From NCBI RefSeq assembly GCF_005160265.1, contig NZ_CP039865.1, positions 1,388,828-1,452,827 of the forward strand: a stretch of 64,000 nucleotides of DNA. The letters are read 5' to 3'. The notes beneath the pieces were generated by a model. That model was given only the letters and a program-made list of their open reading frames with translations. It did no database searches and had not been told where the DNA came from. The position numbers and the translations under genes were made by a program. The DNA is from Phreatobacter aquaticus. Lineage in GTDB: Bacteria; Pseudomonadota; Alphaproteobacteria; Rhizobiales; Phreatobacteraceae. Shown piece after piece: positions 1-64,000 of the stretch. The stretch's first letter is position 1, and each line of letters starts with the position of its first letter.

Positions 1-63
1 CCCGTCAGCCCGCACCGCCACCTCGGAAAATGCGAGGACTATTTCGTGCCTACCGGCGCCTGA
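1..63 (+). CDS. possible 3' end of an unidentified gene
   Basis: Frame 1 is open from the window edge to a TGA at 61-63 and encodes about 20 residues ending in CEDYFVPTGA. The composition looks protein-like, but the fragment is too short to assign a family. It would run convergent to dctM. The next 62 bases up to the dctM stop hold no feature I can support. Confidence 0.3.
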   Translation, partial: PVSPHRHLGKCEDYFVPTGA

Positions 64-125
64 ACGCTCGGTGAACCGATTGGCACGGCATCGCTTTTCG
101 ATCCTATGGCGCGGACGGGGTCTTC

Positions 126-1508
126 CTATTTCAGCACCGAGGGCAGCCAGAGCGCGATGCCTGGCCAGTACATCAGGATGCCGATGGCGGCGATATAGAC
201 GATCATGAAGGGCATGACGCCGGAGAACACATCCGATATCGGTCCGCCGTCCTTGCGCATGCCCTGCAGCACATAGAGGACCGTGCCGTCCGGTGGCGAG
301 ATCAGCGCGATCTCCACCAGCATGGTCACGATGACGCCGAACCAGATCGGATCGTAGCCGAGCGCCACCACGACGGGGAAGATCACGGGGATCGTCGTCA
401 CGATCATGGAGAAGCCCTCCATGAACGTGCCGAGCGCCAGGTAGAAGCCGATGATCATCAGCATGATCGCCCAGGGCGGCAGCGGCATCTCGGAGACGAG
501 CTTGGCCAGCGCCTGCGGCACGCCGAGATTGGTGAAGACGAAGTTCAGCACATAGGCGCCGAACAGGATGAGCCCGATCATCGCCGTGTTGCGGGCGGTC
601 GCCTCGGCGCTGTCATTGAGCATCTTCCAGGACAGCTTGCCGCCAAGTCCCGCCAGCACGATCGAGGCGACGACGCCCAGCGCCGCCGATTCCGTCGGGG
701 TCGCAAGGCCGCCATAAATCGTGCCGAGTACAATGAAGATGAGGAGGGCCGTCGGCGCGAGGTCGACAAGGCTCATCATCTTCTCGCGCATCGAATAGCG
801 CGGCGCATCGGGGTCGCGCGGTGCGGCGGTCCTGGCCTTGAGGAGGATCACCAGCGTGAACAGGACCACGACCAGGATGCTCGGGCCGACGGCGGCATTG
901 TAGAGCGCGCCGACCGATGTCTCGGTGATCAGGCCGTAGATGATGAAGGTGATGCCTGGCGGAATGAGATTGCCGAGCGCGCCGCCTGCGGCGAGCGATC
1001 CCAGCACCATTTTCGGGTCATAGGCGCGGCCCTTGAAGAAGGGGAGCGCCACCGAGCCCATGGTGGCGGCGGTGGCCACCGACGAGCCGGAGATCGCCGA
1101 GAACACGGCGGAGGAGGCGATGTTGGTGTGCAGGAGTCCGCCCGGAACGCGCGACAGCCAGACATTCAGGGTCCGGTAGAGCCGGTCGGAGAGGCCGGCG
1201 CGCAGGAGGATCTCGCCCATCAGCAGGAACAGCGGAACGGCGATCAGCACGAAGGACGAGGACGGATTCCAGATCGTCTGCCCGAGGAAATTCCAGAAGG
1301 CGCGGCCGTCGGAAAAGGCATAGCCGACGATCAGGCCGAGCACGCCAAGGGCCGCGCCGACATAGATGCCCATGCCGAAGAACACGGCGAACAGGCCGAC
1401 CAGCAGCAGGATCTCGCCGATCAGATGGGAGGCAACGGTGACCGCGCCGGTGAGCGAGAGGCCGACGAGCGTTGCCGCAAGGACCAGCAGGAAGACGATG
1501 GCGATCAC
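126..1508 (-). CDS. dctM: TRAP transporter large permease DctM
   Basis: This is a 460-residue, strongly hydrophobic polytopic inner-membrane protein with about a dozen membrane segments. It carries family-typical stretches such as GSSVATAATMGSVALP (around residue 140) and GIALISPPDGTVLY-like segments near the C-terminus. DctM is the ion-coupled translocation subunit of tripartite ATP-independent periplasmic transporters. Its ATG overlaps the dctQ stop by 4 bases, so the two are translationally coupled. It is the last gene of the dctP-dctQ-dctM set. The substrate cannot be read from this subunit; the neighbouring hydro-lyase and cupin suggest a small carboxylate. Confidence 0.95.
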   Translation of the reverse strand: MIAIVFLLVLAATLVGLSLTGAVTVASHLIGEILLLVGLFAVFFGMGIYVGAALGVLGLIVGYAFSDGRAFWNFLGQTIWNPSSSFVLIAVPLFLLMGEILLRAGLSDRLYRTLNVWLSRVPGGLLHTNIASSAVFSAISGSSVATAATMGSVALPFFKGRAYDPKMVLGSLAAGGALGNLIPPGITFIIYGLITETSVGALYNAAVGPSILVVVLFTLVILLKARTAAPRDPDAPRYSMREKMMSLVDLAPTALLIFIVLGTIYGGLATPTESAALGVVASIVLAGLGGKLSWKMLNDSAEATARNTAMIGLILFGAYVLNFVFTNLGVPQALAKLVSEMPLPPWAIMLMIIGFYLALGTFMEGFSMIVTTIPVIFPVVVALGYDPIWFGVIVTMLVEIALISPPDGTVLYVLQGMRKDGGPISDVFSGVMPFMIVYIAAIGILMYWPGIALWLPSVLK

Positions 1509-2155
1509 GAGCGGGGCTCCTTGGCGGGGGCGGTGGCGGCCGCGAACTCGGCGGCGGGTTCCATGCCGACCGCTTCCAGCGTCTCGGCGACCTCTTCCGC
1601 ATAGGTGCGGGTGTGCAGCATGGCTTCGGATTCCGCGCCGCGGCCGGCGAGGATCAGCAGCAGGTTCTCCACGAACATCAGCACGATCAGCAGCATCATC
1701 ACGCAGATACCGAAGGCCCAGAGGCCCTGGGGAATGGCGAGCGGGGTGCGCAGGATGGAGATGTCGGTTGCGCCGAACAGCAGCGATTCATCGACCAGCA
1801 TGTAGGAGCCATAGGCGAGGTAGCCCATGAACACCCCAAGGAAGCCCAGGCTCATCAGGTGCAGCCAATAGCGGATCGTGTCGGGGAACTTGTTGACCAG
1901 GATGTCGATGCGCACATGGGCGCGCATCGTCAGAGTGTGGGAGAGGCCCCAGGCGATGCCGAAGGCCAGCGCATAGCCGGACAGCTCCGTCGTCGCCTGG
2001 GTCGAGAACCCCAGGAACTTGCGTGCCAGCACGTCGAACGTGATCAGGCACGAGATCGCGATGAACCCCCAACCGGCGATATAGCCCATCGCCGTGCCGA
2101 TGGCGGCCACGCCGCGACGGCCGAATGCCGTCGCGTTGATCAGTGTTGTGAGCAT
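1505..2155 (-). CDS. dctQ: TRAP transporter small permease DctQ
   Basis: A 216-residue protein with four predicted membrane segments, the size and topology expected for the DctQ subunit that pairs with DctM. A short hydrophilic, Glu/Ala-rich tail follows the last helix. It lies 33 bases after dctP and overlaps dctM by 4 bases. The function as small membrane subunit of the transporter follows from family size, topology and position, because DctQ sequences are weakly conserved. Confidence 0.9.
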   Translation of the reverse strand: MLTTLINATAFGRRGVAAIGTAMGYIAGWGFIAISCLITFDVLARKFLGFSTQATTELSGYALAFGIAWGLSHTLTMRAHVRIDILVNKFPDTIRYWLHLMSLGFLGVFMGYLAYGSYMLVDESLLFGATDISILRTPLAIPQGLWAFGICVMMLLIVLMFVENLLLILAGRGAESEAMLHTRTYAEEVAETLEAVGMEPAAEFAAATAPAKEPRS

Positions 2156-2188
2156 GGTGGCTCTCCGGGGGTCTTGAGGCGTGATGCG

Positions 2189-3271
2189 TCAGTTGGCGGC
2201 TGTGAACTGCACGCCGGTGATCGGGGCGACGACGCGGTTGTAGATCTCGCCGCAACGCGCGCCACAACGCTTGACCCAAGCCGGCAGGATCGTGGTGCGG
2301 AGCGTCGTGCGCATCACTTCAGTGTCGGCAGGCACCGGACGGAACACGCTCATCGGGCGTGCATCCGGCACGCGGCCGAGCTTGCAGCCCTCGCGATTGC
2401 CGGTATTGCAGGCAATGCCGTCCTCGGTCTGCTCGAGACCAAGCTTCCACTGGGCCTCCTCGACCTCCTTCAGGGTCGCCTCCATCATGGTGCGCACGGC
2501 GGGATCCAGCCGGTTCCACCAGGCGATGTTCACCACATAGGCCGAGACCGACCAGAACAGCGGCAGGGCATAGAGGCTCTGGGTGACTTCGTACCAGCGC
2601 GCGCTGTTGCCCGAACCCGTGCCCGTGATGGCGCAATCGACCACGCCGCGCTCCAGCGCCGCATAGACCTCGGGGAAGCCGATGCCGGTCGGCTGGCCGC
2701 CGATCGATGAGACGAAGTCATTGGACGAGCCGCCACCGGTGCGGATGCGCTTGCCGCGCAGATCGGCCAGGCTCTTCACCTCGCCACGGCAGAAGAATTC
2801 CTGCGCCGCGAACGGATACATGGCGAGGATCTTCACGCCGAAACGCTCGAGCTCCTTGTTGACCTCGGGCAGCATGGCGGCTGCAACGCGGCGGGCCTGA
2901 TCGAGGCTCGGATTGAGGCCGGCGAGATCGACCACGTCGAGCAGCGGCACGTCGCCGGCCACCGTGTTCAGCGGAACGGCGCCGATATCGACCTGTCCGG
3001 CGCGCACCAGACGAATGATCTCCGGGCCGTTGAGGTTGCGCTCCGGCCAGGAAGCCAGCGTCACATTGATGCGGCCGCCCGACTTGGCGGCGAGGCCTTC
3101 ACGCAGCAGCGGCACGTCGACCCGGGTGAACTGCGGCATGGCCGGACCCGGCTGGGTGACGATCTGGACTGCGACCGGCGGGCCGGGCGGCAGGGTCTGG
3201 GCGAGCGCCGGCAGGGCGCCGCTCAGGCTAACCAGCGCTGCGGCGGCAAGAGTGGAACGTAGGCAGGTCAT
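2189..3271 (-). CDS. dctP: TRAP transporter substrate-binding protein DctP
   Basis: A periplasmic solute receptor of the DctP family, 360 residues from the ATG at 3271. An AAGGAG Shine-Dalgarno sits about 7 bases before that ATG, so the in-frame TTG at 3289 is unlikely to be the start. The N-terminus is a classic signal peptide ending in LPALA. The stretch LRGKRIRTGGG (roughly residues 175-185) contains the arginine that usually contacts the substrate carboxylate in this family. It is followed by the typical FPEVYAALERGVVD segment. It is expressed with the upstream hydro-lyase and cupin genes, so its ligand is probably their substrate. Confidence 0.93.
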   Translation of the reverse strand: MTCLRSTLAAAALVSLSGALPALAQTLPPGPPVAVQIVTQPGPAMPQFTRVDVPLLREGLAAKSGGRINVTLASWPERNLNGPEIIRLVRAGQVDIGAVPLNTVAGDVPLLDVVDLAGLNPSLDQARRVAAAMLPEVNKELERFGVKILAMYPFAAQEFFCRGEVKSLADLRGKRIRTGGGSSNDFVSSIGGQPTGIGFPEVYAALERGVVDCAITGTGSGNSARWYEVTQSLYALPLFWSVSAYVVNIAWWNRLDPAVRTMMEATLKEVEEAQWKLGLEQTEDGIACNTGNREGCKLGRVPDARPMSVFRPVPADTEVMRTTLRTTILPAWVKRCGARCGEIYNRVVAPITGVQFTAAN

Positions 3272-3289
3272 GGCATGGCTCCTTGGCAA

Positions 3290-3733
3290 TCAGGCAACAG
3301 TGGCGGCGGGGAGAGAGGGCGGAAAATAGGAAAATTCGATCATCAGGCAGCCGTCGCGGCTGAAGAACGGGCCATGGGCTATGCCGTCCGGGCGGACCGC
3401 ATAGGTGCCGGCGGCAAGGTCCGATCCGGCACCATTAGCCGAAGCATCGGTTGTGCCAATCGTCAGCGTTCCGGAGATGATGAACACCTCCTCGCACCAG
3501 CTATGCGAAACCGGATGGGTGACGGCGGCACCCGGAGCCCAGCGCGACAGGCGGGTGAGCGCGCCGGTGCGAGTGACCGGATCGAGCGCGCCGGACAGGA
3601 TCTTCTCCTCGACGCCGACATAGCCTGGAACCGGCTGCCAGCCTTCGGCGGTCATCGCCTGGAAGAATTCCTGATGATGCTTGCCGAACGCCCCGAAGCT
3701 GGGGTGGGGCATCGGGGCGGAAGCGGCGGTCAC
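3290..3733 (-). CDS. cupin-domain protein
   Basis: A small single-domain cupin with one double-stranded beta-barrel. The first cupin motif is recognisable around [21 protein letters not shown] and the second around [13 protein letters not shown]. It ends 19 bases before dctP. The GTG at 3733 overlaps the TGA of the upstream hydro-lyase by 4 bases (GTGA), which suggests translational coupling. The ATG at 3712 is the alternative start and would give 140 residues. Cupins of this type may be metal-dependent isomerases or dioxygenases, or simply binding proteins. The reaction is not identifiable; by context it acts on the substrate imported by the TRAP transporter. Confidence 0.85.
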
Positions 3734-4536
3734 AACGAGGCGACCCGGCTGTTCAGCAGATCGGTCACCAGCATGGAGCCGGGTGCGTGGGTGATGGCGA
3801 AGGGGGGCTTGGCGGCCGCGATCACCGATTGGGGCGTGACACCGCAGGCCCAGAAGACCGGCAGTTCGTCCGGCTTTACCTCGGCCGGCTGGCCATAATC
3901 CGGCTTGGTGATGTCCATGATGCCGATGGCTTCGGGCAGGCCGATATGCAGCGGCGCGCCGTGGACCGCGGGGAAGCGCGAGGTGATCTGGATCGCGCGG
4001 ATCGCATCGGCCGGCTTCATCGGCCGCATCGACACCACCGTCGGGCCGGCAAAGGGCCCGGCCGGCGTGCAGGCGATGTTGGTCCGCCACATCGGCACGG
4101 TCGTGCCGCAGGCAATATGGCGGATCGGCAGGCCATCGGCGATCAGCGCCTCCTCGAAGGAATAGGAGCAGCCGATGACGAAGGCGACCAGGTCGTCGCG
4201 CCAGACCGAGCGGATGTCGGTGGGGTCATCCACCATCACGCCGTCTTTCCAGACACGGTAGCGCGGAATGTCGGTGCGGATGTCGAGGTCGATGCCGAGC
4301 GCCGGAATGGCGGGATTGCCCGGCTCCGACATGCCGATGATCGGGCAGGGCTTGGGGTTGAGCACGCAGAAGCGCAGGAAATCGTCGGCCAGGTCCTTCG
4401 GCAGGATCGCCAGATTGCCCTGGACCCGGCCCGGTGCGAGCCCCGCCGTGTCGCCGGTCAGCTCGCCGCGCCGGGCGGCGTGGCGGACCGCCACGGGATC
4501 GAACCGATCGAAGCTCTTCTGCTGTGCCAGCGCCAT
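3730..4536 (-). CDS. putative hydro-lyase, DUF1445 / D-glutamate cyclase-like family
   Basis: A 268-residue member of the DUF1445 (YcsI-like) family, with [21 protein letters not shown] near the N-terminus and the conserved [13 protein letters not shown] and CGVTPQSVI segments. The start is set at the ATG at 4536, preceded by TTGGAGG; an in-frame upstream extension lacks protein-like conservation. The human homologue DGLUCY acts as a D-glutamate cyclase; bacterial members are generically annotated as hydro-lyases. It is the first gene of the operon with a cupin and dctPQM and is divergent from a LysR regulator. Substrate unproven. Confidence 0.88.
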
Positions 4537-4595
4537 GGCGGCCTCCAAGGATGTTTGCCCTTGGGAGAACAGTGCATCATTCCGCTTGCATTGCG

Positions 4596-4614
4596 TCCAA
4601 TCCGAAGTTTGGAT
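4596..4614. promoter_or_regulatory. probable LysR-type operator between hydro-lyase and LysR genes
   Basis: The 115-bp divergent gap contains the perfect inverted repeat TCCAA-N8-TTGGA (4596-4613). Within it is ATCC-N7-GGAT (4600-4614), which fits the T-N11-A rule of LysR-type regulator boxes. Its position between the two start codons is where LysR proteins usually bind to control themselves and the divergent operon. This is a motif-and-position inference. Confidence 0.5.
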
Positions 4615-4651
4615 CGAGTTTGATAGAATTTTCTTATCGAGCTTGGCCCCC

Positions 4652-5545
4652 ATGGTAGATTTCAAAGCTCTCGAGACCCTTGTCTGGGTGGCGTCCCTGA
4701 AGAGCTTTCACCGGGCTGCGGCCAAGCTGAACACCACCCAGCCGGCGGTGTCGCAGCGCATTGCCCAGCTGGAAGCCGAGATCGGCACGCGGCTTCTGGA
4801 GCGCGAGCGCCGGGCCATCGCGCCGACCGAGGTGGGACGGCGGGTGATCGACTATGCCGAGCGGCTTCTGAAGCTGCGCGCCGAGATGCTGCACAGCGTT
4901 GCTGACCGCTCGGCGATCCGGGGAACGCTGCGCCTCGGCGTGGCCGAGACCATCGTCCACACCTGGTTGTCACGCTTCGTCGAGCGGATGGCCAAGGCCT
5001 ATCCGGCCCTGGTTCTGGAAATCGAGGTCGACATCTCGCCCAACCTGTTCGAACGGCTGAACGCCCAGGAAATCGATCTGGCCTTCGTGCTCGGCACACT
5101 GGCCGGGCCGCTGTTCACCTCGCGGCCGCTCTGCACCTACACGCTCGGCTTCTTTGCCAGCGATGCCCTCGGACTTCCCGACGATCCGGTCCCGCTCAGC
5201 GTGCTTGCGGCCCACCCGATCCTGACCTTCTCGCGCAATACCCGGCCCTACCAGGCGGTGCGTGAGCTGTTCTCGGGTCCAGGCCTGCCGCCGGTGCGCA
5301 TCCACGCCTCGGCCTCGCTCGCAACCATTCTCCGGATGGCCGAGGACGGGCTCGGCATTGCCGCCATCCCGTCGGCCATCGTCGAGACCGAGATCCATGC
5401 CGGCCGGTTGCGCCCGATTGCCTCGCCGGCGGTGCTGCCACAGCTCAATTTCGTCGCGGCCTGGCGCATGACGCCCGACTCGGCGACCGTCGAAGCCGTC
5501 GCCGATCTGGCGGTTGAAGTCGCAGGCGGGGCCGTCGCGCGTTAG
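4652..5545 (+). CDS. LysR family transcriptional regulator
   Basis: A 297-residue LysR-type regulator. The N-terminal winged helix-turn-helix (residues about 3-62) includes the family signature [20 protein letters not shown]. The rest is the effector-binding domain, with the usual [12 protein letters not shown] entry. I chose the ATG at 4652 because it places the HTH at the standard distance from the N-terminus, although no strong Shine-Dalgarno precedes it. It is divergent from the DUF1445-cupin-dctPQM operon and is its likely regulator. It overlaps the convergent DUF2948 gene by 4 bases at its stop. Confidence 0.93.
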
Positions 5546-5985
5546 CCGTGGACCGGCTGGTGCTCGCAGGCCCACATCGGGCCGAGATCGTCCATGGCGC
5601 CTTCCAGGCATTCGACGGTCAGGCGGATCGCGGCATCACCGGCAAAGACCAGCTCGATCGTGCCCGACGGTCCGTCGCCCGGTTCGAAGCGCAGCGTCAG
5701 CAGGTCCAGCACGGTGTCGCTGCCCTTCGGCACGCCGCGCGCCTTGACCGCGCTCACCCGTTCGAAGCGCATGCCGGTGCGGCGGCGCTGGGCGGCTCCC
5801 TCGACGGCGGCTGCGGTCCAGTCGAACCGGTTGCAGACGAAAGCGAAGCGTTTTTCGCGGGCGAGAAAGGCGAGATCCGAGGCCTTGACCACCGCGTCCT
5901 GCAGATGGGTCGAGACGATGGCGAGGTCGTCAGTGTCGAGCACGAAGAGCTTGAGCGGCGAATCGGTCATGGGTGAATCGGTCAT
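5542..5985 (-). CDS. DUF2948 family protein
   Basis: A 147-residue soluble protein matching the alphaproteobacterial DUF2948 family (LKLFVLDTDDLAIVSTHLQDAV at the start of the domain; FVCNRFDW in the middle). No function is established. The N-terminus is a tandem MTDSP-MTDSP duplication, so either ATG (5985 or 5970) could be used. It is convergent with the LysR gene, with overlapping stop regions, and divergent from RNase D. Confidence 0.85.
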   Translation of the reverse strand: MTDSPMTDSPLKLFVLDTDDLAIVSTHLQDAVVKASDLAFLAREKRFAFVCNRFDWTAAAVEGAAQRRRTGMRFERVSAVKARGVPKGSDTVLDLLTLRFEPGDGPSGTIELVFAGDAAIRLTVECLEGAMDDLGPMWACEHQPVHG

Positions 5986-6159
5986 GGGGTCTGGCTTTCT
6001 GGCGCCGTGCGGCGAAACGGAGGTTTGAATGCCAGATGGCGGTGGCCATGCCCTCCGGCAAGGTGCTGGCCCCCATGCATTGGTCTATCGTTGGATTTTA
6101 ACCCCGCCGGGCCTATAGCACTCGCCACCTTGTTCGACTGCCGATTGCGGAACTGTCCG

Positions 6160-6777
6160 ATGACCATCCGAAGCCACCAGGGCGATCTGCCCAATCTCGA
6201 TCATTATCAGGTTGGCGTGGTCGCCATCGACACCGAGACGCTGGGCCTGATCCCTCAGCGCGACCGGCTCTGCGTCGTGCAGCTGTCGCCGGGCGACGGC
6301 ACCGCCGATGTCGTGCAGATCCGGGCCGGCCAGCCGAAGCCCGAGAATCTCTGCCGGCTGCTCGCCGACCCCAAGGTGATCAAGCTGTTCCATTTCGCCC
6401 GCTTCGACGTGGCGGTGATGAAACATGCGTTCGGCGTCACGACGACGCCGGTCTATTGCACCAAGATCGCCTCCAAGCTGGTGCGCACCTATACTGACCG
6501 CCACGGCCTGAAGGACCTGGCGCGCGAGCTTCTCGGCGTCGACATGTCGAAGGCCCAGCAGAGTTCAGACTGGGCGGCCGAGCATCTCACCCCGGCACAG
6601 CTCGAATACGCGGCCTCCGACGTGCTCTATCTCCACGCCATGAAGGAAAAGCTCGACATGATGCTGGCCCGCGAGAGCCGGACCGAGCTTGCCGAGGCCT
6701 GTTTCCGCTTCCTGCCGACCCGCGCCGATCTTGATCTCGCCGGCTGGCCGGAGACCGACATCTTCGCCCATTCGTAA
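6160..6777 (+). CDS. rnd: ribonuclease D (short, exonuclease-domain-only form)
   Basis: A 205-residue 3'-5' exoribonuclease consisting of only the DEDDy nuclease domain, without the HRDC domains of E. coli RNase D. All catalytic residues are visible: D24 and E26 in AIDTET, D83 in FARFDVAVM, and Y150/D154 in YAASDVLYL. The enzyme family trims tRNA and other small RNA 3' ends. It sits just upstream of lptC-lptA-lptB-rpoN, a common order in this lineage. The ATG at 6160 is chosen because the domain begins directly after it. Confidence 0.92.
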   Translation: MTIRSHQGDLPNLDHYQVGVVAIDTETLGLIPQRDRLCVVQLSPGDGTADVVQIRAGQPKPENLCRLLADPKVIKLFHFARFDVAVMKHAFGVTTTPVYCTKIASKLVRTYTDRHGLKDLARELLGVDMSKAQQSSDWAAEHLTPAQLEYAASDVLYLHAMKEKLDMMLARESRTELAEACFRFLPTRADLDLAGWPETDIFAHS

Positions 6778-6912
6778 CGCGACTGTGAGCCAGTGAGCGC
6801 CCGGCAGGCGGTTTTGATCCTCCGCCATGCTCGGGCCATAGAATAGGATAAGCTGGCGGTTGCGGCCTTGCCCGGACGGGAAGGCCGCTCTTGCTTGAAT
6901 CAGGAAGGACAG

Positions 6913-7650
6913 ATGGCCGCACGACCGATCGACGATATCGGCTTGGCAGCCCGGGGCGATGCCTTCGGCGTCGCGCCGCGCGAGGACGCGTTCAGGACAG
7001 CGTTCCGGCATTCGCGCCGGGTCCGCCGCCTGCGCGTGATCGTGCCCGTCGTCGCGGTCGCGCTGTTTTCCGGCGTCCTGTTCATCAGCTGGTGGGACCC
7101 GCTGAAAGCACTCAACCTGCCTGTCGCCATCGGCGCAGTGTCGGTCTCGGGCTCCCGGGTGACCATGGAGGCCCCGCGCCTCACCGGCTATTCCAACGAC
7201 AACCGGTTCTACCGGGTCGCCGCGAGCCGGGCCGAGCACGATATCGCCCAGTCCAACCTGGTGGCGCTGTCGGCGATCGATGCCGAGATGGAGCTTGAGG
7301 GTGGCGGTACGGCCCGCGTCGTCTCTCCGGCCGGCCAGCTCGACACCAAGACCGGCCAGATCGAGTTCAACGAGACCGTATCGATCACCACGTCGAACGG
7401 CCAGAATGGCCGCGCCGGCCATGCGCTGGTCGATACCCGCGCCGGCACGATCAAGTCGAACGGTCCGGTCGAGATGTCCTCGCCACGCGGCGACCTGGCT
7501 GCCGACCGGATGGAAATGCGCGACAACGGCAAAGTCATCGTGCTCGAAGGCAATGTTCGCGGTAACTTCATGCCCGAACCGCCGGACCCGGCTCTCACCG
7601 GCGAAGAGCCGCAACCGCCTGCCGCGACCCCCAATGCGACCTCGCGCTGA
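6913..7650 (+). CDS. lptC: LPS export protein LptC
   Basis: A 245-residue bitopic inner-membrane protein. One membrane segment (about residues 38-56, VIVPVVAVALFSGVLFI) is followed by a periplasmic LptC/OstA-like beta domain with repeated short strands. LptC receives LPS from the LptB2FG transporter and passes it to LptA. The ATG at 6913 follows an AAGGA Shine-Dalgarno. It is followed after 16 bases by lptA and then lptB, giving a coherent LPS-transport operon. Confidence 0.92.
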   Translation: MAARPIDDIGLAARGDAFGVAPREDAFRTAFRHSRRVRRLRVIVPVVAVALFSGVLFISWWDPLKALNLPVAIGAVSVSGSRVTMEAPRLTGYSNDNRFYRVAASRAEHDIAQSNLVALSAIDAEMELEGGGTARVVSPAGQLDTKTGQIEFNETVSITTSNGQNGRAGHALVDTRAGTIKSNGPVEMSSPRGDLAADRMEMRDNGKVIVLEGNVRGNFMPEPPDPALTGEEPQPPAATPNATSR

Positions 7651-7666
7651 CCTGGAGAAGACTGCA

Positions 7667-8374
7667 ATGACGCTGGCCGGCCTTGTTTCGCCCCGACTTC
7701 TGCCGGCCGCTGTCGCCTGCGCCCTCGGCCTTGCCGGTCTTCTGGCGCCGCAGCCGGCGAGCGCCCAGCAGGCCGGCAGCCCGTTCGTCGGCTTCACTCA
7801 GAACCGCAACGAGCCGATCAATTTCGAGGCCGACCGGGCCGAGGTCTTCGACAACGACAAGAAGGCCGTTCTGTCGGGCAATGTCCGCATCCGCCAGGGT
7901 GAGTCATCGCTTCAGGCGGCGCGCCTGGTGATTTTCTATGAAGGCGGCGGCACGCCGGGTGGTACCGCCGCGGGAGCGCCCGCCGCGCGGCCCGCAACCA
8001 CCACCGCTCGCCAGGGCGCACCGGCCGGTGCCGCGGGCGGCCAGCAGAACGTCCGCCGCTTCGAGATGGAGGGCGGCGTCATCGTCCGCTCCAAGAACCA
8101 GACGGCCACGGCCGAGCGCGGTGTCTTCGATGCCCGCCGCAACGAGGCGATCATGGAGGGCAATGTGGTGCTCACCCAGTGCGAGAACGTGCTGAGGGGC
8201 AGCCGTCTCCAGGCCGATCTGACCGCCAACCGTGTCCGCCTCGACGGTGGCGCCTCGACGGGTGGCCGCGTCTCCGGCGTCCTGTCGGGTGGTCCCCAGG
8301 CGGCGGGTGGCGCCGGCACGAGCAATCCCGACTGCGCGGGGCCTGCGCGTCCCGCGGCCCGCCCGCGCGGCTGA
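7667..8374 (+). CDS. lptA: LPS export periplasmic protein LptA
   Basis: A 235-residue periplasmic OstA-domain protein. A signal peptide ends near PQPASA. The core has the beta-jellyroll entry PINFEADRAEVFDNDKKAVL and RFEMEGGVIVRSKNQTA. LptA forms the bridge that carries LPS across the periplasm. A Gly/Ala/Pro-rich insert (about residues 97-125) and a similar C-terminal tail make it longer than the ~185-residue E. coli protein. A GGAG Shine-Dalgarno precedes the ATG at 7667. Confidence 0.9.
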   Translation: MTLAGLVSPRLLPAAVACALGLAGLLAPQPASAQQAGSPFVGFTQNRNEPINFEADRAEVFDNDKKAVLSGNVRIRQGESSLQAARLVIFYEGGGTPGGTAAGAPAARPATTTARQGAPAGAAGGQQNVRRFEMEGGVIVRSKNQTATAERGVFDARRNEAIMEGNVVLTQCENVLRGSRLQADLTANRVRLDGGASTGGRVSGVLSGGPQAAGGAGTSNPDCAGPARPAARPRG

Positions 8375-8387
8375 GGAAACAAGCCTG

Positions 8388-9281
8388 GTGTCCGTCCTCG
8401 AGCGCATGTCATCCCTGTTCGGGCGCAAGCCGGCCGCCACCGCGCGTCCCGTGGTCGATGACGATTGGCTGGTTCGCGTCATGTCGGAGGAGGTCGCGGC
8501 GCTCGACGAGCCGCCGCCGGCCCCCGTTGCGCAGGACCAGCTCGAACCGCGCTCCGGCCATGGCGTGCTGGGCGTCCATGGCGTGTGGAAGAGCTATAAG
8601 GGCCGCGCGGTCGCGCGCGGCGTCAGCCTCGACGTCCGGCGTGGCGAGGCGGTCGGCCTGCTGGGGCCGAACGGCGCCGGCAAGACCACCGTCTTCTACA
8701 TGATCACCGGGCTCGTGGAGGCCGACAAGGGCCGCATCGAGCTCGACGGCCACGACATCACCGCGCTGCCCATGTACCGGCGCGCCCGGCTCGGCATCGG
8801 CTACCTGCCGCAGGAGGCCTCGATCTTTCGCGGCCTCAATGTCGAGGACAATATCCGCGCCGTGCTCGAGGTCACCGAGCCCGACAAGAAGAAGCGCGAA
8901 GCCGAGCTCGACGAGCTCCTGGAGGAGTTTCACATCACCCGGCTGCGCAAGAGCCCGGCGATTGCGCTGTCGGGCGGTGAGCGCCGCCGTCTCGAGATCG
9001 CCCGCGCGCTGGCGACCCGGCCGTCCTTCATGCTGCTCGACGAGCCCTTCGCCGGCATCGATCCGATCGCCGTCGGGGACATCCAGAACCTCGTCCGCCA
9101 CCTCAAGGAGCGCGGCATCGGCGTGCTGATCACCGACCACAATGTCCGTGAGACGCTGGGCCTGATCGATCGCGCCTACATCATCCATTCCGGCCAGGTG
9201 CTGATGGAAGGCACGCCCGACGAGATCGTCGCCAACCCGGATGTCCGCCGCCTCTATCTCGGTGAAGAATTCCGCCTTTGA
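8388..9281 (+). CDS. lptB: LPS export ABC transporter ATP-binding protein LptB
   Basis: The ATPase of the LptB2FG LPS extractor. Walker A GPNGAGKTT (about residues 93-101), the Q-loop region YLPQEASIF, the signature LSGGERRR, Walker B FMLLDEPFAGID and the H-loop TDHNV are all intact. It carries an N-terminal extension of about 50 residues before the ATPase domain, which the 241-residue E. coli enzyme lacks. The GTG at 8388 lies 10 bases after an AGGA; the ATG at 8406 is the alternative. It begins 13 bases after lptA. Confidence 0.94.
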   Translation: MSVLERMSSLFGRKPAATARPVVDDDWLVRVMSEEVAALDEPPPAPVAQDQLEPRSGHGVLGVHGVWKSYKGRAVARGVSLDVRRGEAVGLLGPNGAGKTTVFYMITGLVEADKGRIELDGHDITALPMYRRARLGIGYLPQEASIFRGLNVEDNIRAVLEVTEPDKKKREAELDELLEEFHITRLRKSPAIALSGGERRRLEIARALATRPSFMLLDEPFAGIDPIAVGDIQNLVRHLKERGIGVLITDHNVRETLGLIDRAYIIHSGQVLMEGTPDEIVANPDVRRLYLGEEFRL

Positions 9282-9324
9282 CGTCAGGGCAAGGGCCGGC
9301 TTAACCTCATGGTCACCGGTCGCA

Positions 9325-9340
9325 TGGCATGAACCTTGCT
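9325..9340 (+). promoter_or_regulatory. sigma-54 (-24/-12) promoter upstream of rpoN
   Basis: TGGCATGAACCTTGCT matches the RpoN consensus TGGCACG-N4-TTGCW at all but one conserved position, and has the obligatory GG-N10-GC spacing (GG at 9326-9327, GC at 9338-9339). Transcription would start near 9350, about 50 bases before the rpoN ATG. This implies that rpoN is autoregulated, as reported for some other rhizobia. Confidence 0.65.
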
Positions 9341-9400
9341 AACCGCGGCGCTCCTGACTAATCATCGGAGCGTCGTCCATCTCGCGGCGCAAGGAACCCG

Positions 9401-10930
9401 ATGGCCCTGTCTGCACGATTAGAGCTTCGCGTCGGCCAGTCTCTGGTCATGACGCCCCAGCTCATGCAGGCCATCAAGCTGCTGCAGCTGTCCAATCTCG
9501 ACCTCGTTGCCTATGTCGAGGCCGAGCTTGAGAAGAACCCGCTGCTGGAGCGAGCCGAACCGGCGGCCGATCTGCCCGCCGAGCCGGAAGGCCAGACCAT
9601 CTCGATCGGCGAGGGCGATGCCCAGGCCGGCGACTGGCTCAACCGCGATATCGGCGAGACCCGCACCCAGATCGAGGAGCGTCTCGGCACCGACCTGGAG
9701 AACGTCTTCCCCGACGACAAGGGACCCGAGGTGAAGCACGCCGACGCGGCGGCCGATCCGATGACCTCGTCCTGGTCGAATGTCGGCTCCGGCGGCCGCG
9801 ACGACGATGACTACAATCTGGAAGCCTTCCTCTCCGCGGATCTGTCGCTGGTCGACCACCTGTCGGAACAGCTGGCTCTGGCGGTCGAGCATCCGGGCGA
9901 CCGGCTGATCGGCCAGATGCTGATCGATTCCGTCGATGATTCCGGCTACCTCACCACCACGGTCGAGGATGTCGCCGAGCGTCTTGGCGCGGAAGTCGCC
10001 GATGTCGAGGCGGTGCTGGAAGTGATCCAGAGCTTCGAACCCTCGGGCGTGGCCGCCCGCAATCTTGCCGAATGCCTGGCCATCCAGCTCAAGGAAAAGG
10101 ACCGCTACGACCCCGCGATGCGCGTGCTGGTGGCCCATCTCGATATGCTGGCCAAGCGCGATTTCGCCGGGCTGAAGCGTCTCTGCCAGGTCGACGACGA
10201 GGATCTGGCCGACATGGTCGGCGAGATCCGCCGGCTCAACCCCAAGCCCGGCCTCGCCTTCGGCTTCGCGCCGATCCAGCCCCTGGTGCCCGATGTCATG
10301 GTGCGCGCCGGCCCGGATGGCGGCTGGCTGGTGGAGCTGAACACCGAGACGCTCCCCAAGGTTCTGGTCAACCAGAGCTATTACGCCAAGGTCTCGAAGA
10401 CGGCGAAGAAGGACACCGAGAAGACCTTCCTCGCCGAGGCCATGCAGACGGCGACCTGGCTCACCCGCGCGCTCGACCAGCGCGCCCGCACCATCCTGAA
10501 AGTGGCCACCGAGATCGTCCGCCAGCAGGACGCCTTTTTCGCGCTGGGCGTCCAGTATCTCCGCCCGCTGAACCTCAAGACGATCGCTGACGCCATCAGC
10601 ATGCACGAATCTACCGTGTCGCGGGTGACCTCCAACAAGTCGATCGCCACCAGCCGCGGTATTTTCGAGATGAAGTACTTCTTCACCTCGTCGATCGCGA
10701 GCTCCGAGATCGGTGGCGAGAGCCATTCGGCGGAAGCCGTGCGCTTCCGCATCAAGCAGATGATCGATGCCGAGACGCCGGACGACGTGCTGTCCGATGA
10801 CGCGATCATGGACAAGCTGAAGGATTCCGGCATCGACATTGCCCGGCGTACCGTTGCCAAATATCGCGAGGCGCTGCGCATTCCTTCTTCGGTCCAGCGT
10901 CGGCGCGAGAAGCAGGCCATGGCCGGCTGA
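9401..10930 (+). CDS. rpoN: RNA polymerase sigma-54 factor RpoN
   Basis: A full-length 509-residue sigma-54. Region I is the Gln/Leu-rich N-terminus (LVMTPQLMQAIKLLQLSN, residues about 16-33) that contacts enhancer-binding proteins. It is followed by an acidic region II, the core-binding domain and the DNA-binding domain. The RpoN box ARRTVAKYRE occupies residues 481-490. It directs transcription from -24/-12 promoters when activated by AAA+ enhancer-binding proteins. A clear AAGGAA precedes the ATG. It follows lptB in the usual order, but hpf and ptsN, which commonly follow rpoN, are absent here. Confidence 0.97.
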   Translation: MALSARLELRVGQSLVMTPQLMQAIKLLQLSNLDLVAYVEAELEKNPLLERAEPAADLPAEPEGQTISIGEGDAQAGDWLNRDIGETRTQIEERLGTDLENVFPDDKGPEVKHADAAADPMTSSWSNVGSGGRDDDDYNLEAFLSADLSLVDHLSEQLALAVEHPGDRLIGQMLIDSVDDSGYLTTTVEDVAERLGAEVADVEAVLEVIQSFEPSGVAARNLAECLAIQLKEKDRYDPAMRVLVAHLDMLAKRDFAGLKRLCQVDDEDLADMVGEIRRLNPKPGLAFGFAPIQPLVPDVMVRAGPDGGWLVELNTETLPKVLVNQSYYAKVSKTAKKDTEKTFLAEAMQTATWLTRALDQRARTILKVATEIVRQQDAFFALGVQYLRPLNLKTIADAISMHESTVSRVTSNKSIATSRGIFEMKYFFTSSIASSEIGGESHSAEAVRFRIKQMIDAETPDDVLSDDAIMDKLKDSGIDIARRTVAKYREALRIPSSVQRRREKQAMAG

Positions 10931-11028
10931 CAGCCAAACCGCATTCCCGCCATGCGGCCTGCGTTCTGGACCTTGGCGGCGATTTCGCCGAACCACGGTG
11001 ATCAATCGGAATTGGGGGCTGGAATCGC

Positions 11029-12510
11029 ATGACATTGGCAATGAGCTGGAGCGAATGGGCCGCCCATGACGCGACCGCGCTGGCGGACCGTGTCCGCGCC
11101 GGCGAGATCAGTCCGGCCGAGCTTGCAGCCCAGACCAAGGCGGCTGTCGCCGGGCTGAACCCGGCGCTCGATGCCGTCGTCGAGCTCTTCGAGGATGTCA
11201 TCGCCGATCCCCTGAAGGACGGCATGAACCCCGACGGCACCTTTGCCGGCGTGCCCTATCTGATGAAGGACCTCGGTCCCACCCTGAAGGGCCGGCTGCA
11301 GGAAATGGGCTCGTTCCTGATGCAGGGCAACAAGCCGCAGGCCGACAGCCACCTGACGGCCAAGATCCGCTCCGCCGGCCTCAACATCATCGGCCGCTCG
11401 ACCACACCTGAATTCGGCGTCTGCTCCTCGGCCGAGAATCCGGCCTTGTTCACCACCCGCAATCCCTGGAACCTCGACTACACCACCTGCGGCTCCTCGG
11501 CCGGTTCGGCGGCGATGGTTGCTGCCGGCGCGACCCCGATCTCCCACGGCACCGATGGCGGCGGCTCGATCCGCATTCCCGCAGGCGTCAATGGCCTGAT
11601 CGGCCTGAAGCCCTCCCGCGGCGTGTTCTCCATCGCACCCGGCGGGTCGGATCTTTCCAGCGTCGTCTCCTCGCAGGGCTGCCTGACACGCTCGGTGCGC
11701 GACACCGCCGCCTTCGTGGATGCGTGCCGTGGCGGCGCGCCAGGCGAGTTCATGCCCTACTGGACCGCACCGGAGCCCTATGCCGAGCTTGTGAAGCGTG
11801 ACCCCGGCCGCCTGCGCATCGCGCTGTCGCACGAATGGGGCGACAACCGCGCCACCCCGCACATCGTTTCCGAACTGGAGCGCGCCGGGCGTTTCCTCGA
11901 AGGCCTCGGCCATCACGTTGACTGGGCAAAGCCCGCCATCGACTACGCTGCCGCCTATCAGGCGCAAACCACCTGCTACATCACCAACTTTGCCCAGACG
12001 ATCGCGCTGCTGCTGGAGCCGCGCGGGATCACCAGGCCGCCGGAGGATCTGGTGGAGCCGATCAACATCCGCCTCTGGGAGGCCGGCATCAACGCCAGCT
12101 ATTCCGAGCGCACGCGGATGCAGATGGCGTTCAACACGACATCGCGCGGCTTCGGCGCCTTCTTCGAGGACTGGGACATCATCCTCACCCCCACCATCGC
12201 CAAGCCGACGCCGAAAATCGGCACGACCGAATACCTGACGGTGAGCGACAATCCCTCCGTCCACGACTGGTTCGCCAATCTCTGGCAGATCTTCGCCTAT
12301 ACGCCGCTCTCCAACCTCACCGGCATTCCCGGCCTGTCCATGCCGTTCGGCCGGCAGGAAAACGGCCTGCCCATGGGCATCCAGGCGCAGACGCGCCAGG
12401 CCGGCGACGGCCTGCTGCTGCAGCTGGCGGCTCAGGTCGAGCGGGCGCTGGACGGCAAGTGGAATGGCGGCGAGAAGCCTTCAAACCACGTCACGCGGCT
12501 GGCTGCGTGA
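11029..12510 (+). CDS. amidase, amidase-signature family
   Basis: A 493-residue hydrolase of the amidase-signature superfamily. The Ser-cisSer-Lys triad is recognisable as K80 (YLMKDLG), S156 (CGSSAGS) and S180 (DGGGSIRIPAG). The 76- and 24-residue spacings match characterised members. It hydrolyses a carboxamide to acid and ammonia; the substrate is not predictable. It lies 98 bases after rpoN, in the place where hpf/ptsN are commonly found, and its stop is 4 bases from the convergent proB stop. The ATG at 11041 is an alternative start. Confidence 0.92.
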   Translation: MTLAMSWSEWAAHDATALADRVRAGEISPAELAAQTKAAVAGLNPALDAVVELFEDVIADPLKDGMNPDGTFAGVPYLMKDLGPTLKGRLQEMGSFLMQGNKPQADSHLTAKIRSAGLNIIGRSTTPEFGVCSSAENPALFTTRNPWNLDYTTCGSSAGSAAMVAAGATPISHGTDGGGSIRIPAGVNGLIGLKPSRGVFSIAPGGSDLSSVVSSQGCLTRSVRDTAAFVDACRGGAPGEFMPYWTAPEPYAELVKRDPGRLRIALSHEWGDNRATPHIVSELERAGRFLEGLGHHVDWAKPAIDYAAAYQAQTTCYITNFAQTIALLLEPRGITRPPEDLVEPINIRLWEAGINASYSERTRMQMAFNTTSRGFGAFFEDWDIILTPTIAKPTPKIGTTEYLTVSDNPSVHDWFANLWQIFAYTPLSNLTGIPGLSMPFGRQENGLPMGIQAQTRQAGDGLLLQLAAQVERALDGKWNGGEKPSNHVTRLAA

Positions 12511-12514
12511 CGCC

Positions 12515-13642
12515 TCAACCGAGGCTGAGCACCAGATCGTCGCGGTGGATCATTTCCGAGCGGCCCTTGTAGCCAAGCACGGCATCGATCCCCGCCGTGC
12601 TCTTGCCGACGATCTGCGATGCCGCCAGCACATCGAAGGCGACGAGGCCGCGGCCGATCTCCGCGCCATCCGGCCCGCGCACCAGCACTGCATCGCCGCG
12701 CTCGAACGTGCCCTCGACCTTCGTCACGCCCGCCGGCAGCAGGCTCTTGCCTGAGCGGAGCGCCTTGATCGCGCCGGCATCGAGCCAGAGCACGCCGCGC
12801 GGCTCCAGCGAGCCGGCGATCCATTTCTTGCGGCTGGTCACCGGCTGGGTGGAGGTGAGGAACCAGGTGCAGGGGCCGCCGGCCTCGATGCGGGCGAGCG
12901 GCGCGTCATGCTTGCCCGACGCGATGACCATGGTGGTACCGCCTGTGGTGGCGATCTTGCCGGCCTCGACCTTGGTGGTCATGCCGCCGCGCGACAATTC
13001 GGAGGCAGCCCCGCCCGCCACCGCCTCGATCTCCGGCGTGATGCGCGGCACCAGCGGGATCAGGGTCGCGTTCGGGTCGAGATGCGGCGGCGCCGTATAG
13101 AGCCCGTCGATATCGGAGAGCAGGACCAGGCAATCGGCGCCAACCATCGTGGCGACGCGCGCCGCCAGCCGGTCATTGTCGCCGTAGCGGATCTCGTCGG
13201 TCGCCACCGTGTCGTTCTCGTTGACCACCGGCACGGCCTTGAAGCCGAACAGCGTCTCGACGGTAGAGCGGGCATTGAGATAGCGGCGCCGCTCCTCGGT
13301 ATCGTGCGGCGTCACCAGGATCTGGCCGGCGACGATGCCATGGGCGCCGAGCACCTCCGACCAGGCCCTCGCCAAGGCGATCTGGCCGACCGAGGCGGCG
13401 GCCTGGCTCTGCTCGAGCTCCAGCGCGCCGCGCGGCAGTTTCAGGATGGTGCGGCCCATGGCGATGGCGCCGGACGAGACGATCAGCATGTCGGCGCCGC
13501 GCGCCGCATGGCGGGCGATGTCGGCGGCCAGCGTCTTCAGCCAGGCTTCCTTCAGCTCGCCCTTCGTCCCGTCGACCAGCAGCGACGAGCCGATCTTCAC
13601 GACGATACGGCGGAACGAGGAAAGGGTGGGGATCGCTGTCAT
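12515..13642 (-). CDS. proB: glutamate 5-kinase
   Basis: A 375-residue enzyme that phosphorylates L-glutamate in the first step of proline synthesis. The amino-acid kinase domain (about residues 8-260) begins [11 protein letters not shown] and includes the glutamate-site stretch [21 protein letters not shown]-terminal PUA domain (about 283-360) is present, as in the E. coli enzyme. It stands alone, without proA or obg next to it. A terminator-like hairpin lies only about 15 bases before its ATG. Confidence 0.95.
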
Positions 13643-13657
13643 GGCGCTCAGACGGAA

Positions 13658-13682
13658 AGCCCGCCGCGAGCGGCGGCGGGCT
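13658..13682 (-). terminator. hairpin between the BMP-family gene and proB
   Basis: A perfect 10-bp GC-rich stem (13658-13667 with 13673-13682) with a 5-base loop is followed on the minus strand by TTTCC. It lies downstream of the BMP-family gene and about 15 bases before the proB ATG. It could end BMP transcription, or act as a leader structure limiting proB. The U-run is short, so termination is only moderately supported. Confidence 0.5.
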
Positions 13683-13737
13683 GATTGTGGGAAGGGTCAG
13701 GCGGTCTTAGAGAACCGTACAGCCCGGTGCAATCGGC

Positions 13738-14823
13738 TCAATTCGCCGAGGGCACCCGGTCGTCGATGCCGCGGATATAGAAGTTCATGCCGAGGATCTG
13801 CTCGTCGGCGAGAACGCCATTGCCCTTGCACTCCACCGTCGTCCCGTCCTGACGGACGACCGGGCAGCGGAACGGATGCAGCGTGCCAGCCTTGATCGCG
13901 GCTTCGGTTGCTTCGGCCATCGCCTTCACATCGGCCGGCATGTTGGTATAGGCGGCCATATGCACCATGCCGGTGTTGAGCCCGCCCCAGGTGTCGCCGG
14001 TGCGCCAGTTGCCTTCCAGCATCAGCTTCACCCGCTCGGTGTAATAGGGCACCCAGTCATTGACGATCGAGGTGAGCTGCGCGCGCGGGCCGAAGCGCAG
14101 CATGTCGGAATCCTGCCCGAAGGCCAAAATCCCCCGCTGCTCGGCGATCTGCATGGCGGCCGGCGAGTCGGTGTGCTGGCTCAGGATGTCGGCGCCCTGG
14201 TCGGCCAGCGCCTTGGCGGCGTCGGCTTCCTTGCCCGGATCGTACCAGGAGTTCACCCAGACGATCTTCACCTTGATGTCGGGACGGATCGACTGCGCGC
14301 CCAGCATGAAGGCGTTGATGCCGGACACGACCTCGGGGATGGCGAAGGAGCCGATATAGCCGACCGTGCCGGTCTTCGACATGCGCGCGGCGATCTGGCC
14401 GAGAATGTAGCGGCCCTCGTAGAAGCGGCCGGCATAGGTGGCGAGATTGTTCGCGCGCTTGAAGCCGGTGGCGTGTTCGAAGCGCACATTCGGGAAGCGG
14501 CGGGCCACGCGCTCGGTCGGGTCCATATAGCCGAACGAGGTGGTGAAGATCAGCCGGTGGCCGGAGCGGGCGAGCTGCTCGATGACGCGCTCGGCATCCG
14601 GACCCTCGGCCACCTTCTCGACAAACGTCGTCTCGATGCGGGTGCCATAGGTCTGTTCCAGTGCCTTGCGGGCGACGTCATGCTGGTAGGTCCAGCCATG
14701 GTCGCCGACCGGGCCGACATAGACGAAGCCGATCTTCAGCTTTTCCTGGGCGATCGCATAGCCGACACCGGCGGCAATGCCGGCCGCCGCGAGCGCGGAG
14801 GCAAGGATGGTCCTGAGTTTCAT
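13738..14823 (-). CDS. BMP family ABC transporter substrate-binding protein
   Basis: A 361-residue periplasmic binding protein of the Bmp/Med (PnrA-like) family. The signal peptide ends near YAIA. The mature N-terminus has the family-typical KIGFVYVGPVGDHGWTYQHD, with GYIGSFAIPEVVSGINAF in the middle. Members bind nucleosides or related compounds and normally work with an ABC ATPase and two permeases. None of those partners is adjacent here, so the gene is an orphan. A hairpin follows its stop. Confidence 0.9.
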   Translation of the reverse strand: MKLRTILASALAAAGIAAGVGYAIAQEKLKIGFVYVGPVGDHGWTYQHDVARKALEQTYGTRIETTFVEKVAEGPDAERVIEQLARSGHRLIFTTSFGYMDPTERVARRFPNVRFEHATGFKRANNLATYAGRFYEGRYILGQIAARMSKTGTVGYIGSFAIPEVVSGINAFMLGAQSIRPDIKVKIVWVNSWYDPGKEADAAKALADQGADILSQHTDSPAAMQIAEQRGILAFGQDSDMLRFGPRAQLTSIVNDWVPYYTERVKLMLEGNWRTGDTWGGLNTGMVHMAAYTNMPADVKAMAEATEAAIKAGTLHPFRCPVVRQDGTTVECKGNGVLADEQILGMNFYIRGIDDRVPSAN

Positions 14824-14991
14824 GGTGACGCTCCCGACGGAAGGCCGGTTGGTCCGGCCGTGATGGCGCGATGGTGGCGCGGCAGACGACGGGGATCAAG
14901 GGTTGCAGTGCAACGGATCGCGGGAGCACCTGATTTCCGGGCGCCTTTCCGTCCGCTGAACCAATGAAGGCATCGCTGCGACCAACGGAAC

Positions 14992-15450
14992 ATGAGCGAG
15001 CCAGAACGCGACACCAAACTCTCGTTACGCCTCACCCGGCTGCGCAAGGCAAGCCTTGGTCTCGCCTGGCTTTCCGCCCTGCTGGCCACCGCCATGGTGG
15101 CCTCCTGCAATTTCGGCCGGGATGACGGGCTGAAACTCGTGGTGATCGTCTGGAACTGGATCCCCAGCCTGCTGGTCTGGCTCCTCATGTCGCGCAAGAT
15201 GATCCGGCCGGCGGCATGGGTGGCGGCAACTGTCACCTTTGCCGCCATGGCGGCGATCGAGGGCTTCTTCCTCTATCTCACCGTGCAGCAGATGCTGGTT
15301 CAGGACTATGGCTGGGAGATCGCGGGCGTCCGGCCCGAGAGCCTGTACGGCCTGATCACGCTTTTCGTGCCGCTCTATGTCGGCGCGGTCGGCCTGATGG
15401 GCTTCGTGGTGGCGATCCTCATCAACCAGGGCCGGCATGCCGACCCGTGA
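14992..15450 (+). CDS. hypothetical integral membrane protein
   Basis: A 152-residue protein with four predicted membrane segments (roughly residues 20-38, 48-65, 75-98 and 118-145) and short charged ends. I do not recognise a named family. The ATG at 14992 is preceded by ACGGAAC, a weak Shine-Dalgarno. It lies alone between the divergent BMP-family gene and the convergent fabI gene. Confidence 0.7.
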   Translation: MSEPERDTKLSLRLTRLRKASLGLAWLSALLATAMVASCNFGRDDGLKLVVIVWNWIPSLLVWLLMSRKMIRPAAWVAATVTFAAMAAIEGFFLYLTVQQMLVQDYGWEIAGVRPESLYGLITLFVPLYVGAVGLMGFVVAILINQGRHADP

Positions 15451-15465
15451 TCGAGGGCCGTCCCC

Positions 15466-16275
15466 TCAATCCTTGCCGACCGTGATGTCTGGCGCGTAGG
15501 GGTTCTTCATGCCGACCACGTGATAGCCGGCATCCACATGGTGGATCTCGCCGGTCACGCCGCGCGACAGGTCCGACATGAAATACATGCCGGCATCGCC
15601 GACCTCGTCGATGGTGACGGTGCGGCGCAGCGGCGAATTGTACTCGTTCCACTTCAGGATATAGCGGAAGTCGCCGATGCCGGAGGCCGCCAGCGTCTTG
15701 ATCGGTCCGGCCGAGATCGCGTTGACGCGGATGTTCTTGGGGCCGAGATCGGCGGCGAGGTAACGCACGCTCGCCTCAAGCGCCGCCTTGGCGACGCCCA
15801 TCACGTTGTAATGCGGCATCCACTTCTCGGCGCCGTAATAGGTCAGCGTCAGCAGCGAGCCGCCATCCACCATCAGCTTCTCGGCGCGCTGGGCGATCGC
15901 CGTGAACGAATAGCAGGAGATCAGCAGCGACTTGGTGAAATTGCCCTCGGTCGTGTCGACATAGCGGCCGGTCAGCTCGTCCTTGTCGGAAAAGGCAATG
16001 GCATGCAGCACGAAGTCGATCTTGCCGAACAGCTTCTCGGTCTCGGCGAACACGGCATCCATGGTCGCCGGATCGGTCACGTCGCAATGGCCGACCACAT
16101 GGCCACCAACTTCGGCGGCCAGCGGCCGCACACGGCGCTCCAGCGCATCGCCCTGATAGGTGAAGGCGAGCTCCGCGCCCTGGGCGTGGCAAGCCTTGGC
16201 AATGCCCCAGGCGATCGAACGGTTGTTCGCCACACCCAGGATCAGCCCGCGCTTGCCCTTCATCATGCCCGTCAT
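15466..16275 (-). CDS. fabI: enoyl-[acyl-carrier-protein] reductase (NADH) FabI
   Basis: A 269-residue enzyme for the last step of the fatty-acid elongation cycle, reducing trans-2-enoyl-ACP with NADH. It is an atypical short-chain dehydrogenase: GVANNRSIAWGIA binds the cofactor. Y146, Y156 and K163 fall at the same numbers as the active-site residues of E. coli FabI. It is downstream of a DnaJ-like gene, with 71 bases between, an order common in rhizobia. Confidence 0.95.
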   Translation of the reverse strand: MTGMMKGKRGLILGVANNRSIAWGIAKACHAQGAELAFTYQGDALERRVRPLAAEVGGHVVGHCDVTDPATMDAVFAETEKLFGKIDFVLHAIAFSDKDELTGRYVDTTEGNFTKSLLISCYSFTAIAQRAEKLMVDGGSLLTLTYYGAEKWMPHYNVMGVAKAALEASVRYLAADLGPKNIRVNAISAGPIKTLAASGIGDFRYILKWNEYNSPLRRTVTIDEVGDAGMYFMSDLSRGVTGEIHHVDAGYHVVGMKNPYAPDITVGKD

Positions 16276-16346
16276 GTCGTTCCTCGCCCGGAAATCTCAT
16301 TCAAGCGCGGACCTATGCCATTGGCGGAGTGCCGGTGCAAGGCACG

Positions 16347-17345
16347 TTACAGCGTCTCGCGCGGGTCCGACTTGCGCCGATCCTGCAGCAGGCGTGCGAA
16401 ACCTTCGAGATCGGCGCTCGGCTCCGGCAGCACGATCCGCACTGTCACGTAGAGGTCGCCGGCACCATCCGCGGCTGCCAATCCCTTGCCGCGCAGGCGG
16501 AAGGTCTTGCCCGAGGAGGTCATGGGCGGCAGCGTCAGCTCGACTTCGCCATCAATGGTCGGCGCGCGCACCTTGGCGCCGAGGATCGCCTCGTCGAGGG
16601 CCACCGGCAGATCGAGCCTCAGGTCCTTGCCATCGACCTTGAACGCCGGATGCGGCTCGACGGCCACAACCACATAGGCGTCGCCCGCAGGACGGCCGAG
16701 GGCCGCCGGCTTGCCCTTGCCGCGCAACCGCATCCGGTGGCCCTCGCGGGTACCAGCCGGAATCTTCAGGTCGAGCGCCTCGCCGGACGGCAGCACGACG
16801 CGCTGCGTCGAGCCGCGCGCCGCATCGAGGAACGGCACCTTGATGGTCAGCGTGATGTCCTCGCCGGCCGGCTTCGGCTCGGCGGCGGTGAACGGGTCGA
16901 AGCCGCGCCCGCCGGCCCGTCCGCTCGACATGCCCGACAGGATGTCGAAGAAATCGTCCATTGGCGGCGGCTTCTGGCCCTGGCCTCCGGTCGAGCGCGT
17001 CGATGACCGGCGAAACCCGCCCGGCCCGAAATTGAAGTCCTCGAAGATGGTCTCGCCACCTTGCGCAAAACCGCCGCCCGGCCGGCCGGCGCCATGGCCC
17101 TCGAAGCCGGTGAATTTCGGCTTGCCCTCGGCGTCGATCTCGCCGCGGTCGAACTGCTTGCGCTTCTTGTCGTCCGACAGGATCTCATAGGCATTGTTCA
17201 GTTCCGAGAACCGGTCCTGCGCCTTCGGGTCTTTCTGGTTGGCATCGGGATGCAATGCCTTGGCCTTCTTGCGGAAGGCGCGCTTGATCTCGTCGGCGCT
17301 CGCTGCGCGCGCGACGCCGATCACGTCATAGGGATCGCGGGCCAT
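16347..17345 (-). CDS. DnaJ-class co-chaperone (CbpA-like)
   Basis: A 332-residue J-domain protein. The N-terminal J domain (residues 3-70) has the HPD motif in ALHPDANQ that stimulates the DnaK ATPase. A Gly/Phe-rich linker follows, then the two C-terminal substrate-binding beta domains. The cysteine-rich zinc-finger domain of DnaJ is absent, as in CbpA. It sits between fabI and a lipoprotein gene and divergent to pdxH, an arrangement conserved in Hyphomicrobiales. Confidence 0.92.
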   Translation of the reverse strand: MARDPYDVIGVARAASADEIKRAFRKKAKALHPDANQKDPKAQDRFSELNNAYEILSDDKKRKQFDRGEIDAEGKPKFTGFEGHGAGRPGGGFAQGGETIFEDFNFGPGGFRRSSTRSTGGQGQKPPPMDDFFDILSGMSSGRAGGRGFDPFTAAEPKPAGEDITLTIKVPFLDAARGSTQRVVLPSGEALDLKIPAGTREGHRMRLRGKGKPAALGRPAGDAYVVVAVEPHPAFKVDGKDLRLDLPVALDEAILGAKVRAPTIDGEVELTLPPMTSSGKTFRLRGKGLAAADGAGDLYVTVRIVLPEPSADLEGFARLLQDRRKSDPRETL

Positions 17346-17491
17346 GATTGTCCTTGATGGCCGGCAGGCAAGGGGGGCCTCGCCAGCTCTGTTCGAAAAC
17401 GGGTTGCTCCCGATGTGGTGATCGGGGCGCGTCTTGACAACAGGCCAGGGCGCTCAGACCGGGTCGCCACCGGCAGTTTTCCACGATCCAG

Positions 17492-17989
17492 TCAGGTGCG
17501 GCGCCAGGGCCGCAGTTCGGTCACGGCCCAGGCGCCGGTGGTGCGGCAGGCGCGGCCGTCGAACCAGGCCTCCTTGCCGTCCTTGATCCCGCTGCCGAGG
17601 AAGTCACGGCAGACCTGGCCGGAGGTGCCATTGGCGCGTTGCAGCGCGGTGATCGTGCCGCTCATGCCGCTGGCGCTGTTCTCCCACGGCAGGCTCGGCG
17701 TGTCGGCACTGTCGGCGAGCACCGTCATCAGCACGGCCTTGGCCGCATCCCAGTCGGCCTGCGGAATGGGCAGCGTGCCGGGCGTCGCGGTCGGCTGGGT
17801 GCCGGGCGTATCGGCAGGGCGGCGCACCGATCCGGTGGTCATGGGGTCGGCGGTTTGGGTCGCGGCGGCGGTCGCGGCAGCTGGCGGAGCGGTCTGGGTG
17901 CGTTCCCACAGCGAGGGCAGCGACATCGAGCAGCCGCCAAACCACAGGCCAGCGCCGGCCACAAGCACAAGCCTCGCGGCTTTGTGCAT
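17492..17989 (-). CDS. surface lipoprotein, RT0821/Lpp0805-like
   Basis: A 165-residue lipoprotein from the ATG at 17989. Its signal peptide ends in a lipobox-like LWFGGC, so the cysteine at about residue 19 would be lipidated. An Ala/Thr/Pro-rich linker leads to a C-terminal domain with conserved cysteines ([20 protein letters not shown]) and a terminal WRR. This fits the RT0821/Lpp0805 family of unknown function that often neighbours pdxH in this order. Longer in-frame starts exist upstream but would place the signal peptide internally. Confidence 0.75.
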
Positions 17990-18128
17990 GGCACCAACGC
18001 GGCCACAAGGCTCTGGGGTAAACCCCATCCTGCCGCTATATAGCTGGCGAACGCCAAACGTCTCGCCCATACGCACCACACTCCAGGCCCACACTTGCCC
18101 GGAGGTCAGTCAACAACGGAGTTGGTTA

Positions 18129-18746
18129 ATGTCCGGTTCGGATGCGACAGATTTCACGAAAGCCGCCGAGCCAGTCGCATTGTTCGAATCCTGGCTGGCC
18201 GAAGCAACCAAGTCCGAGCCGAACGATCCCAACGCCATGGCGCTGGCAACCGTGGATGCCGAGGGCCTGCCCAATGTCCGCATGGTGCTCCTGAAGGGCG
18301 TCGATGCCAGGGGCTTTGTCTTCTACACCAACACCGAGAGCCAGAAGGGCACCGAGCTCATCGGCCAGGGCAAGGCGGCAGTGGTGTTTCACTGGAAATC
18401 ACTGCGCCGGCAGGTGCGGGTCCGTGGCCCGATCGAGCAGGTGACGGCGGCCGAGGCCGACGAATATTTCGCCTCCCGCGCCAGGGCGAGCCGCATCGGC
18501 GCCTGGGCCAGCCAGCAGTCCCGGCCCCTGGAGAGCCGCTTCGCGCTGGAGAAGGCTGTCGCCCTCTACACCGCGAAATATGCTATCGGAGAGGTGCCCC
18601 GCCCGCCGCACTGGACCGGCTTCCGGATCCTTCCGACCTCCGTCGAGTTCTGGAAGGACGGCGCGTTCCGTCTGCACGACCGTGTCGTCTTCCGCCGCGA
18701 CCAGCCCTTGGGCCCCTGGACCTCGCAAGAGCGTCTCTACCCCTGA
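18129..18746 (+). CDS. pdxH: pyridoxamine 5'-phosphate oxidase
   Basis: A 205-residue FMN enzyme that oxidises pyridoxamine or pyridoxine phosphate to pyridoxal phosphate. The split-barrel FMN-binding domain contains [18 protein letters not shown] and [14 protein letters not shown]. The C-terminal PNPOx dimerisation segment ends RLYP, the canonical end of the family. A GGAG precedes the ATG at 18129; a much longer upstream open frame is not coding. Divergent from the lipoprotein/DnaJ/fabI genes. Confidence 0.95.
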
Positions 18747-18826
18747 GGCCGGTCTTGCGCTGAGGCCGGCCCGGCCTTTGCCTGCCTGCGATACGGTCGG
18801 CTTCCATTTTGACTGCAAGGACCACA

Positions 18827-19564
18827 ATGAACCAACCGCGACGCACACTCCTCCTCACCGGCGCCAGTCGCGGCATCGGCCACGCGACCGTCAAGCGCTT
18901 CTCCTCGGCGGGATGGCGGGTCATCACCTGCTCGCGCCAGCCTTTTCCCGAGAATTGCCCCTGGGAAATGGGGCCGGAGGATCATGTCCAGGTTGATCTG
19001 GCCGATGTCGCCGACACCGAGCGCGCGATCGACGAGATCCGAAATCGCCTGCCCGGCGGCCGGCTCGATGCTCTGGTCAACAATGCCGGCATTTCGCCCA
19101 AGGCCGAGGGCGGCGGCCGGCTCGATTCGATCCACACGCCGCTGGCCGTCTGGCAGCAGGTGTTCCAGGTGAATTTCTTCGCCTCCATCCTGCTCGCCCG
19201 CGGCCTGCTGATGGAGCTGAAACAGGCCGGCGGCTCGATCGTCAACGTCACCTCGATCGCGGGCTCGCGCGTTCATCCCTTCGCAGGCGCCGCCTATGCC
19301 ACGTCCAAGTCGGCGCTGGCTGGCCTCACCCGCGAGATGGCTTCCGATTTCGCGCCGCACGGCATCCGGGTCAACGCGATTGCGCCGGGTGAGATCGATA
19401 CCTCGATCCTGTCGCCCGGCACCGAGAAGATCGTCGAGCAGATCCCGATGCGCCGTCTCGGCACGCCGGAGGAGGTCGCCAAGATCATCTACGTGTTGTG
19501 CACCGAGACCTCGAGCTATCTGAACGGCGCCGAAATCCACATCAATGGCGGCCAGCACGTCTGA
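18827..19564 (+). CDS. SDR family oxidoreductase
   Basis: A 245-residue classical short-chain dehydrogenase/reductase. TGASRGIGHA (residues about 11-20) binds NAD(P). NNAG follows at about 86-89, the catalytic Ser is in VTSIAGS, and the YxxxK pair is in YATSKSALAG. The last motif is INGGQHV. The substrate is unknown. The ATG at 18827 follows CAAGGACC; the in-frame TTG at 18809 is less likely. It lies 80 bases after pdxH. Confidence 0.92.
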   Translation: MNQPRRTLLLTGASRGIGHATVKRFSSAGWRVITCSRQPFPENCPWEMGPEDHVQVDLADVADTERAIDEIRNRLPGGRLDALVNNAGISPKAEGGGRLDSIHTPLAVWQQVFQVNFFASILLARGLLMELKQAGGSIVNVTSIAGSRVHPFAGAAYATSKSALAGLTREMASDFAPHGIRVNAIAPGEIDTSILSPGTEKIVEQIPMRRLGTPEEVAKIIYVLCTETSSYLNGAEIHINGGQHV

Positions 19565-19592
19565 CGAGTTTATCCATTCGGCTGCTTCTGTT

Positions 19593-19676
19593 CGTCATGC
19601 CCGCCCCTGTGGCGGGCATCCACGCATTCGTGGAGGGACAAAGGCGTGGATGGCCGGGACAAGCCCGGCCATGACG
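19593..19676. repeat. dispersed palindromic repeat element (three hairpins)
   Basis: An 84-bp element bounded by CGTCATG and CATGACG. It contains three perfect hairpins: a 9-bp stem 19597-19605/19611-19619, a 5-bp stem 19620-19624/19629-19633, and a 9-bp stem 19650-19658/19664-19672. It fills the gap between two convergent genes. The GGCCGGGACAAGCCCGGCC type of core is frequent in intergenic spaces of this bacterial order. It may help terminate both flanking transcripts. Confidence 0.75.
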
Positions 19677-19717
19677 TTCGATGGTTGGCAGACATCGGTC
19701 AGCTGACAGCCGAGTCT

Positions 19718-20530
19718 CTATGCCGCCGCCCGCCTCAGGGCCTCGGCGGTTGCCGCATCCGCCGGCAGGAAGGTCTCGATCGCCAGTTCCGCCAGCGTCA
19801 CGTCGATCGGCGTGCCGAAGACGGTGGTGGTGGAGACGAAGGACAGCGGCCCGAGACTTGAGGCAAGCCGAACCGGCACGAACAGATCGTTGGCCTCCGC
19901 CGGCCGTGCTGCGCGCCTCGTGGCAATGTCCGTCGGATAGGCGGACAGCTCGGCATGGAGCTGGACCAGCACCGGGTCGGCGGTCAGTTCGACCTGCCGC
20001 TTCAGGCGCATCAGCAGGTGGGCGCGCCATTCCCCGAAATTCTCGATTCGGGGCGCAAGACCCTTCGGGTGGAGCCCGATGCGCATCACATTGGCGGGCG
20101 CTTCGATGAGGCTGGGGTCGCAGCCCTCCAGCAACGGCGCGATCGCGCCATTCTGGGCAATCAGCGTCCAGTGCCGGTCGACGGCGATGGCCGGATAGGG
20201 CTCGTGCGCATTCAAGACGATGTCGATTGCCGCGCGCGCTGCTGCCTGCGCCGGGTCGGCGAGGCTGCGCTCGGGGAAGACCGGCGCGAATCCGCCCGCC
20301 ACCAGCAAGACGTTGCGCTCCCGCAAGGGGATGTCGAGCTGTTCCGCCAGATGCAGGATCATCTCGCGGCTGGGGCTCGCCCGGCCCGTCTCGACAAAGC
20401 TGAGATGTCGGGTCGAGATCTCGGCACCCAGCGCCAGATCCATCTGGCTGAGGCGGCGGCGCTGACGCCATTCGCGCAGGTGGTCACCGATGCGGGGTGC
20501 GCGGGCAGTGCGGGCAGGGCTTGTGCTCAT
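19718..20530 (-). CDS. XRE family regulator with MmyB-like ligand-binding domain
   Basis: A 270-residue regulator. An N-terminal Cro/CI helix-turn-helix (about residues 12-66, REWRQRRRLSQMDLAL then STRHLSFVETGRASPS) is followed by a C-terminal MmyB-like domain (IDIVLNAHEPYPAIAVDRHW onward). In related proteins that domain binds fatty-acyl or similar ligands. The ATG at 20530 is chosen because the HTH follows at normal distance. The gene is divergent from a small membrane protein, a usual target arrangement for this family. Confidence 0.92.
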   Translation of the reverse strand: MSTSPARTARAPRIGDHLREWRQRRRLSQMDLALGAEISTRHLSFVETGRASPSREMILHLAEQLDIPLRERNVLLVAGGFAPVFPERSLADPAQAAARAAIDIVLNAHEPYPAIAVDRHWTLIAQNGAIAPLLEGCDPSLIEAPANVMRIGLHPKGLAPRIENFGEWRAHLLMRLKRQVELTADPVLVQLHAELSAYPTDIATRRAARPAEANDLFVPVRLASSLGPLSFVSTTTVFGTPIDVTLAELAIETFLPADAATAEALRRAAA

Positions 20531-20663
20531 GATCCAGACGATAGCGGCAGGACGGGAGGCCGGTCCATGACGCCCGAGGTAATCGACCCGCGGCGGCGGC
20601 GAGGCGATCGTCGCCACGGACGCGGACCGGATCTCCCGCCGCGACGATTACGAGGAGCCTGCC

Positions 20664-21080
20664 ATGTCCTTCGCCTTCGCCCTGTTCCGCGCCCCGGATG
20701 CCCCGACCTTTCTGCGCCGGGTGCTCGTCCTCGATGCTGTCACCTCCGGCGCCGTGGGCCTCATGCTCATCGTCGGCGCCGGCGCGCTCGCAACCTTCCT
20801 GAATCTGCCCGCGCCGCTGCTCCGGGGTGTCGGCCTCTCCTTCATCCCCTTCGTCGCCCTTGTCGCCTATGCCGCAACGCGCCAACCGGCGAGCCGCCCG
20901 CTCGCGCTGACAGTGGCCATCCTCAACGCGGTCTGGGTCGTCCTCAGCCTCGGCCTGCTGCTATCGGGCCTCGTCGCACCGAACATCTACGGCACGGTCT
21001 TCATCGCCGCACAGGCCGTCTTCGTCGGCGTCCTCGCCGAACTGCAGGTGATCGGGGTCCGCCGCCTCGCCGCGGTGTGA
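20664..21080 (+). CDS. hypothetical four-helix membrane protein
   Basis: A 138-residue protein with four predicted membrane helices and very short loops; no named family recognised. A strong GAGGAG precedes the ATG at 20664. It is divergent from the MmyB-type regulator across 133 bp and is its most likely regulated partner (inference from position only). It ends 24 bases before the corA stop on the other strand. Confidence 0.75.
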   Translation: MSFAFALFRAPDAPTFLRRVLVLDAVTSGAVGLMLIVGAGALATFLNLPAPLLRGVGLSFIPFVALVAYAATRQPASRPLALTVAILNAVWVVLSLGLLLSGLVAPNIYGTVFIAAQAVFVGVLAELQVIGVRRLAAV

Positions 21081-21104
21081 GTCCGAGGCCCTCGGGGGCT
21101 GGCC

Positions 21105-22076
21105 TCAGAGCCAGCCCTTCTTGCGGAACCAGAGATAGGGCAGCACGCCGGTGGCCACCATCAGCACCAGGGCCACCGGGTATCCCCATTCCCAGCTGAG
21201 TTCCGGCATGGCCTTGAAGTTCATGCCGTAGATCGTGCCGACCAGTGTCGGCGGCATGAACACCACCGACAGCACTGCGAAGATCTTGACGATGTTGTTC
21301 TGCTCGATGCCGATCAGGCCGAGCACCGCGTCGAGCAGGAAGGTGATCTTGTTCGACAGCGCGTCGCAATGCTGGGTGAGCGATTCCACGTCGCGGCTCT
21401 GGCTCTTCAGAAGCGCGCGGACATCCTTGGAGACCTTGCTGCCCTCGATCTCGGTCGCCAGGAACAGCAGCAGCCGGTTGATCGAAACCAGACTTTCACG
21501 CGCTTTCGAGATCAGGTCGCCCTTGGTGCCGAGCGTTTCCAGCACGGTCTGGAACGTCTCCGCCCGGCTGCCCCCCGCATGCGGCCGGAAGATGCGAGTC
21601 GAGGCCGCCTCGATCTCTTCGCCGACCCGCTCCAGGATGTCGGCGATCCGGTCGACGATCGTATCGAGCAGACCGGTCAGGATCGCCTCCGGCGTCGGCT
21701 GGACGGAGCCCTGTTTCTGCGAGCGATTGAGGAACAGGTTGATCGGCTTCGGCGTGTCGTAGCGAACCGTGATCAACCGCGACGGTGCCAGGACGAACGA
21801 AATCTGGGTAAGCTTCGGCGTGCCAAGCTCGGTATTGCACAGAACCGTCGCCGTCATGTAGCGCACGCCGTGGTCGACATAGAGACGGCTCGACGGCTCG
21901 ATCTCGAGCATTTCCTCGCGCGTCGGGATCTCGATCCCCAAGCACTTCTCGAGCGCCTTGTCCTCGCCCTGGATCGGCTGGAGCAGGTCCACCCACTTGA
22001 CCTCCGGCGGAACGGCATCGGCCGTCGCTTCGATCCGCACGAGGGCCTCGTTCTGAACTCCGTAGGCATTGAACAT
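21105..22076 (-). CDS. corA: CorA-type magnesium/divalent cation transporter
   Basis: A 323-residue member of the CorA family: a large N-terminal cytoplasmic domain, a long helix, and two C-terminal membrane segments. The signature YGMN at the end of the first membrane helix (about residues 285-288) forms the selectivity filter of the pentameric channel. The ATG at 22076 starts the conserved domain; the longer upstream frame is not protein-like. Divergent from a LysE-type exporter across 146 bp. Confidence 0.93.
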   Translation of the reverse strand: MFNAYGVQNEALVRIEATADAVPPEVKWVDLLQPIQGEDKALEKCLGIEIPTREEMLEIEPSSRLYVDHGVRYMTATVLCNTELGTPKLTQISFVLAPSRLITVRYDTPKPINLFLNRSQKQGSVQPTPEAILTGLLDTIVDRIADILERVGEEIEAASTRIFRPHAGGSRAETFQTVLETLGTKGDLISKARESLVSINRLLLFLATEIEGSKVSKDVRALLKSQSRDVESLTQHCDALSNKITFLLDAVLGLIGIEQNNIVKIFAVLSVVFMPPTLVGTIYGMNFKAMPELSWEWGYPVALVLMVATGVLPYLWFRKKGWL

Positions 22077-22222
22077 GATCAGGCTCCGGATACGCGGGCC
22101 TTGGCCTAGCGCAGATCGGGTCGAAGGGGAAAGGAGCGCCGGACATGCCAGAGCGACCATGACCGGACCATGACAGTCGCGATCGATTGCCCAGGACCGA
22201 AAGCACCCATAAGAGTCCGGCC

Positions 22223-22852
22223 ATGAATCTCTCCATGATGCAAGCCGGAGCAACCGGTTTCCTCGTCGGCCTCGGACTGATCGTGGCCATCGGCGCGCAG
22301 AATGCCTTCGTGCTGCGGCAGGGGCTTCTGCGCCAGCATGTCGGCCTCGTCACAACGATCTGCGCGCTGTCCGATGCCGCGCTGATCCTCGTTGGCGTGG
22401 CGGGACTGGGAACGATCGTCCAGGCCTCGCCGCTGCTGCTGGCGCTGGCGACCTGGGGCGGCGCGCTGTTCCTGGCCGCCTATGGCTTCATGGCGGCGCG
22501 GCGCGCCTTCTCAACCGGCGGACTGGAAGCATCCGGCAATGGCGCCTTGACCGATGCGCGGCACGCGGTCGCCGCCACCCTCGCCTTCACCTTCCTCAAT
22601 CCGCACGTCTATCTCGACACCGTCGTGCTGGTCGGCAGCCTGTCGGCCCATCATCAGGGTTCGGCGCGCGCTGCCTTCGCGATCGGCGCGATGAGCGCCT
22701 CGGCGGCGTGGTTCTATGGCCTGGGCTATGGCGCACGTTGGCTGGCGCCGCTGTTCGCCCGGCCGGTCGCCTGGCGCATCCTCGACGCGCTGATCGCCAT
22801 CGTCATGTTGACGATTGCGGCCAATCTGGCGCTCAGCGGCTGGCGAGCCTGA
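22223..22852 (+). CDS. LysE/ArgO family amino-acid exporter
   Basis: A 209-residue membrane protein with about six membrane segments and the LysE-family hallmark GLIVAIGAQNAFVLRQGL near the N-terminus, plus FLNPHVYLDTVVLVG in the middle. The family exports basic amino acids such as lysine or arginine. The ATG at 22223 is in the expected place; an in-frame TTG 36 bases upstream is unlikely. No adjacent LysG/ArgP-type regulator is present. Confidence 0.92.
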   Translation: MNLSMMQAGATGFLVGLGLIVAIGAQNAFVLRQGLLRQHVGLVTTICALSDAALILVGVAGLGTIVQASPLLLALATWGGALFLAAYGFMAARRAFSTGGLEASGNGALTDARHAVAATLAFTFLNPHVYLDTVVLVGSLSAHHQGSARAAFAIGAMSASAAWFYGLGYGARWLAPLFARPVAWRILDALIAIVMLTIAANLALSGWRA

Positions 22853-22861
22853 TCAAAAAAG

Positions 22862-22885
22862 AGGGCCGGTCTGGCGACCGGCCCT
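22862..22885 (-). terminator. rho-independent terminator for the small protein gene at 22984-23148
   Basis: A perfect 10-bp stem (22862-22871 with 22876-22885) with a 4-base loop is followed on the minus strand by C and then six T. This is a good intrinsic terminator for minus-strand transcription from the small gene about 100 bases upstream. It lies just after the LysE-type gene on the other strand, where it lacks a T-run. Confidence 0.75.
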
Positions 22886-22983
22886 GGAAAGGTATTCAGG
22901 AGATTGGGGGCATGCACGGCTGCCGGCGGGTCCGCCGGGTCTTCATAGGGCCTGCGGTTGCATAGGCCGCGGGCCCGGTAAAC

Positions 22984-23148
22984 TCAGTCGACGGCGTCGA
23001 TGAAACGATTGGGGAGAGGGGCCGGAGCTGCGCGGCGGGGTGCCGGCGAGGCTGCGGCTGCGACGGCAGAAATGCCGATCCGACCATAGCGGGCGACAAG
23101 CTTGTCGCGCTGGGTGTCGGTGGCAGGAACCGTCTTGGCGGTCGTCAT
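22984..23148 (-). CDS. small hypothetical protein with RYG-x-I-x-I-x-AVA motif
   Basis: A 54-residue protein beginning MTTAKTVPATDTQRDKL, then ARYGRIGISAVAAA, then a Pro/Ala/Arg-rich tail. A GGAG sits 8 bases before the ATG, and a strong intrinsic terminator follows, which supports a real transcription unit. It resembles the 47-residue protein at 24119-24262 over the RYG..I.AVA segment. No membrane helix or signal peptide; function unknown. The longer in-frame upstream extension lacks protein character. Confidence 0.65.
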   Translation of the reverse strand: MTTAKTVPATDTQRDKLVARYGRIGISAVAAAASPAPRRAAPAPLPNRFIDAVD

Positions 23149-23470
23149 CAGGGTCGCTCCATGGCTGCCGTAACTCGAAACTGACGCTTGGCAGCACGCG
23201 TCGAACGCTCCTGGTTCTAGACATGGCTTGCGGCGGGGTTTGGGTCCGATCATGGAGGGATCGTGACCATGCGACGCCGGGATCACGGCGGCAAAGCCCG
23301 CCTGGCATGGTAAATTTGCAACAGCCATGCGGGTTTGCGGCCGGCGGGCGGTGGTTCCGGTTGACGGTAAGTCAGGCCTTGGCCACAAGTTGGACACAGA
23401 GACGATCTGAGACGGCAGGCGGGCCATGGGGGGCTGCGCGGCTCTCGTTGCTTTTGAAGAGGACATGCGC
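23149..23470. other. 322-bp divergent intergenic region
   Basis: This lies between the small protein gene (minus) and the L,D-transpeptidase gene (plus). It must carry both promoters. A TTGACG at 23361-23366 could be a -35 for the plus-strand gene, but no convincing -10 follows. I see no repeat, RNA gene or further credible ORF in it. Confidence 0.5.
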
Positions 23471-24055
23471 ATGCGGTTCGGGATTGTCGCCCTTGCGGCC
23501 CTGCTGCTCGCCGGCTGCAACAGCCAGACGGTGAACCCTGTCGCTCCGATCTCCGATCGCGACCAGCAATTGCTGGCCCAGGCGCCGCAGGTCGAGATGG
23601 ACTACTGGCGCATGAACCTCAGGGTTCCCTATCGCACCAGCGAGCCGCCGGGCACGATCGTCGTCGAGACCGCCACCCGTCATCTCTATCTGGTCGAGCA
23701 GGGCGGCACCGCCATCCGCTACCAGGTCGCCGTCGGCAACGAGGCTTTCGGCTGGACCGGCACCGCCACCATCCAGCGCAAGGCCGAGTGGCCGAGCTGG
23801 ACGCCGCCGGCCGAGATGCGCCGCCGCTGGCCGCATGTTCCCGCCTTCATGGAAGGTGGCCCGCGCAATCCGCTCGGCGCCCGCGCGCTCTATCTCTACC
23901 AGAACGGCCGCGACACGCTCTATCGCATCCACGGCACCAATTCGCCGATGGAGATCGGCGAGGCCGTGTCCTCGGGCTGCATCCGCATGCACAACGAGCA
24001 GGCGATCGACCTGTTCAACCGCGTGCCGACCGGCACCCGCGTGGTCGTGCGCTGA
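23471..24055 (+). CDS. L,D-transpeptidase (YkuD domain) lipoprotein
   Basis: A 194-residue cell-wall enzyme. The signal peptide ends in the lipobox LLAGC, so it is predicted to be a lipoprotein. The YkuD domain starts at GTIVVETATRHLYLV, and its catalytic motif HGTN...SSGCIRMHN holds the nucleophilic cysteine. The family makes 3-3 cross-links in peptidoglycan or attaches proteins to it. A GAGG lies 8 bases before the ATG at 23471; the ATG at 23465 is also possible. Flanked on both sides by related small genes on the other strand. Confidence 0.92.
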   Translation: MRFGIVALAALLLAGCNSQTVNPVAPISDRDQQLLAQAPQVEMDYWRMNLRVPYRTSEPPGTIVVETATRHLYLVEQGGTAIRYQVAVGNEAFGWTGTATIQRKAEWPSWTPPAEMRRRWPHVPAFMEGGPRNPLGARALYLYQNGRDTLYRIHGTNSPMEIGEAVSSGCIRMHNEQAIDLFNRVPTGTRVVVR

Positions 24056-24088
24056 CGCTTCCGACCAGAACCCATGAGTTGAGACGAG

Positions 24089-24112
24089 AACGGCGGCCCC
24101 TGGGCCGCCGTT
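24089..24112 (+). terminator. rho-independent terminator after the L,D-transpeptidase gene
   Basis: A 10-bp GC-rich stem (24089-24098 with 24103-24112) is followed on the plus strand by a TTTTCTTG tract, counting from 24111. It lies 33 bases after the L,D-transpeptidase stop. It could also help end the convergent small gene, whose stop is 7 bases to the right. Confidence 0.75.
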
Positions 24113-24118
24113 TTCTTG

Positions 24119-24262
24119 TCAGCTGCCGGTTCGCTTGACCGGCCGGCTCGCTTGATCGGCCGGCTTGATCGCGCCGGCCACGGCCCTGATCGCGACATGG
24201 CCATAGCGGTCTTCCAACCGTTCGCCAGACTTGAGCGCGCCCGGCATTGGCTTGGTCTTCAT
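24119..24262 (-). CDS. small hypothetical protein, paralogue of the 22984-23148 product
   Basis: A 47-residue protein with a very good Shine-Dalgarno (GGGGAGG, 5 bases before the ATG at 24262). The segment GERLEDRYGHVAIRAVAGA aligns with RDKLVARYGRIGISAVAAA of the small protein about 1.1 kb away. The tail is basic. No signal peptide or membrane helix; function unknown. It is the only gene on this strand between smc and the L,D-transpeptidase. Confidence 0.65.
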   Translation of the reverse strand: MKTKPMPGALKSGERLEDRYGHVAIRAVAGAIKPADQASRPVKRTGS

Positions 24263-24512
24263 CGTTACCTCCCCGGCGGGTTGTCCCACCTTGTCATCGA
24301 ATCGTAGCACGACGCGGGCTTTTGCCCGAGACCCTAGAAGTGCGCTGCGGTGTCGCGCATGTGCGCTGCAACGGCGCTGAGGGTCGGGCGGGCAGCCGAC
24401 CCATATCTTGCGTGATCCACAGGTCTCTGACGCAACATGTGGCCTCGCGGGGGATTCCGTGCGAAGGTTTTGGCTGAGGTGGGCACCCCCGCCGTTCCAG
24501 CCGCGCAAGACC

Positions 24513-27968
<3,456 letters not shown>

Positions 27969-28081
27969 GGCGGAAAGAGAAAACCGCCGCGGAATAAGTC
28001 GTCGCACCCCTCCCCCGACAAACGGACAAGTCGAGGTCTTTCGCGCGAAAAATCAGGAGGTTAGGGCAATCGGGCACGTTC

Positions 28082-28110
28082 TTGACACGATTTCCCCGCC
28101 TCACTATAGG
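28082..28110 (+). promoter_or_regulatory. sigma-70-type promoter of the F0 ATP synthase operon
   Basis: TTGACA (28082-28087) is separated by 17 bases from TATAGG (28105-28110), a near-consensus housekeeping promoter. The expected start is near 28117, about 75 bases before atpI. A small stem, CCCCG...CGGGG, lies right at the beginning of the leader (about 28113-28128). Confidence 0.75.
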
Positions 28111-28192
28111 TGTCCCCGGCTTTCGGGGGCGTCAAACCGGCATCCTTCCGTTGTTTCACGCCTGTGACCGGGCCGGCCAGAGAGGCTGGATC

Positions 28193-28546
28193 ATGGTTGC
28201 GGGTGGACGAGACGAGGGAGGGGCAAACGGGCGGCCGCCAGACGAAGCCGACCTCGACGCGCGGCGTCGTGCCCTTGAATCGAAGCTCGAAGCCATCGAG
28301 CGCCAGCGGTCCTCGGGAACGGCGTCAGGCGACCGGACGGCGGCAGAACCGTCCGGCATGGTGAAGCTCTTCCGCTTCTCCGCTGATTTCGTATCCGGCG
28401 TCATTGCCGGCGCGCTGATCGGCTGGGTCTTGGACCGTTTCGCCGGCACGCGGCCCTGGGGTTTCATCATCTTTCTTCTGCTGGGCTTTGCGACGGGGAT
28501 CTACAACCTCGTCAAATCGGCCCAGCGGGCTCAGCGGGACGGCTGA
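28193..28546 (+). CDS. atpI: ATP synthase subunit I (AtpI)
   Basis: A 117-residue protein. A charged N-terminal coiled-coil stretch ([18 protein letters not shown]) is followed by two membrane helices (about residues 62-80 and 86-104, with [15 protein letters not shown]). AtpI helps assemble the c-ring and may take part in Mg uptake. It is the first gene of the F0 operon. A GAGG lies before the ATG at 28193; longer in-frame upstream starts fall within the promoter. Confidence 0.88.
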
Positions 28547-28592
28547 CAAGCCAGACCGACAGTCGCCAGATGGCATTGGGAGCAGACCGGCT

Positions 28593-29342
28593 ATGGCCGA
28601 TCCGATCAAACAGTTCGAGCTCGTCCATCTCGTTCCGATCAAAATCGGCAACGCCGACTTCGGTTTCACCAATTCCTCGCTGCATATGTTCATTGCGGTC
28701 GGCGCGACCGCCGCCTTCCTGCTCCTGTCGACGTCCGGGCGCAGCCTGATCCCGTCGCGGCTGCAGTCGATGGCCGAACTGGCCTATGAATTTGTCGCGG
28801 GCACCGTACGGCAGACGGCCGGTACCGACGGGATGCGCTTCTTCCCGCTGGTCTTCTCGCTGTTCATGTTCGTGCTGTTCGGCAACCTGATCGGCATGAT
28901 TCCCGGCGCCTTCACGGTGACCAGCCATGTCATCGTCACCGCCGCCCTGGCGCTGCTGGTGATCTCCACCGTCATCATCTACGGCATCATGAAGCACGGC
29001 ACCCACTGGTTCGCGCTGTTCGCGCCTTCCGGGCTGCCGAAGGCGATCCTGCCGGTCATTGTCGTGATCGAGGTCATCTCCTTCCTGTCGCGGCCGATCT
29101 CGCTGTCGCTGCGTCTGTTCGGCAACATGACCGCCGGCCATATCGCGCTGAAGGTCTTCGCCGGCTTTGTCGGCGCCATGGCCGGCCTCGGTTTCCTTGG
29201 CGTCCTCGGCTCCTCGTTGCCGATCCTCATGATCACCGCGCTCACCGCGCTCGAGTTTCTCGTTGCTGTCCTGCAGGCCTATGTCTTCACGATCCTGACC
29301 TGCATCTACCTCAACGACGCCCTCCATCCCGGCCATCACTGA
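28593..29342 (+). CDS. atpB: F0F1 ATP synthase subunit a
   Basis: A 249-residue subunit with five to six membrane helices. The essential half-channel arginine lies in the conserved [17 protein letters not shown]. The C-terminal helix [21 protein letters not shown] is also typical. It forms the proton path next to the c-ring. GGGAG precedes the ATG at 28593. Confidence 0.96.
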
Positions 29343-29403
29343 TCAGGTGACGGCGGGTCGCCATCTCTTTCCCTTCGCTCCCAACATCCCACAGGAGTTC
29401 AAA

Positions 29404-29631
29404 ATGGATCCGGTTGCAGCCAAGTATCTCGGCGCTGGTCTCGCATGCCTCGGAATGGGCCTCGCCGCCATGGGCGTGGGCAACATCTTCGGCAACTTCG
29501 TTGCCGGCGCCCTGCGCAATCCGTCGGCAGCCGCCGGCCAGTTCACCAACGCCATCGTCGGCGCGGCGCTTGCTGAAGGTCTCGGCATCTTCGCGCTCGT
29601 CGTCGCCCTCGTCCTGCTCTTCGTGGTCTGA
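29404..29631 (+). CDS. atpE: F0F1 ATP synthase subunit c
   Basis: A 75-residue hairpin of two membrane helices. The polar loop contains RNP (residues 38-40). The proton-binding carboxylate is E58 in ALAEGLGIF. It is the monomer of the rotor ring. A strong AGGAG precedes the ATG. A 143-base, highly structured gap follows before the b' gene, which may adjust the high c-subunit stoichiometry. Confidence 0.96.
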
Positions 29632-29632
29632 T

Positions 29633-29686
29633 CCGCGGCGAGCCTCTCTTCCGCGTGCCGGGTGCCTCTGAGAGGCCCCGCCGCGG
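29633..29686 (+). promoter_or_regulatory. long stem-loop between atpE and the b' gene
   Basis: A near-continuous stem of about 15 bp pairs 29633-29648 with 29670-29686, broken by a 2-base bulge. It starts one base after the atpE stop. Two smaller hairpins follow (29706-29719, and GGACCG/CGGTCC near 29736-29753). There is no T-run, so this is more likely an mRNA stabiliser or processing element than a terminator. Confidence 0.55.
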
Positions 29687-29774
29687 TCGATACGGCGTTC
29701 TCCGCCCGGCTTCGGCCGGCTCTCGTTTCCGCGTGGGACCGTCAACCGGTCCGCTCGTGCGATAGGGTCCCGCA

Positions 29775-30308
29775 ATGGCGACGAACACCACTCAAGGGAC
29801 GCAAGTCCCGTCCAAAGGCGGTTTTCCGGCGTTCCGCGTCGAAACCTTCGGATCGCAGCTCCTGTGGCTCGCGATCGCCTTCGGCCTGCTCTACTACCTG
29901 ATGTCACGTCACATCGCGCCGCGCATCGGCGGGATCCTGGAGGAGCGTGCCAAGCGCATCTCCGATGATGTCACGGCAGCGCAGGTCATGAAGGCTGAGG
30001 CGGACGCCGCCACGGCCTCCTACGAGAAGGCACTTGCCGAGGCCCGGGCCGGCGCCCAGGCGATCGCAGCCGAAACCCGCGGCAAGATCACTGCCCAGTC
30101 CGATGCCGAGCGCAAGCTGCTCGAGGACAAGCTCGCCGCCGATCTGGCGACGGCCGAAGCCACCATCGCGACGGCCCGTACCGCCGCCATGGGTAATGTC
30201 CGCTCCATCGCGGTCGATGCCACTCAGGCGATCGTCGCCCGCCTTTCCGGCACGGCGGCCGATGCCTCGCGCGTCGAGGCGGCGGTCGACGCCGCCCTGA
30301 AGGCCTGA
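29775..30308 (+). CDS. atpF': F0F1 ATP synthase subunit b'
   Basis: A 177-residue peripheral-stalk subunit: a hydrophilic N-terminal extension, one membrane helix (about residues 28-45, LLWLAIAFGLLYYLM) and a long Ala/Glu-rich helix. The extension and the sequence PRIGGILEERAKRISDD mark the b' type found with b in photosynthetic-lineage bacteria and rhizobia. It pairs with the product of the next gene, 10 bases downstream. Confidence 0.93.
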   Translation: MATNTTQGTQVPSKGGFPAFRVETFGSQLLWLAIAFGLLYYLMSRHIAPRIGGILEERAKRISDDVTAAQVMKAEADAATASYEKALAEARAGAQAIAAETRGKITAQSDAERKLLEDKLAADLATAEATIATARTAAMGNVRSIAVDATQAIVARLSGTAADASRVEAAVDAALKA

Positions 30309-30318
30309 GGAGGCAGCG

Positions 30319-30798
30319 ATGAATGAATATGTGCCGATCTGGATTGGTCTGCTGATCTTCCTGGCGATCTGCTGGAAGATGGGCGCCCACACCAAGATCC
30401 TCAGCGCGCTGGATGACCGCTCCAGCCGCATCGCCAACGAACTCGCCGAGGCCAAGCGCCTGCGCGAGGAAGCCGAAGCGATCGTCGCCGACTATCGCAA
30501 GCGTCAGCAGAGCGCCGAGCAGGAGGCGAAGGACATCATCGCCGCCGCCAAGGTGGAGGCCGAGCGCCTCGCCGCCGAGGCCAAGGCGAAGATGGATGAT
30601 TTCGTCACGCGCCGCACCAAGATGGCCGAGACCAAGATCGCTCAGGCCGAGGCGCAGGCCGTGGCCGATGTCCGCGCCGCTGCCGCAGACGCGGCGGTTT
30701 CTGCCGCAGGCGTGCTGCTGGCCGACATGGCCAAGGGCTCGGGCGGCGATGGCCTGATCAAGGCCGGCATCGCCGAGGTCAAGGCGAAGCTCAACTGA
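30319..30798 (+). CDS. atpF: F0F1 ATP synthase subunit b
   Basis: A 159-residue stalk subunit with one N-terminal membrane helix (residues 5-22, IWIGLLIFLAICWKMG) followed by a charged coiled-coil helix (LAEAKRLREEAEAIVADYRK). It forms the b/b' stator dimer that holds F1. It is the last gene of the operon; the F1 genes are elsewhere, as usual in alphaproteobacteria. A strong terminator follows. Confidence 0.94.
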   Translation: MNEYVPIWIGLLIFLAICWKMGAHTKILSALDDRSSRIANELAEAKRLREEAEAIVADYRKRQQSAEQEAKDIIAAAKVEAERLAAEAKAKMDDFVTRRTKMAETKIAQAEAQAVADVRAAAADAAVSAAGVLLADMAKGSGGDGLIKAGIAEVKAKLN

Positions 30799-30851
30799 GA
30801 CCAGCCGATCGGGAGCCAGGATCTGGCTCCCAGTCCAGACGATCAGATATC

Positions 30852-30885
30852 AAAAAGGCCGCCGGATCACTCCGGCGGCCTTTTT
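30852..30885. terminator. strong bidirectional terminator
   Basis: A perfect 15-bp stem (30852-30866 with 30871-30885) with a TCAC loop is flanked by A5 and T5. It can therefore terminate both the F0 operon (plus) and the convergent DsbA-like gene (minus). Confidence 0.9.
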
Positions 30886-30907
30886 GCTGTCTGCGATGCT
30901 GGATGCG

Positions 30908-31600
30908 TCAGGCCGGCAGCAGCGGCGCGATGACCTTGTCGAACTCGGACAGCGGCTGGGCACCGAGCACACGCTTGCCATTGACGAAGAAGGTCGGCGT
31001 CGAATCGACGGCGAACACGGTGGTCGCGCGCTCGCGCACCTGGTTCAGGGCATCCAGGATCGGCTGATTGTTCAGGCAGGCCTCGAACTGCGCCTGGGTG
31101 AAGCCGGCTTGGCGCGTAATGGCGGTCACGGCGGCAAGCGGATCGGAGCCGAAGGCCCAGGTGCGCTGCTGCTGGAAGAACACGTTGATCAGCGCGAAAT
31201 AGCGAGCCTGGTCGCCGGTCGACTTGCCGTCCTCGCCGAGCGCGCAGCGCGTCAGCATGTAGACGGCCGCATCCAGCTGGTTCAGCGGGAACTCGCGGAA
31301 CACCAGCTTCACCTTGCCGGTGTCGATATATTTGGTCTTCATCTCCGGCAGGATCGTGGTGTGGAAGGTCGCGCAATGGCCGCAGGTCAGCGAGGCATAT
31401 TCCACGATCGTGACCGGCGCGTTCGCCTGGCCGAGAATGCAGTCGCCGAGGGGGCCGGCCACCAGCAATTCCGCCTGGTCGACCTGTTCCGCTGCGGTGC
31501 GGCGGGCCTGAGCCATCGCCGGCAGCGCGGGAATGAGAGCTGCTCCGGCGGCGCCAAACGCGGCAGCACCTTCGATGATCGTTCTGCGCGTCAGCGCCAT
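30908..31600 (-). CDS. DsbA family thiol oxidoreductase
   Basis: A 230-residue exported thioredoxin-fold protein. It begins MALTRRTIIEGAAAFGAAGAA, a twin-arginine-like signal that may direct Tat export. The active site is CGHC in EYASLTCGHCATFH, and the cis-Pro segment is STPTFFVNGKRV. It probably forms or maintains disulfides in the periplasm. AAGGA precedes the ATG at 31600. In many alphaproteobacteria this gene lies beside smc and DUF721; here it is separated from both. Confidence 0.92.
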   Translation of the reverse strand: MALTRRTIIEGAAAFGAAGAALIPALPAMAQARRTAAEQVDQAELLVAGPLGDCILGQANAPVTIVEYASLTCGHCATFHTTILPEMKTKYIDTGKVKLVFREFPLNQLDAAVYMLTRCALGEDGKSTGDQARYFALINVFFQQQRTWAFGSDPLAAVTAITRQAGFTQAQFEACLNNQPILDALNQVRERATTVFAVDSTPTFFVNGKRVLGAQPLSEFDKVIAPLLPA

Positions 31601-31720
31601 GGCGTCCAATCCTTCAACACAAAGCCAGTCGAAGGGATATCCGTCGCCGTACCGCATGGCAATATCGCGGCAATCCGTGCGCCCTCACGCTTGCGAGAGC
31701 CGCAAGATCATCACATCCGT

Positions 31721-32299
31721 TCACGAGCGCGCGATGATCTCGCGCTCGCGGTGAATTTCACGGCCTGACAGGTCACCGCCGGGCTTGCGCCGCATCAGCG
31801 CCATCGGGCGGCGGGCCTTGACGGTGGAGTGCCGGCGCCGCCGGGGGCCGGGCGTCCCGATCAGGACGGCGCCCATGCGCGGGAATGCCTCGCGCAGCGA
31901 CCCGTCCATCTCGACCGTCATCATCGGCAGGGCGAAGACCTTGGCCCAGAGCTGCCATTCCGCCACCACGTCGTCGGCATCCTCGGCCGAGAACAGCGGC
32001 ACGTTGAGGGAGGGGTCGGCATGGATCAGCACCACCTCGACGCGGTCGCTGCCTTCCGTTGCTCCGTCGCCCACCCGCACCGCGACGCCGCGATAGGATG
32101 AGACCAGAACCTGCAGCTTCATCCGAGCGCCGGCGCTGGTGCGCCGGATCACCACGCGGTCGGCGAGCAGGTCGATGGTCCGCTGCCCGTCGTCGGCCCC
32201 GCCATCAGCCGCCTCGAAGCGGATCGGCAGGTTCGAGGGATCGAGGCGCAAGGCCGCGATCCCGGCCCCGGCGGGACCGAATTCTGTTTGACGCAACAC
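31721..32299 (-). CDS. DUF6101 family protein
   Basis: A 192-residue soluble protein of a family found in Hyphomicrobiales (RLDPSNLPIRFEAAD near the N-terminus; YRGVAVRV in the middle). It has a very basic C-terminus (RRRRHSTVKARRP). No function is known. It lies 120 bases upstream of the DsbA-like gene on the same strand. Confidence 0.75.
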   Translation of the reverse strand: MLRQTEFGPAGAGIAALRLDPSNLPIRFEAADGGADDGQRTIDLLADRVVIRRTSAGARMKLQVLVSSYRGVAVRVGDGATEGSDRVEVVLIHADPSLNVPLFSAEDADDVVAEWQLWAKVFALPMMTVEMDGSLREAFPRMGAVLIGTPGPRRRRHSTVKARRPMALMRRKPGGDLSGREIHREREIIARS

Positions 32300-32666
32300 T
32301 GCATGCTCCCTTGGGGTCTTCGGCCGATTGGAGCCGGCTCTCGCCCCGTCGTTGCAGCAAATGTCGCAGCATTTCTTGTCCGCCAGCTTAAGGGGAACGG
32401 TTAAGCGGACCTCAATCGGACCGTGAAAAACGCCAATGATTGCCTATGCTTGAGGAATGCTTGGCGAGCGTGCTTTCGAAAGCCTTGGCAGGCGTGATGA
32501 ACCGGATCTCAACTGTCAGGATGAATCGAATATGACCGGAGCCGCGGAAAGGGCGGATCCACGCGGCTGGGCTCCGGCCGCGAACAAGCGGCGCCAGCCT
32601 TGAAACCGGGCGGTGCGATGCCTACACCGGGGTAACACCTCAATTCCCGTGCCCAAGGTTTCCCCG
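32300..32666. other. 367-bp divergent intergenic region
   Basis: This separates the DUF6101 gene (minus) from pmbA (plus). It holds the inverted repeat GCTTAA-N9-TTAAGC (32388-32393 and 32403-32408), which could be an operator. I found no convincing promoter match, RNA gene or ORF. Confidence 0.45.
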
Positions 32667-34016
32667 ATGTCCGAGCTGTTCGATACCGGCGCGCTCACCG
32701 AGCAGGCGCGCCGCCTGGTCGCCGCCGCCCGCAAGGCTGGCGCGGATGCCTGCGATGTCATGGCCGTGCGCGGCATGTCGGTCTCGGTGGAGCTGCGCGA
32801 CGGCAAGGTGGAGGCGAGCGAGCGTTCCGAGGGCGACGATCTCGGCCTGCGCGTCTTCGTCGGCCGGCGCAGCGCCTCGGTCTCGTCGAACGATCCGCGC
32901 GAGAATATCGAGGCGCTGGCCGAACGCGCCGTGGCCATCGCCAAGGTCGCCCCCGAAGATCCCTACGCGATGCTGGCCGATCCGGCCGATCTCGCGAAGT
33001 CGTGGGCGGATCTCGACCTGCTCGATCCCCATATCCTGTCGGTCGCCGAGCTCGAGGACCTGGCTCGCCGCGCCGAGCAGGCAGCCCTTGCCGTCAACGG
33101 CGTCACGAAATCGGGTGGGGCCAACGCGGGCGCCGGCCTCGGTGGCTTCGTCCTGGTGACCTCAACCGGCTTCGAGGGTGCTTCCCTTGGCTCCTCAACC
33201 TCCTATTCGGTGACCGCCATTGCCGGCGAGGGCACCGGCATGGAGCGCGACTACGACTATTCGTCGGTGCGCCACCGTGCCGATCTCGGCCAGCCCGAAG
33301 CGATCGGCCGCAGCGCCGGCGAGCGGGCCGTGCGCCGCATGAACCCGCGCAAGGTCGATACCCGCAAGGCCCCGGTGATCTTCGACCCGCGGACAGCCGG
33401 CAGCTTTCCGGGTTACCTCGCGGCCGCCGCCAACGGCCAGTCGGTCGCCCGCAAGACGTCGTTCCTGCGCGAGAAGCTCGGGCAGCGCATCTTCCGGCCG
33501 GGCATATCGATCATCGACGACCCGCTGCGTCCGCGCGGGCTTCGGTCGCGCCCGTTCGATGGCGAGGGCCTGGCGGCCCGGCCGCTGGCGCTGGTCGAGG
33601 ACGGGTTCCTCAGGAGCTGGCTGCTCGACACCGCGACGGCCCGCGAACTGGGCCTCAAATCCACCGGCCATGCCAGCCGCGGCGTCGGCGGACCGCCGTC
33701 GCCCGGCAGCACCAACCTGCATCTGGCGGCCGGCGCCGAGACGCCGGAGGCGATGATCGCGGCGATCAAGGACGGCCTCTATGTCACCGACATGATCGGC
33801 CACGGCGTCAATATGGTGACGGGGGACTATTCGCGCGGCTGCTCGGGCTACTGGATCGAGAATGGCGAACTGGCCTATCCGGTGGCAGAGATCACCATTG
33901 CCGGCAATCTCGTCGACATGTTCCTGAACCTGACCCCCGCCAACGATCTCACCTTCCGCTATGGCACGGATGCGCCGACCGTGCTGGTCGAAGGCCTGAC
34001 CATTGCCGGACGCTGA
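32667..34016 (+). CDS. pmbA: PmbA/TldE-type modulator of TldD protease
   Basis: A 449-residue member of the TldD/PmbA family. It has the N-terminal AGADACDVMAVRG...VELRDGKVEASE segment and the C-terminal GDYSRGCSGYWIENGELAYPVAEITIAGN typical of the family. I see no HExxxH zinc motif, which points to the non-catalytic PmbA (TldE) partner. The TldD-TldE heterodimer is a metalloprotease that degrades unfolded small peptides and processes certain peptide antibiotics. AAGG precedes the ATG at 32667. It starts a conserved envelope/LPS block. Confidence 0.92.
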   Translation: MSELFDTGALTEQARRLVAAARKAGADACDVMAVRGMSVSVELRDGKVEASERSEGDDLGLRVFVGRRSASVSSNDPRENIEALAERAVAIAKVAPEDPYAMLADPADLAKSWADLDLLDPHILSVAELEDLARRAEQAALAVNGVTKSGGANAGAGLGGFVLVTSTGFEGASLGSSTSYSVTAIAGEGTGMERDYDYSSVRHRADLGQPEAIGRSAGERAVRRMNPRKVDTRKAPVIFDPRTAGSFPGYLAAAANGQSVARKTSFLREKLGQRIFRPGISIIDDPLRPRGLRSRPFDGEGLAARPLALVEDGFLRSWLLDTATARELGLKSTGHASRGVGGPPSPGSTNLHLAAGAETPEAMIAAIKDGLYVTDMIGHGVNMVTGDYSRGCSGYWIENGELAYPVAEITIAGNLVDMFLNLTPANDLTFRYGTDAPTVLVEGLTIAGR

Positions 34017-34776
34017 CGATCTCGTTCTGCGCGACCTGCTGGTCGCCCACGCCGAGGAAGCCGGCGCGATGGCGCTGGATTTCGCCCGGCGCGGCTTCAA
34101 GAGCTGGACCAAGGCCCATGCCTCGCCGGTGACGGAAGCCGATATCGCCATCGACCGCTTCCTCAAGCAGCGGCTGATGGCGGCCAGGCCGGATTTCGGC
34201 TGGCTGTCGGAAGAAACCGCCGACGACCCCTCCCGCTTGTCACGCCGCGAGGTGTTCATCGTCGACCCGATCGACGGAACGCGTGCCTTCGCCGGCGGCC
34301 TGCCCGACTGGACGATCTCGATTGGCATCGTGCGGGATGGCCGGCCGGTGGCGGCAGCCCTTGCCGAGCCCGAGGCCAACCGCGTCTTCGCAGCCGCGCT
34401 TGGCCATGGCGCCACCGTCAATGGCCGGCGGATTGTTTCCTCGTCGCGGGCCGAGGTTCACGGCGCCCGCATGGCCGGGCCCATGGCCATGCTGGAACGG
34501 TCGCACCGGCAGGGCGCCGTCCTGCTGCCGAAGATTCACTCCTTGGCGTTGCGCATGGCAAAAGTCGCCAATGGCGAGGTCGATGCCTCTTTTGCAGGCG
34601 GCCAAAGCCATGATTGGGACCTTGCGGCGGCTGATCTTTTGGTGCACGAAGCGGGCGCATCACTGACCGGCTTCGACGGTTCGGTTCCTGTCTACAACAG
34701 GCCGAAACCGACCCATTTTCCTCTCGTCTGTGCCGGTTCGGGCTTGCACAGACAGCTGTTGGACGAGCGGCGCTGA
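34003..34776 (+). CDS. inositol monophosphatase / 3'(2'),5'-bisphosphate nucleotidase family protein
   Basis: A 257-residue Mg-dependent phosphatase. The metal-binding motifs are SEETADD (about residue 70), DPIDGTRAF (about 88-96) and WDLAAADLLVHEAGA (about 207). It may hydrolyse inositol phosphates or PAP; substrate not determined. It probably uses the TTG at 34003, which lies inside the end of pmbA, 8 bases after GAAGG; no ATG start exists before the domain. Confidence 0.9.
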   Translation: MPDADDLVLRDLLVAHAEEAGAMALDFARRGFKSWTKAHASPVTEADIAIDRFLKQRLMAARPDFGWLSEETADDPSRLSRREVFIVDPIDGTRAFAGGLPDWTISIGIVRDGRPVAAALAEPEANRVFAAALGHGATVNGRRIVSSSRAEVHGARMAGPMAMLERSHRQGAVLLPKIHSLALRMAKVANGEVDASFAGGQSHDWDLAAADLLVHEAGASLTGFDGSVPVYNRPKPTHFPLVCAGSGLHRQLLDERR

Positions 34777-34823
34777 ACCTCGACCGGTCGCAGGCGACAA
34801 CCGAATTACGGGGCATCGACATC

Positions 34824-35060
34824 ATGGCCGCGACTGGGGAATCCAAGCAGCTCCTGCATCTGGTTTTCGGCGGTGAGCTGACCAGCCTGGACAGCCACGA
34901 ATTCAAGGACCTGACCAAGGTCGAGGTGGTGGGCATCTATCCGAATTATGCCACCGCGCATGCGGCCTGGAAGGGCCGCGCCCAGCAGACGGTCGACAAT
35001 GCGCTGATGCGCTTCTTCATCGTCCACCTGCATCGCCTGCTCGAGCCGGACGCGGACTGA
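34824..35060 (+). CDS. DUF4170 family protein
   Basis: A 78-residue protein with the DUF4170 pattern LVFGGELTSLDSHEFKDL...VGIYPNYATAHAAWKG...ALMRFFIVHLHRLLEPD. Members are almost always found between the IMPase-type gene and the DUF374 acyltransferase in this order, as here. It has no known function; linkage suggests a role connected with LPS/Kdo assembly. Confidence 0.88.
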   Translation: MAATGESKQLLHLVFGGELTSLDSHEFKDLTKVEVVGIYPNYATAHAAWKGRAQQTVDNALMRFFIVHLHRLLEPDAD

Positions 35061-35082
35061 GACGGGCCCGGCCCAGCGCCCG

Positions 35083-35886
35083 GTGTCCTTTCTCAAGCGC
35101 CTCGGCAAGTCGCCGCGCGTCCGTTCGGCCGCGGGATCGCTGCTGGCCGGCTATCTCCGGCTTGTCTGGAAGACAGGCCGGTTCGCTTTCGATCCGCCGA
35201 ACCTCTATGATTATGCCGATGCCAATCTGCCGGTGATCTTCGCCATGTGGCACGGCCAGCATTTCCTCACCCCCTTCGTGCGCAAGCCGGAATATGACGC
35301 GGCGGTGCTGATCTCGCGCTCGTCCGACGGCGAGATGAACGCGATCGCGGCGGAGAAGCTCGGCATTCGCACCATTCGCGGCTCCGGCGATCATCGCGGG
35401 CAGTTCGCGCGCAAGGGCGGGGTCGGCGCCTTTTTCGAAATGCTGGAGACGCTGGAGCAGGGAACGACGGTGGCGGTGACCGCCGACGTGCCGAAGGTGG
35501 CGAAGAAGGCGGGGCTCGGCATTGTCATGCTGGCCAAGCATTCCGGGCGCCCGGTCCTGCCCATCGCGATCGCCACAAAACGCCGCATCGATGTGAAGTC
35601 CTGGGACAAGGCGAGCGTCAACCTGCCCTTCTCGAAGGGCGCGGTGGTCGCCGGCAAGCCGATCTGGGTGCCGGCCGACTCAACCGATGCCGAGCTGGAG
35701 GGCTGGCGGCAGGCGATCGAGGACGAGATGAACCGGACGACCGCGCGCGCCTATGAGATCGCGGAAGGGCGTGCCCAGCCTGAACTCTGGTCCGATGCCG
35801 CGGTTGCCGATCTTATCGCCTCCCGAGATCGGGCGGCCGCCACCGCGGGCTCACGTCAGCGCCGGGGAGGCGGGTCCGATGCGTAG
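35083..35886 (+). CDS. DUF374 lysophospholipid acyltransferase-like protein
   Basis: A 267-residue protein with the DUF374 core: FAMWHGQHFLTPFV, an acyltransferase-like H-x-x-H region, followed by ISRSSDGEMNAIAAEKLGIRTIRGSG. It is related to LPLAT-type acyltransferases and lies before waaA, so an acyl transfer in lipid A/LPS assembly is likely but unproven. The start is the GTG at 35083. Its stop overlaps the waaA start by 8 bases. Confidence 0.88.
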   Translation: MSFLKRLGKSPRVRSAAGSLLAGYLRLVWKTGRFAFDPPNLYDYADANLPVIFAMWHGQHFLTPFVRKPEYDAAVLISRSSDGEMNAIAAEKLGIRTIRGSGDHRGQFARKGGVGAFFEMLETLEQGTTVAVTADVPKVAKKAGLGIVMLAKHSGRPVLPIAIATKRRIDVKSWDKASVNLPFSKGAVVAGKPIWVPADSTDAELEGWRQAIEDEMNRTTARAYEIAEGRAQPELWSDAAVADLIASRDRAAATAGSRQRRGGGSDA

Positions 35887-37186
35887 CCCGGTCCGCGCGA
35901 CGCCGACCTTCAGCCTCAGGGCCTATGCGCGGCTGACCAGCCTTCTGGCACCCGCCGTCGGCATGCTCGCCCGCAGGCGGCTTGGCCAGGGCAAGGAGGA
36001 TCCGGAGCGCATTCAGGAGCGCCGTGGCGAGGCAACCATCGCCCGCCCCAAGGGCCGCATCGTCTGGCTGCACGGCGCAAGCGTCGGCGAATTCCTGTCG
36101 ATCGTGCCGCTGGTCGAGCGACTGCAGGCCCGCGGCGTCACTGTCCTGGTCACCACCGTCACGTTGACGGCTGCGCGCCTTGCCGCAAAACGTCTGCCGC
36201 CGGGCGCGCTGCACCAGTTCATGCCCTGGGACGTGCCGCGCTTCATCGAGCGATTCCTCGACCATTGGCGGCCAGACCTCGCGATCTTCGCTGAATCTGA
36301 ACTCTGGCCCAACCTGATCATCCGCACGACCAATCGCGGAACCCCGCTGATCCAGGTCAATGGCCGCATGTCGGAACGCTCGTTCAAGGGCTGGAAACGC
36401 GTGCAGGGTTCGATCGGTTTCCTGCTGTCGCGCTTCGAGCTCTGCCTGATGCAGACCGTCGATGATGGCCGGCGGGTCTCGGACCTCGGTGCGCCGCGTG
36501 TGCAGACCACAGGCAACCTCAAGTTCGACGTCCCGGCGCCCGCCGCCGAGCCCGCCGCTCTGGCAGCCTTGTCTGCGGCCATCGGCCGGCGCCCGGTCTT
36601 CCTCGCGGCCTCGACCCATGAGGGCGAAGACGAGATCGTGCTCGCCGCCCACAAGCTGATGGCGCCGAAGCTCGACAATCTCCTGACGATCATCGCGCCG
36701 CGCCATCCTGAACGCGGCGCTGCCATCGCCCAACTGGCGGAAGCCGAGGGGCTGCTGGCCGTGCAGCGCTCGACCGGTCAATTGCCGGCCAGGGGCACGG
36801 CCGTCTATGTCGCCGATACGCTCGGCGAGATGGGCCTGCTCTATCGCGTCGCGCCGGTCGCCCTTCTCGGTGGCTCGCTGATCCGCCATGGCGGGCAGAA
36901 CCCGATCGAGCCGGCGAAACTCGGTTCGGCCATCGTCCATGGACCGCATATTTTCAATTTTCAGGCGGTCTATGACGCTCTCGCCGAGCGCTCGGCAACC
37001 CTTGAGGTCGCCGATGCCGAAAGTCTGGCCACGGCGGCGCTCAGCCTCATCCTCGACAAGGATGCCCGCACCCGGCAGGCCGAAGCGGCCGAAGCGGCAG
37101 TCGCGCTGCTGGGCGGTGCGCTCGACCTGACGCTCGGCGCCATCGAGCCCTATTTTCTCGCCCTCGCCATGAAGGGCGGGTCGTGA
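35879..37186 (+). CDS. waaA: 3-deoxy-D-manno-octulosonic acid (Kdo) transferase
   Basis: A 435-residue GT-B glycosyltransferase that adds Kdo to lipid A precursors at the inner membrane. It has one N-terminal anchor helix. The conserved HGASVGEF (about residues 64-71) includes the catalytic glutamate, with AESELWPNLI and ASTHEGEDEIVL following. The ATG at 35879 has a GGGGAGG before it. Immediately upstream of lpxK. Confidence 0.95.
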   Translation: MRSPVRATPTFSLRAYARLTSLLAPAVGMLARRRLGQGKEDPERIQERRGEATIARPKGRIVWLHGASVGEFLSIVPLVERLQARGVTVLVTTVTLTAARLAAKRLPPGALHQFMPWDVPRFIERFLDHWRPDLAIFAESELWPNLIIRTTNRGTPLIQVNGRMSERSFKGWKRVQGSIGFLLSRFELCLMQTVDDGRRVSDLGAPRVQTTGNLKFDVPAPAAEPAALAALSAAIGRRPVFLAASTHEGEDEIVLAAHKLMAPKLDNLLTIIAPRHPERGAAIAQLAEAEGLLAVQRSTGQLPARGTAVYVADTLGEMGLLYRVAPVALLGGSLIRHGGQNPIEPAKLGSAIVHGPHIFNFQAVYDALAERSATLEVADAESLATAALSLILDKDARTRQAEAAEAAVALLGGALDLTLGAIEPYFLALAMKGGS

Positions 37187-37205
37187 CATTCCGGGAGCTC
37201 AGCCG

Positions 37206-38210
37206 GTGAAGGCCCCGGCCTTCTGGTCCGACCCGTCGAGCCCTGTCGGCACCCTGCTCGCGCCGCTCGGCTGGCTGGCCGGTGCCTATGCGCTGGCGCG
37301 CATGCGGCGGCCGGCGCCCCAGGGTCCGCTGCCCGTTATCTGCATCGGCAACCCGACCGTTGGCGGCGCCGGCAAGAGCCCGGCGACCCAGGCGATCGCG
37401 GCGCGGCTGGCGGCGTCCGGCGAGCGGCCGGCCATCCTGACCCGCGGCTATGGCGGCAGCCTCCAGGGTCCCGTCGTCGTCGATCCCGCGCGGCACGGCC
37501 CTGAGGATGTCGGCGACGAGGCGCTGACCCATGCAGCCCTGTTTCCGACCATCGTCGCGCGCGATCGCCTCGCCGGGGCCCGCCATGCGGCCGAACAGGG
37601 CGCAACGATCATCGTCATGGACGATGGGTTCCAGAACCCGTCGCTGGCCAAGAATCTGAGCTTGCTTGTGGTCGATGGCGCGGTCGGGCTCGGCAATGCC
37701 CATATCCTGCCAGCGGGGCCGCTCAGGGCGCCGTTCCTGCCGCAGCTGGGACTGGCGGAGGGGCTGATCGTGGTCGGCCCTGGAGCGGCTGGCGAGGCTG
37801 TTGCCGTGCAGGCGCGTCAGGCCGGCAAGCCGGTCGTCACGGCGCGACTGGTGCCGGATCCCTCCGTCATCGCGGCCTTTGCCGGTCGCGACGTGCTGGC
37901 CTTCTGCGGCATCGGCCGCCCGGCAAAGTTCATCGAAACGCTCGGCGAGGCCGGAATCCGCAACGCAATCCTGCGGCCGTTTCCGGATCACCACGCCTAT
38001 GGAGAGGAAGACGCAGCCCGGTTGCTCGACGAGGCGGCGCGAACCGGTCTGCCGCTGGTGACGACCGCCAAGGATGCGGTGAAATTGCGCGGCGGTCCGA
38101 AGCGCGAAGCGCTGGCGCGGGCCGCGACAACCATTCCCGTCGTGATGGACTTTGGCGATCCCGGTCTGATCGACCGGTTCCTGTCCGCGGTCAGGCCGAG
38201 GCGGGCCTGA
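37206..38210 (+). CDS. lpxK: tetraacyldisaccharide 4'-kinase LpxK
   Basis: A 334-residue kinase that phosphorylates the lipid A disaccharide at position 4'. An N-terminal amphipathic/membrane segment precedes the P-loop GNPTVGGAGKSP (about residues 47-58). DDGFQNPSL follows at about 139. The start is the GTG at 37206 with GGGAG upstream. Its 3' end overlaps the convergent DUF2093 gene by 20 bases. Confidence 0.94.
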   Translation: MKAPAFWSDPSSPVGTLLAPLGWLAGAYALARMRRPAPQGPLPVICIGNPTVGGAGKSPATQAIAARLAASGERPAILTRGYGGSLQGPVVVDPARHGPEDVGDEALTHAALFPTIVARDRLAGARHAAEQGATIIVMDDGFQNPSLAKNLSLLVVDGAVGLGNAHILPAGPLRAPFLPQLGLAEGLIVVGPGAAGEAVAVQARQAGKPVVTARLVPDPSVIAAFAGRDVLAFCGIGRPAKFIETLGEAGIRNAILRPFPDHHAYGEEDAARLLDEAARTGLPLVTTAKDAVKLRGGPKREALARAATTIPVVMDFGDPGLIDRFLSAVRPRRA

Positions 38211-38427
38211 CGCGGTCGGGATGAAGGCGGGCAAGCACCGCCTCCGGCGTCGCATAGGCTTCCTGGAAATGGACGCTCCAGTACTTCAGGTCGTCCAGGC
38301 CGATTTTCTGGCCTGTCACAGCGCAACGCACATAGGCGCCGGGCCGGACGATCCGGAAATCGCCGTCCAGATAGCGAATTTCGGCTTCGCTTTCTGGCGG
38401 CCGCGGCGGATTGAGGCGGTTCAGCAT
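38191..38427 (-). CDS. DUF2093 family protein
   Basis: A 78-residue protein with the DUF2093 pattern AEIRYLDGDFRIVRPGAYVRCAVTGQKIGLDDLKYWSV. Found next to lpxK in many Hyphomicrobiales; function unknown. It overlaps lpxK tail-to-tail by 20 bases. The ATG at 38427 lies 10 bases after the stop of the next gene upstream. Confidence 0.85.
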   Translation of the reverse strand: MLNRLNPPRPPESEAEIRYLDGDFRIVRPGAYVRCAVTGQKIGLDDLKYWSVHFQEAYATPEAVLARLHPDRVRPASA

Positions 38428-38437
38428 GCCGGCCTGC

Positions 38438-39139
38438 TCAGCGCATGCCGCCGGTGCGGGCCGGATCCTGGGAACCTTCGCGATCGCGGTTGTTGGCGGC
38501 CTGCGGATCATTGATCGTCCTACCGACAGGTCCGTAGGGGGCATCCGGCGAAGCGGTGCGATAACCCGGCGGCGGCTCGACAAGGCGGCGGCGCGGGGCC
38601 TCGCCGGGGAACGGCACGACCACGTCGCGGCTGTTGCTGCCGCCAAACAGCGAGCCGACCGTCGACCAGATCGGCGCGACGCGCATTTCGTCGATGGTCG
38701 CGGGGCTGGAGACCTGCTGTTCCGATTGCCGGCCAGTCACATCGACCGGGCCGCCACCGAACAGACCGCCATTGTTGCGCGAGCGCATCTCGCCATTGGT
38801 CAGGCCGCGCTGCATCTGGACGTCGCCATTGTCGATCGGCGCCCGCGCGGCAAGGCCTGCGGCGCGCTGACGTGCAAGGTCGGGATCGTTCGGCCAGGCC
38901 GGATTGCGCGCGGAGGCGGTGCCATCCTGCGGCGGCGGCAGGGCATTGGTGCCCCGCGGCAGCACAAGGGGGGCGCGCTGACGGTAATCGATCGGCGGAC
39001 GTTCTTCGCCCACGATGCCGAGGCCCGACAGGACGCCCTGCATGATGTTGCGCTCGAGCGTACCCTCCTGGGCCGAGGCGAGCCCGGCGCCGAAGGCGCT
39101 GAAGGCCGTGGCAAGCAGCGCGACGGAAAGGCGCTTCAT
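38438..39139 (-). CDS. hypothetical secreted protein downstream of lspA
   Basis: A 233-residue protein with a cleavable signal peptide (MKRLSVALLATAFSAFGAGLASA). The mature part is low-complexity, rich in Gly, Pro, Arg and Asn, with no predicted domain. The ATG at 39139 is chosen because it begins the signal peptide. Lying 51 bases after lspA, it is in the place of the DUF3035-type proteins found there in other alphaproteobacteria, but I cannot confirm that family. Confidence 0.7.
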   Translation of the reverse strand: MKRLSVALLATAFSAFGAGLASAQEGTLERNIMQGVLSGLGIVGEERPPIDYRQRAPLVLPRGTNALPPPQDGTASARNPAWPNDPDLARQRAAGLAARAPIDNGDVQMQRGLTNGEMRSRNNGGLFGGGPVDVTGRQSEQQVSSPATIDEMRVAPIWSTVGSLFGGSNSRDVVVPFPGEAPRRRLVEPPPGYRTASPDAPYGPVGRTINDPQAANNRDREGSQDPARTGGMR

Positions 39140-39190
39140 GGTGATCACCTCATTCAAAGCGGAACGCATCAGCCACCCTATCGCGCAGGA

Positions 39191-39700
39191 TCATGCCGAT
39201 TTCGAGGCGGATGGCCGACCGCCGAGCAGGGACTCATACAGAAGCAGCCCCACCCCCGCAACGATGCCGACATCGGCAATGTTGAAGATGTACCAGCGGA
39301 ACTGCCAGTTGGCCGTCAGGATATGGAAAGCGAAGAAGTCGGCGACAGCGCCATAGAGCACGCGATCGATGCCGTTGCCGAGCGCGCCACCGGCGATCAG
39401 GCCGAGCGCCAGCGCGGTCAGCCGGCTCTCGGCGCGCCACAGCCACCAGCCGATCAGCGCCACCGCGCCGGCCTTGAAGGCCACAAGAACCCACTGGCCG
39501 AGAACGCTCTCCTGCTGGAACATGCCGAAGGAGACGCCCTGGTTCCAGGCGATGATCAGGTCGAGAAACGGCGCGATGGTGATCACCCGCCGGCTCTCGA
39601 TATCGACGACATGCAGCATGAACAGCTTGAAGGCCTGGTCGGCGGCGAGCATCGCCACCAGGGCGATCAGCCCGGCAAGGGCATGAGGAGAACGGGCCAC
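39191..39700 (-). CDS. lspA: lipoprotein signal peptidase LspA
   Basis: A 169-residue inner-membrane aspartic peptidase with four membrane helices that removes signal peptides from prolipoproteins. The two catalytic aspartates are visible in GNGIDRV and FNIADVGI, and the N-terminal segment AADQAFK is typical. The start is the GTG at 39700 with an AAGG upstream; further in-frame upstream sequence is not protein-like. Confidence 0.94.
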   Translation of the reverse strand: MARSPHALAGLIALVAMLAADQAFKLFMLHVVDIESRRVITIAPFLDLIIAWNQGVSFGMFQQESVLGQWVLVAFKAGAVALIGWWLWRAESRLTALALGLIAGGALGNGIDRVLYGAVADFFAFHILTANWQFRWYIFNIADVGIVAGVGLLLYESLLGGRPSASKSA

Positions 39701-39871
39701 GGGCGTGCCTTTGTGATGTCCGGCCGTCGAGGTGGCGTGCCGGACGGTCCGGGTCAAGTCAAATCCGCAGACTGTGTCCGCGCCGATCCGGCTCGACACC
39801 GGCGGGCGGAGCCGTCATATCGGTCGCATCCCGCGGCCAGACCCTCGACTTACCGCCGAGACAGTTTCGAC

Positions 39872-40459
39872 ATGACATCGCACTTCTATTTCGTCCGCCA
39901 CGGTGAGACCGACTGGAATGCCGAAGGCCGGCTGCAGGGCCAGCGCGACATTCCCCTGAACGATGTCGGGCGTGTCCAGGCCGAGGAGGTCGGCACCATT
40001 CTCAGCCGTCTCGTCGAGCGTCCGGAAGACCTGGCCTATATCGCGAGCCCCCTGTCGCGGACGCGCGAGACGATGGAACTGATGCGCGGCCGGCTGGGCC
40101 TTCACCGCAGCGCCTACCGGCAGGACGACCGGCTGAAGGAATTGTCGTTCGGCGCCTGGGAGGGGCTGACCTGGCCCGAGGTCGAGATCAGGAATCCGAA
40201 GCTCGCCGCCGCCCGCATTGCCGACAAATGGAACGTCGCGCCGCCCGAGGGCGAGAGCTACGAAATGCTGACCGGCCGCATCGCGCCCTTCGTCGAGACC
40301 ATGGAGCGGCCCTGCGTGGTGGTGTCTCACGGCGGCGTCGGCCGCGCCTTGATGGCGCTGCTCGGCGGCCTGACGCGCGAACATGCCGCCGAGGTCTATG
40401 TTCGCCAAGGGGTGGTCTATGCGTTCAATGAGGGCCGGTTCGAGGTGATCAGCCCCTAG
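39872..40459 (+). CDS. histidine phosphatase family protein
   Basis: A 195-residue phosphoglycerate-mutase-like phosphatase. The phospho-accepting histidine is in FVRHGETDWN (about residues 7-16), and the second histidine is in VVSHGGVGRAL near the C-terminus. The substrate is not identifiable; the size fits broad-specificity phosphatases or alpha-ribazole phosphatase-like enzymes. ATG at 39872. Divergent from lspA. Confidence 0.9.
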   Translation: MTSHFYFVRHGETDWNAEGRLQGQRDIPLNDVGRVQAEEVGTILSRLVERPEDLAYIASPLSRTRETMELMRGRLGLHRSAYRQDDRLKELSFGAWEGLTWPEVEIRNPKLAAARIADKWNVAPPEGESYEMLTGRIAPFVETMERPCVVVSHGGVGRALMALLGGLTREHAAEVYVRQGVVYAFNEGRFEVISP

Positions 40460-40463
40460 AGCA

Positions 40464-40742
40464 TCACTCGCGGCCGGCAAGACCCCAGAAGCTCTGCGCC
40501 GAGGGAAACCGCGGCCGGCCATTGGTGGCCTCCCACGGGCACTGGAACTGGGTGCGCGCCACGGCATCGTCGACATTGCTCGGGAAGCATTTCGGCCGCG
40601 TTCCGGGAGCCAGCGTGCCGCGGCCCTGGTGGACCAGCAGAACCCGATCACGGGTCTCGTCCTGCATGATCGGCTGCGCAAAGGCCGGCATCGAGGCTGC
40701 AAGGATCAAGGCGGCGAGGCCGGCGGCGGACATGCGGTTCAT
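40464..40742 (-). CDS. small secreted hypothetical protein
   Basis: A 92-residue protein with a signal peptide ending AFAQP. The mature part of about 70 residues has two cysteines (KCFPSNVDD, QFQCPWEATNG) that could form a disulfide. No family recognised. Its stop is 4 bases from the convergent phosphatase stop. Confidence 0.7.
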   Translation of the reverse strand: MNRMSAAGLAALILAASMPAFAQPIMQDETRDRVLLVHQGRGTLAPGTRPKCFPSNVDDAVARTQFQCPWEATNGRPRFPSAQSFWGLAGRE

Positions 40743-40810
40743 GACGGCTCCTGAGATGGGCTTCTTGAACGGCTAGCAGAAATATGCGGCGGCGTCATGG
40801 CGCCGAGGTC

Positions 40811-41302
40811 TCATCGTGTATCCCGGCCAACCGCGCGCCCGAACCGCGCGACAGCGGCGCGCAGGCGCTCGTCCTCGAAGCCGTCAAGCGCTCGGGCAAG
40901 ACGCGTTTCATCGGCGGGAGCCGGTGGCGGTGCCGCCCGCTTCTTCTTCCGCTCCATCGGCACCTGTGTCAGCCGCATGCCAACCACGCAGCGCCAGCCG
41001 AAGAAGCCGTTGACCCGCTCGATGATGACGGGCGCCAGATGCTGCACCTCCAGCGCGAACGGTGCCTCCACGCGCACATGCAGCGTTCCGGGCTCCGGCT
41101 CGTCGAGCCCGGCGCGCCGGCGCGGCCAGGCAATCTTCACCGGCGAGGAGCGGCGGGCCAGATCGTCGCCGACGATCTCGTCCCAGCGGGTCACCACTTC
41201 GGTCGAGGCAAAGCCCGCCTTCTGCAGCGCCTCCGAGATCGGCGCCTGAGCGATGTCGGCGAGCGGCCGGGCGCCTCTGGGGCGAAAGGGTTGTGAAGCC
41301 AT
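40811..41302 (-). CDS. DUF721 / DciA-like protein
   Basis: A 163-residue DUF721 protein: KAGFASTEVVTRWDEIVGDDLARRSSPVKIAWP, then a beta-rich LHVRVEAPFALEVQHL. DciA, the characterised relative, loads the replicative helicase in bacteria lacking DnaC. The gene is divergent from mutY, with only 47 bp between the two ATGs, its usual place in alphaproteobacteria. A basic C-terminal tail follows the domain. Confidence 0.85.
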   Translation of the reverse strand: MASQPFRPRGARPLADIAQAPISEALQKAGFASTEVVTRWDEIVGDDLARRSSPVKIAWPRRRAGLDEPEPGTLHVRVEAPFALEVQHLAPVIIERVNGFFGWRCVVGMRLTQVPMERKKKRAAPPPAPADETRLARALDGFEDERLRAAVARFGRAVGRDTR

Positions 41303-41349
41303 GACAGGGACCGGTTGAATGCGGGCGCTGGGCAGGCGAAGATTCGCCC

Positions 41350-42447
41350 ATGACCGACAATCGCACTCTAGCACGGCGCCCCGCCGGCCGGCAGGGGACC
41401 AGGGCCCCGCACGCGCGTGACCTGCTCGCCTGGTACGACCGCCACCGCCGCGCGCTGCCTTGGCGCGCGCTGCCCGGCGAGCATGCCGATCCCTATCGCG
41501 TCTGGCTGTCGGAGATCATGCTGCAGCAGACGACCGTGAAGGCCGTCGGCCCCTATTTCGCGAAATTCCTGGCGCTCTGGCCGGATGTCGGGGTCCTGGC
41601 CGCGAGCCCGGTCGAGGAGGTCATGAAGGCCTGGGCGGGCCTTGGCTATTATTCGCGGGCCCGCAACCTCCATGCCTGCGCAAAGGCCGTTGTTGCCGAT
41701 CATGGCGGGCTCTTTCCAGCCTCGCTCGAGGACCTGCGCGCCCTGCCAGGCATCGGCGACTATACGGCCGCCGCCATTGCCTCCATCGCCTTCGGGATCG
41801 CCGCGCCGGTGGTCGACGGCAATGTCGAGCGCGTTGTCACCCGTCTCAATCTGATGGAGACGCCGCTTCCGGCCGCAAAGCCCGCGATCCGCGCCCGCGT
41901 TGCCGAATTGCTCGATTCCGCCCGCCCCGGCGATTTCGCGCAAGCCACGATGGATCTCGGCGCAACCATCTGCACGCCGAAGCGGCCGGCCTGCGCGCTC
42001 TGCCCCTGGACCGGCGCCTGTCGCGCCGAGGCCGAGGGACGGCAGGAGGAGTTTCCGGTCAAGGCGGCCAGGAAGGCGCGCGACACCCGCTATGGCGCGG
42101 CCTTTGTTGTCGTGAGCGCCGATGGAAAACTCCTGGTGCGCACGCGACCCGACAAGGGCCTGCTCGGCGGCATGACCGAAGTGCCGGGTTCGGACTGGAG
42201 CGCCGGCTTCGATCCGGAGGGTGCCGAGCCGCCCATCGAGGCGCGGTTTCGCCGCTTGGCCGGCACGGTGACCCATGTCTTCACCCATTTCCCGCTGGAG
42301 CTGACGGTCAGCCGTGCCGATGTGCGCGCCGGCACGCGGCCGCCTGCCGGCATGCGCTGGATCCCGCTGTCGGAGGTCGCAGGGGAGGCGTTTCCGACGC
42401 TGATGCGCAAGGTGATCGCTCACGCAATGGGCGATGGAGATCGGTAG
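41350..42447 (+). CDS. mutY: A/G-specific adenine glycosylase MutY
   Basis: A 365-residue DNA-repair glycosylase that removes adenine opposite 8-oxoguanine. The catalytic Glu is E55 (SEIMLQQT). The helix-hairpin-helix is LPGIGDYTAAAI and the catalytic Asp is D156 (VVDGNVERV). The 4Fe-4S cysteines are C208, C215, C218 and C224. The C-terminal NUDIX-like domain (about 240-360) recognises 8-oxoG. Divergent from the DUF721 gene. Confidence 0.95.
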   Translation: MTDNRTLARRPAGRQGTRAPHARDLLAWYDRHRRALPWRALPGEHADPYRVWLSEIMLQQTTVKAVGPYFAKFLALWPDVGVLAASPVEEVMKAWAGLGYYSRARNLHACAKAVVADHGGLFPASLEDLRALPGIGDYTAAAIASIAFGIAAPVVDGNVERVVTRLNLMETPLPAAKPAIRARVAELLDSARPGDFAQATMDLGATICTPKRPACALCPWTGACRAEAEGRQEEFPVKAARKARDTRYGAAFVVVSADGKLLVRTRPDKGLLGGMTEVPGSDWSAGFDPEGAEPPIEARFRRLAGTVTHVFTHFPLELTVSRADVRAGTRPPAGMRWIPLSEVAGEAFPTLMRKVIAHAMGDGDR

Positions 42448-42478
42448 GCGCTCGCGACGGATGGCGTTGGGCGGGTGA

Positions 42479-42507
42479 GGGGCCATTCCTGTGCAGGATT
42501 AGGCCCC
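42479..42507. terminator. stem-loop between convergent mutY and pcaG
   Basis: GGGGCC (42479-42484) pairs with GGCCCC (42502-42507), with an inner TCCTG-TG-CAGGA stem. It is the only structure in the 65-bp convergent gap. No T-run follows on either strand, so factor-independent termination is uncertain. Confidence 0.4.
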
Positions 42508-42512
42508 CGGGT

Positions 42513-43103
42513 TCACACCGCGAAGAACACCGTCTCGTTGTCGCCCTGCAGCCGGATATCGAGCCGGTAGGTCGAGCCATCCTTCTTCGCAATCAGCGTA
42601 TCGCGGCGGTCCGCCGGCACCAGGGCCAGGATCGGATCGGAGGCATTGGCCGCCTCGCCCTCGAAATAGATGCGGGTGAACAGGTGCTTCAGCATGCCAC
42701 GGCCGAACACGGCAACCACCATGTGCGGCGCCTGCATCGTGCCGTTGGGACCCGGAACCTGCCCGGGCTTGATCGTGTCGAAGCGATAGACGCCGTCCGG
42801 CGTGTCCGATCGGCCGAAGCCCATGAACGCGTTCGAGGCGCGCGGGCGCCCGTCCGCCGGATGGGCATAGCGGCCTTCGGAATCGGCCTGCCAGATCTCC
42901 ATCATGACATCAGGCACGAGCGTGCCTTCGCCATCGAAGACGCGGCCGGTGAGCACGATCCGCTCACCTGCCGTGCCAGGGGCGGCGACGTGGCCGTCCG
43001 CCGATGTCGGCACGGGATAGGCGGAGCCGGGCGTCAGGCCATAGTGGAAGAACGGGCCGACGGTCTGCGACGGGGTGATGCCGTCCGGGCGAGGATTGGT
43101 CAT
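42513..43103 (-). CDS. pcaG: protocatechuate 3,4-dioxygenase alpha subunit
   Basis: A 196-residue subunit of the ring-cleaving dioxygenase that converts protocatechuate to beta-carboxymuconate. The alpha-type start TPSQTVGPFFHYGLTPG and the intradiol dioxygenase core GEGTLVPDVMMEIWQADSEGRY are clear. The alpha subunit lacks the iron ligands. The ATG at 43103 has a GAGG upstream and starts 13 bases after pcaH. It is the last gene of the pca operon. Confidence 0.94.
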   Translation of the reverse strand: MTNPRPDGITPSQTVGPFFHYGLTPGSAYPVPTSADGHVAAPGTAGERIVLTGRVFDGEGTLVPDVMMEIWQADSEGRYAHPADGRPRASNAFMGFGRSDTPDGVYRFDTIKPGQVPGPNGTMQAPHMVVAVFGRGMLKHLFTRIYFEGEAANASDPILALVPADRRDTLIAKKDGSTYRLDIRLQGDNETVFFAV

Positions 43104-43116
43104 GGCTGCGCCTCGC

Positions 43117-43827
43117 TCAATGGGCATGGGGTTCTTCGGTGGGCGTGGCTTCGCGTCCGCGCACCACGATGTCGAACTGATAGCCGAGCGCCCATTCGGG
43201 TTTCGTCGTCTCCAGGTCGAAGCGGGCGATCAGCCGCTGGCGCGCCCGCTCGTCGGGAATGCCGTTGAAGATCGGATCGAACGGGAACAGCGGGTCGCCC
43301 GGGAAATACATCTGGGTGACCAGCCGCGACAGGAAACTCGGGCCGAACACCGAGAAATGGATATGGGCGGGGCGCCAGGCATTGTGGTGGTTGCGCCAGG
43401 GATAGGCGCCCGGCTTGATCGTCGTGAACGTATAGCGGCCGTCCTCGCCGGTGAGGTAGCGGCCAGCCCCGGTGAAATTCGGGTCGAGCGGCGCCGGATG
43501 CTGGTCGCGGGTATGGACGTAGCGGCCGGCGGCATTGGCCTGCCAGAGCTCCACCAGTGCGTCCTTCACCGGACGGCCATCCTCGTCCAGCACGCGGCCG
43601 GTGACGATGATCCGCTCGCCCTGCGGCTCGCCGGCATGCTGGCGGGTGAGGTCGCCGTCGCTCTCGCGCACGGCGCCATGGCCGTAAACCGGGCCCGTCG
43701 TCTCCGACAGCGTGTGCGGCACGATGATCAGCGGCTTCTGCGGGGCCCGCAGGATGGTGCTGGTATAGGCGGGGGCGAGGCTGGGCGGATGGGCTTCCAT
43801 CGACTTCAGCGGAAAGACCAGGCTCAT
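43117..43827 (-). CDS. pcaH: protocatechuate 3,4-dioxygenase beta subunit
   Basis: A 236-residue catalytic subunit with all four Fe(III) ligands at the canonical spacing: Y103 (GRYVH), Y142 (GAYPW), H155 and H157 (PAHIHFS). With PcaG it performs intradiol cleavage of protocatechuate. GGAGG lies 10 bases before the ATG at 43827. It is preceded by a 93-base gap after pcaF with an 11-bp imperfect hairpin (43887-43910). Confidence 0.95.
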   Translation of the reverse strand: MSLVFPLKSMEAHPPSLAPAYTSTILRAPQKPLIIVPHTLSETTGPVYGHGAVRESDGDLTRQHAGEPQGERIIVTGRVLDEDGRPVKDALVELWQANAAGRYVHTRDQHPAPLDPNFTGAGRYLTGEDGRYTFTTIKPGAYPWRNHHNAWRPAHIHFSVFGPSFLSRLVTQMYFPGDPLFPFDPIFNGIPDERARQRLIARFDLETTKPEWALGYQFDIVVRGREATPTEEPHAH

Positions 43828-43886
43828 GGGATCATATCCTCCGGGTAGGCGTCGCTCTTGGCGGTTCTTCAGTCTTCGGGGGAAGG

Positions 43887-43910
43887 TGCCGGCCCGCGTG
43901 CGGACCGGCA
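43887..43910 (-). other. hairpin between pcaF and pcaH
   Basis: TGCCGG and CCGGCA form the outer stem, with five further inner pairs including one G-T, around a two-base loop. It lies 10 bases after the pcaF stop in the operon mRNA. There is no T-run, so it is more likely a processing or stability element, or a weak attenuator. Confidence 0.4.
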
Positions 43911-43920
43911 TTGATCAGCG

Positions 43921-45126
<1,206 letters not shown>

Positions 45127-45164
45127 GTCAGTCTCCCGGTCTCAAGGCCTGATGGGACCATTGC

Positions 45165-45336
45165 GGGTCCTTCGAGGCTCATTCTCTGGCGCTCTCTCGC
45201 ACCTCAGGATGAGGAACGTGGACCTGATGGCCATCTTGGCCAAGCCACTCCACATCCTTTCAGGGCTCCCCGACTGCAGCGCCGCCCACCCCTTCCTCAT
45301 CCTGAGGTGCGAGCGTCAGCGAGCCTCGAAGGACCC
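45165..45336. repeat. ~170-bp dispersed palindromic repeat in the pcaJ-pcaF gap
   Basis: The element is an imperfect giant palindrome. A perfect 16-bp outer arm (45165-45180 with 45321-45336) and a perfect 21-bp inner arm (45196-45216 with 45293-45313) surround a roughly 76-bp centre. The arms contain CCTTCGAGG and CCTCAGGATGAGG, a type of intergenic repeat frequent in Bosea/Bradyrhizobium-like genomes. It occupies nearly all of the space between pcaJ and pcaF and would fold into a long hairpin in the operon mRNA. Confidence 0.85.
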
Positions 45337-45348
45337 TCTCTCAAACTA

Positions 45349-46116
45349 TCACGCCGCGTGGGCGGCCTTGGTGCGCGCCTGCAGATCGCGCAGCACGGTC
45401 AGTTCCAGCTCCGACGGTGCCGGCGTCTCCACCGTGCTCGCCGCAAATTTCACCGGCCAGCCGCAATTGGCCTGGATCTGATCGCGCGTCACGCCAGGAT
45501 GGATCGAGGTCACGGTCAGCTCGCTCGTATCGGCGTCCGGCTCGAACACGCAGAGGTCGGTGATCAGCCTGGTCGGCCCGCGGGTCTTCACCCCCAGCGC
45601 CTCGCGCGAGCCCTTGCCGGTGCCGTGGCCGAGGGACGTGATGAAGGGCAACTTGTCCATGAAGGCGCGCTGGCCCATGGCCATGATGATGAAGATCTGA
45701 CCGCAATGGATGGCGATCTCCGGCGCGCCGCCGCCGCCGGGCAGACGGACCTTAGGCTGGTCGTAAGGGCCGACCACCGTCGTGTTGAGATTGGCGAAGC
45801 GGTCGATCTGCGCGCCACCCAGGAACCCCACCGTGATCCGGCCACCCTGCAGCCAGTAGCGGAACATTTCCGGCACCGAGACGGTGGTGAGCGCGGTGTC
45901 GCAGAGTTCGCCGTCGCCGATCGACAGCGGCAGGACGGTCGGCCGGGTCGACAGCGTACCGCTCTCGTAGATCAGCGTGATCTTCGGTGAGTGGGTCAGG
46001 CGGGCGAGATTGCAGGCCGCCGACGGCGCGCCGATGCCGACGAAGCAGACATCGTCGTTTGTCAGCAGCCGGGAGGCCGCAATCGTCATGATCTCGTTCG
46101 GGCTGTAGGTGCTCAT
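45349..46116 (-). CDS. pcaJ: 3-oxoadipate CoA-transferase subunit B
   Basis: A 255-residue family I CoA-transferase beta subunit. The catalytic glutamate is probably E51 in IYESGTLSTRP. It transfers CoA from succinyl-CoA to beta-ketoadipate. At 255 residues it is closer in size to CatJ/GctB-type subunits than to the ~213-residue PcaJ of Pseudomonas. It starts 13 bases after pcaI. Confidence 0.9.
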   Translation of the reverse strand: MSTYSPNEIMTIAASRLLTNDDVCFVGIGAPSAACNLARLTHSPKITLIYESGTLSTRPTVLPLSIGDGELCDTALTTVSVPEMFRYWLQGGRITVGFLGGAQIDRFANLNTTVVGPYDQPKVRLPGGGGAPEIAIHCGQIFIIMAMGQRAFMDKLPFITSLGHGTGKGSREALGVKTRGPTRLITDLCVFEPDADTSELTVTSIHPGVTRDQIQANCGWPVKFAASTVETPAPSELELTVLRDLQARTKAAHAA

Positions 46117-46129
46117 CGGACGGATCCCC

Positions 46130-46990
46130 TCACTTGGCCGCGACGGCGAAGCGGCGCGCCTGGGCCGCGAACGCATCCGGCCCGCTGTTGATGACGTTCT
46201 CGTCCATCCACTTCAGGAAGGTCTCGCGCTCCCGCGAAATCGTGTCCCAGCCGATGTAGAAGGCATTGTCGCGCTTGTAATAGCCCTGCGCATAGGAGGG
46301 ATGGGCGCCGCCCTGAACCTTCACCACCGCGCCGACCGTCCAGGACGGCAGGATCACCGCATTGGCGTTGCGCGGGCCGAAATCCTCGACGATCTCCTCG
46401 ACAGTGACGATCGAGCGCTTGGCGGCCAGCACCGCCTCCTTCTGCACGCCGACAATGCCCTCAAGCATCACATTGCCCTCGCGGTCGGCCTTCAGCGCAT
46501 GAATGATCGAGACGTCGGGGCGCACCGCCGGAACGGTTGCCAGCACCTCGCCGGTATAGGGACAGGTCACCGAGCGGATGTTCGGATTGACCTTGGGCAG
46601 GTCGACGCCCTTGTAGCCGCGGAACACCGCGAAGGGCAGATTGGCCGCGCCGGCTTCGAACGCGTTCGCCATGGCGGCGTGGGAATGCTCCTCGATCTCC
46701 AGCTTGTGCGGCCAGTGGTTCTCCACCGCGTCGCGCATCCGGTGCAGCGAGCCGACGCCGGGATTGCCGGCCCAGGAGAAGATCAGCTTCTTCACCAGGC
46801 CCATGCCGATCAACTGGTCGTAGAGAATGTCCGGCGTCATGCGGATGAGGGTGAGATCGCGCTTTTTCTGGCGGATCACCTCATGACCGGCGGCATAGGG
46901 GATCAGGTGGGTGAACCCTTCCATGGCCACCGTGTCGCCGTCACGAACGTGGCGGGCAACGGCGTCCGGCAGGGACAGGAATTCGGCCAT
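46130..46990 (-). CDS. pcaI: 3-oxoadipate CoA-transferase subunit A
   Basis: A 286-residue CoA-transferase alpha subunit with MEGFTHLIPYAAGHEVIRQ near the N-terminus and SWAGNPGVGSLHRMRDA. It works with PcaJ. Like PcaJ it matches the longer CatI/GctA size class (about 280 residues) rather than the ~230-residue Pseudomonas PcaI; the pca context supports beta-ketoadipate as substrate. It is the first gene of the operon, with PcaR-like boxes 56-89 bases upstream of its start. Confidence 0.9.
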   Translation of the reverse strand: MAEFLSLPDAVARHVRDGDTVAMEGFTHLIPYAAGHEVIRQKKRDLTLIRMTPDILYDQLIGMGLVKKLIFSWAGNPGVGSLHRMRDAVENHWPHKLEIEEHSHAAMANAFEAGAANLPFAVFRGYKGVDLPKVNPNIRSVTCPYTGEVLATVPAVRPDVSIIHALKADREGNVMLEGIVGVQKEAVLAAKRSIVTVEEIVEDFGPRNANAVILPSWTVGAVVKVQGGAHPSYAQGYYKRDNAFYIGWDTISRERETFLKWMDENVINSGPDAFAAQARRFAVAAK

Positions 46991-47045
46991 GATCAGCTTC
47001 CTCGCATTCGGCCCTTGTCCTTGCGTTGGCGGCCCGGTCTGTCAA

Positions 47046-47079
47046 GTGCGATATTCGACATAGGGTGCGCTAATCGCAC
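47046..47079. promoter_or_regulatory. tandem PcaR-like (IclR-family) operator boxes
   Basis: Box 1 GTGCGATATTCGACA (47046-47060) and box 2 GTGCGCTAATCGCAC (47065-47079, a perfect GTGCG-N5-CGCAC palindrome) resemble the PcaR/PcaU-type site GTTCGATAATCGCAC known from Pseudomonas. Box 2 differs from that at two positions. They lie directly upstream of the putative -35 of pcaI, where an IclR-type activator responding to beta-ketoadipate would bind. The regulator gene itself is not in the window. Confidence 0.6.
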
Positions 47080-47294
47080 AAAATGCGTGTCTTGTGCCAT
47101 GAGTTCGCGCCGTCATTCCAAGCTATGCGCTCGGCGAGCAAAAATAATCCGCCACGGCATGGCTCCAAGGAATGGCTCTACCGCCACGGCTTATGCCCAT
47201 TTTCTCGGCATTTGCAGCGCTGTGCTGTCACTGTGCAATTGTCCGCCGGGCCGAAGTCGCCGGCTTTCCGGCGGGGGGACCGGAAAACCCCTTA

Positions 47295-47310
47295 TGGCAC
47301 AGGCTTTGCC
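47295..47310 (+). promoter_or_regulatory. sigma-54 (-24/-12) promoter of the ABC transporter operon
   Basis: TGGCACAGGCTTTGCC has the consensus TGGCAC and TTGC blocks with correct GG-N10-GC spacing (GG 47296-47297, GC 47308-47309). It points towards the substrate-binding protein gene, with an expected leader of about 107 bases. An activating enhancer-binding protein would be needed; none is encoded nearby. Confidence 0.65.
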
Positions 47311-47427
47311 AAGCGCTACCGTGCCTGTCTGGAACCTCTGCAAATTGCAACAGGGGTCCGGCAAAGGGTCGACAGGACCCTCGTCCCGCAACAGGGGCGG
47401 CACTGGTTTTCGAGGGGAGTTCCATTC

Positions 47428-49026
47428 ATGGACCGCAGGACATTCATCAAGGCCAGCGCCAGCGTTGGCGCCTTGGCAACGCATGGCGGCCTGGCCGGGC
47501 CTGCCCTGGCGCAGGGTGCCGCCAAGGTTCTGCGCTTCGTGCCGCAGGCCAATCTCGCCAATTTCGACCCGATCTGGGGCACCCAATATGTGGTGCGCAA
47601 TGCGGCGGCCCTCGTCTGGGACACGCTCTATGGCGTCGATGCCAATCTCGTGCCCCAGCGCCAGATGGTCGAGAGCGAAACGGTCTCCCCGGATGGCCTG
47701 ACCTGGACCTTCAAGCTGCGTCCGGGCCTGAAATTCCATGACGGCGCGCCGGTTCTCGCCAAGGACTGCGTGCAGAGCCTCATCCGCTGGTCGTTCCGCG
47801 ACCCGATGGGCCTGATGATCAAGGCGATCCAGGAGGAGATCGTCGCCATCGACGACACCTCCTTCCGCTGGAAGCTGAAGAAGCCCTATCCGAAAATGCT
47901 GCTGGCGCTGGGCAAGAACAATTCGCCCTGCTCGTTCATCATGCCTGAGCGCATCGCCAAGACCGACCCGTTCCAGCAGATCACCGAATATATCGGCTCC
48001 GGCCCGATGAAGTTCGTCCGCTCGGAATGGGTTCCCGGCGCCAAGGCGGTGTTCGAGAAGTTCACCGATTATGTGCCGCGTCCCGAGCCGTCCTCGTGGC
48101 TGGCCGGCGGCAAGCGGATCCTGGTCGATCGCATCGAATGGGTGATCATGCCGGATCCGGCGACCGCATCGGCTGCCTTGCAGAACGGTGAAGTCGACTG
48201 GTGGGAGAACCCGATTGCCGACCTCATCCCGGTGATGAAGCGCAACCGCAACATCCGCGTCGACATCGGCGATCCCCTCGGCAATATCGGCGCCTTCCGC
48301 CTCAACCACCTCCATCCGCCGTTCAACAACGTCAAGGCGCGCCGCGCGCTCCTGATGGCGCTGAACCAGGAAGATTTCATGCGCGCCATCGTCGGCTCGG
48401 AGGATGCGCTCTGGAAGGCCCTGCCGGGCTTCTTCACCCCCGGCACGCCGCTCTACACCGAAGAGGGCGGCGAGATCCTGAAGGGTCCGCGCGACATCGA
48501 GGGCGCCAAGAAGCTGCTCGCCGAATCCGGCTACAAGGGCGAGCCCGTCACCATGGTGGTCGCCCAGGACCAGCCGGTGACCAAGGCGCTCGGCGACGTT
48601 GCCGCCGATCTCCTGAAGAAGCTCGGCATGAATGTCGACTTCGTCGCCACCGACTGGGGCACCACCGGTCAGCGGCGCGCCTTGAAGACGCCTCCGGCCC
48701 AGGGCGGCTGGAACATCTTCTTCTCCTGGCACGCGGGTGCAGACTGCACCAACCCGGCCGGCTATACCGCGATCCGCGCCAATGGCGACGGCGCCTGGTT
48801 CGGCTGGCCGAACATCCCCGAGGTCGAGGCCCAGGTGACCAACTGGTTCGAGGCCAAGAACCTCGAGGAGGAGAAGGTTGCGATCCGTGCGCTCAACAAG
48901 GCGGCACTCGACAATGTCGTCTTCGTGCCGCCGGGCTTCTTCCTCGGCTACACCGCCTGGCGCAGCAATGTGACTGGCATCACCAAGGGTCCGCTGCCGT
49001 TCTTCTGGGACGTCGCGAAGGCCTGA
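47428..49026 (+). CDS. Dpp/Opp-type ABC transporter substrate-binding protein
   Basis: A 532-residue solute-binding protein of family 5. A twin-arginine signal (MDRRTFIKASASVGALATHG) suggests Tat export. The core segments SETVSPDGLTWTFKLRPGLKFHDG and RALLMALNQEDFM are family-typical. Such proteins bind peptides, but also opines, nickel chelates and other solutes. GGGGAG precedes the ATG at 47428. It heads a complete five-gene importer operon divergent from the pca genes. Confidence 0.94.
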   Translation: MDRRTFIKASASVGALATHGGLAGPALAQGAAKVLRFVPQANLANFDPIWGTQYVVRNAAALVWDTLYGVDANLVPQRQMVESETVSPDGLTWTFKLRPGLKFHDGAPVLAKDCVQSLIRWSFRDPMGLMIKAIQEEIVAIDDTSFRWKLKKPYPKMLLALGKNNSPCSFIMPERIAKTDPFQQITEYIGSGPMKFVRSEWVPGAKAVFEKFTDYVPRPEPSSWLAGGKRILVDRIEWVIMPDPATASAALQNGEVDWWENPIADLIPVMKRNRNIRVDIGDPLGNIGAFRLNHLHPPFNNVKARRALLMALNQEDFMRAIVGSEDALWKALPGFFTPGTPLYTEEGGEILKGPRDIEGAKKLLAESGYKGEPVTMVVAQDQPVTKALGDVAADLLKKLGMNVDFVATDWGTTGQRRALKTPPAQGGWNIFFSWHAGADCTNPAGYTAIRANGDGAWFGWPNIPEVEAQVTNWFEAKNLEEEKVAIRALNKAALDNVVFVPPGFFLGYTAWRSNVTGITKGPLPFFWDVAKA

Positions 49027-49099
49027 TCCCCCCAATGGCTGCCGGGCGGCGCGCGACGAAAGCGCCGTCCGGACGCCGACATGCGAAACGACGCAACCG

Positions 49100-50041
49100 A
49101 TGTTCGTCTACATTGTCCGCCGCGTCATCCAGACCATCCCCGTCATGGCGGTGGTGGCGCTGTTTGTGTTCTCGCTGCTCTATATCGCCCCGGGTGATCC
49201 GGCGGCGGTGATTGCGGGCGACCAGGCATCCCCCGAGGATGTGCTGAAGATCCGCCAGAGCCTCGGGCTCGACCGGCCGTTCCTGGTGCGCTTCACCGAA
49301 TGGGCCTGGCGCATCATCCAGTTCGATCTCGGTACCTCGATCTTTACCGGCCTGCCGGTGACCCAGCTGATCGCGCAGCGGCTCGAGCCGACCCTGTCGC
49401 TGATGGTCGTCACCCTCATTCTCGCCATCACCATCGCCGTGCCGATGGGCGTCATCTCGGCCTGGAAGGCCGGCACGATCATCGACCGCGCGATCATGGC
49501 CTTCGCCGTGTTCGGCTTCTCGGTCCCGGTCTTCGTGGTCGGTTACCTGCTCGCCTATGTCTTCGCGCTCGAACTCGACTGGCTGCCGGTGCAGGGCTAC
49601 ACGCCGATCTCCAAGGGGCTCTGGCCCTGGTTCGAGAACCTGATTCTGCCGGCCATCGCGCTCGGCTGCGTCTACATCGCGCTGATCGCCCGCATCACCC
49701 GCGCCACCATGCTGGAAGTGCTGCAGCAGGACTATATCCGCACCGCCCGCGCCAAGGGCGTGGCGCAGCCGGGCATCCTGTTCATCCACGCGCTGAAGAA
49801 TGCCGCCGTGCCCATCGTCACCGTCATCGGCCTCGGCATCGCGCTGCTCATTGGCGGCGCCGTCGTCACCGAGAGCGTGTTCGCCATTCCCGGCCTCGGC
49901 CGCCTCACCGTCGATGCCATCCTGCGCCGCGACTATCCGGTGATCCAGGGCGTCGTGCTGCTGTTCTCCTTCGTCTACGTGCTGGTCAATCTCGCGATCG
50001 ACCTTGTCTATACCCTCGTCGATCCGAGGATCCGCTATTGA
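49100..50041 (+). CDS. ABC transporter permease (DppB type)
   Basis: A 313-residue inner-membrane permease with six helices, starting with the typical MFVYIVRRVIQTIPVMAVVALFVF. The BPD_transp signature around ARAKGVAQPGILFIHALKNA forms the EAA-like loop that contacts the ATPases. It follows the binding protein after 73 bases; its stop overlaps the next permease start by 4 bases. Confidence 0.94.
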   Translation: MFVYIVRRVIQTIPVMAVVALFVFSLLYIAPGDPAAVIAGDQASPEDVLKIRQSLGLDRPFLVRFTEWAWRIIQFDLGTSIFTGLPVTQLIAQRLEPTLSLMVVTLILAITIAVPMGVISAWKAGTIIDRAIMAFAVFGFSVPVFVVGYLLAYVFALELDWLPVQGYTPISKGLWPWFENLILPAIALGCVYIALIARITRATMLEVLQQDYIRTARAKGVAQPGILFIHALKNAAVPIVTVIGLGIALLIGGAVVTESVFAIPGLGRLTVDAILRRDYPVIQGVVLLFSFVYVLVNLAIDLVYTLVDPRIRY

Positions 50042-50952
50042 CCGTGCATAGCCCCGACATCCCGGCCGGAACGGCCATCGCGCCAACGCTTCCCGACGTC
50101 CTGCCGGACATCAAGCCGCGCAAGGGCTTCATCGGCTTCCTGCGCCGCAACCCGACCATTGCCATCGGCTCGGGCCTGCTCATCCTCATGGTCTTCGTGG
50201 CCGTCTTCGCGCCGCTGCTCTGGACGGTCGATCCGACCGCGATCTCGACCCGCACGCGCACCCGCGAGCCCTCGGCGCTCTACTGGTTCGGCACCGACAT
50301 GCTCGGTCGCGACATCTATTCGCGCGTGCTCTACGGCGCCCGCGTGTCGCTGATCGTCGGCTTCTCGGTCGCGTTCTTCGCTTCCGTCGCAGGCCTGACC
50401 ATCGGCCTCATCTCCGGCTTCGTGCGCGCCGCCGATGCGATCATCATGCGGATCATGGACGGCATGATGTCGATCCCGCCGATCCTGCTGGCGGTGGCCC
50501 TGATGGCGCTGACCCGCGGCTCGGTCGGCAATGTCATCCTGGCCATCACCATTGCCGAGATTCCGCGCGTGTCGCGCCTCGTGCGCGGCGTCGTGCTGTC
50601 CCTGCGCGAGCAACCCTATGTCGATGGTGCCATCGCGTCGGGCACGCGCATGCCGAAGATCATCCTCAAGCACATCCTGCCCAACACGCTGGCGCCCCTC
50701 ATCGTGCAGGCGACCTATATCTGCGCCTCCGCCATGATCACGGAGGCGATCCTGTCGTTCATCGGCGCGGGCACGCCGCCGATCATCCCGTCCTGGGGCA
50801 ATATCATGGCCGAAGGCCGGGCGCTCTGGCAGGTCAAGTTCTACATCGTGCTGTTCCCGGCGATCTTCCTGTCGCTGACGGTTCTGGCGGTCAATCTCCT
50901 GGGCGACGGGCTGCGCGACATGCTCGATCCCCGCATGTCCAAGAGCGTCTGA
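50038..50952 (+). CDS. ABC transporter permease (DppC type)
   Basis: A 304-residue permease with an N-terminal cytoplasmic segment, the DppC-type [21 protein letters not shown], and the ATPase-contact loop [20 protein letters not shown]. It probably starts at the TTG at 50038, 7 bases after GAGGA and overlapping the TGA of the previous gene (TTGA); the GTG at 50044 is the alternative. It is followed 5 bases later by the first ATPase gene. Confidence 0.93.
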
Positions 50953-50957
50953 CACCC

Positions 50958-52957
<2,000 letters not shown>

Positions 52958-53103
52958 GTGCCGCTCGCCAGTCGCGGCGAAACGGCGCATGCCATCTGGC
53001 GGTTCGCGAAAAATGCCTTATTTGTGAAGTCGAGTAAGCTCTCCGGGGCGATTCAAGGACGCGGCCCCGCTTCCATGTTCCCGCCCCCCGAAAGACGGCG
53101 ACC

Positions 53104-53829
53104 ATGAACAACGCTTTCGACATCTACACGATCATTTTCCTCGCCCTGGCGGTGTTCATCTTTTTCCGGCTGCGCAGTGTGCTGGGAACGAAGACCGGCT
53201 CCGAGCAGGACCCGTTCCGCCCGCGTGACGGCCGCGATGCCGGTCCTGGCCCGAATGGCCCGGGTCCGCAGGGCCCAGGCGAGGTCATCCCCATGCCGCA
53301 GCGCGATCAGGCCCCGGTGCCCATGCCGCTTGAGCCGGCAGCGCCGCGCTTCGGCAATCTGGCGGCCCCCGGCTCGCCCGTGGCGCGTGGCCTCGAGGCG
53401 ATCATTGCGCGCGACCCCGCCTTTGACCCCGCAGGCTTCGTCGGCGGTGCCAAGGCGGCCTATGAGATGATCGTGCTGGCCTTCGCGTCAGGCGACCGCA
53501 AGACCTTGCGCGATCTGCTCGCCAAGGATGTGTTCGACGGTTTCGAGCAGGCCATCAAGGACCGCGAGACCCGCGGCGACATGGTCGAGACGCGTTTCGT
53601 CGGCATCGAACACGCCGAACTCACCGATGCGCAGCTGCGCGGCGATCAGGCCCAGCTGACGCTGAAATTCGTCTCGCAGCTCATCACCGCCACCCGCGAC
53701 AAGGCGGGCGTGGTGGTCGATGGCTCGCCCGACCGGGTCGCCGATGTCACGGATGTCTGGACCTTCGCGCGCAATGTCACCGACCGGGATCCGAACTGGC
53801 GGCTTATCGCCACCGAAGCCGGCAGCTGA
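53104..53829 (+). CDS. Tim44/TimA family membrane-associated protein
   Basis: A 241-residue protein with one N-terminal membrane helix (about residues 5-21, FDIYTIIFLALAVFIFF), a Gly/Pro-rich linker (about 40-75) and a Tim44-like domain (about 100-238, ending DPNWRLIATEAGS). It is related to the mitochondrial import motor adaptor Tim44. In alphaproteobacteria it is a membrane protein upstream of mltA, of unclear role. Confidence 0.9.
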   Translation: MNNAFDIYTIIFLALAVFIFFRLRSVLGTKTGSEQDPFRPRDGRDAGPGPNGPGPQGPGEVIPMPQRDQAPVPMPLEPAAPRFGNLAAPGSPVARGLEAIIARDPAFDPAGFVGGAKAAYEMIVLAFASGDRKTLRDLLAKDVFDGFEQAIKDRETRGDMVETRFVGIEHAELTDAQLRGDQAQLTLKFVSQLITATRDKAGVVVDGSPDRVADVTDVWTFARNVTDRDPNWRLIATEAGS

Positions 53830-53851
53830 ACCGATCCGGCGGGAGGCTCCG

Positions 53852-55354
53852 ATGGTCCTGCGCCGGGATAGCGTCCTTGTCCTGGCGCTGGTCCTGGCCT
53901 GCACAGGCTGGAGCCTGCCCGCCGCTGCGGGATCATCGCGGCTGTTGCTCCTGAGCCCGCCACCGGCTTCCGCGCCCGCACCAGCCGAGGCGACGCCCTT
54001 GCCCGATCCTGCGGCGCCGGCCGCCGCAGTGCCCTCCGAGACACCGGCCGCCGCTGAACCGGCACCGGCTGTCGCGACCACCCCACCGCCTGCGGACGCC
54101 GCTTCACCGGCACAGCCGACACCGCCGGTGGTCGCAACGCCGCTCGAGGCCCCGGCCATCGAGCCGAGCCTGTCGGGATTTCCCTTCGTCTATCCCGGTG
54201 CCTGGCTCGAACGAGCGACATTCGAAACCTTGCCCGGTTGGGCCGAAGACCGGCAGGACCTGTCGTTCCGCGCCTTCCTCGCCTCCTGCCCGCCGATCCT
54301 GCGGGCCACAAGGCCGCCGGGTTCGGCCCAGCCGGTCTGGTTCGCGCTGCGCGACATCTGCCCCCGCGCCCTCGCGCTCGGCCCGGATATCAGCCTCGAG
54401 GCGGCCCGCACCTTCTTCGAGACCGAGTTCCGCCCGGTCCGCATCGGCAAGTTCGCCGATGTTCCCGAGACCTACGGCTTTCTCACCGGCTATTACGAGC
54501 CGGAAGTCGAGGCCTCCCGCGAGCGGACCGACGCCTTCACCACGCCCTTCCTGTCGCGCCCCGAGGATCTCGTCCCCGGCCGCGGTTCTGCCTCCGGTGG
54601 CTTCGATGCGCGCGGCGGGGCCGGCCGCTGGGTCAACGGCCAGTTCCTGCCCTATTACGACCGGGGCGACATCGAGAACGGCGCGCTTGACGGCAAGGGG
54701 CTGGAGATCGCCTGGGTGCGCGATCCCATCGACCTCCTGTTCACCCAGATCCAGGGCTCGGCCCGCCTGCGCTTTGCCGATGGCTCCACCTTGCGCATCG
54801 GCTATGCCGCCCATAACGGTCATCGCTATGTGCCGGTTGGCCGCGTCATGATCGAGCGCGGCTTCGGCACGCGCGAGCAGATGTCGATGGATTTCATCCG
54901 CCAATGGATGGCCGAGAACCCGGAGCCGGCGACCGATGTGCGCCGCCAGAACCGCTCCTATGTGTTCTTCCGGGTGAAGACCGAATTGCGCACCGAGGAC
55001 GGTCCGATCGGCGGGCAGGGGGTGTCGATCACCGACTGGCGATCCATCGCCATCGACCGCAACGTCCATGCCTATGGCACGCCGGTCTATATCGACACGA
55101 TCCTGCCGACGGGGCCGGCCGAATCCGGCGAGCCGTTCCGCCGCCTGATGATCGCCCAGGATACCGGCTCGGCCATTGTCGGGCCGGCGCGCGGCGACCT
55201 GTTCCTCGGCACCGGCTTCGAGGCGGGATCGGTCGCGGGGCGCATCCGCCATCGCGCCGACTGGTTCGTGCTGCTGCCGAAGGCGCTCTCGCCGGATGCC
55301 GCCGAGGTCCCCGTGCCCGAGCCGCGCCATCCGCCGCACCGGAGCCACCGATGA
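53852..55354 (+). CDS. mltA: membrane-bound lytic murein transglycosylase A (MltA)
   Basis: A 500-residue peptidoglycan lytic enzyme. A signal peptide is followed by an unusually long Ala/Pro-rich linker (about residues 30-105). The MltA domain starts at GFPFVYPGAW, with FLTGYYEPEVEASRERT and FTQIQGSARLRF. The 3D-domain end has the catalytic aspartates in AQDTGSAIVGPARGDLFLG. GGGAGG precedes the ATG at 53852. Coupled by ATGA overlap to the Smr gene. Confidence 0.93.
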   Translation: MVLRRDSVLVLALVLACTGWSLPAAAGSSRLLLLSPPPASAPAPAEATPLPDPAAPAAAVPSETPAAAEPAPAVATTPPPADAASPAQPTPPVVATPLEAPAIEPSLSGFPFVYPGAWLERATFETLPGWAEDRQDLSFRAFLASCPPILRATRPPGSAQPVWFALRDICPRALALGPDISLEAARTFFETEFRPVRIGKFADVPETYGFLTGYYEPEVEASRERTDAFTTPFLSRPEDLVPGRGSASGGFDARGGAGRWVNGQFLPYYDRGDIENGALDGKGLEIAWVRDPIDLLFTQIQGSARLRFADGSTLRIGYAAHNGHRYVPVGRVMIERGFGTREQMSMDFIRQWMAENPEPATDVRRQNRSYVFFRVKTELRTEDGPIGGQGVSITDWRSIAIDRNVHAYGTPVYIDTILPTGPAESGEPFRRLMIAQDTGSAIVGPARGDLFLGTGFEAGSVAGRIRHRADWFVLLPKALSPDAAEVPVPEPRHPPHRSHR

Positions 55355-55941
55355 AGCGGCGGAGCCGGACGCTCTCGGCCGAGGACAAGGCCTTGTGGAC
55401 CCATGTGGCGCGCACGGTGAAGCCGCTGGAACCCTCCAGGCTTGCCGGCCTCGACGCGCCGGCACCGGCCGAGGACCTCGCGCCGCCGCGTCCGGTCAAG
55501 CCTGCGCCCGCTCCACCGCCCGAGCCGCGCCGGCCGCCGGCTCCGCCGCCCCTCGCCCCCATCGAGAAGGGATTGCGCCGCAAGCTCAATCGGGGCGCCG
55601 CCGAAGCCGAGGCGCGCCTCGACCTGCACGGGCTCACCCAGGAGGTGGCCCACCGCCGGCTGATCGGCTTCCTCAGGCGCGCCCAGGGCGACGGCCTCAA
55701 GTTGGTCATCGTCATCACCGGCAAGGGCGGGCCGAAGGGGCCGCCGCGCATGACCCCGTCTCACGAGGAGCCCTGGCACTCCGATCCCCACGCCGATCGC
55801 GGCGTGCTGCGCCGGGTGGTGCCGCAATGGCTCCGGTTGCCGGATTTCCGCGATCTGGTCATCGGCTTCGAGGAGGCCGCCATCGGCCATGGTGGCGCTG
55901 GCGCGCTCTATGTCCGCATCCGCCGGCCGCGTGCGCCCTGA
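55351..55941 (+). CDS. Smr/MutS2-domain protein
   Basis: A 196-residue protein. A Pro/Ala-rich N-terminal third precedes an Smr domain with LDLHGLTQEVAHRRL and VIVITGKGGP, the two motifs of Smr endonucleases. It overlaps mltA by 4 bases; the Tim44-MltA-Smr order is common in Hyphomicrobiales. Nuclease activity is likely from the family but not demonstrated. Confidence 0.9.
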   Translation: MKRRSRTLSAEDKALWTHVARTVKPLEPSRLAGLDAPAPAEDLAPPRPVKPAPAPPPEPRRPPAPPPLAPIEKGLRRKLNRGAAEAEARLDLHGLTQEVAHRRLIGFLRRAQGDGLKLVIVITGKGGPKGPPRMTPSHEEPWHSDPHADRGVLRRVVPQWLRLPDFRDLVIGFEEAAIGHGGAGALYVRIRRPRAP

Positions 55942-56047
55942 CCCTTTCGCTGCATCGCACGAATTCCGCGCCGGTGTGGCCGCGCGGCTCTTGACCGCCG
56001 GGCCGTTCCGAGGAAATCGTGGCCACAGCCGTTCGGGAGATTCCACC

Positions 56048-56581
56048 ATGCGCATGCTCGCTCGCCTTGCCAGCTTCATTGCCGTTGCCGGCGCGTCGGT
56101 GGTGCTGGCCCCCGCCGCCGAGGCGCAGAACGCCCGTGGGCTCAACGGCTCGACCTTCACCACGAGCCGCATTCCAGATCCGGACAATCTCGCTGCACAG
56201 CCGCAGGGGCCGTTCGCCGCGCTGATCTTTCGCGATCCCCGCTTTCAGGACCGGCTCCTGCCCTGTGACGCGACCCAGCCGCTGGAGCAGATCCGGGCGC
56301 GTTTCGAGCAGAAGGAGCGCCGGTTTTGGAACTCCTCGCTGACCATTGTCGGCTTTGACCGCGTGGCGCTGCGCTCGACAAATCCGTGGGGTCAGAACAA
56401 CATTCCGCGCCGCTATTGCGCCGCGCGCGCCCATCTGTCCGACGGCCGCGTCCGCAACGTCGACTATGCCATCATGGAAGACCAGAGCCTGGCTGGCTTC
56501 ACCTGGGGCGTTGAATGGTGCGTCAACGGGCTCGACCGCGGCCGCTCCTTCGATCCGGCCTGCCGGATGGCGCGGCCCTGA
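56048..56581 (+). CDS. hypothetical secreted protein
   Basis: A 177-residue protein with a signal peptide (MRMLARLASFIAVAGASVVLAPAAEA). The mature part contains three cysteines (PCDATQPL, RYCAARAHL, EWCVNGLD, plus a terminal CRMARP) and a hydrophobic beta-like core. No named family recognised. GGGAG precedes the ATG. It lies 100 bases upstream of the RNase T2-like gene. Confidence 0.72.
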   Translation: MRMLARLASFIAVAGASVVLAPAAEAQNARGLNGSTFTTSRIPDPDNLAAQPQGPFAALIFRDPRFQDRLLPCDATQPLEQIRARFEQKERRFWNSSLTIVGFDRVALRSTNPWGQNNIPRRYCAARAHLSDGRVRNVDYAIMEDQSLAGFTWGVEWCVNGLDRGRSFDPACRMARP

Positions 56582-56681
56582 TTCGCCGGGATTGCCGCAG
56601 GAGCGGCATCCGATAAAATACGTTCTTTCTTTGTTCTCATGGCGTGGCTAGCCTCCGGGCAATGTCTGGGGGAGATGTGTC

Positions 56682-57362
56682 ATGAGTTTTTCAGCGGTCC
56701 GGGCGGCCTTCGCCGTCCTTGCAGTGCTGGCATTCGGTGGCGAGGTCAGGGCGCAGGCGCGCCACGGGTCGCCTCCCGGCGAGTTCGATTTCTATGTTCT
56801 GGCGCTCTCCTGGTCGCCAGCCTTCTGCGAGGCGCAGGGCGATCGCATGTCGCGCTCCATCCAGTGCGGCGGCGACCGTCAGTTCTCCTTCGTGGTGCAC
56901 GGCCTGTGGCCGCAATTCACCCGCGGCTTCCCGGAATATTGCCAGGTTCCGGCTCCGGAGCTCGACCGCCGCGTGGTCAACGGCATGCTCGACATCATGC
57001 CGGCGCCGGGTCTGATCCGGGCGCAATGGAACAAGCACGGCACCTGCGCTGGCGCCCGCTCGCCCGCCGCCTATTTCGAGACCGTGCGCCAGGCCCGCGC
57101 CAAGATCCGCATTCCCACCGAATATGAGAACGTCCAGGCGGCCCTCACCGTCACGCCGGACGAGGTGGAGGACGCTTTCGTGCGCGCCAATCCCGGTCTC
57201 ACCCGGGAGATGATCTCGGTCCAGTGCGATGACCGTCGGCTGCGCGAGGTGCGCGTCTGCATCGGTCGCGACATGAACTTCACCGCCTGCCAGGAAATCG
57301 ATCGCCGCACCTGCCGGCGTGAGCGCCTGATGGTCACGCCGGTGCGGCCCGGACGCATCTGA
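56682..57362 (+). CDS. ribonuclease T2 family protein with altered active site
   Basis: A 226-residue secreted protein of the RNase T2 fold. The signal peptide ends near VRAQA. The first conserved active-site segment FVVHGLWPQ is intact (H73). The second reads AQWNKHGTC (A114, Q115, K118, H119), whereas active enzymes have His-Glu in place of Ala-Gln. H119 and the disulfide cysteines are retained. Activity may therefore be reduced or changed. Confidence 0.88.
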   Translation: MSFSAVRAAFAVLAVLAFGGEVRAQARHGSPPGEFDFYVLALSWSPAFCEAQGDRMSRSIQCGGDRQFSFVVHGLWPQFTRGFPEYCQVPAPELDRRVVNGMLDIMPAPGLIRAQWNKHGTCAGARSPAAYFETVRQARAKIRIPTEYENVQAALTVTPDEVEDAFVRANPGLTREMISVQCDDRRLREVRVCIGRDMNFTACQEIDRRTCRRERLMVTPVRPGRI

Positions 57363-57421
57363 CCTCGCGGCGGACAGATTGCCGGCCGGTTGTCGGAACC
57401 GGCCGCATTGGACCCAGGTCC

Positions 57422-57448
57422 GGAACCTCTTTTTAGGACATCGGCGTT
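57422..57448 (+). promoter_or_regulatory. weak EcfG-like promoter candidate
   Basis: GGAAC (57422-57426) and CGTT (57445-57448) are the two blocks of the general-stress EcfG promoter. The spacer here is 18 bases, whereas 16-17 is usual. It lies about 45 bases before the membrane protein gene. Low-confidence motif match. Confidence 0.25.
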
Positions 57449-57493
57449 ACCCTGCCGGCTGGTCTTGAACGGCCTGTGAGGGGAAACGCCACG

Positions 57494-57880
57494 TTGGTTG
57501 CCTGGTTGCTCGGACGTCTGCGCAATGCCATTCCGGCCTGGGCCCTCGCCTATGGGTCGCTCTGGGCTGTCGCGTTGGCGGCTCTGCATTGGCCGGAGAC
57601 GCTGCAGGCAGTGGCCGGCTGCGTCACCGATGCCGAGGCGCCCCTGCCGCTCTGGAGCTGCGGCCCCCATCTGGGTTCGACACTGGCCGGCGCCATGGTC
57701 AATTCCGCGCTGCTCACCGTCGTGTGGGCGCCTGCCCTGGTCGCCGCCGCCGTGGTCCGCCCCGACGCCCTGCCGCTCGCCATCGTTGCCGCCGGCAGCC
57801 ATCTCGTCGGACTGACTTCAGTGATGATCATGGTGATGCGGGGCGCGCGCTATGCCGCCCGCCGGCTGCGGCTGTCCTGA
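57494..57880 (+). CDS. hypothetical membrane protein
   Basis: About 128 residues with three predicted membrane segments and a basic C-terminus (RGARYAARRLRLS). No family recognised. The TTG at 57494 has a strong AGGGGA 9 bases upstream; the in-frame GTG at 57476 lacks one. It ends 83 bases before the stop of the convergent YejA-like gene. Confidence 0.6.
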   Translation: MVAWLLGRLRNAIPAWALAYGSLWAVALAALHWPETLQAVAGCVTDAEAPLPLWSCGPHLGSTLAGAMVNSALLTVVWAPALVAAAVVRPDALPLAIVAAGSHLVGLTSVMIMVMRGARYAARRLRLS

Positions 57881-57963
57881 TCACCCCGAGCCTGGCCCTT
57901 CGCGCACGTCTGCCGTGGGGCAGAGATATCTGACGCGGGCCATCACCCCGCCAGGGTCCGTCC

Positions 57964-59817
57964 TCACCCGCCGATCTTCGCTGCCTTCGTGGGGTCGAAC
58001 CACCAGGTACCCGGCACGCCGCGGGCATATTTCGGCTTGGTCTCGGGAAAGCCGAACTGGTCCCAATAGGCCATCCAATGGCTGCCCTTGTACCAGTTGG
58101 GCACCCAATAGCGCCCGGCGCGCAGCACGCGGTCCAGCGCCTTGCAGGTGACGGTGAGCTCGGCCCGCGTGGTGGCGACGATCGCCTTGGAGATCAGCGC
58201 ATCGACCACCGGATCGGCAATGCCGGAGAGGTTCTGCGAGCCCGGCTGCCGGCCGCTCTCCGAGCCGAAGAAGGTGCGCATGCTCTCGCCCGGCGTCATG
58301 GACAGCGAATAGCGGCGGATGGTGAGATCGAAATCATAGTCCTTCAGCCGCGACTGATATTGCGCGGAATCGACCCGCCGGATGGTCGCCTCGATGCCGA
58401 GCCGGCGCAGGTTCGCAACATAGGGCTGGGTGTGGCGCTCCAGCGAATTGTCGAAGTCGAGGAATTCGACAATCATCGGCCGGCCCTTGGGGTCGATCAG
58501 CTTGTTGTCCCGCAGCACGAAGCCCGCCTCGCGCAGCAGCGCGGTGGCGCGCCTGAGCAGATTGCGATCCTGGCCGGACCCGTCCGACACCGGCGGCACA
58601 TAGGGCTCGCCGAACACCTCGTCCGGCACCTTGCCGCGGAACGGTTCCAGCAGCGCCTTTTCCTCCGGCGTCGGCGGGCCGAAGGCCATCATCGGCGAGT
58701 TCTGGAAGAAGGAATGGGTGCGCTTGTAGCTATCGAACATGACCTGCTTGTTGGTCCATTCGAAATCGAAGGCGAGGCCGAGCGCCTCGCGCAGCCGCGG
58801 ATCGGCGAACTTGTCGCGCCGTGTGTTGATGAACCAGCCCTGGGCTCCCGACGGCGTGTCGTCGGCAACCTCGCGCCGGGCGACGCGGCCGTCCTTGGCT
58901 GCTGGAAAATCGTACTGTGTCGCCCAGGTGCGGGAGGTGAACTCCTCGCGGAACGTATAGGTGCGGCTCTTGAAGGCCTCGAAGGCGACGTCGCGATCCC
59001 GGAAGAACTCGACGCGGACGACGTCGAAATTGTTCTGGCCGACCGAGACCGGCAGCGCCTCGCCCCACCAGCCCTTGACCCGCTCATATTCGATGAAGCG
59101 GCCGCTCTCGAAGCGCCCGACCTTGTAGGCTGAAGACCCCAGCGGCACGTCCATGGTGGAGGCCTCGAAATCGCGGTTGGCATACCAGGACTTCGACAGG
59201 ATCGGCAGGCCGGCGACGGTCAGCGGCAGCGAGCGCGGGCGCCCCTCGTTGAAGCGCACGATGACAGCGCCGTCGCCATCGGCCTCGGCGCCCGCGACAT
59301 CGCGCAGGATGGTACGGATGAGCGGATGGCCCTTCTCCTTGAGGGTGAGGATCGACCAGGCGACATCGGCGCCGGTGATCTTCGTGCCGTCGTGGAAAGC
59401 CGCGATGGCGCGCAGCGTGAAGCGATAGGTCAGCCCGTCGGCCGAAATCGCGACGCGTTCGGCGGCAAGGCCATAAAGCGCGTCCGGCTCGTCGCCGCCG
59501 CCAGTCATCAGGCTGGTGAAAATGCCATCGAGACCGGGCGGGGCATCGCCGCGCAGCACCAGCGTGTTCATCGTGTTGAACGTGGTAGGGTTCTGGTTAT
59601 AGGCCCAGTTCGACGCCGTGTGGACGAAGGTGCCGCCCTTGGGGGCCTGCGGATTGACGAAGTCGAAATGGCGGAAATCGGCGGGATATTTCAGGTCGCC
59701 GAAGGCCGACATGCCGTGGCTTTCGGTGGCACCGGTCTGGGCCTGGACCTTGAGGAGGCCGGATCCGACGCCGGCTGCGGCAAGGGCAAGGACGGTGCGT
59801 CGCGAGGGGCGGGCCAT
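57964..59817 (-). CDS. YejA-like ABC transporter substrate-binding protein
   Basis: A 617-residue family 5 solute-binding protein. A twin-arginine signal (MARPSRRTVLALAAAGVGSG) suggests Tat export. Typical YejA segments are HGMSAFGDLKYPADFRHFDFVNPQAPKGG and LGSSAYKVGRFESGR. YejA proteins, with YejBEF, take up oligopeptides, including microcin C-type peptides. No permease or ATPase gene is adjacent, so the gene is monocistronic. Confidence 0.92.
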   Translation of the reverse strand: MARPSRRTVLALAAAGVGSGLLKVQAQTGATESHGMSAFGDLKYPADFRHFDFVNPQAPKGGTFVHTASNWAYNQNPTTFNTMNTLVLRGDAPPGLDGIFTSLMTGGGDEPDALYGLAAERVAISADGLTYRFTLRAIAAFHDGTKITGADVAWSILTLKEKGHPLIRTILRDVAGAEADGDGAVIVRFNEGRPRSLPLTVAGLPILSKSWYANRDFEASTMDVPLGSSAYKVGRFESGRFIEYERVKGWWGEALPVSVGQNNFDVVRVEFFRDRDVAFEAFKSRTYTFREEFTSRTWATQYDFPAAKDGRVARREVADDTPSGAQGWFINTRRDKFADPRLREALGLAFDFEWTNKQVMFDSYKRTHSFFQNSPMMAFGPPTPEEKALLEPFRGKVPDEVFGEPYVPPVSDGSGQDRNLLRRATALLREAGFVLRDNKLIDPKGRPMIVEFLDFDNSLERHTQPYVANLRRLGIEATIRRVDSAQYQSRLKDYDFDLTIRRYSLSMTPGESMRTFFGSESGRQPGSQNLSGIADPVVDALISKAIVATTRAELTVTCKALDRVLRAGRYWVPNWYKGSHWMAYWDQFGFPETKPKYARGVPGTWWFDPTKAAKIGG

Positions 59818-60147
59818 GGTATCGGTTCCGGGAGAGGCGATGAGGCGAGACTAGGCGGGCGGGCGGGCCGCGCCAAGCGGCGGGATGGCGCAGGCTGTGC
59901 CCTGGCGGGACGATTCTAGCCCCATTGCCCTTTTTGCATTGGCGCCCAAGGACAGGCGCCGCCGCATCACCTCTCCCCGCCTGCGGGGAGAGGTCGACAG
60001 ACGCGGAGCGGCTGGCGGGTGAGGGGCTGAGGGCGCGCGCGTGGCCCCTCACCCTGTCCCTCTCCCCGCAGGTGGGGAGAGGGGACCGATTGCGCCATCA
60101 CGTTCGATTCCGCTGCGGCGATCGCAGGGGGAGCACCGCCCATTTGC
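59818..60147. other. 330-bp intergenic region with palindromic repeats
   Basis: Between the YejA-like gene start and the Lrp gene stop (both minus strand). About one third is the three-hairpin repeat at 59969-60083. The rest should include the yejA-like promoter; I see no clear -35/-10 pair and no ORF of note. Confidence 0.5.
59969..60083. repeat. dispersed GC-rich palindromic repeat element (three hairpins)
   Basis: Three stems: 12 bp at 59969-59980/59983-59994, 9 bp at 60019-60027/60044-60052, and 10 bp at 60058-60067/60074-60083. The CTCTCCCCGC-GCGGGGAGAG type is widespread in intergenic DNA of many alphaproteobacteria. It lies 65 bases downstream of the Lrp gene stop and may act in transcript 3'-end formation. 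Confidence 0.8.
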
Positions 60148-60609
60148 TCACCCGATCGGCAGCACATTGGTGTGCTTCACCTGCGCCAGCGCGAAACTCG
60201 ATTCGATCGAGGCCACCCCGTCGAGCCGCGTCAGCTTGTCCTTCAGGAACCGCTCATAGGCCGGCAGGTCGGCGCAGACGACACGCATGAGATAGTCGCG
60301 CTGGCCGGTCATCAGGTAGCATTCCATCACCTCCGGCCAGCGTGAGACGGCGCCAGCGAAGCGGTCGAGTTCCTCCTCGCGCTGGCGCTCAAGCCGGATG
60401 GAGATGAACACGCTGACCGGCAGGTCGACCGCCTTCTGGTCGACCACCGCGACATAGCCGCCGATGATGCCGGCCTCCTCCAGGAGCCGCACGCGCCTGA
60501 GGCAGGGCGTCGGCGACAGGCCGACCCGCTCGGCCAGCGCCTGGTTGGTGATGCGGCCGTCGCGCTGCAGTTCAGACAGGATGCGGCGATCGAGGTCGTC
60601 GAGCTTCAT
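60148..60609 (-). CDS. Lrp/AsnC family transcriptional regulator
   Basis: A 153-residue regulator. The N-terminal helix-turn-helix (residues about 3-62: LDDLDRRILSELQRDGRITNQ, GLSPTPCLRRV) is followed by the RAM/AsnC ligand-binding domain (about 68-145). Divergent from the E1-type dehydrogenase gene across 151 bp, which it probably controls; the Lrp-type MdeR/mdeB pair of Pseudomonas putida has a similar association. Confidence 0.94.
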   Translation of the reverse strand: MKLDDLDRRILSELQRDGRITNQALAERVGLSPTPCLRRVRLLEEAGIIGGYVAVVDQKAVDLPVSVFISIRLERQREEELDRFAGAVSRWPEVMECYLMTGQRDYLMRVVCADLPAYERFLKDKLTRLDGVASIESSFALAQVKHTNVLPIG

Positions 60610-60760
60610 TGGCAGATTCCGCTTGTTGAAGCCGGCTGCCTAGCAGATTTCACCAGGATGGCCCATCCCGTCGACTGGATTTGGCAGGTATCGTGGCGCA
60701 AGCGATGGCATGATGACCCAAGGAGCGGGAGAACCCGCCGCTTGTCCTTGAGGAACCGCC

Positions 60761-63169
60761 ATGTCTGCCGGCCGCCCGTCCGATCCCCGCCTGCCCGTGC
60801 TGACCGAATTGCAGCGCAAGGTGCTGTGGCTCGCCTCCTGGACGATCCACCACGCCAACCACGAGCGCGAGAACCGCGACGGGTTGAAGGTGGGCGGTCA
60901 TCAGGCCTCCTCCGCCTCGCTCGCCACCATCATGACCGCGCTCTATTTCGCGGTGCTGCGCCCCGAGGACCGGGTGGCGGTGAAGCCGCATGCGAGCCCG
61001 AACTTCCACGCGATCCAATATCTGTTCGGCAACCAGACGCGCGAGAAGCTGGAGAATTTCCGCGGCTACAAGGGTGCGCAGAGCTATCCCTCGCGCACCA
61101 AGGACATCGACGATGTCGATTTCTCCACCGGCTCGGTGGGCCTCGGCGTGGCGCAGACGCTCTTTTCCTCGCTGGTGCAGGATTACGTGAAGGCCCATGG
61201 CTGGGCGAAGGACCAGGCGGAGGGCCGGATGGTCGCCCTCATCGGCGATGCCGAGATGGACGAGGGCAATATCTATGAGGCCCTGATCGAGGGCTGGAAG
61301 CACGGGTTGCGCAACACCTGGTGGGTGGTCGACTACAACCGGCAGAGCCTGGACGCGGTGATCCGCGAGGGCCTGTGGGAGCGCTTCGAGGCCATGTTCC
61401 GCAATTTCGGCTGGGACGTGGTGATCCTCAAGCACGGCAGCCTGCAGAAGGCGGCCTTTGCCGAGCCCGGCGGCGACCGGCTGCAGGCCTGGATCGATTC
61501 CTGCCCGAACCAGCTCTATGCGGCGCTCTGCTTCCAGGGCGGTGCTGCCTGGCGCAAGCGCCTCACCGACGATATCGGAGACCAGGGCCCGGTGAGCCAG
61601 CTGATCGAGCGGCGCTCGGATGCCGAACTCGCCGAACTGATGACCAATCTCGGCGGCCATGACCTGCCGAGCCTGCTCGAGGCCTTCGAGGCGATCGACC
61701 ACGACCGCCCGGTCTGTTTCATCGCCTATACGGTGAAGGGCCTCGGCCTGCCGTTCCAGGGCCACAAGGACAACCATGCCGGCCTGATGACGCCAACCCA
61801 GATGGAGGCGTTCCGCACCGCCATGAAGGTCAGGCCGGGCCATGAATGGGACCGCCTCGAAGGCCTCGGCCTGCCGGCTGGCGAGATCGAAGCGTTCCTG
61901 AAGCGCGTGCCCTTCGTCCAGAAGGGCCGCAGGCGCTTCATCGCGCCGAAGATCCCGGTGCCGGCGGCACTCGCCTATCCGGCGCAGGCCGCGATGTCGA
62001 CGCAGCAGGGCTTCGGCCTGATCCTCAACGAGGTCGCGCGCGGCGAGGGTGATTTCGCGTCCCGCGTGGTCACGACCTCGCCTGATGTGACGGTCTCGAC
62101 CAATCTCGGCGCCTTCGTCAACCGGCGCGGTCTTTTCGCCCGCAAGTCGCTGGCCGACACGTTCAAGCAGGAGCGGATTCCCTCCACCTTCAACTGGGAC
62201 TTCTCCCCGAAGGGCCAGCATATCGAGCTGGGCATCGCGGAAATGAACCTGTTCATCCTGCTCTCGGCCCTGGGACTGTCGCATTCCATCCATGGCGAGC
62301 GGCTGCTGCCGGTGGGCACGCTCTATGATCCCTTCATCCAGCGCGGCCTCGATGCCCTGAACTATGCCTGCTACCAGGACGCCCGCTTCATGCTGGTGGC
62401 GACGCCGTCCGGCGTGACGCTCGCCCCCGAGGGCGGTGCGCATCAGTCGATCTCGACGCCGCTGATCGGCATTGCGCAGGACGGCCTTGCCGCCTTCGAG
62501 CCGGCTTTCGTCGACGAGCTCGCGGTGATCATGCGCTTCGGCTTCGACTACATGCAGCGTGACGGCGAGGGCGATCCCGACGAGACAACCTGGCTGCGCG
62601 ACCAGACCGGCGGATCGCTCTATCTGAGGCTCTCCACCCGCACGCTCGACCAGCCGCAGCGCGCTATGACGCCGGAGCTTGCCCGCGACATCGTCAACGG
62701 CGCCTATTGGATGAAGCCGCCCGGGCCGAATTGCCAGGTGGTCATCGCCTATACCGGCGCAGTCGCCTCCGAAGCGATCGAGGCGGCCGGCCTGATGGCC
62801 GAGAGCCACCGCGATGTCGGCGTGCTCGCCATTACCTCGGCCGACCGGCTGAATGCCGGCTGGACGGCAGCGGAACGCGCCCGCCAGCGCGGCAATGCCG
62901 AGGCGCTGAGCCATATCGAGCGGCTGATCCAGCCCCTGTCGCGCGATTGCGGGCTGGTCACGGTGATCGACGGTCATCCGGCGGCACTCGCCTGGCTCGG
63001 CGCGGTCAACGGCCACAAGGTGAAGTCGCTCGGCGTCGAGCATTTCGGCCAGACCGGCACGGTGGGTGACCTCTACCGGCACTTCGGCATGGATACGAAT
63101 GCCATCCTCCATGCGGCGCAGGCGATCCTGGAACGGCGGCCGATCCGCTATCTCAAGGCCTTGCCCTGA
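60761..63169 (+). CDS. AceE/MdeB-type 2-oxoacid dehydrogenase E1 (transketolase-like)
   Basis: An 802-residue thiamine-diphosphate enzyme of the homodimeric pyruvate dehydrogenase E1 class. The N-terminal TPP-binding part has STGSVGLGVAQTLFSSL and GDAEMDEGNIYEAL (about residues 163-176). The central and C-terminal transketolase domains include FNWDFSPKGQHIELGIAEMN. It is about 85 residues shorter than E. coli AceE and has no E2/E3 genes beside it. Likely substrates are pyruvate or 2-oxobutyrate. GAGGA precedes the ATG. Divergent from the Lrp gene. Confidence 0.9.
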   Translation: MSAGRPSDPRLPVLTELQRKVLWLASWTIHHANHERENRDGLKVGGHQASSASLATIMTALYFAVLRPEDRVAVKPHASPNFHAIQYLFGNQTREKLENFRGYKGAQSYPSRTKDIDDVDFSTGSVGLGVAQTLFSSLVQDYVKAHGWAKDQAEGRMVALIGDAEMDEGNIYEALIEGWKHGLRNTWWVVDYNRQSLDAVIREGLWERFEAMFRNFGWDVVILKHGSLQKAAFAEPGGDRLQAWIDSCPNQLYAALCFQGGAAWRKRLTDDIGDQGPVSQLIERRSDAELAELMTNLGGHDLPSLLEAFEAIDHDRPVCFIAYTVKGLGLPFQGHKDNHAGLMTPTQMEAFRTAMKVRPGHEWDRLEGLGLPAGEIEAFLKRVPFVQKGRRRFIAPKIPVPAALAYPAQAAMSTQQGFGLILNEVARGEGDFASRVVTTSPDVTVSTNLGAFVNRRGLFARKSLADTFKQERIPSTFNWDFSPKGQHIELGIAEMNLFILLSALGLSHSIHGERLLPVGTLYDPFIQRGLDALNYACYQDARFMLVATPSGVTLAPEGGAHQSISTPLIGIAQDGLAAFEPAFVDELAVIMRFGFDYMQRDGEGDPDETTWLRDQTGGSLYLRLSTRTLDQPQRAMTPELARDIVNGAYWMKPPGPNCQVVIAYTGAVASEAIEAAGLMAESHRDVGVLAITSADRLNAGWTAAERARQRGNAEALSHIERLIQPLSRDCGLVTVIDGHPAALAWLGAVNGHKVKSLGVEHFGQTGTVGDLYRHFGMDTNAILHAAQAILERRPIRYLKALP

Positions 63170-63287
63170 GAGGGAGGGCGCGTACCGCTTTGGCACGGCC
63201 CGGTTAACACCGGCGGCGCGAGGGGCGTCCGCAGAGCTTTGGCCTGACCGGGCCGAAGGCAGACGTGCGGAACGCCGGATCAAAGCC

Positions 63288-63347
63288 GGAACAGGACCTG
63301 CGCAGCGATTCGGACATGGTTCGTTCGCGGCCTGGACTCAAGGTTAA
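63288..63347 (+). repeat. array module copy 1
   Basis: A 60-bp module: GGAACA, 13 variable bases, GATTCGGACATGGTTCGTTC (63307-63326), 17 variable bases, TTAA (63344). GATCAAAGC just upstream resembles GATCAGAGC before copy 3. The block contains a GANTC site (GATTC), the CcrM methylation target. Confidence 0.8.
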
Positions 63348-63553
63348 CGCGGGCAGGCCGTGAGGGCGGGATGGGGCGCTCTTGCGTACCCAATCGTGTG
63401 ATTTCCGTTGGAGATCGCCGACTTGCCGCCACGCCTGCGTGCCAAAGGGGGATCGGCCCGTTAAGGCCGGCCGATCCGAAGCCGGTTTGACCGCATGTGT
63501 TCCGGAATTCCAACCGTGCCACGGCAGGCAGGCTGAGGGGCGGAGCCAGACCG

Positions 63554-63613
63554 GGAACATCGGCTCTCAGCCGATTCGGACATGGTTCGTTCCCGTGCTG
63601 ATCTGCAAGTTAA
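63554..63613 (+). repeat. array module copy 2
   Basis: Same layout and spacing as copy 1: GGAACA (63554-63559), 13 bases, an identical 20-bp block (63573-63592), 17 bases, TTAA (63610). In this copy the spacer forms a 7-bp hairpin, ATCGGCT-CTC-AGCCGAT. It starts 266 bases after copy 1. Confidence 0.8.
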
Positions 63614-63816
63614 TGGCGGCGCGCTGCCGCCGGTTGGCGAGGCATCGGGGCGAACTGCGGGTCGCTGGGTTGCGGGCGGTGTTCTCAAGGCAGGGCGCTC
63701 GTCCCTGCCCGGGAGACGCCGTTAAGATCTTGGCGCTCCGAAGGGGCCCAGACGGCACCATACGAGCCCGACGACGCGCCCCGTCACCCGCCTGCCCGCA
63801 GACGCTGATCAGAGCG

Positions 63817-63876
63817 GGAACATCCATGCTCGGCCGATTCGGACACGCTTCGTTCACCGGCTGATCCATGCGTTAC
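63817..63876 (+). repeat. array module copy 3 (diverged)
   Basis: Same layout with two changes in the 20-bp block (63836-63855 reads GATTCGGACACGCTTCGTTC) and TTAC instead of TTAA at 63873. Internal spacings (13 and 17) are unchanged. It starts 263 bases after copy 2. Confidence 0.75.
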
Positions 63877-64000
63877 CGCCCTCGGCTGAAACCTGCCCTA
63901 TGGCGGTTGGCCCTTGCGTGGAAGGGGCGGCTTTCACGCATCCAGCGGAGATCCGGCCGGACCGGCGTACCACAACGGGATTGCGGCTTAAGACCCTTAG

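Follow-up and report, generated by a model that had tools for sequence, protein, structure and literature searches.

Results

Genes and candidate element in the lptB-rpoN gap

The window (the whole 64,000-nucleotide stretch of Phreatobacter aquaticus DNA analysed here) carries rpoN, the gene for RNA polymerase factor sigma-54 (509 aa), at 9401..10930 on the plus strand. Upstream on the same strand lies lptB (8388..9281, start codon uncertain), which encodes the LPS export ATP-binding protein. Both assignments, made earlier from the sequence, hold up against NF004596 (rpoN, 765 bits) and TIGR04406 (lptB, 379.6 bits with a cut-off of 240). The window genome has a single rpoN, located behind lptB, and 119 bases separate the two genes. 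The next large ORF 3′ of rpoN, on the same strand at 11029-12510, is amidase-like, its best NCBIfam match lying below the cut-off. The genes hpf and ptsN, which we take to be neighbours of rpoN in other rhizobia, were not seen downstream of rpoN in the window's ORF listing.

On the plus strand of the gap, facing rpoN, we find a sigma-54-type -24/-12 element, TGGCATGAACCTTGCT, at 9325..9340. Its GG (9326-9327) and GC (9338-9339) are ten bases apart and belong to a TGGCAY-type and a TTGC-type box, respectively. The element ends 60 bases 5′ of the rpoN ATG (9401), which leaves room for a leader; by the usual -24/-12 numbering, transcription would presumably start near 9351. The preliminary description was correct in the sequence of this element, its position, its GG-N10-GC spacing, its distance from rpoN and its location between lptB and rpoN.

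The same gap contains a conserved block, TTAAC-N6-GTCA (9301..9315, plus strand), a single inverted repeat (9346-9354 with 9367-9375) and, at 9336..9364 on the plus strand, the place of a sigma-70-like pair (TTGCT[AG], N16 or N18, TATGAT) that is present in 9 of the 12 congeners and has a poor -10 (TAATCA) in the window. No strict sigma-70 promoter or terminator was found at window positions 9200-9420.

Frequency alone is weak evidence for the element. Allowing up to two mismatches to the consensus, the window contains 16 matches compared to 25.9 expected from shuffles, which is not above chance. The strict pattern TGGCAYR-N4-TTGCW has five exact matches in the 4.97 Mb genome, the rpoN site included, and three in the backward control. 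We looked at two of the other exact sites of the window genome (L036 1501-1516 and L038 1501-1516): one lies shortly before a gene for a DctP-type TRAP binding protein (PF03480), the other 39 bases before the ATG of a gene whose product resembles, by eye, an ABC peptide-binding protein.

Conservation within Phreatobacter

Each of 12 Phreatobacter genomes has one RpoN match, the 11 others being 85-88% identical to that of the window. In the alignment of their upstream regions ATGGCATGAACCTTGCT is invariant in all 12, within an otherwise variable gap, so that the -24/-12 match sought at the same position in relatives is found throughout the genus sample. No stretch of the aligned gap is invariant over more columns than the one at the motif, which spans 17; in 10,000 column shuffles the maximum is 9. 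A total of 31 of the 137 columns considered are invariant, comprising 16 of 16 within the motif and 15 of 121 outside it. A search of 297 genomes of the order for the exact 17-mer gave a single copy in each of the 12 Phreatobacter genomes and none in the remaining 285.

The block TTAAC-N6-GTCA is likewise invariant in 12 of 12 congeners. In one of them (L008) the distance between the block and the -24 box is longer by 12 bases, about one helical turn, and on account of this insertion the block is probably the site of a separate factor. Sites for IHF, PhoB, CtrA and EcfG were weighed only by eye against their consensus sequences, and none was adopted. Besides this block, no conserved enhancer-like block was seen in the 140 aligned upstream bases of the 12 congeners.

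The element is kept where lptB does not adjoin rpoN

The end of lptB was not found directly 5′ of rpoN in 4 of the 12 Phreatobacter loci (L002, L004, L008 and L011) or in any of the five loci of family f50. All of these loci retain the element, which indicates that it goes with rpoN.

In the two of these Phreatobacter loci that were inspected, L002 and L011, lptB and rpoN are separated by an ORF of about 147-149 aa that is oriented away from rpoN (L002, 872-1321, minus strand; L011, 3210-3653, plus strand). In the one f50 locus inspected (L014), a uracil phosphoribosyltransferase gene (634-1278, minus strand) adjoins rpoN and is also oriented away. With such neighbours, read-through from lptB is not available and rpoN needs its own promoter in these loci. 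The intervening ORF of L002 is SnoaL-like (Pfam), and a SnoaL-like ORF is probably to be expected in L004 and L008 too.

Recurrence across the order

We sampled 123 rpoN upstream regions of 39 other families, taken from 188 matching genomes of the order outside the genus. They comprise the 23 best matches and 100 loci hand-picked for family spread and for a match from residue 1; the latter were chosen before their own motifs, but after those of the first 23, had been seen. The loci in these order-wide counts are related to one another and not independent. Under a strict rule (GG and TTGC required, at least 9 of 12 for the consensus score), 53 loci have the element in reverse orientation and 20 in forward orientation, with 2 having both, 71 either and 52 none. 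Mononucleotide shuffles give a mean of about 1.6 per strand and a largest value of 5. By family, reverse matches occur in 16 of 39, forward matches in 6, either in 19 and no match in 20.

A score of at least 10 of 12 within the last 200 bases is reached in reverse orientation by 38 and in forward orientation by 21 of the 123 loci. The controls are far lower: dinucleotide shuffles have means of 1.6 (reverse) and 1.95 (forward) with a largest value of 4, the backward pattern gives 5 and 4, and lptB coding sequence gives 3 and 0. At a score of 9 the separation is poor (57 reverse and 30 forward loci vs 41 and 22 in the backward controls).

The spacing of the two boxes is fixed. When TGG[CT][AC][CT][AG] was followed by TTGC at varying distance, N4 accounted for 13 forward and 40 reverse loci; spacers N1-N3, N5 and N6 did not occur, and N7 and N8 occurred in at most 3 per strand. 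The motif also emerges from an unseeded search. For this purpose gaps were cut at the lptB stop, the end of lptB being found in 121 of 135 loci, and 106 gaps from 36 families were used. Expectation maximization (EM) from random-word starts returned the same motif, with TGG and TTGC as its high-information parts, in 7 of the 8 best runs.

Outside the order, 40 alphaproteobacterial loci (of 65 matched genomes, chosen among those with a match starting at residues 1-5) yielded no forward and one reverse match, compared to 0 and 2 in the backward control. The sole reverse match is in L286, one of four loci of this set (with L285, L289 and L310) in which the start codon is approximate. Taken as a sequence pattern, the element looks like a feature of the order, present in about half of the sampled families.

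We counted 12 copies of the reverse form TGGTCCG-N4-TTGCT in 16 genomes; 10 stand at rpoN. The backward control gave 21 matches. The idea that this form is a general promoter type in the 16 genomes is unsupported by these numbers. The two copies away from rpoN (G045:C1:721524 and G150:C17:501275) are identical (TGGTCCGCTTCTTGCT) and possibly represent the same locus in two genomes.

Orientation of the element

Forward elements are found in Phreatobacter, in families f50, f33 and f6 (where the motif search finds it in 4 of 4 loci and the stricter rule in 2 of 4) and in 4 of 5 loci of f21. The reverse orientation is found in f11, f13, f16, f23, f24, f27, f34, f35 (4 of 5), f41, f42, f43, f45 and f49, as well as in one locus each of f21, f22 and f44. 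A weaker forward match, alone or in addition, is present in two loci of f35 and one of f44.

A maximum-likelihood tree built from 75 RpoN proteins (midpoint root; labels given mostly by family, the exceptions being L016, L247 and L260) requires four changes of the forward label, of which the starred branches force at least two. Phreatobacter and f50 are sisters on this tree (97/90).

We also scored 79 loci with named species among 80 listed matches, omitting L135, which has no start; two of the 79 are congeners already counted and the remainder may overlap the 123. When GG, GC and a score of 9 or more out of 12 are required, a reverse match occurs in 64 of the 79 loci scored among the matches listed, and in every listed locus titled Bradyrhizobium, Afipia, Rhodopseudomonas or Pseudolabrys. 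Some of these matches are marginal, for example that at -181 in Blastochloris and those ending TGTGCA in Pseudorhodoplanes. The reverse element is absent from all eight Ancylobacter loci (L118, L120, L124, L129, L138, L142, L144 and L148), whereas related genera have it; A. defluvii has a weak forward match. A forward match is found alongside in 14 of the 79 loci, and in the Bradyrhizobium cases it lies about 18 bases before the ATG. In L030 and other Bradyrhizobium, the reverse element pairs with this weaker forward copy by the ATG as an inverted repeat, which can fold into an RNA hairpin (L030, z -3.4).

Discussion

A probable site for sigma-54 at its own gene

Conservation of sequence and spacing leads us to regard the element before rpoN, with high confidence, as a genuine sigma-54 recognition element. 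In 16 of the 39 other families it faces away from rpoN in at least one locus, so that binding is a more probable common function than transcription into the gene. The preliminary description had proposed that rpoN carries its own sigma-54 promoter and had predicted a feedback loop. A forward element is indeed present in the window, and autoregulation through a sigma-54 site is likely, given a conserved sigma-54-type element that travels with rpoN; promoter activity toward rpoN is the part that fits the relatives less well.

We propose that sigma-54 RNA polymerase would dock at the element as an inactive closed complex. The docked complex would hinder sigma-70 polymerase at the rpoN start, with the consequence that more RpoN would mean less rpoN transcription. 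In Phreatobacter, docking would compete with a sigma-70-like promoter whose -35 box is the TTGCT of the element itself in 9 of 12 genomes. Where an active enhancer-binding protein is present, the same docked complex might also fire toward rpoN, and the Phreatobacter element could act as a firing promoter as well, given the five strong matches to enhancer-binding proteins in the window genome (below).

On balance, we favour the view that RpoN recognizes this element and controls its own gene from there by docking and occlusion, and we judge a net negative feedback of RpoN on rpoN to be, by a little, the better bet. The older role of the element is probably docking with negative feedback by occlusion, as suggested by the literature on E. 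coli and rhizobia together with the changes of orientation.

A broader version would make the element an orientation-free operator across the order: RpoN would act as its own repressor at an element placed at the sigma-70 start, more commonly on the opposite strand, and this role would have been kept through several flips. We hold this version tentatively, at somewhat less than even chances, which we lowered slightly on account of the half of the families lacking the element and of the absence of sigma-70 enrichment at forward loci (below).

Alternative explanations

The element could instead be an ordinary forward sigma-54 promoter, activated by a bacterial enhancer-binding protein (bEBP), starting transcription at about 9351 and giving positive feedback; the reverse sites of relatives would then be a separate matter. 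We consider this possible, if rather doubtful. In its favour, the element points toward rpoN and fits the consensus well in all 12 congeners and in the sister family f50, and a survey takes predicted sigma-54 promoters as a sign that rpoN is autoregulated, in alphaproteobacteria too (PMC12316311). The bEBP search in the window genome gave five strong and two weak matches, the search being positive in all 14 control genomes too. Against it, no conserved enhancer block was seen in the 140 aligned bases beyond TTAAC-N6-GTCA, which is itself very near; across the order, reverse loci outnumber forward ones (53 vs 20).

It is improbable that the site belongs to another protein, or is mainly a sigma-70 promoter with TTGCT as its -35 box, and resembles a sigma-54 element by coincidence. 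We determined the best sigma-70-like pair in 260 bases with our own weights. In 9 of 12 Phreatobacter this pair is TTGCT[AG]-N16/18-TATGAT, the -12 box doubling as the -35; TATGAT is missing in the window genome, L009 and L010. This overlap, and the near confinement of the reverse variant to rpoN, would suit such an explanation. Yet a -35 box leaves the invariant TGGCATGAAC unexplained, and canonical variants with the same N4 spacer appear in both orientations in unrelated families.

The preferred reading of docking and occlusion involves the sigma-70 promoter as well, and we counted a -10 as adjacent when its end falls inside the element by no more than 2 bases or lies within 30 bases upstream. 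A -10 is adjacent in 26 of 52 reverse loci, compared to a mean of 11.4 and a largest value of 23 among 500 in the swap control and to 8.6 in the uniform control. For forward loci there is no enrichment (6 of 31 vs a control of 4.5), and four of the six belong to f33.

Could a structured 5′ leader RNA account for the conservation? Hairpins do lie over the element in several reverse-type loci (L030, as above; L032, z -6.0), but many of the 38 loci folded have no unusual stability against mononucleotide shuffles, there is no Rfam match at 9200-9500, and the forward element of the genus lies outside the one inverted repeat of the gap. We rejected an RNA hairpin as the main explanation on the folding of these 38 loci and the Rfam result, and consider a leader RNA very improbable. 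A chance match, for which one could cite only that loose matches across the window do not exceed shuffles, is refuted, unless the alignment is wrong, by a motif that does not vary among the 12 congeners and that recurs across the order, and we give it practically no weight.

Relation to known systems

Autoregulation of rpoN in rhizobia, mentioned in the preliminary description, is in print: a citing paper states that rpoN of R. leguminosarum is negatively autoregulated (PMC3538637). As in our case, this is a chromosomal rpoN in the same order; it is said to be under negative control of its own product, as we propose here. The passage concerned names no site, and positions are not comparable. 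According to the same paper, growth of an M. loti rpoN1 mutant was restored when a plasmid supplied the gene together with 118 bases of upstream sequence, which suggests a promoter nearby, although the vector could contribute (PMC3538637). In prxS-rpoN2 of M. loti and R. etli, it describes a NifA-driven sigma-54 promoter that drives an rpoN gene, a likeness to the possible forward promoter at the locus studied here; that gene, however, is a second, symbiotic copy behind prxS, while the window genome has its one rpoN behind lptB (PMC3538637).

For the mechanism, the closest parallel comes from E. coli, where sigma-54 holoenzyme represses sigma-70 promoters with a footprint overlapping its site (PMC4551910). 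Competition was demonstrated in vitro with the four promoters that were tested; C at -12 is retained in the sites that repress (PMC4551910). The likeness would be that a sigma-54 site overlapping the footprint of a sigma-70 promoter lowers transcription; the difference, as far as the text of that study considered here goes, is that the E. coli sites are other than rpoN and that the mechanism was tested in vitro there and is inferred here. Intragenic bound sigma-54 is no roadblock in E. coli according to another study, which in the part considered cites earlier repression at overlapping promoters (PMC4591121).

The 2025 survey reports an excess of rpoN (COG1508) among genes with a predicted sigma-54 promoter in several classes, the alphaproteobacteria being one of them (PMC12316311). 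The survey reads this as autoregulated transcription, and its relevant sections give neither a reverse-facing site nor a footprint.

A phrase search of the literature on rpoN autoregulation returned no match, and a limited literature search gave no description of a reverse-facing sigma-54 site at rpoN. A reverse site for a single species may already have been described in the older rhizobial literature on rpoN promoters.

What our comparison adds is a candidate site for the negative autoregulation of rpoN, the prior literature that we found stating the effect and, in the passages concerned, naming no site. Where a sigma-54 promoter is predicted upstream of rpoN, positive feedback does not necessarily follow. 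If our reading is true, this would be a sigma-54 site conserved for repression or silence and not for transcription. With an element of this kind upstream of rpoN, as seen in many families of the order and in Bradyrhizobium, and facing away from the gene more often than toward it, these bacteria would have a simple mechanism for setting the level of RpoN.

Follow-up and report, generated by a model that had tools for sequence, protein, structure and literature searches.

The tandem module that follows an aceE-like gene in Phreatobacter aquaticus is, as judged by sequence comparison, most likely a composite cell-cycle operator of a helicase gene that was copied and amplified at aceE and leuA. 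In its full form, to which we give an even chance, this reading derives each module from an ancient cis-regulatory element of Alphaproteobacteria, a composite of DNA sites that belongs to the control region of a Suv3-like helicase gene and is timed by methylation.

Three copies of the module GGAACA-N13-block-N17-TTAA were read directly in the window (the whole 64,000-nucleotide stretch of DNA analysed), with TTAC in place of TTAA in the third, and they were present with exactly the internal spacings and the 266- and 263-bp steps described in an earlier note on this DNA. All lie on the plus strand. The core of copy 1 (outer and inner GAAC-type half-sites, 20-bp block and TTAAC) occupies 63278..63349, that of copy 2 63544..63615 and that of copy 3 63807..63878. 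The corresponding blocks start at 63307, 63573 and 63836. The first, GATTCGGACATGGTTCGTTC (63307..63326), opens with the CcrM site GATTC, the motif YGATTCG lying at 63306-63312; the second (63573..63592) is identical to it, and the third, GATTCGGACACGCTTCGTTC (63836..63855), shows two changes. When the sequence was extended to the right, as the earlier note had proposed, a fourth block with one change, GATTCGGgCATGGTTCGTTC, was found on the same strand after a step of 255 bp. It begins 91 bp past the window end (contig positions 1452918-1452937, equivalent to window position 64091).

The array begins immediately 3' of the stop codon of the aceE-like gene (60761..63169, plus strand), which encodes a homodimeric 2-oxoacid (pyruvate-type) dehydrogenase E1 with PDH_E1_M and Transketolase_N domains, in agreement with the location first reported. 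All four copies are contained in the 1.07-kb (1072-bp) gap after this gene and take up most of it. The flanking genes are convergent, the second being read from its open reading frame as an acyl-CoA dehydrogenase gene. Upstream of the cores, on the same strand, we observed TTAAC at 63204..63208, 103 bp before the block of copy 1 and within the -120..-101 peak of this word across copies, and TTAA at 63461..63464 (-112, copy 2), 63722..63725 (-114, copy 3) and 63988..63991 (copy 4, with its core just beyond the window end). A dyad, GTACC-N5-GGCAC, lies upstream of copy 1 at 63182..63196 and belongs to a weaker feature, GTYCC-N5-GGRAC, which many copies share directly ahead of their upstream TTAAC. 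Near -140 this feature seemed to vary in a compensatory manner, as a conserved hairpin would; its mismatches show a degenerate dyad.

In order to obtain a non-circular estimate of chance matches, an HMM was trained on 54 copies from other genera only. With this held-out model, the window copies scored 40.8 bits (63276-63349), 39.8 bits (63547-63614) and 40.9 bits (63806-63875), with E values of 5e-12 to 1e-11, and copy 4 reached 45.2 bits. The chance expectation by shuffling, raised in the earlier note, is thus answered by about 40 bits against a top score of 11.5 bits in 50 first-order shuffles of the window; the maximum in 400 kb of sampled genome sequence was 5.6 bits. Furthermore, the block pattern with up to three mismatches gave five matches in the whole genome, all on one strand and the fifth at 1932791, and the reversed control pattern gave none.

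The proposed profile search of the genome and its relatives was equally positive. A genus model, a sequence-only profile of Phreatobacter copies, detected six copies in the P. aquaticus genome: the four of the aceE array, one upstream of leuA and one upstream of the Suv3-like helicase gene, the loci being situated at 1.17, 1.45 and 1.93 Mb. All 12 Phreatobacter genomes carry copies (1-6 per genome, at orthologous loci), and a clean gap separates E values of 3e-7 and 0.03. Copies downstream of aceE were found in nine of these genomes and copies upstream of leuA in nine. Since two large-genome members of the same GTDB genus (G003 and G008) hold the helicase copy only, and since the aceE array varies from one to four copies between species, this array is a genus-level copy-and-amplify event. 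At leuA, the element precedes a leader peptide in which four leucines follow one another, and lies outside the apparent attenuator. In Phreatobacter, leuA is preceded by a short leader ORF (SLLLLxRP-stop) and then by G+C-rich inverted repeats (L022:1653-1800; L008:1690-1830), an arrangement that, from its sequence, looks like a leucine attenuator.

Beyond the genus, a match at E<=0.1 was obtained in 231 of 298 genomes of the order, of which up to about 30 may be due to chance at this cut, and the best matches reached 1e-12. A model built on the order-wide copies found matches in 34 of 289 genomes of the class, mostly as single copies, in a sample that is uneven and in which some genomes were entered twice. 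Named carriers include Parvibaculum, Methyloligella, Cohaesibacter and Variibacter, together with members of the Xanthobacteraceae and Hyphomicrobiales. Outside the array, 75 loci were fetched by model or pattern (L085-104 and L118-172), a few of them representing one genome twice. In 66 of these, a helicase gene lies downstream on the same strand, and two more loci end after the neighbouring DUF3108 gene. The helicase product carries the Pfam domain DEXQc_Suv3, the DUF3108 gene is often upstream, and the loci, with tandem groups of one to four copies mostly 215-268 bp apart, span Hyphomicrobiales and other alphaproteobacteria. In two Caulobacterales-like contigs (L133 and L121), the element precedes a gene for an Hpt-domain protein, not the helicase. 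Judged by the large share of loci outside the array in which the helicase gene follows on the same strand, the helicase position is ancestral, and the copies at aceE and leuA were added later. The earlier note had preferred selection to a recent duplication: the element is indeed ancient, yet its array at aceE did arise by copying within the genus. In the helicase copy of P. aquaticus (L061:1515-1570), a perfect inverted repeat of 12 bp, GAACGAATCGGG...CCCGATTCGTTC, is accompanied by several GANTC sites.

A consensus was derived from position counts. It comprises an A+T-rich, CATAT-like patch, CACNANATNTWG, near -45, GAACRAA-N4-GAA at -29 to -16 and TCAG before the block, followed by invariant YGATTCG, GNC, TTCGTTC, CGTTC and GTTAA at +37. 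YGATTCG was present in 126 of 126 non-redundant copies, position -1 being always C or T (CGATTCG in the window copies), a count that is partly circular in that the search models reward the core. About half of the copies carry a second TTAAC near -112, against a background of 0.09 per kb in sampled genome sequence. The full CtrA site TTAA-N7-TTAA matched only twice near all elements, single TTAAC words being found instead, and reading of the element sequences revealed no convincing -35/-10 pair. The words flanking YGATTCG, GAAC-type on its left and GTTC-type on its right, are repeated every 11 bp: the direct-repeat autocorrelation of the column profile was 8.6 at lag 11 and 3.0 at the next lag, and for the Phreatobacter copies alone 8.5 and 2.0. 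A period of this length is close to one turn of the helix, and protein multimers bound to DNA would be expected to give it. Gap-free conservation, the 11-bp period and the invariant YGATTCG together make selection on a spaced protein-binding site well supported. Of the two targets of selection suggested by the earlier note, it is this one that stood, and the structured RNA that did not.

For the latter, no consensus fold was found for an 18-copy alignment, no base pairs were predicted on a 52-sequence alignment, consensus-fold energies were near zero in longer windows (-165..+60), no covariation was seen in the alignment and Rfam gave no match to the element, as the earlier note had anticipated in finding no known RNA family. 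Variable stems around the block were a single-sequence impression that vanished on alignment. In an unstructured alternative, the tandem units would be genes for small non-coding RNAs, with the block serving as a seed or as the 5' part of the transcript. The intergenic tandem units, the A+T-rich patch before the core and the convergent neighbours of the aceE array, which leave no mRNA to regulate in cis, are in its favour; the same folding results and an 11-bp conservation period, which is a feature of the DNA helix, speak against it, and we regard it as unlikely.

The core YGATTCG corresponds to the extended CcrM/GcrA methylation motif YGAKTCG, which was proposed for GcrA-activated methylated promoters and was not confirmed in Brevundimonas (PMC7987155). 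GcrA binding depends on GANTC methylation, including that of the Sinorhizobium and Brucella GcrA proteins (PMC3667746), and proteins are able to cover GANTCs in promoters so that CcrM does not reach them (PMC5172544). P. aquaticus encodes both partners: a CcrM at contig position 1907002 (PF01555 and RAMA domains; CcrMI 6pbd, E 5e-161) and a GcrA at 544388 (E 2e-54). In the class sample, GcrA was found in every genome carrying the element at E<1e-4, versus 187 of 289 genomes overall, a comparison that is confounded by taxonomy; the one element-bearing genome without GcrA (G352) has a weak partial match below the E cut. The element resembles the CcrM/GcrA-dependent promoters of Caulobacter (mipZ, ctrA P1 and podJ) in its YGAKTCG/GANTC core, in having TTAA half-sites within the same control regions (PMC4287350) and in a host with CcrM and GcrA. 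Unlike the element, however, the mipZ, ctrA P1 and podJ promoters are not reported to have a long 11-bp-phased inverted array or tandem 220-265-bp units. A further likeness is to the hypomethylated GANTC loci that MucR shields in Caulobacter and Sinorhizobium, for which the model is that a protein lies over the GANTC of a promoter and blocks CcrM (PMC5172544), but MucR has no known sequence consensus (PMC7987155) and the shielded sites described are other sequences.

Given the YGAKTCG core, the presence of CcrM and GcrA in the host, the methylation dependence of GcrA and the shielding of GANTCs by proteins, we propose a methylation-timed operator with a phased-repeat binding protein. The core, about 75-90 bp long, has GAAC/GTTC-type half-sites as inverted arrays that are phased by 11 bp on either side of YGATTCG, with TTAAC words similar to CtrA half-sites at about +37 and -112. 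The phased half-sites would be filled by a multimeric DNA-binding protein that lies along a single helix face and spans the central GANTC. CcrM methylation of this site and its read-out by GcrA would change with passage of the replication fork and toggle the element between its bound and its active state, and helicase transcription would thereby follow the cell cycle. Phreatobacter gained copies of the element in front of leuA and behind aceE, with amplification to up to four at the latter. Against this explanation, the aceE array lies between convergent genes with no downstream gene visible on its strand, and the TTAAC words at the flanks make up half of a CtrA site, not a whole one. The four-copy array is possibly a titration array or the site of an unseen transcript.

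More tentatively, and with somewhat less than even confidence, this would be an undescribed class-wide element in which a multimeric iteron-binding regulator over a CcrM/GcrA site forms a replication-timed helicase switch, duplicated whole by at least one genus into tandem arrays at metabolic loci where it perhaps titrates the regulator. The control element is apparently new to the literature: no published description of the block, of the DUF3108-helicase pair or of a Suv3 link was found in the open-licence literature, which is no proof of novelty. If the proposal is true, the element would rank among the most conserved non-coding regulatory sequences of Alphaproteobacteria outside RNA genes, and would let nature itself test which surroundings of GANTC sites attract CcrM and GcrA or keep them out. 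It would also tie cell-cycle methylation to the helicase family that gives mitochondrial Suv3, and would show that the regions around leuA and aceE can be rewired by operator copying.

Among named proteins, LexA is by analogy the leading candidate for the phased-repeat binding protein, since the alphaproteobacterial SOS box shares the word and the spacing and is used by the SOS genes of this genome. The Caulobacter version of this box reads GTTC-N7-GTTC, a direct repeat with an 11-bp period (PMC9578287). In P. aquaticus, GAACAWANNNNGAAC occurs 12 times, versus none for the controls, at genes read from their ORFs as lexA, recA, ssb/uvrA and imuA. The phased words could then simply be LexA operators, with the helicase region under SOS control and the copies bringing other loci under LexA. 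The right-hand box is a perfect GTTC-N7-GTTC in 38 of 68 non-Phreatobacter copies; however, a perfect box (GAAC-N7-GAAC on the left, all 8 of 8 positions) was found on neither side in any of the 29 Phreatobacter copies, and the left box ends in C in only 24 of 60 order-wide and 1 of 29 class-wide copies. The tetranucleotide and the direct-repeat geometry are the same, but in the element two boxes stand in opposite orientation, separated by about 30 bp, on either side of an invariant GANTC, with degenerate half-sites that are never perfect in the window copies, and LexA accounts neither for YGATTCG nor for the TTAAC flanks. We consider purely SOS-based control rather unlikely, although less so than the small RNA.

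A chromosome-maintenance site (of the origin, DnaA-reactivation or segregation type), with incidental proximity to the helicase, appears very unlikely. YGATTCG and TTAAC are joined by a perfect DnaA box, TTATCCACA, within 100 bp in three loci (L146, L149 and L170), and the three Phreatobacter loci lie in an apparently origin-proximal part of the chromosome, as judged by sampled skew and GGGNAGGG polarity. Those three DnaA boxes are, however, the only ones over all loci and form no cluster; copy number varies from 1 to 6 at lineage-specific loci, and the fact that one gene is strictly linked to the element on the same strand throughout the class speaks for a role in gene regulation. The element sequences also do not match parS, dif or DnaA clusters. 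Samples taken every 250 kb along the P. aquaticus genome show the GGGNAGGG polarity reversing near 1.9 Mb and again near 3.7 Mb, which suggests that origin and terminus lie there.

A mobile or passive repeat (MITE/REP-like) spreading by transposition would fit the dispersed and tandem copies of Phreatobacter genomes, but is hardly credible with only 1-6 copies per genome at orthologous loci, one locus conserved across the class, no terminal-repeat signature seen and no match in the 50,697 phage and 72,556 plasmid records searched, which also led us to reject a phage or plasmid origin.

Other identities were discarded. A coding sequence was excluded, as reading frames across the block differ at second codon positions and run into stops in other species. 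The EcfG promoter is GGAAC-N16-CGTT, a spacing that does not fit the element. NrdR boxes are usually paired; the A+T-rich patch at about -45 resembles one such box and the usual second box is absent. Control by Lrp, through the regulator divergent from aceE, fails to explain the class-wide helicase copies.

Elsewhere in the window, a LexA-type box, GAACAAAGAAAGAAC, is present on the minus strand at 56622-56636, and the intergenic region 59925-60170 has translations (SPLPACGER and LSLSPQVGRGD) that resemble those of palindromic REP-type repeats.
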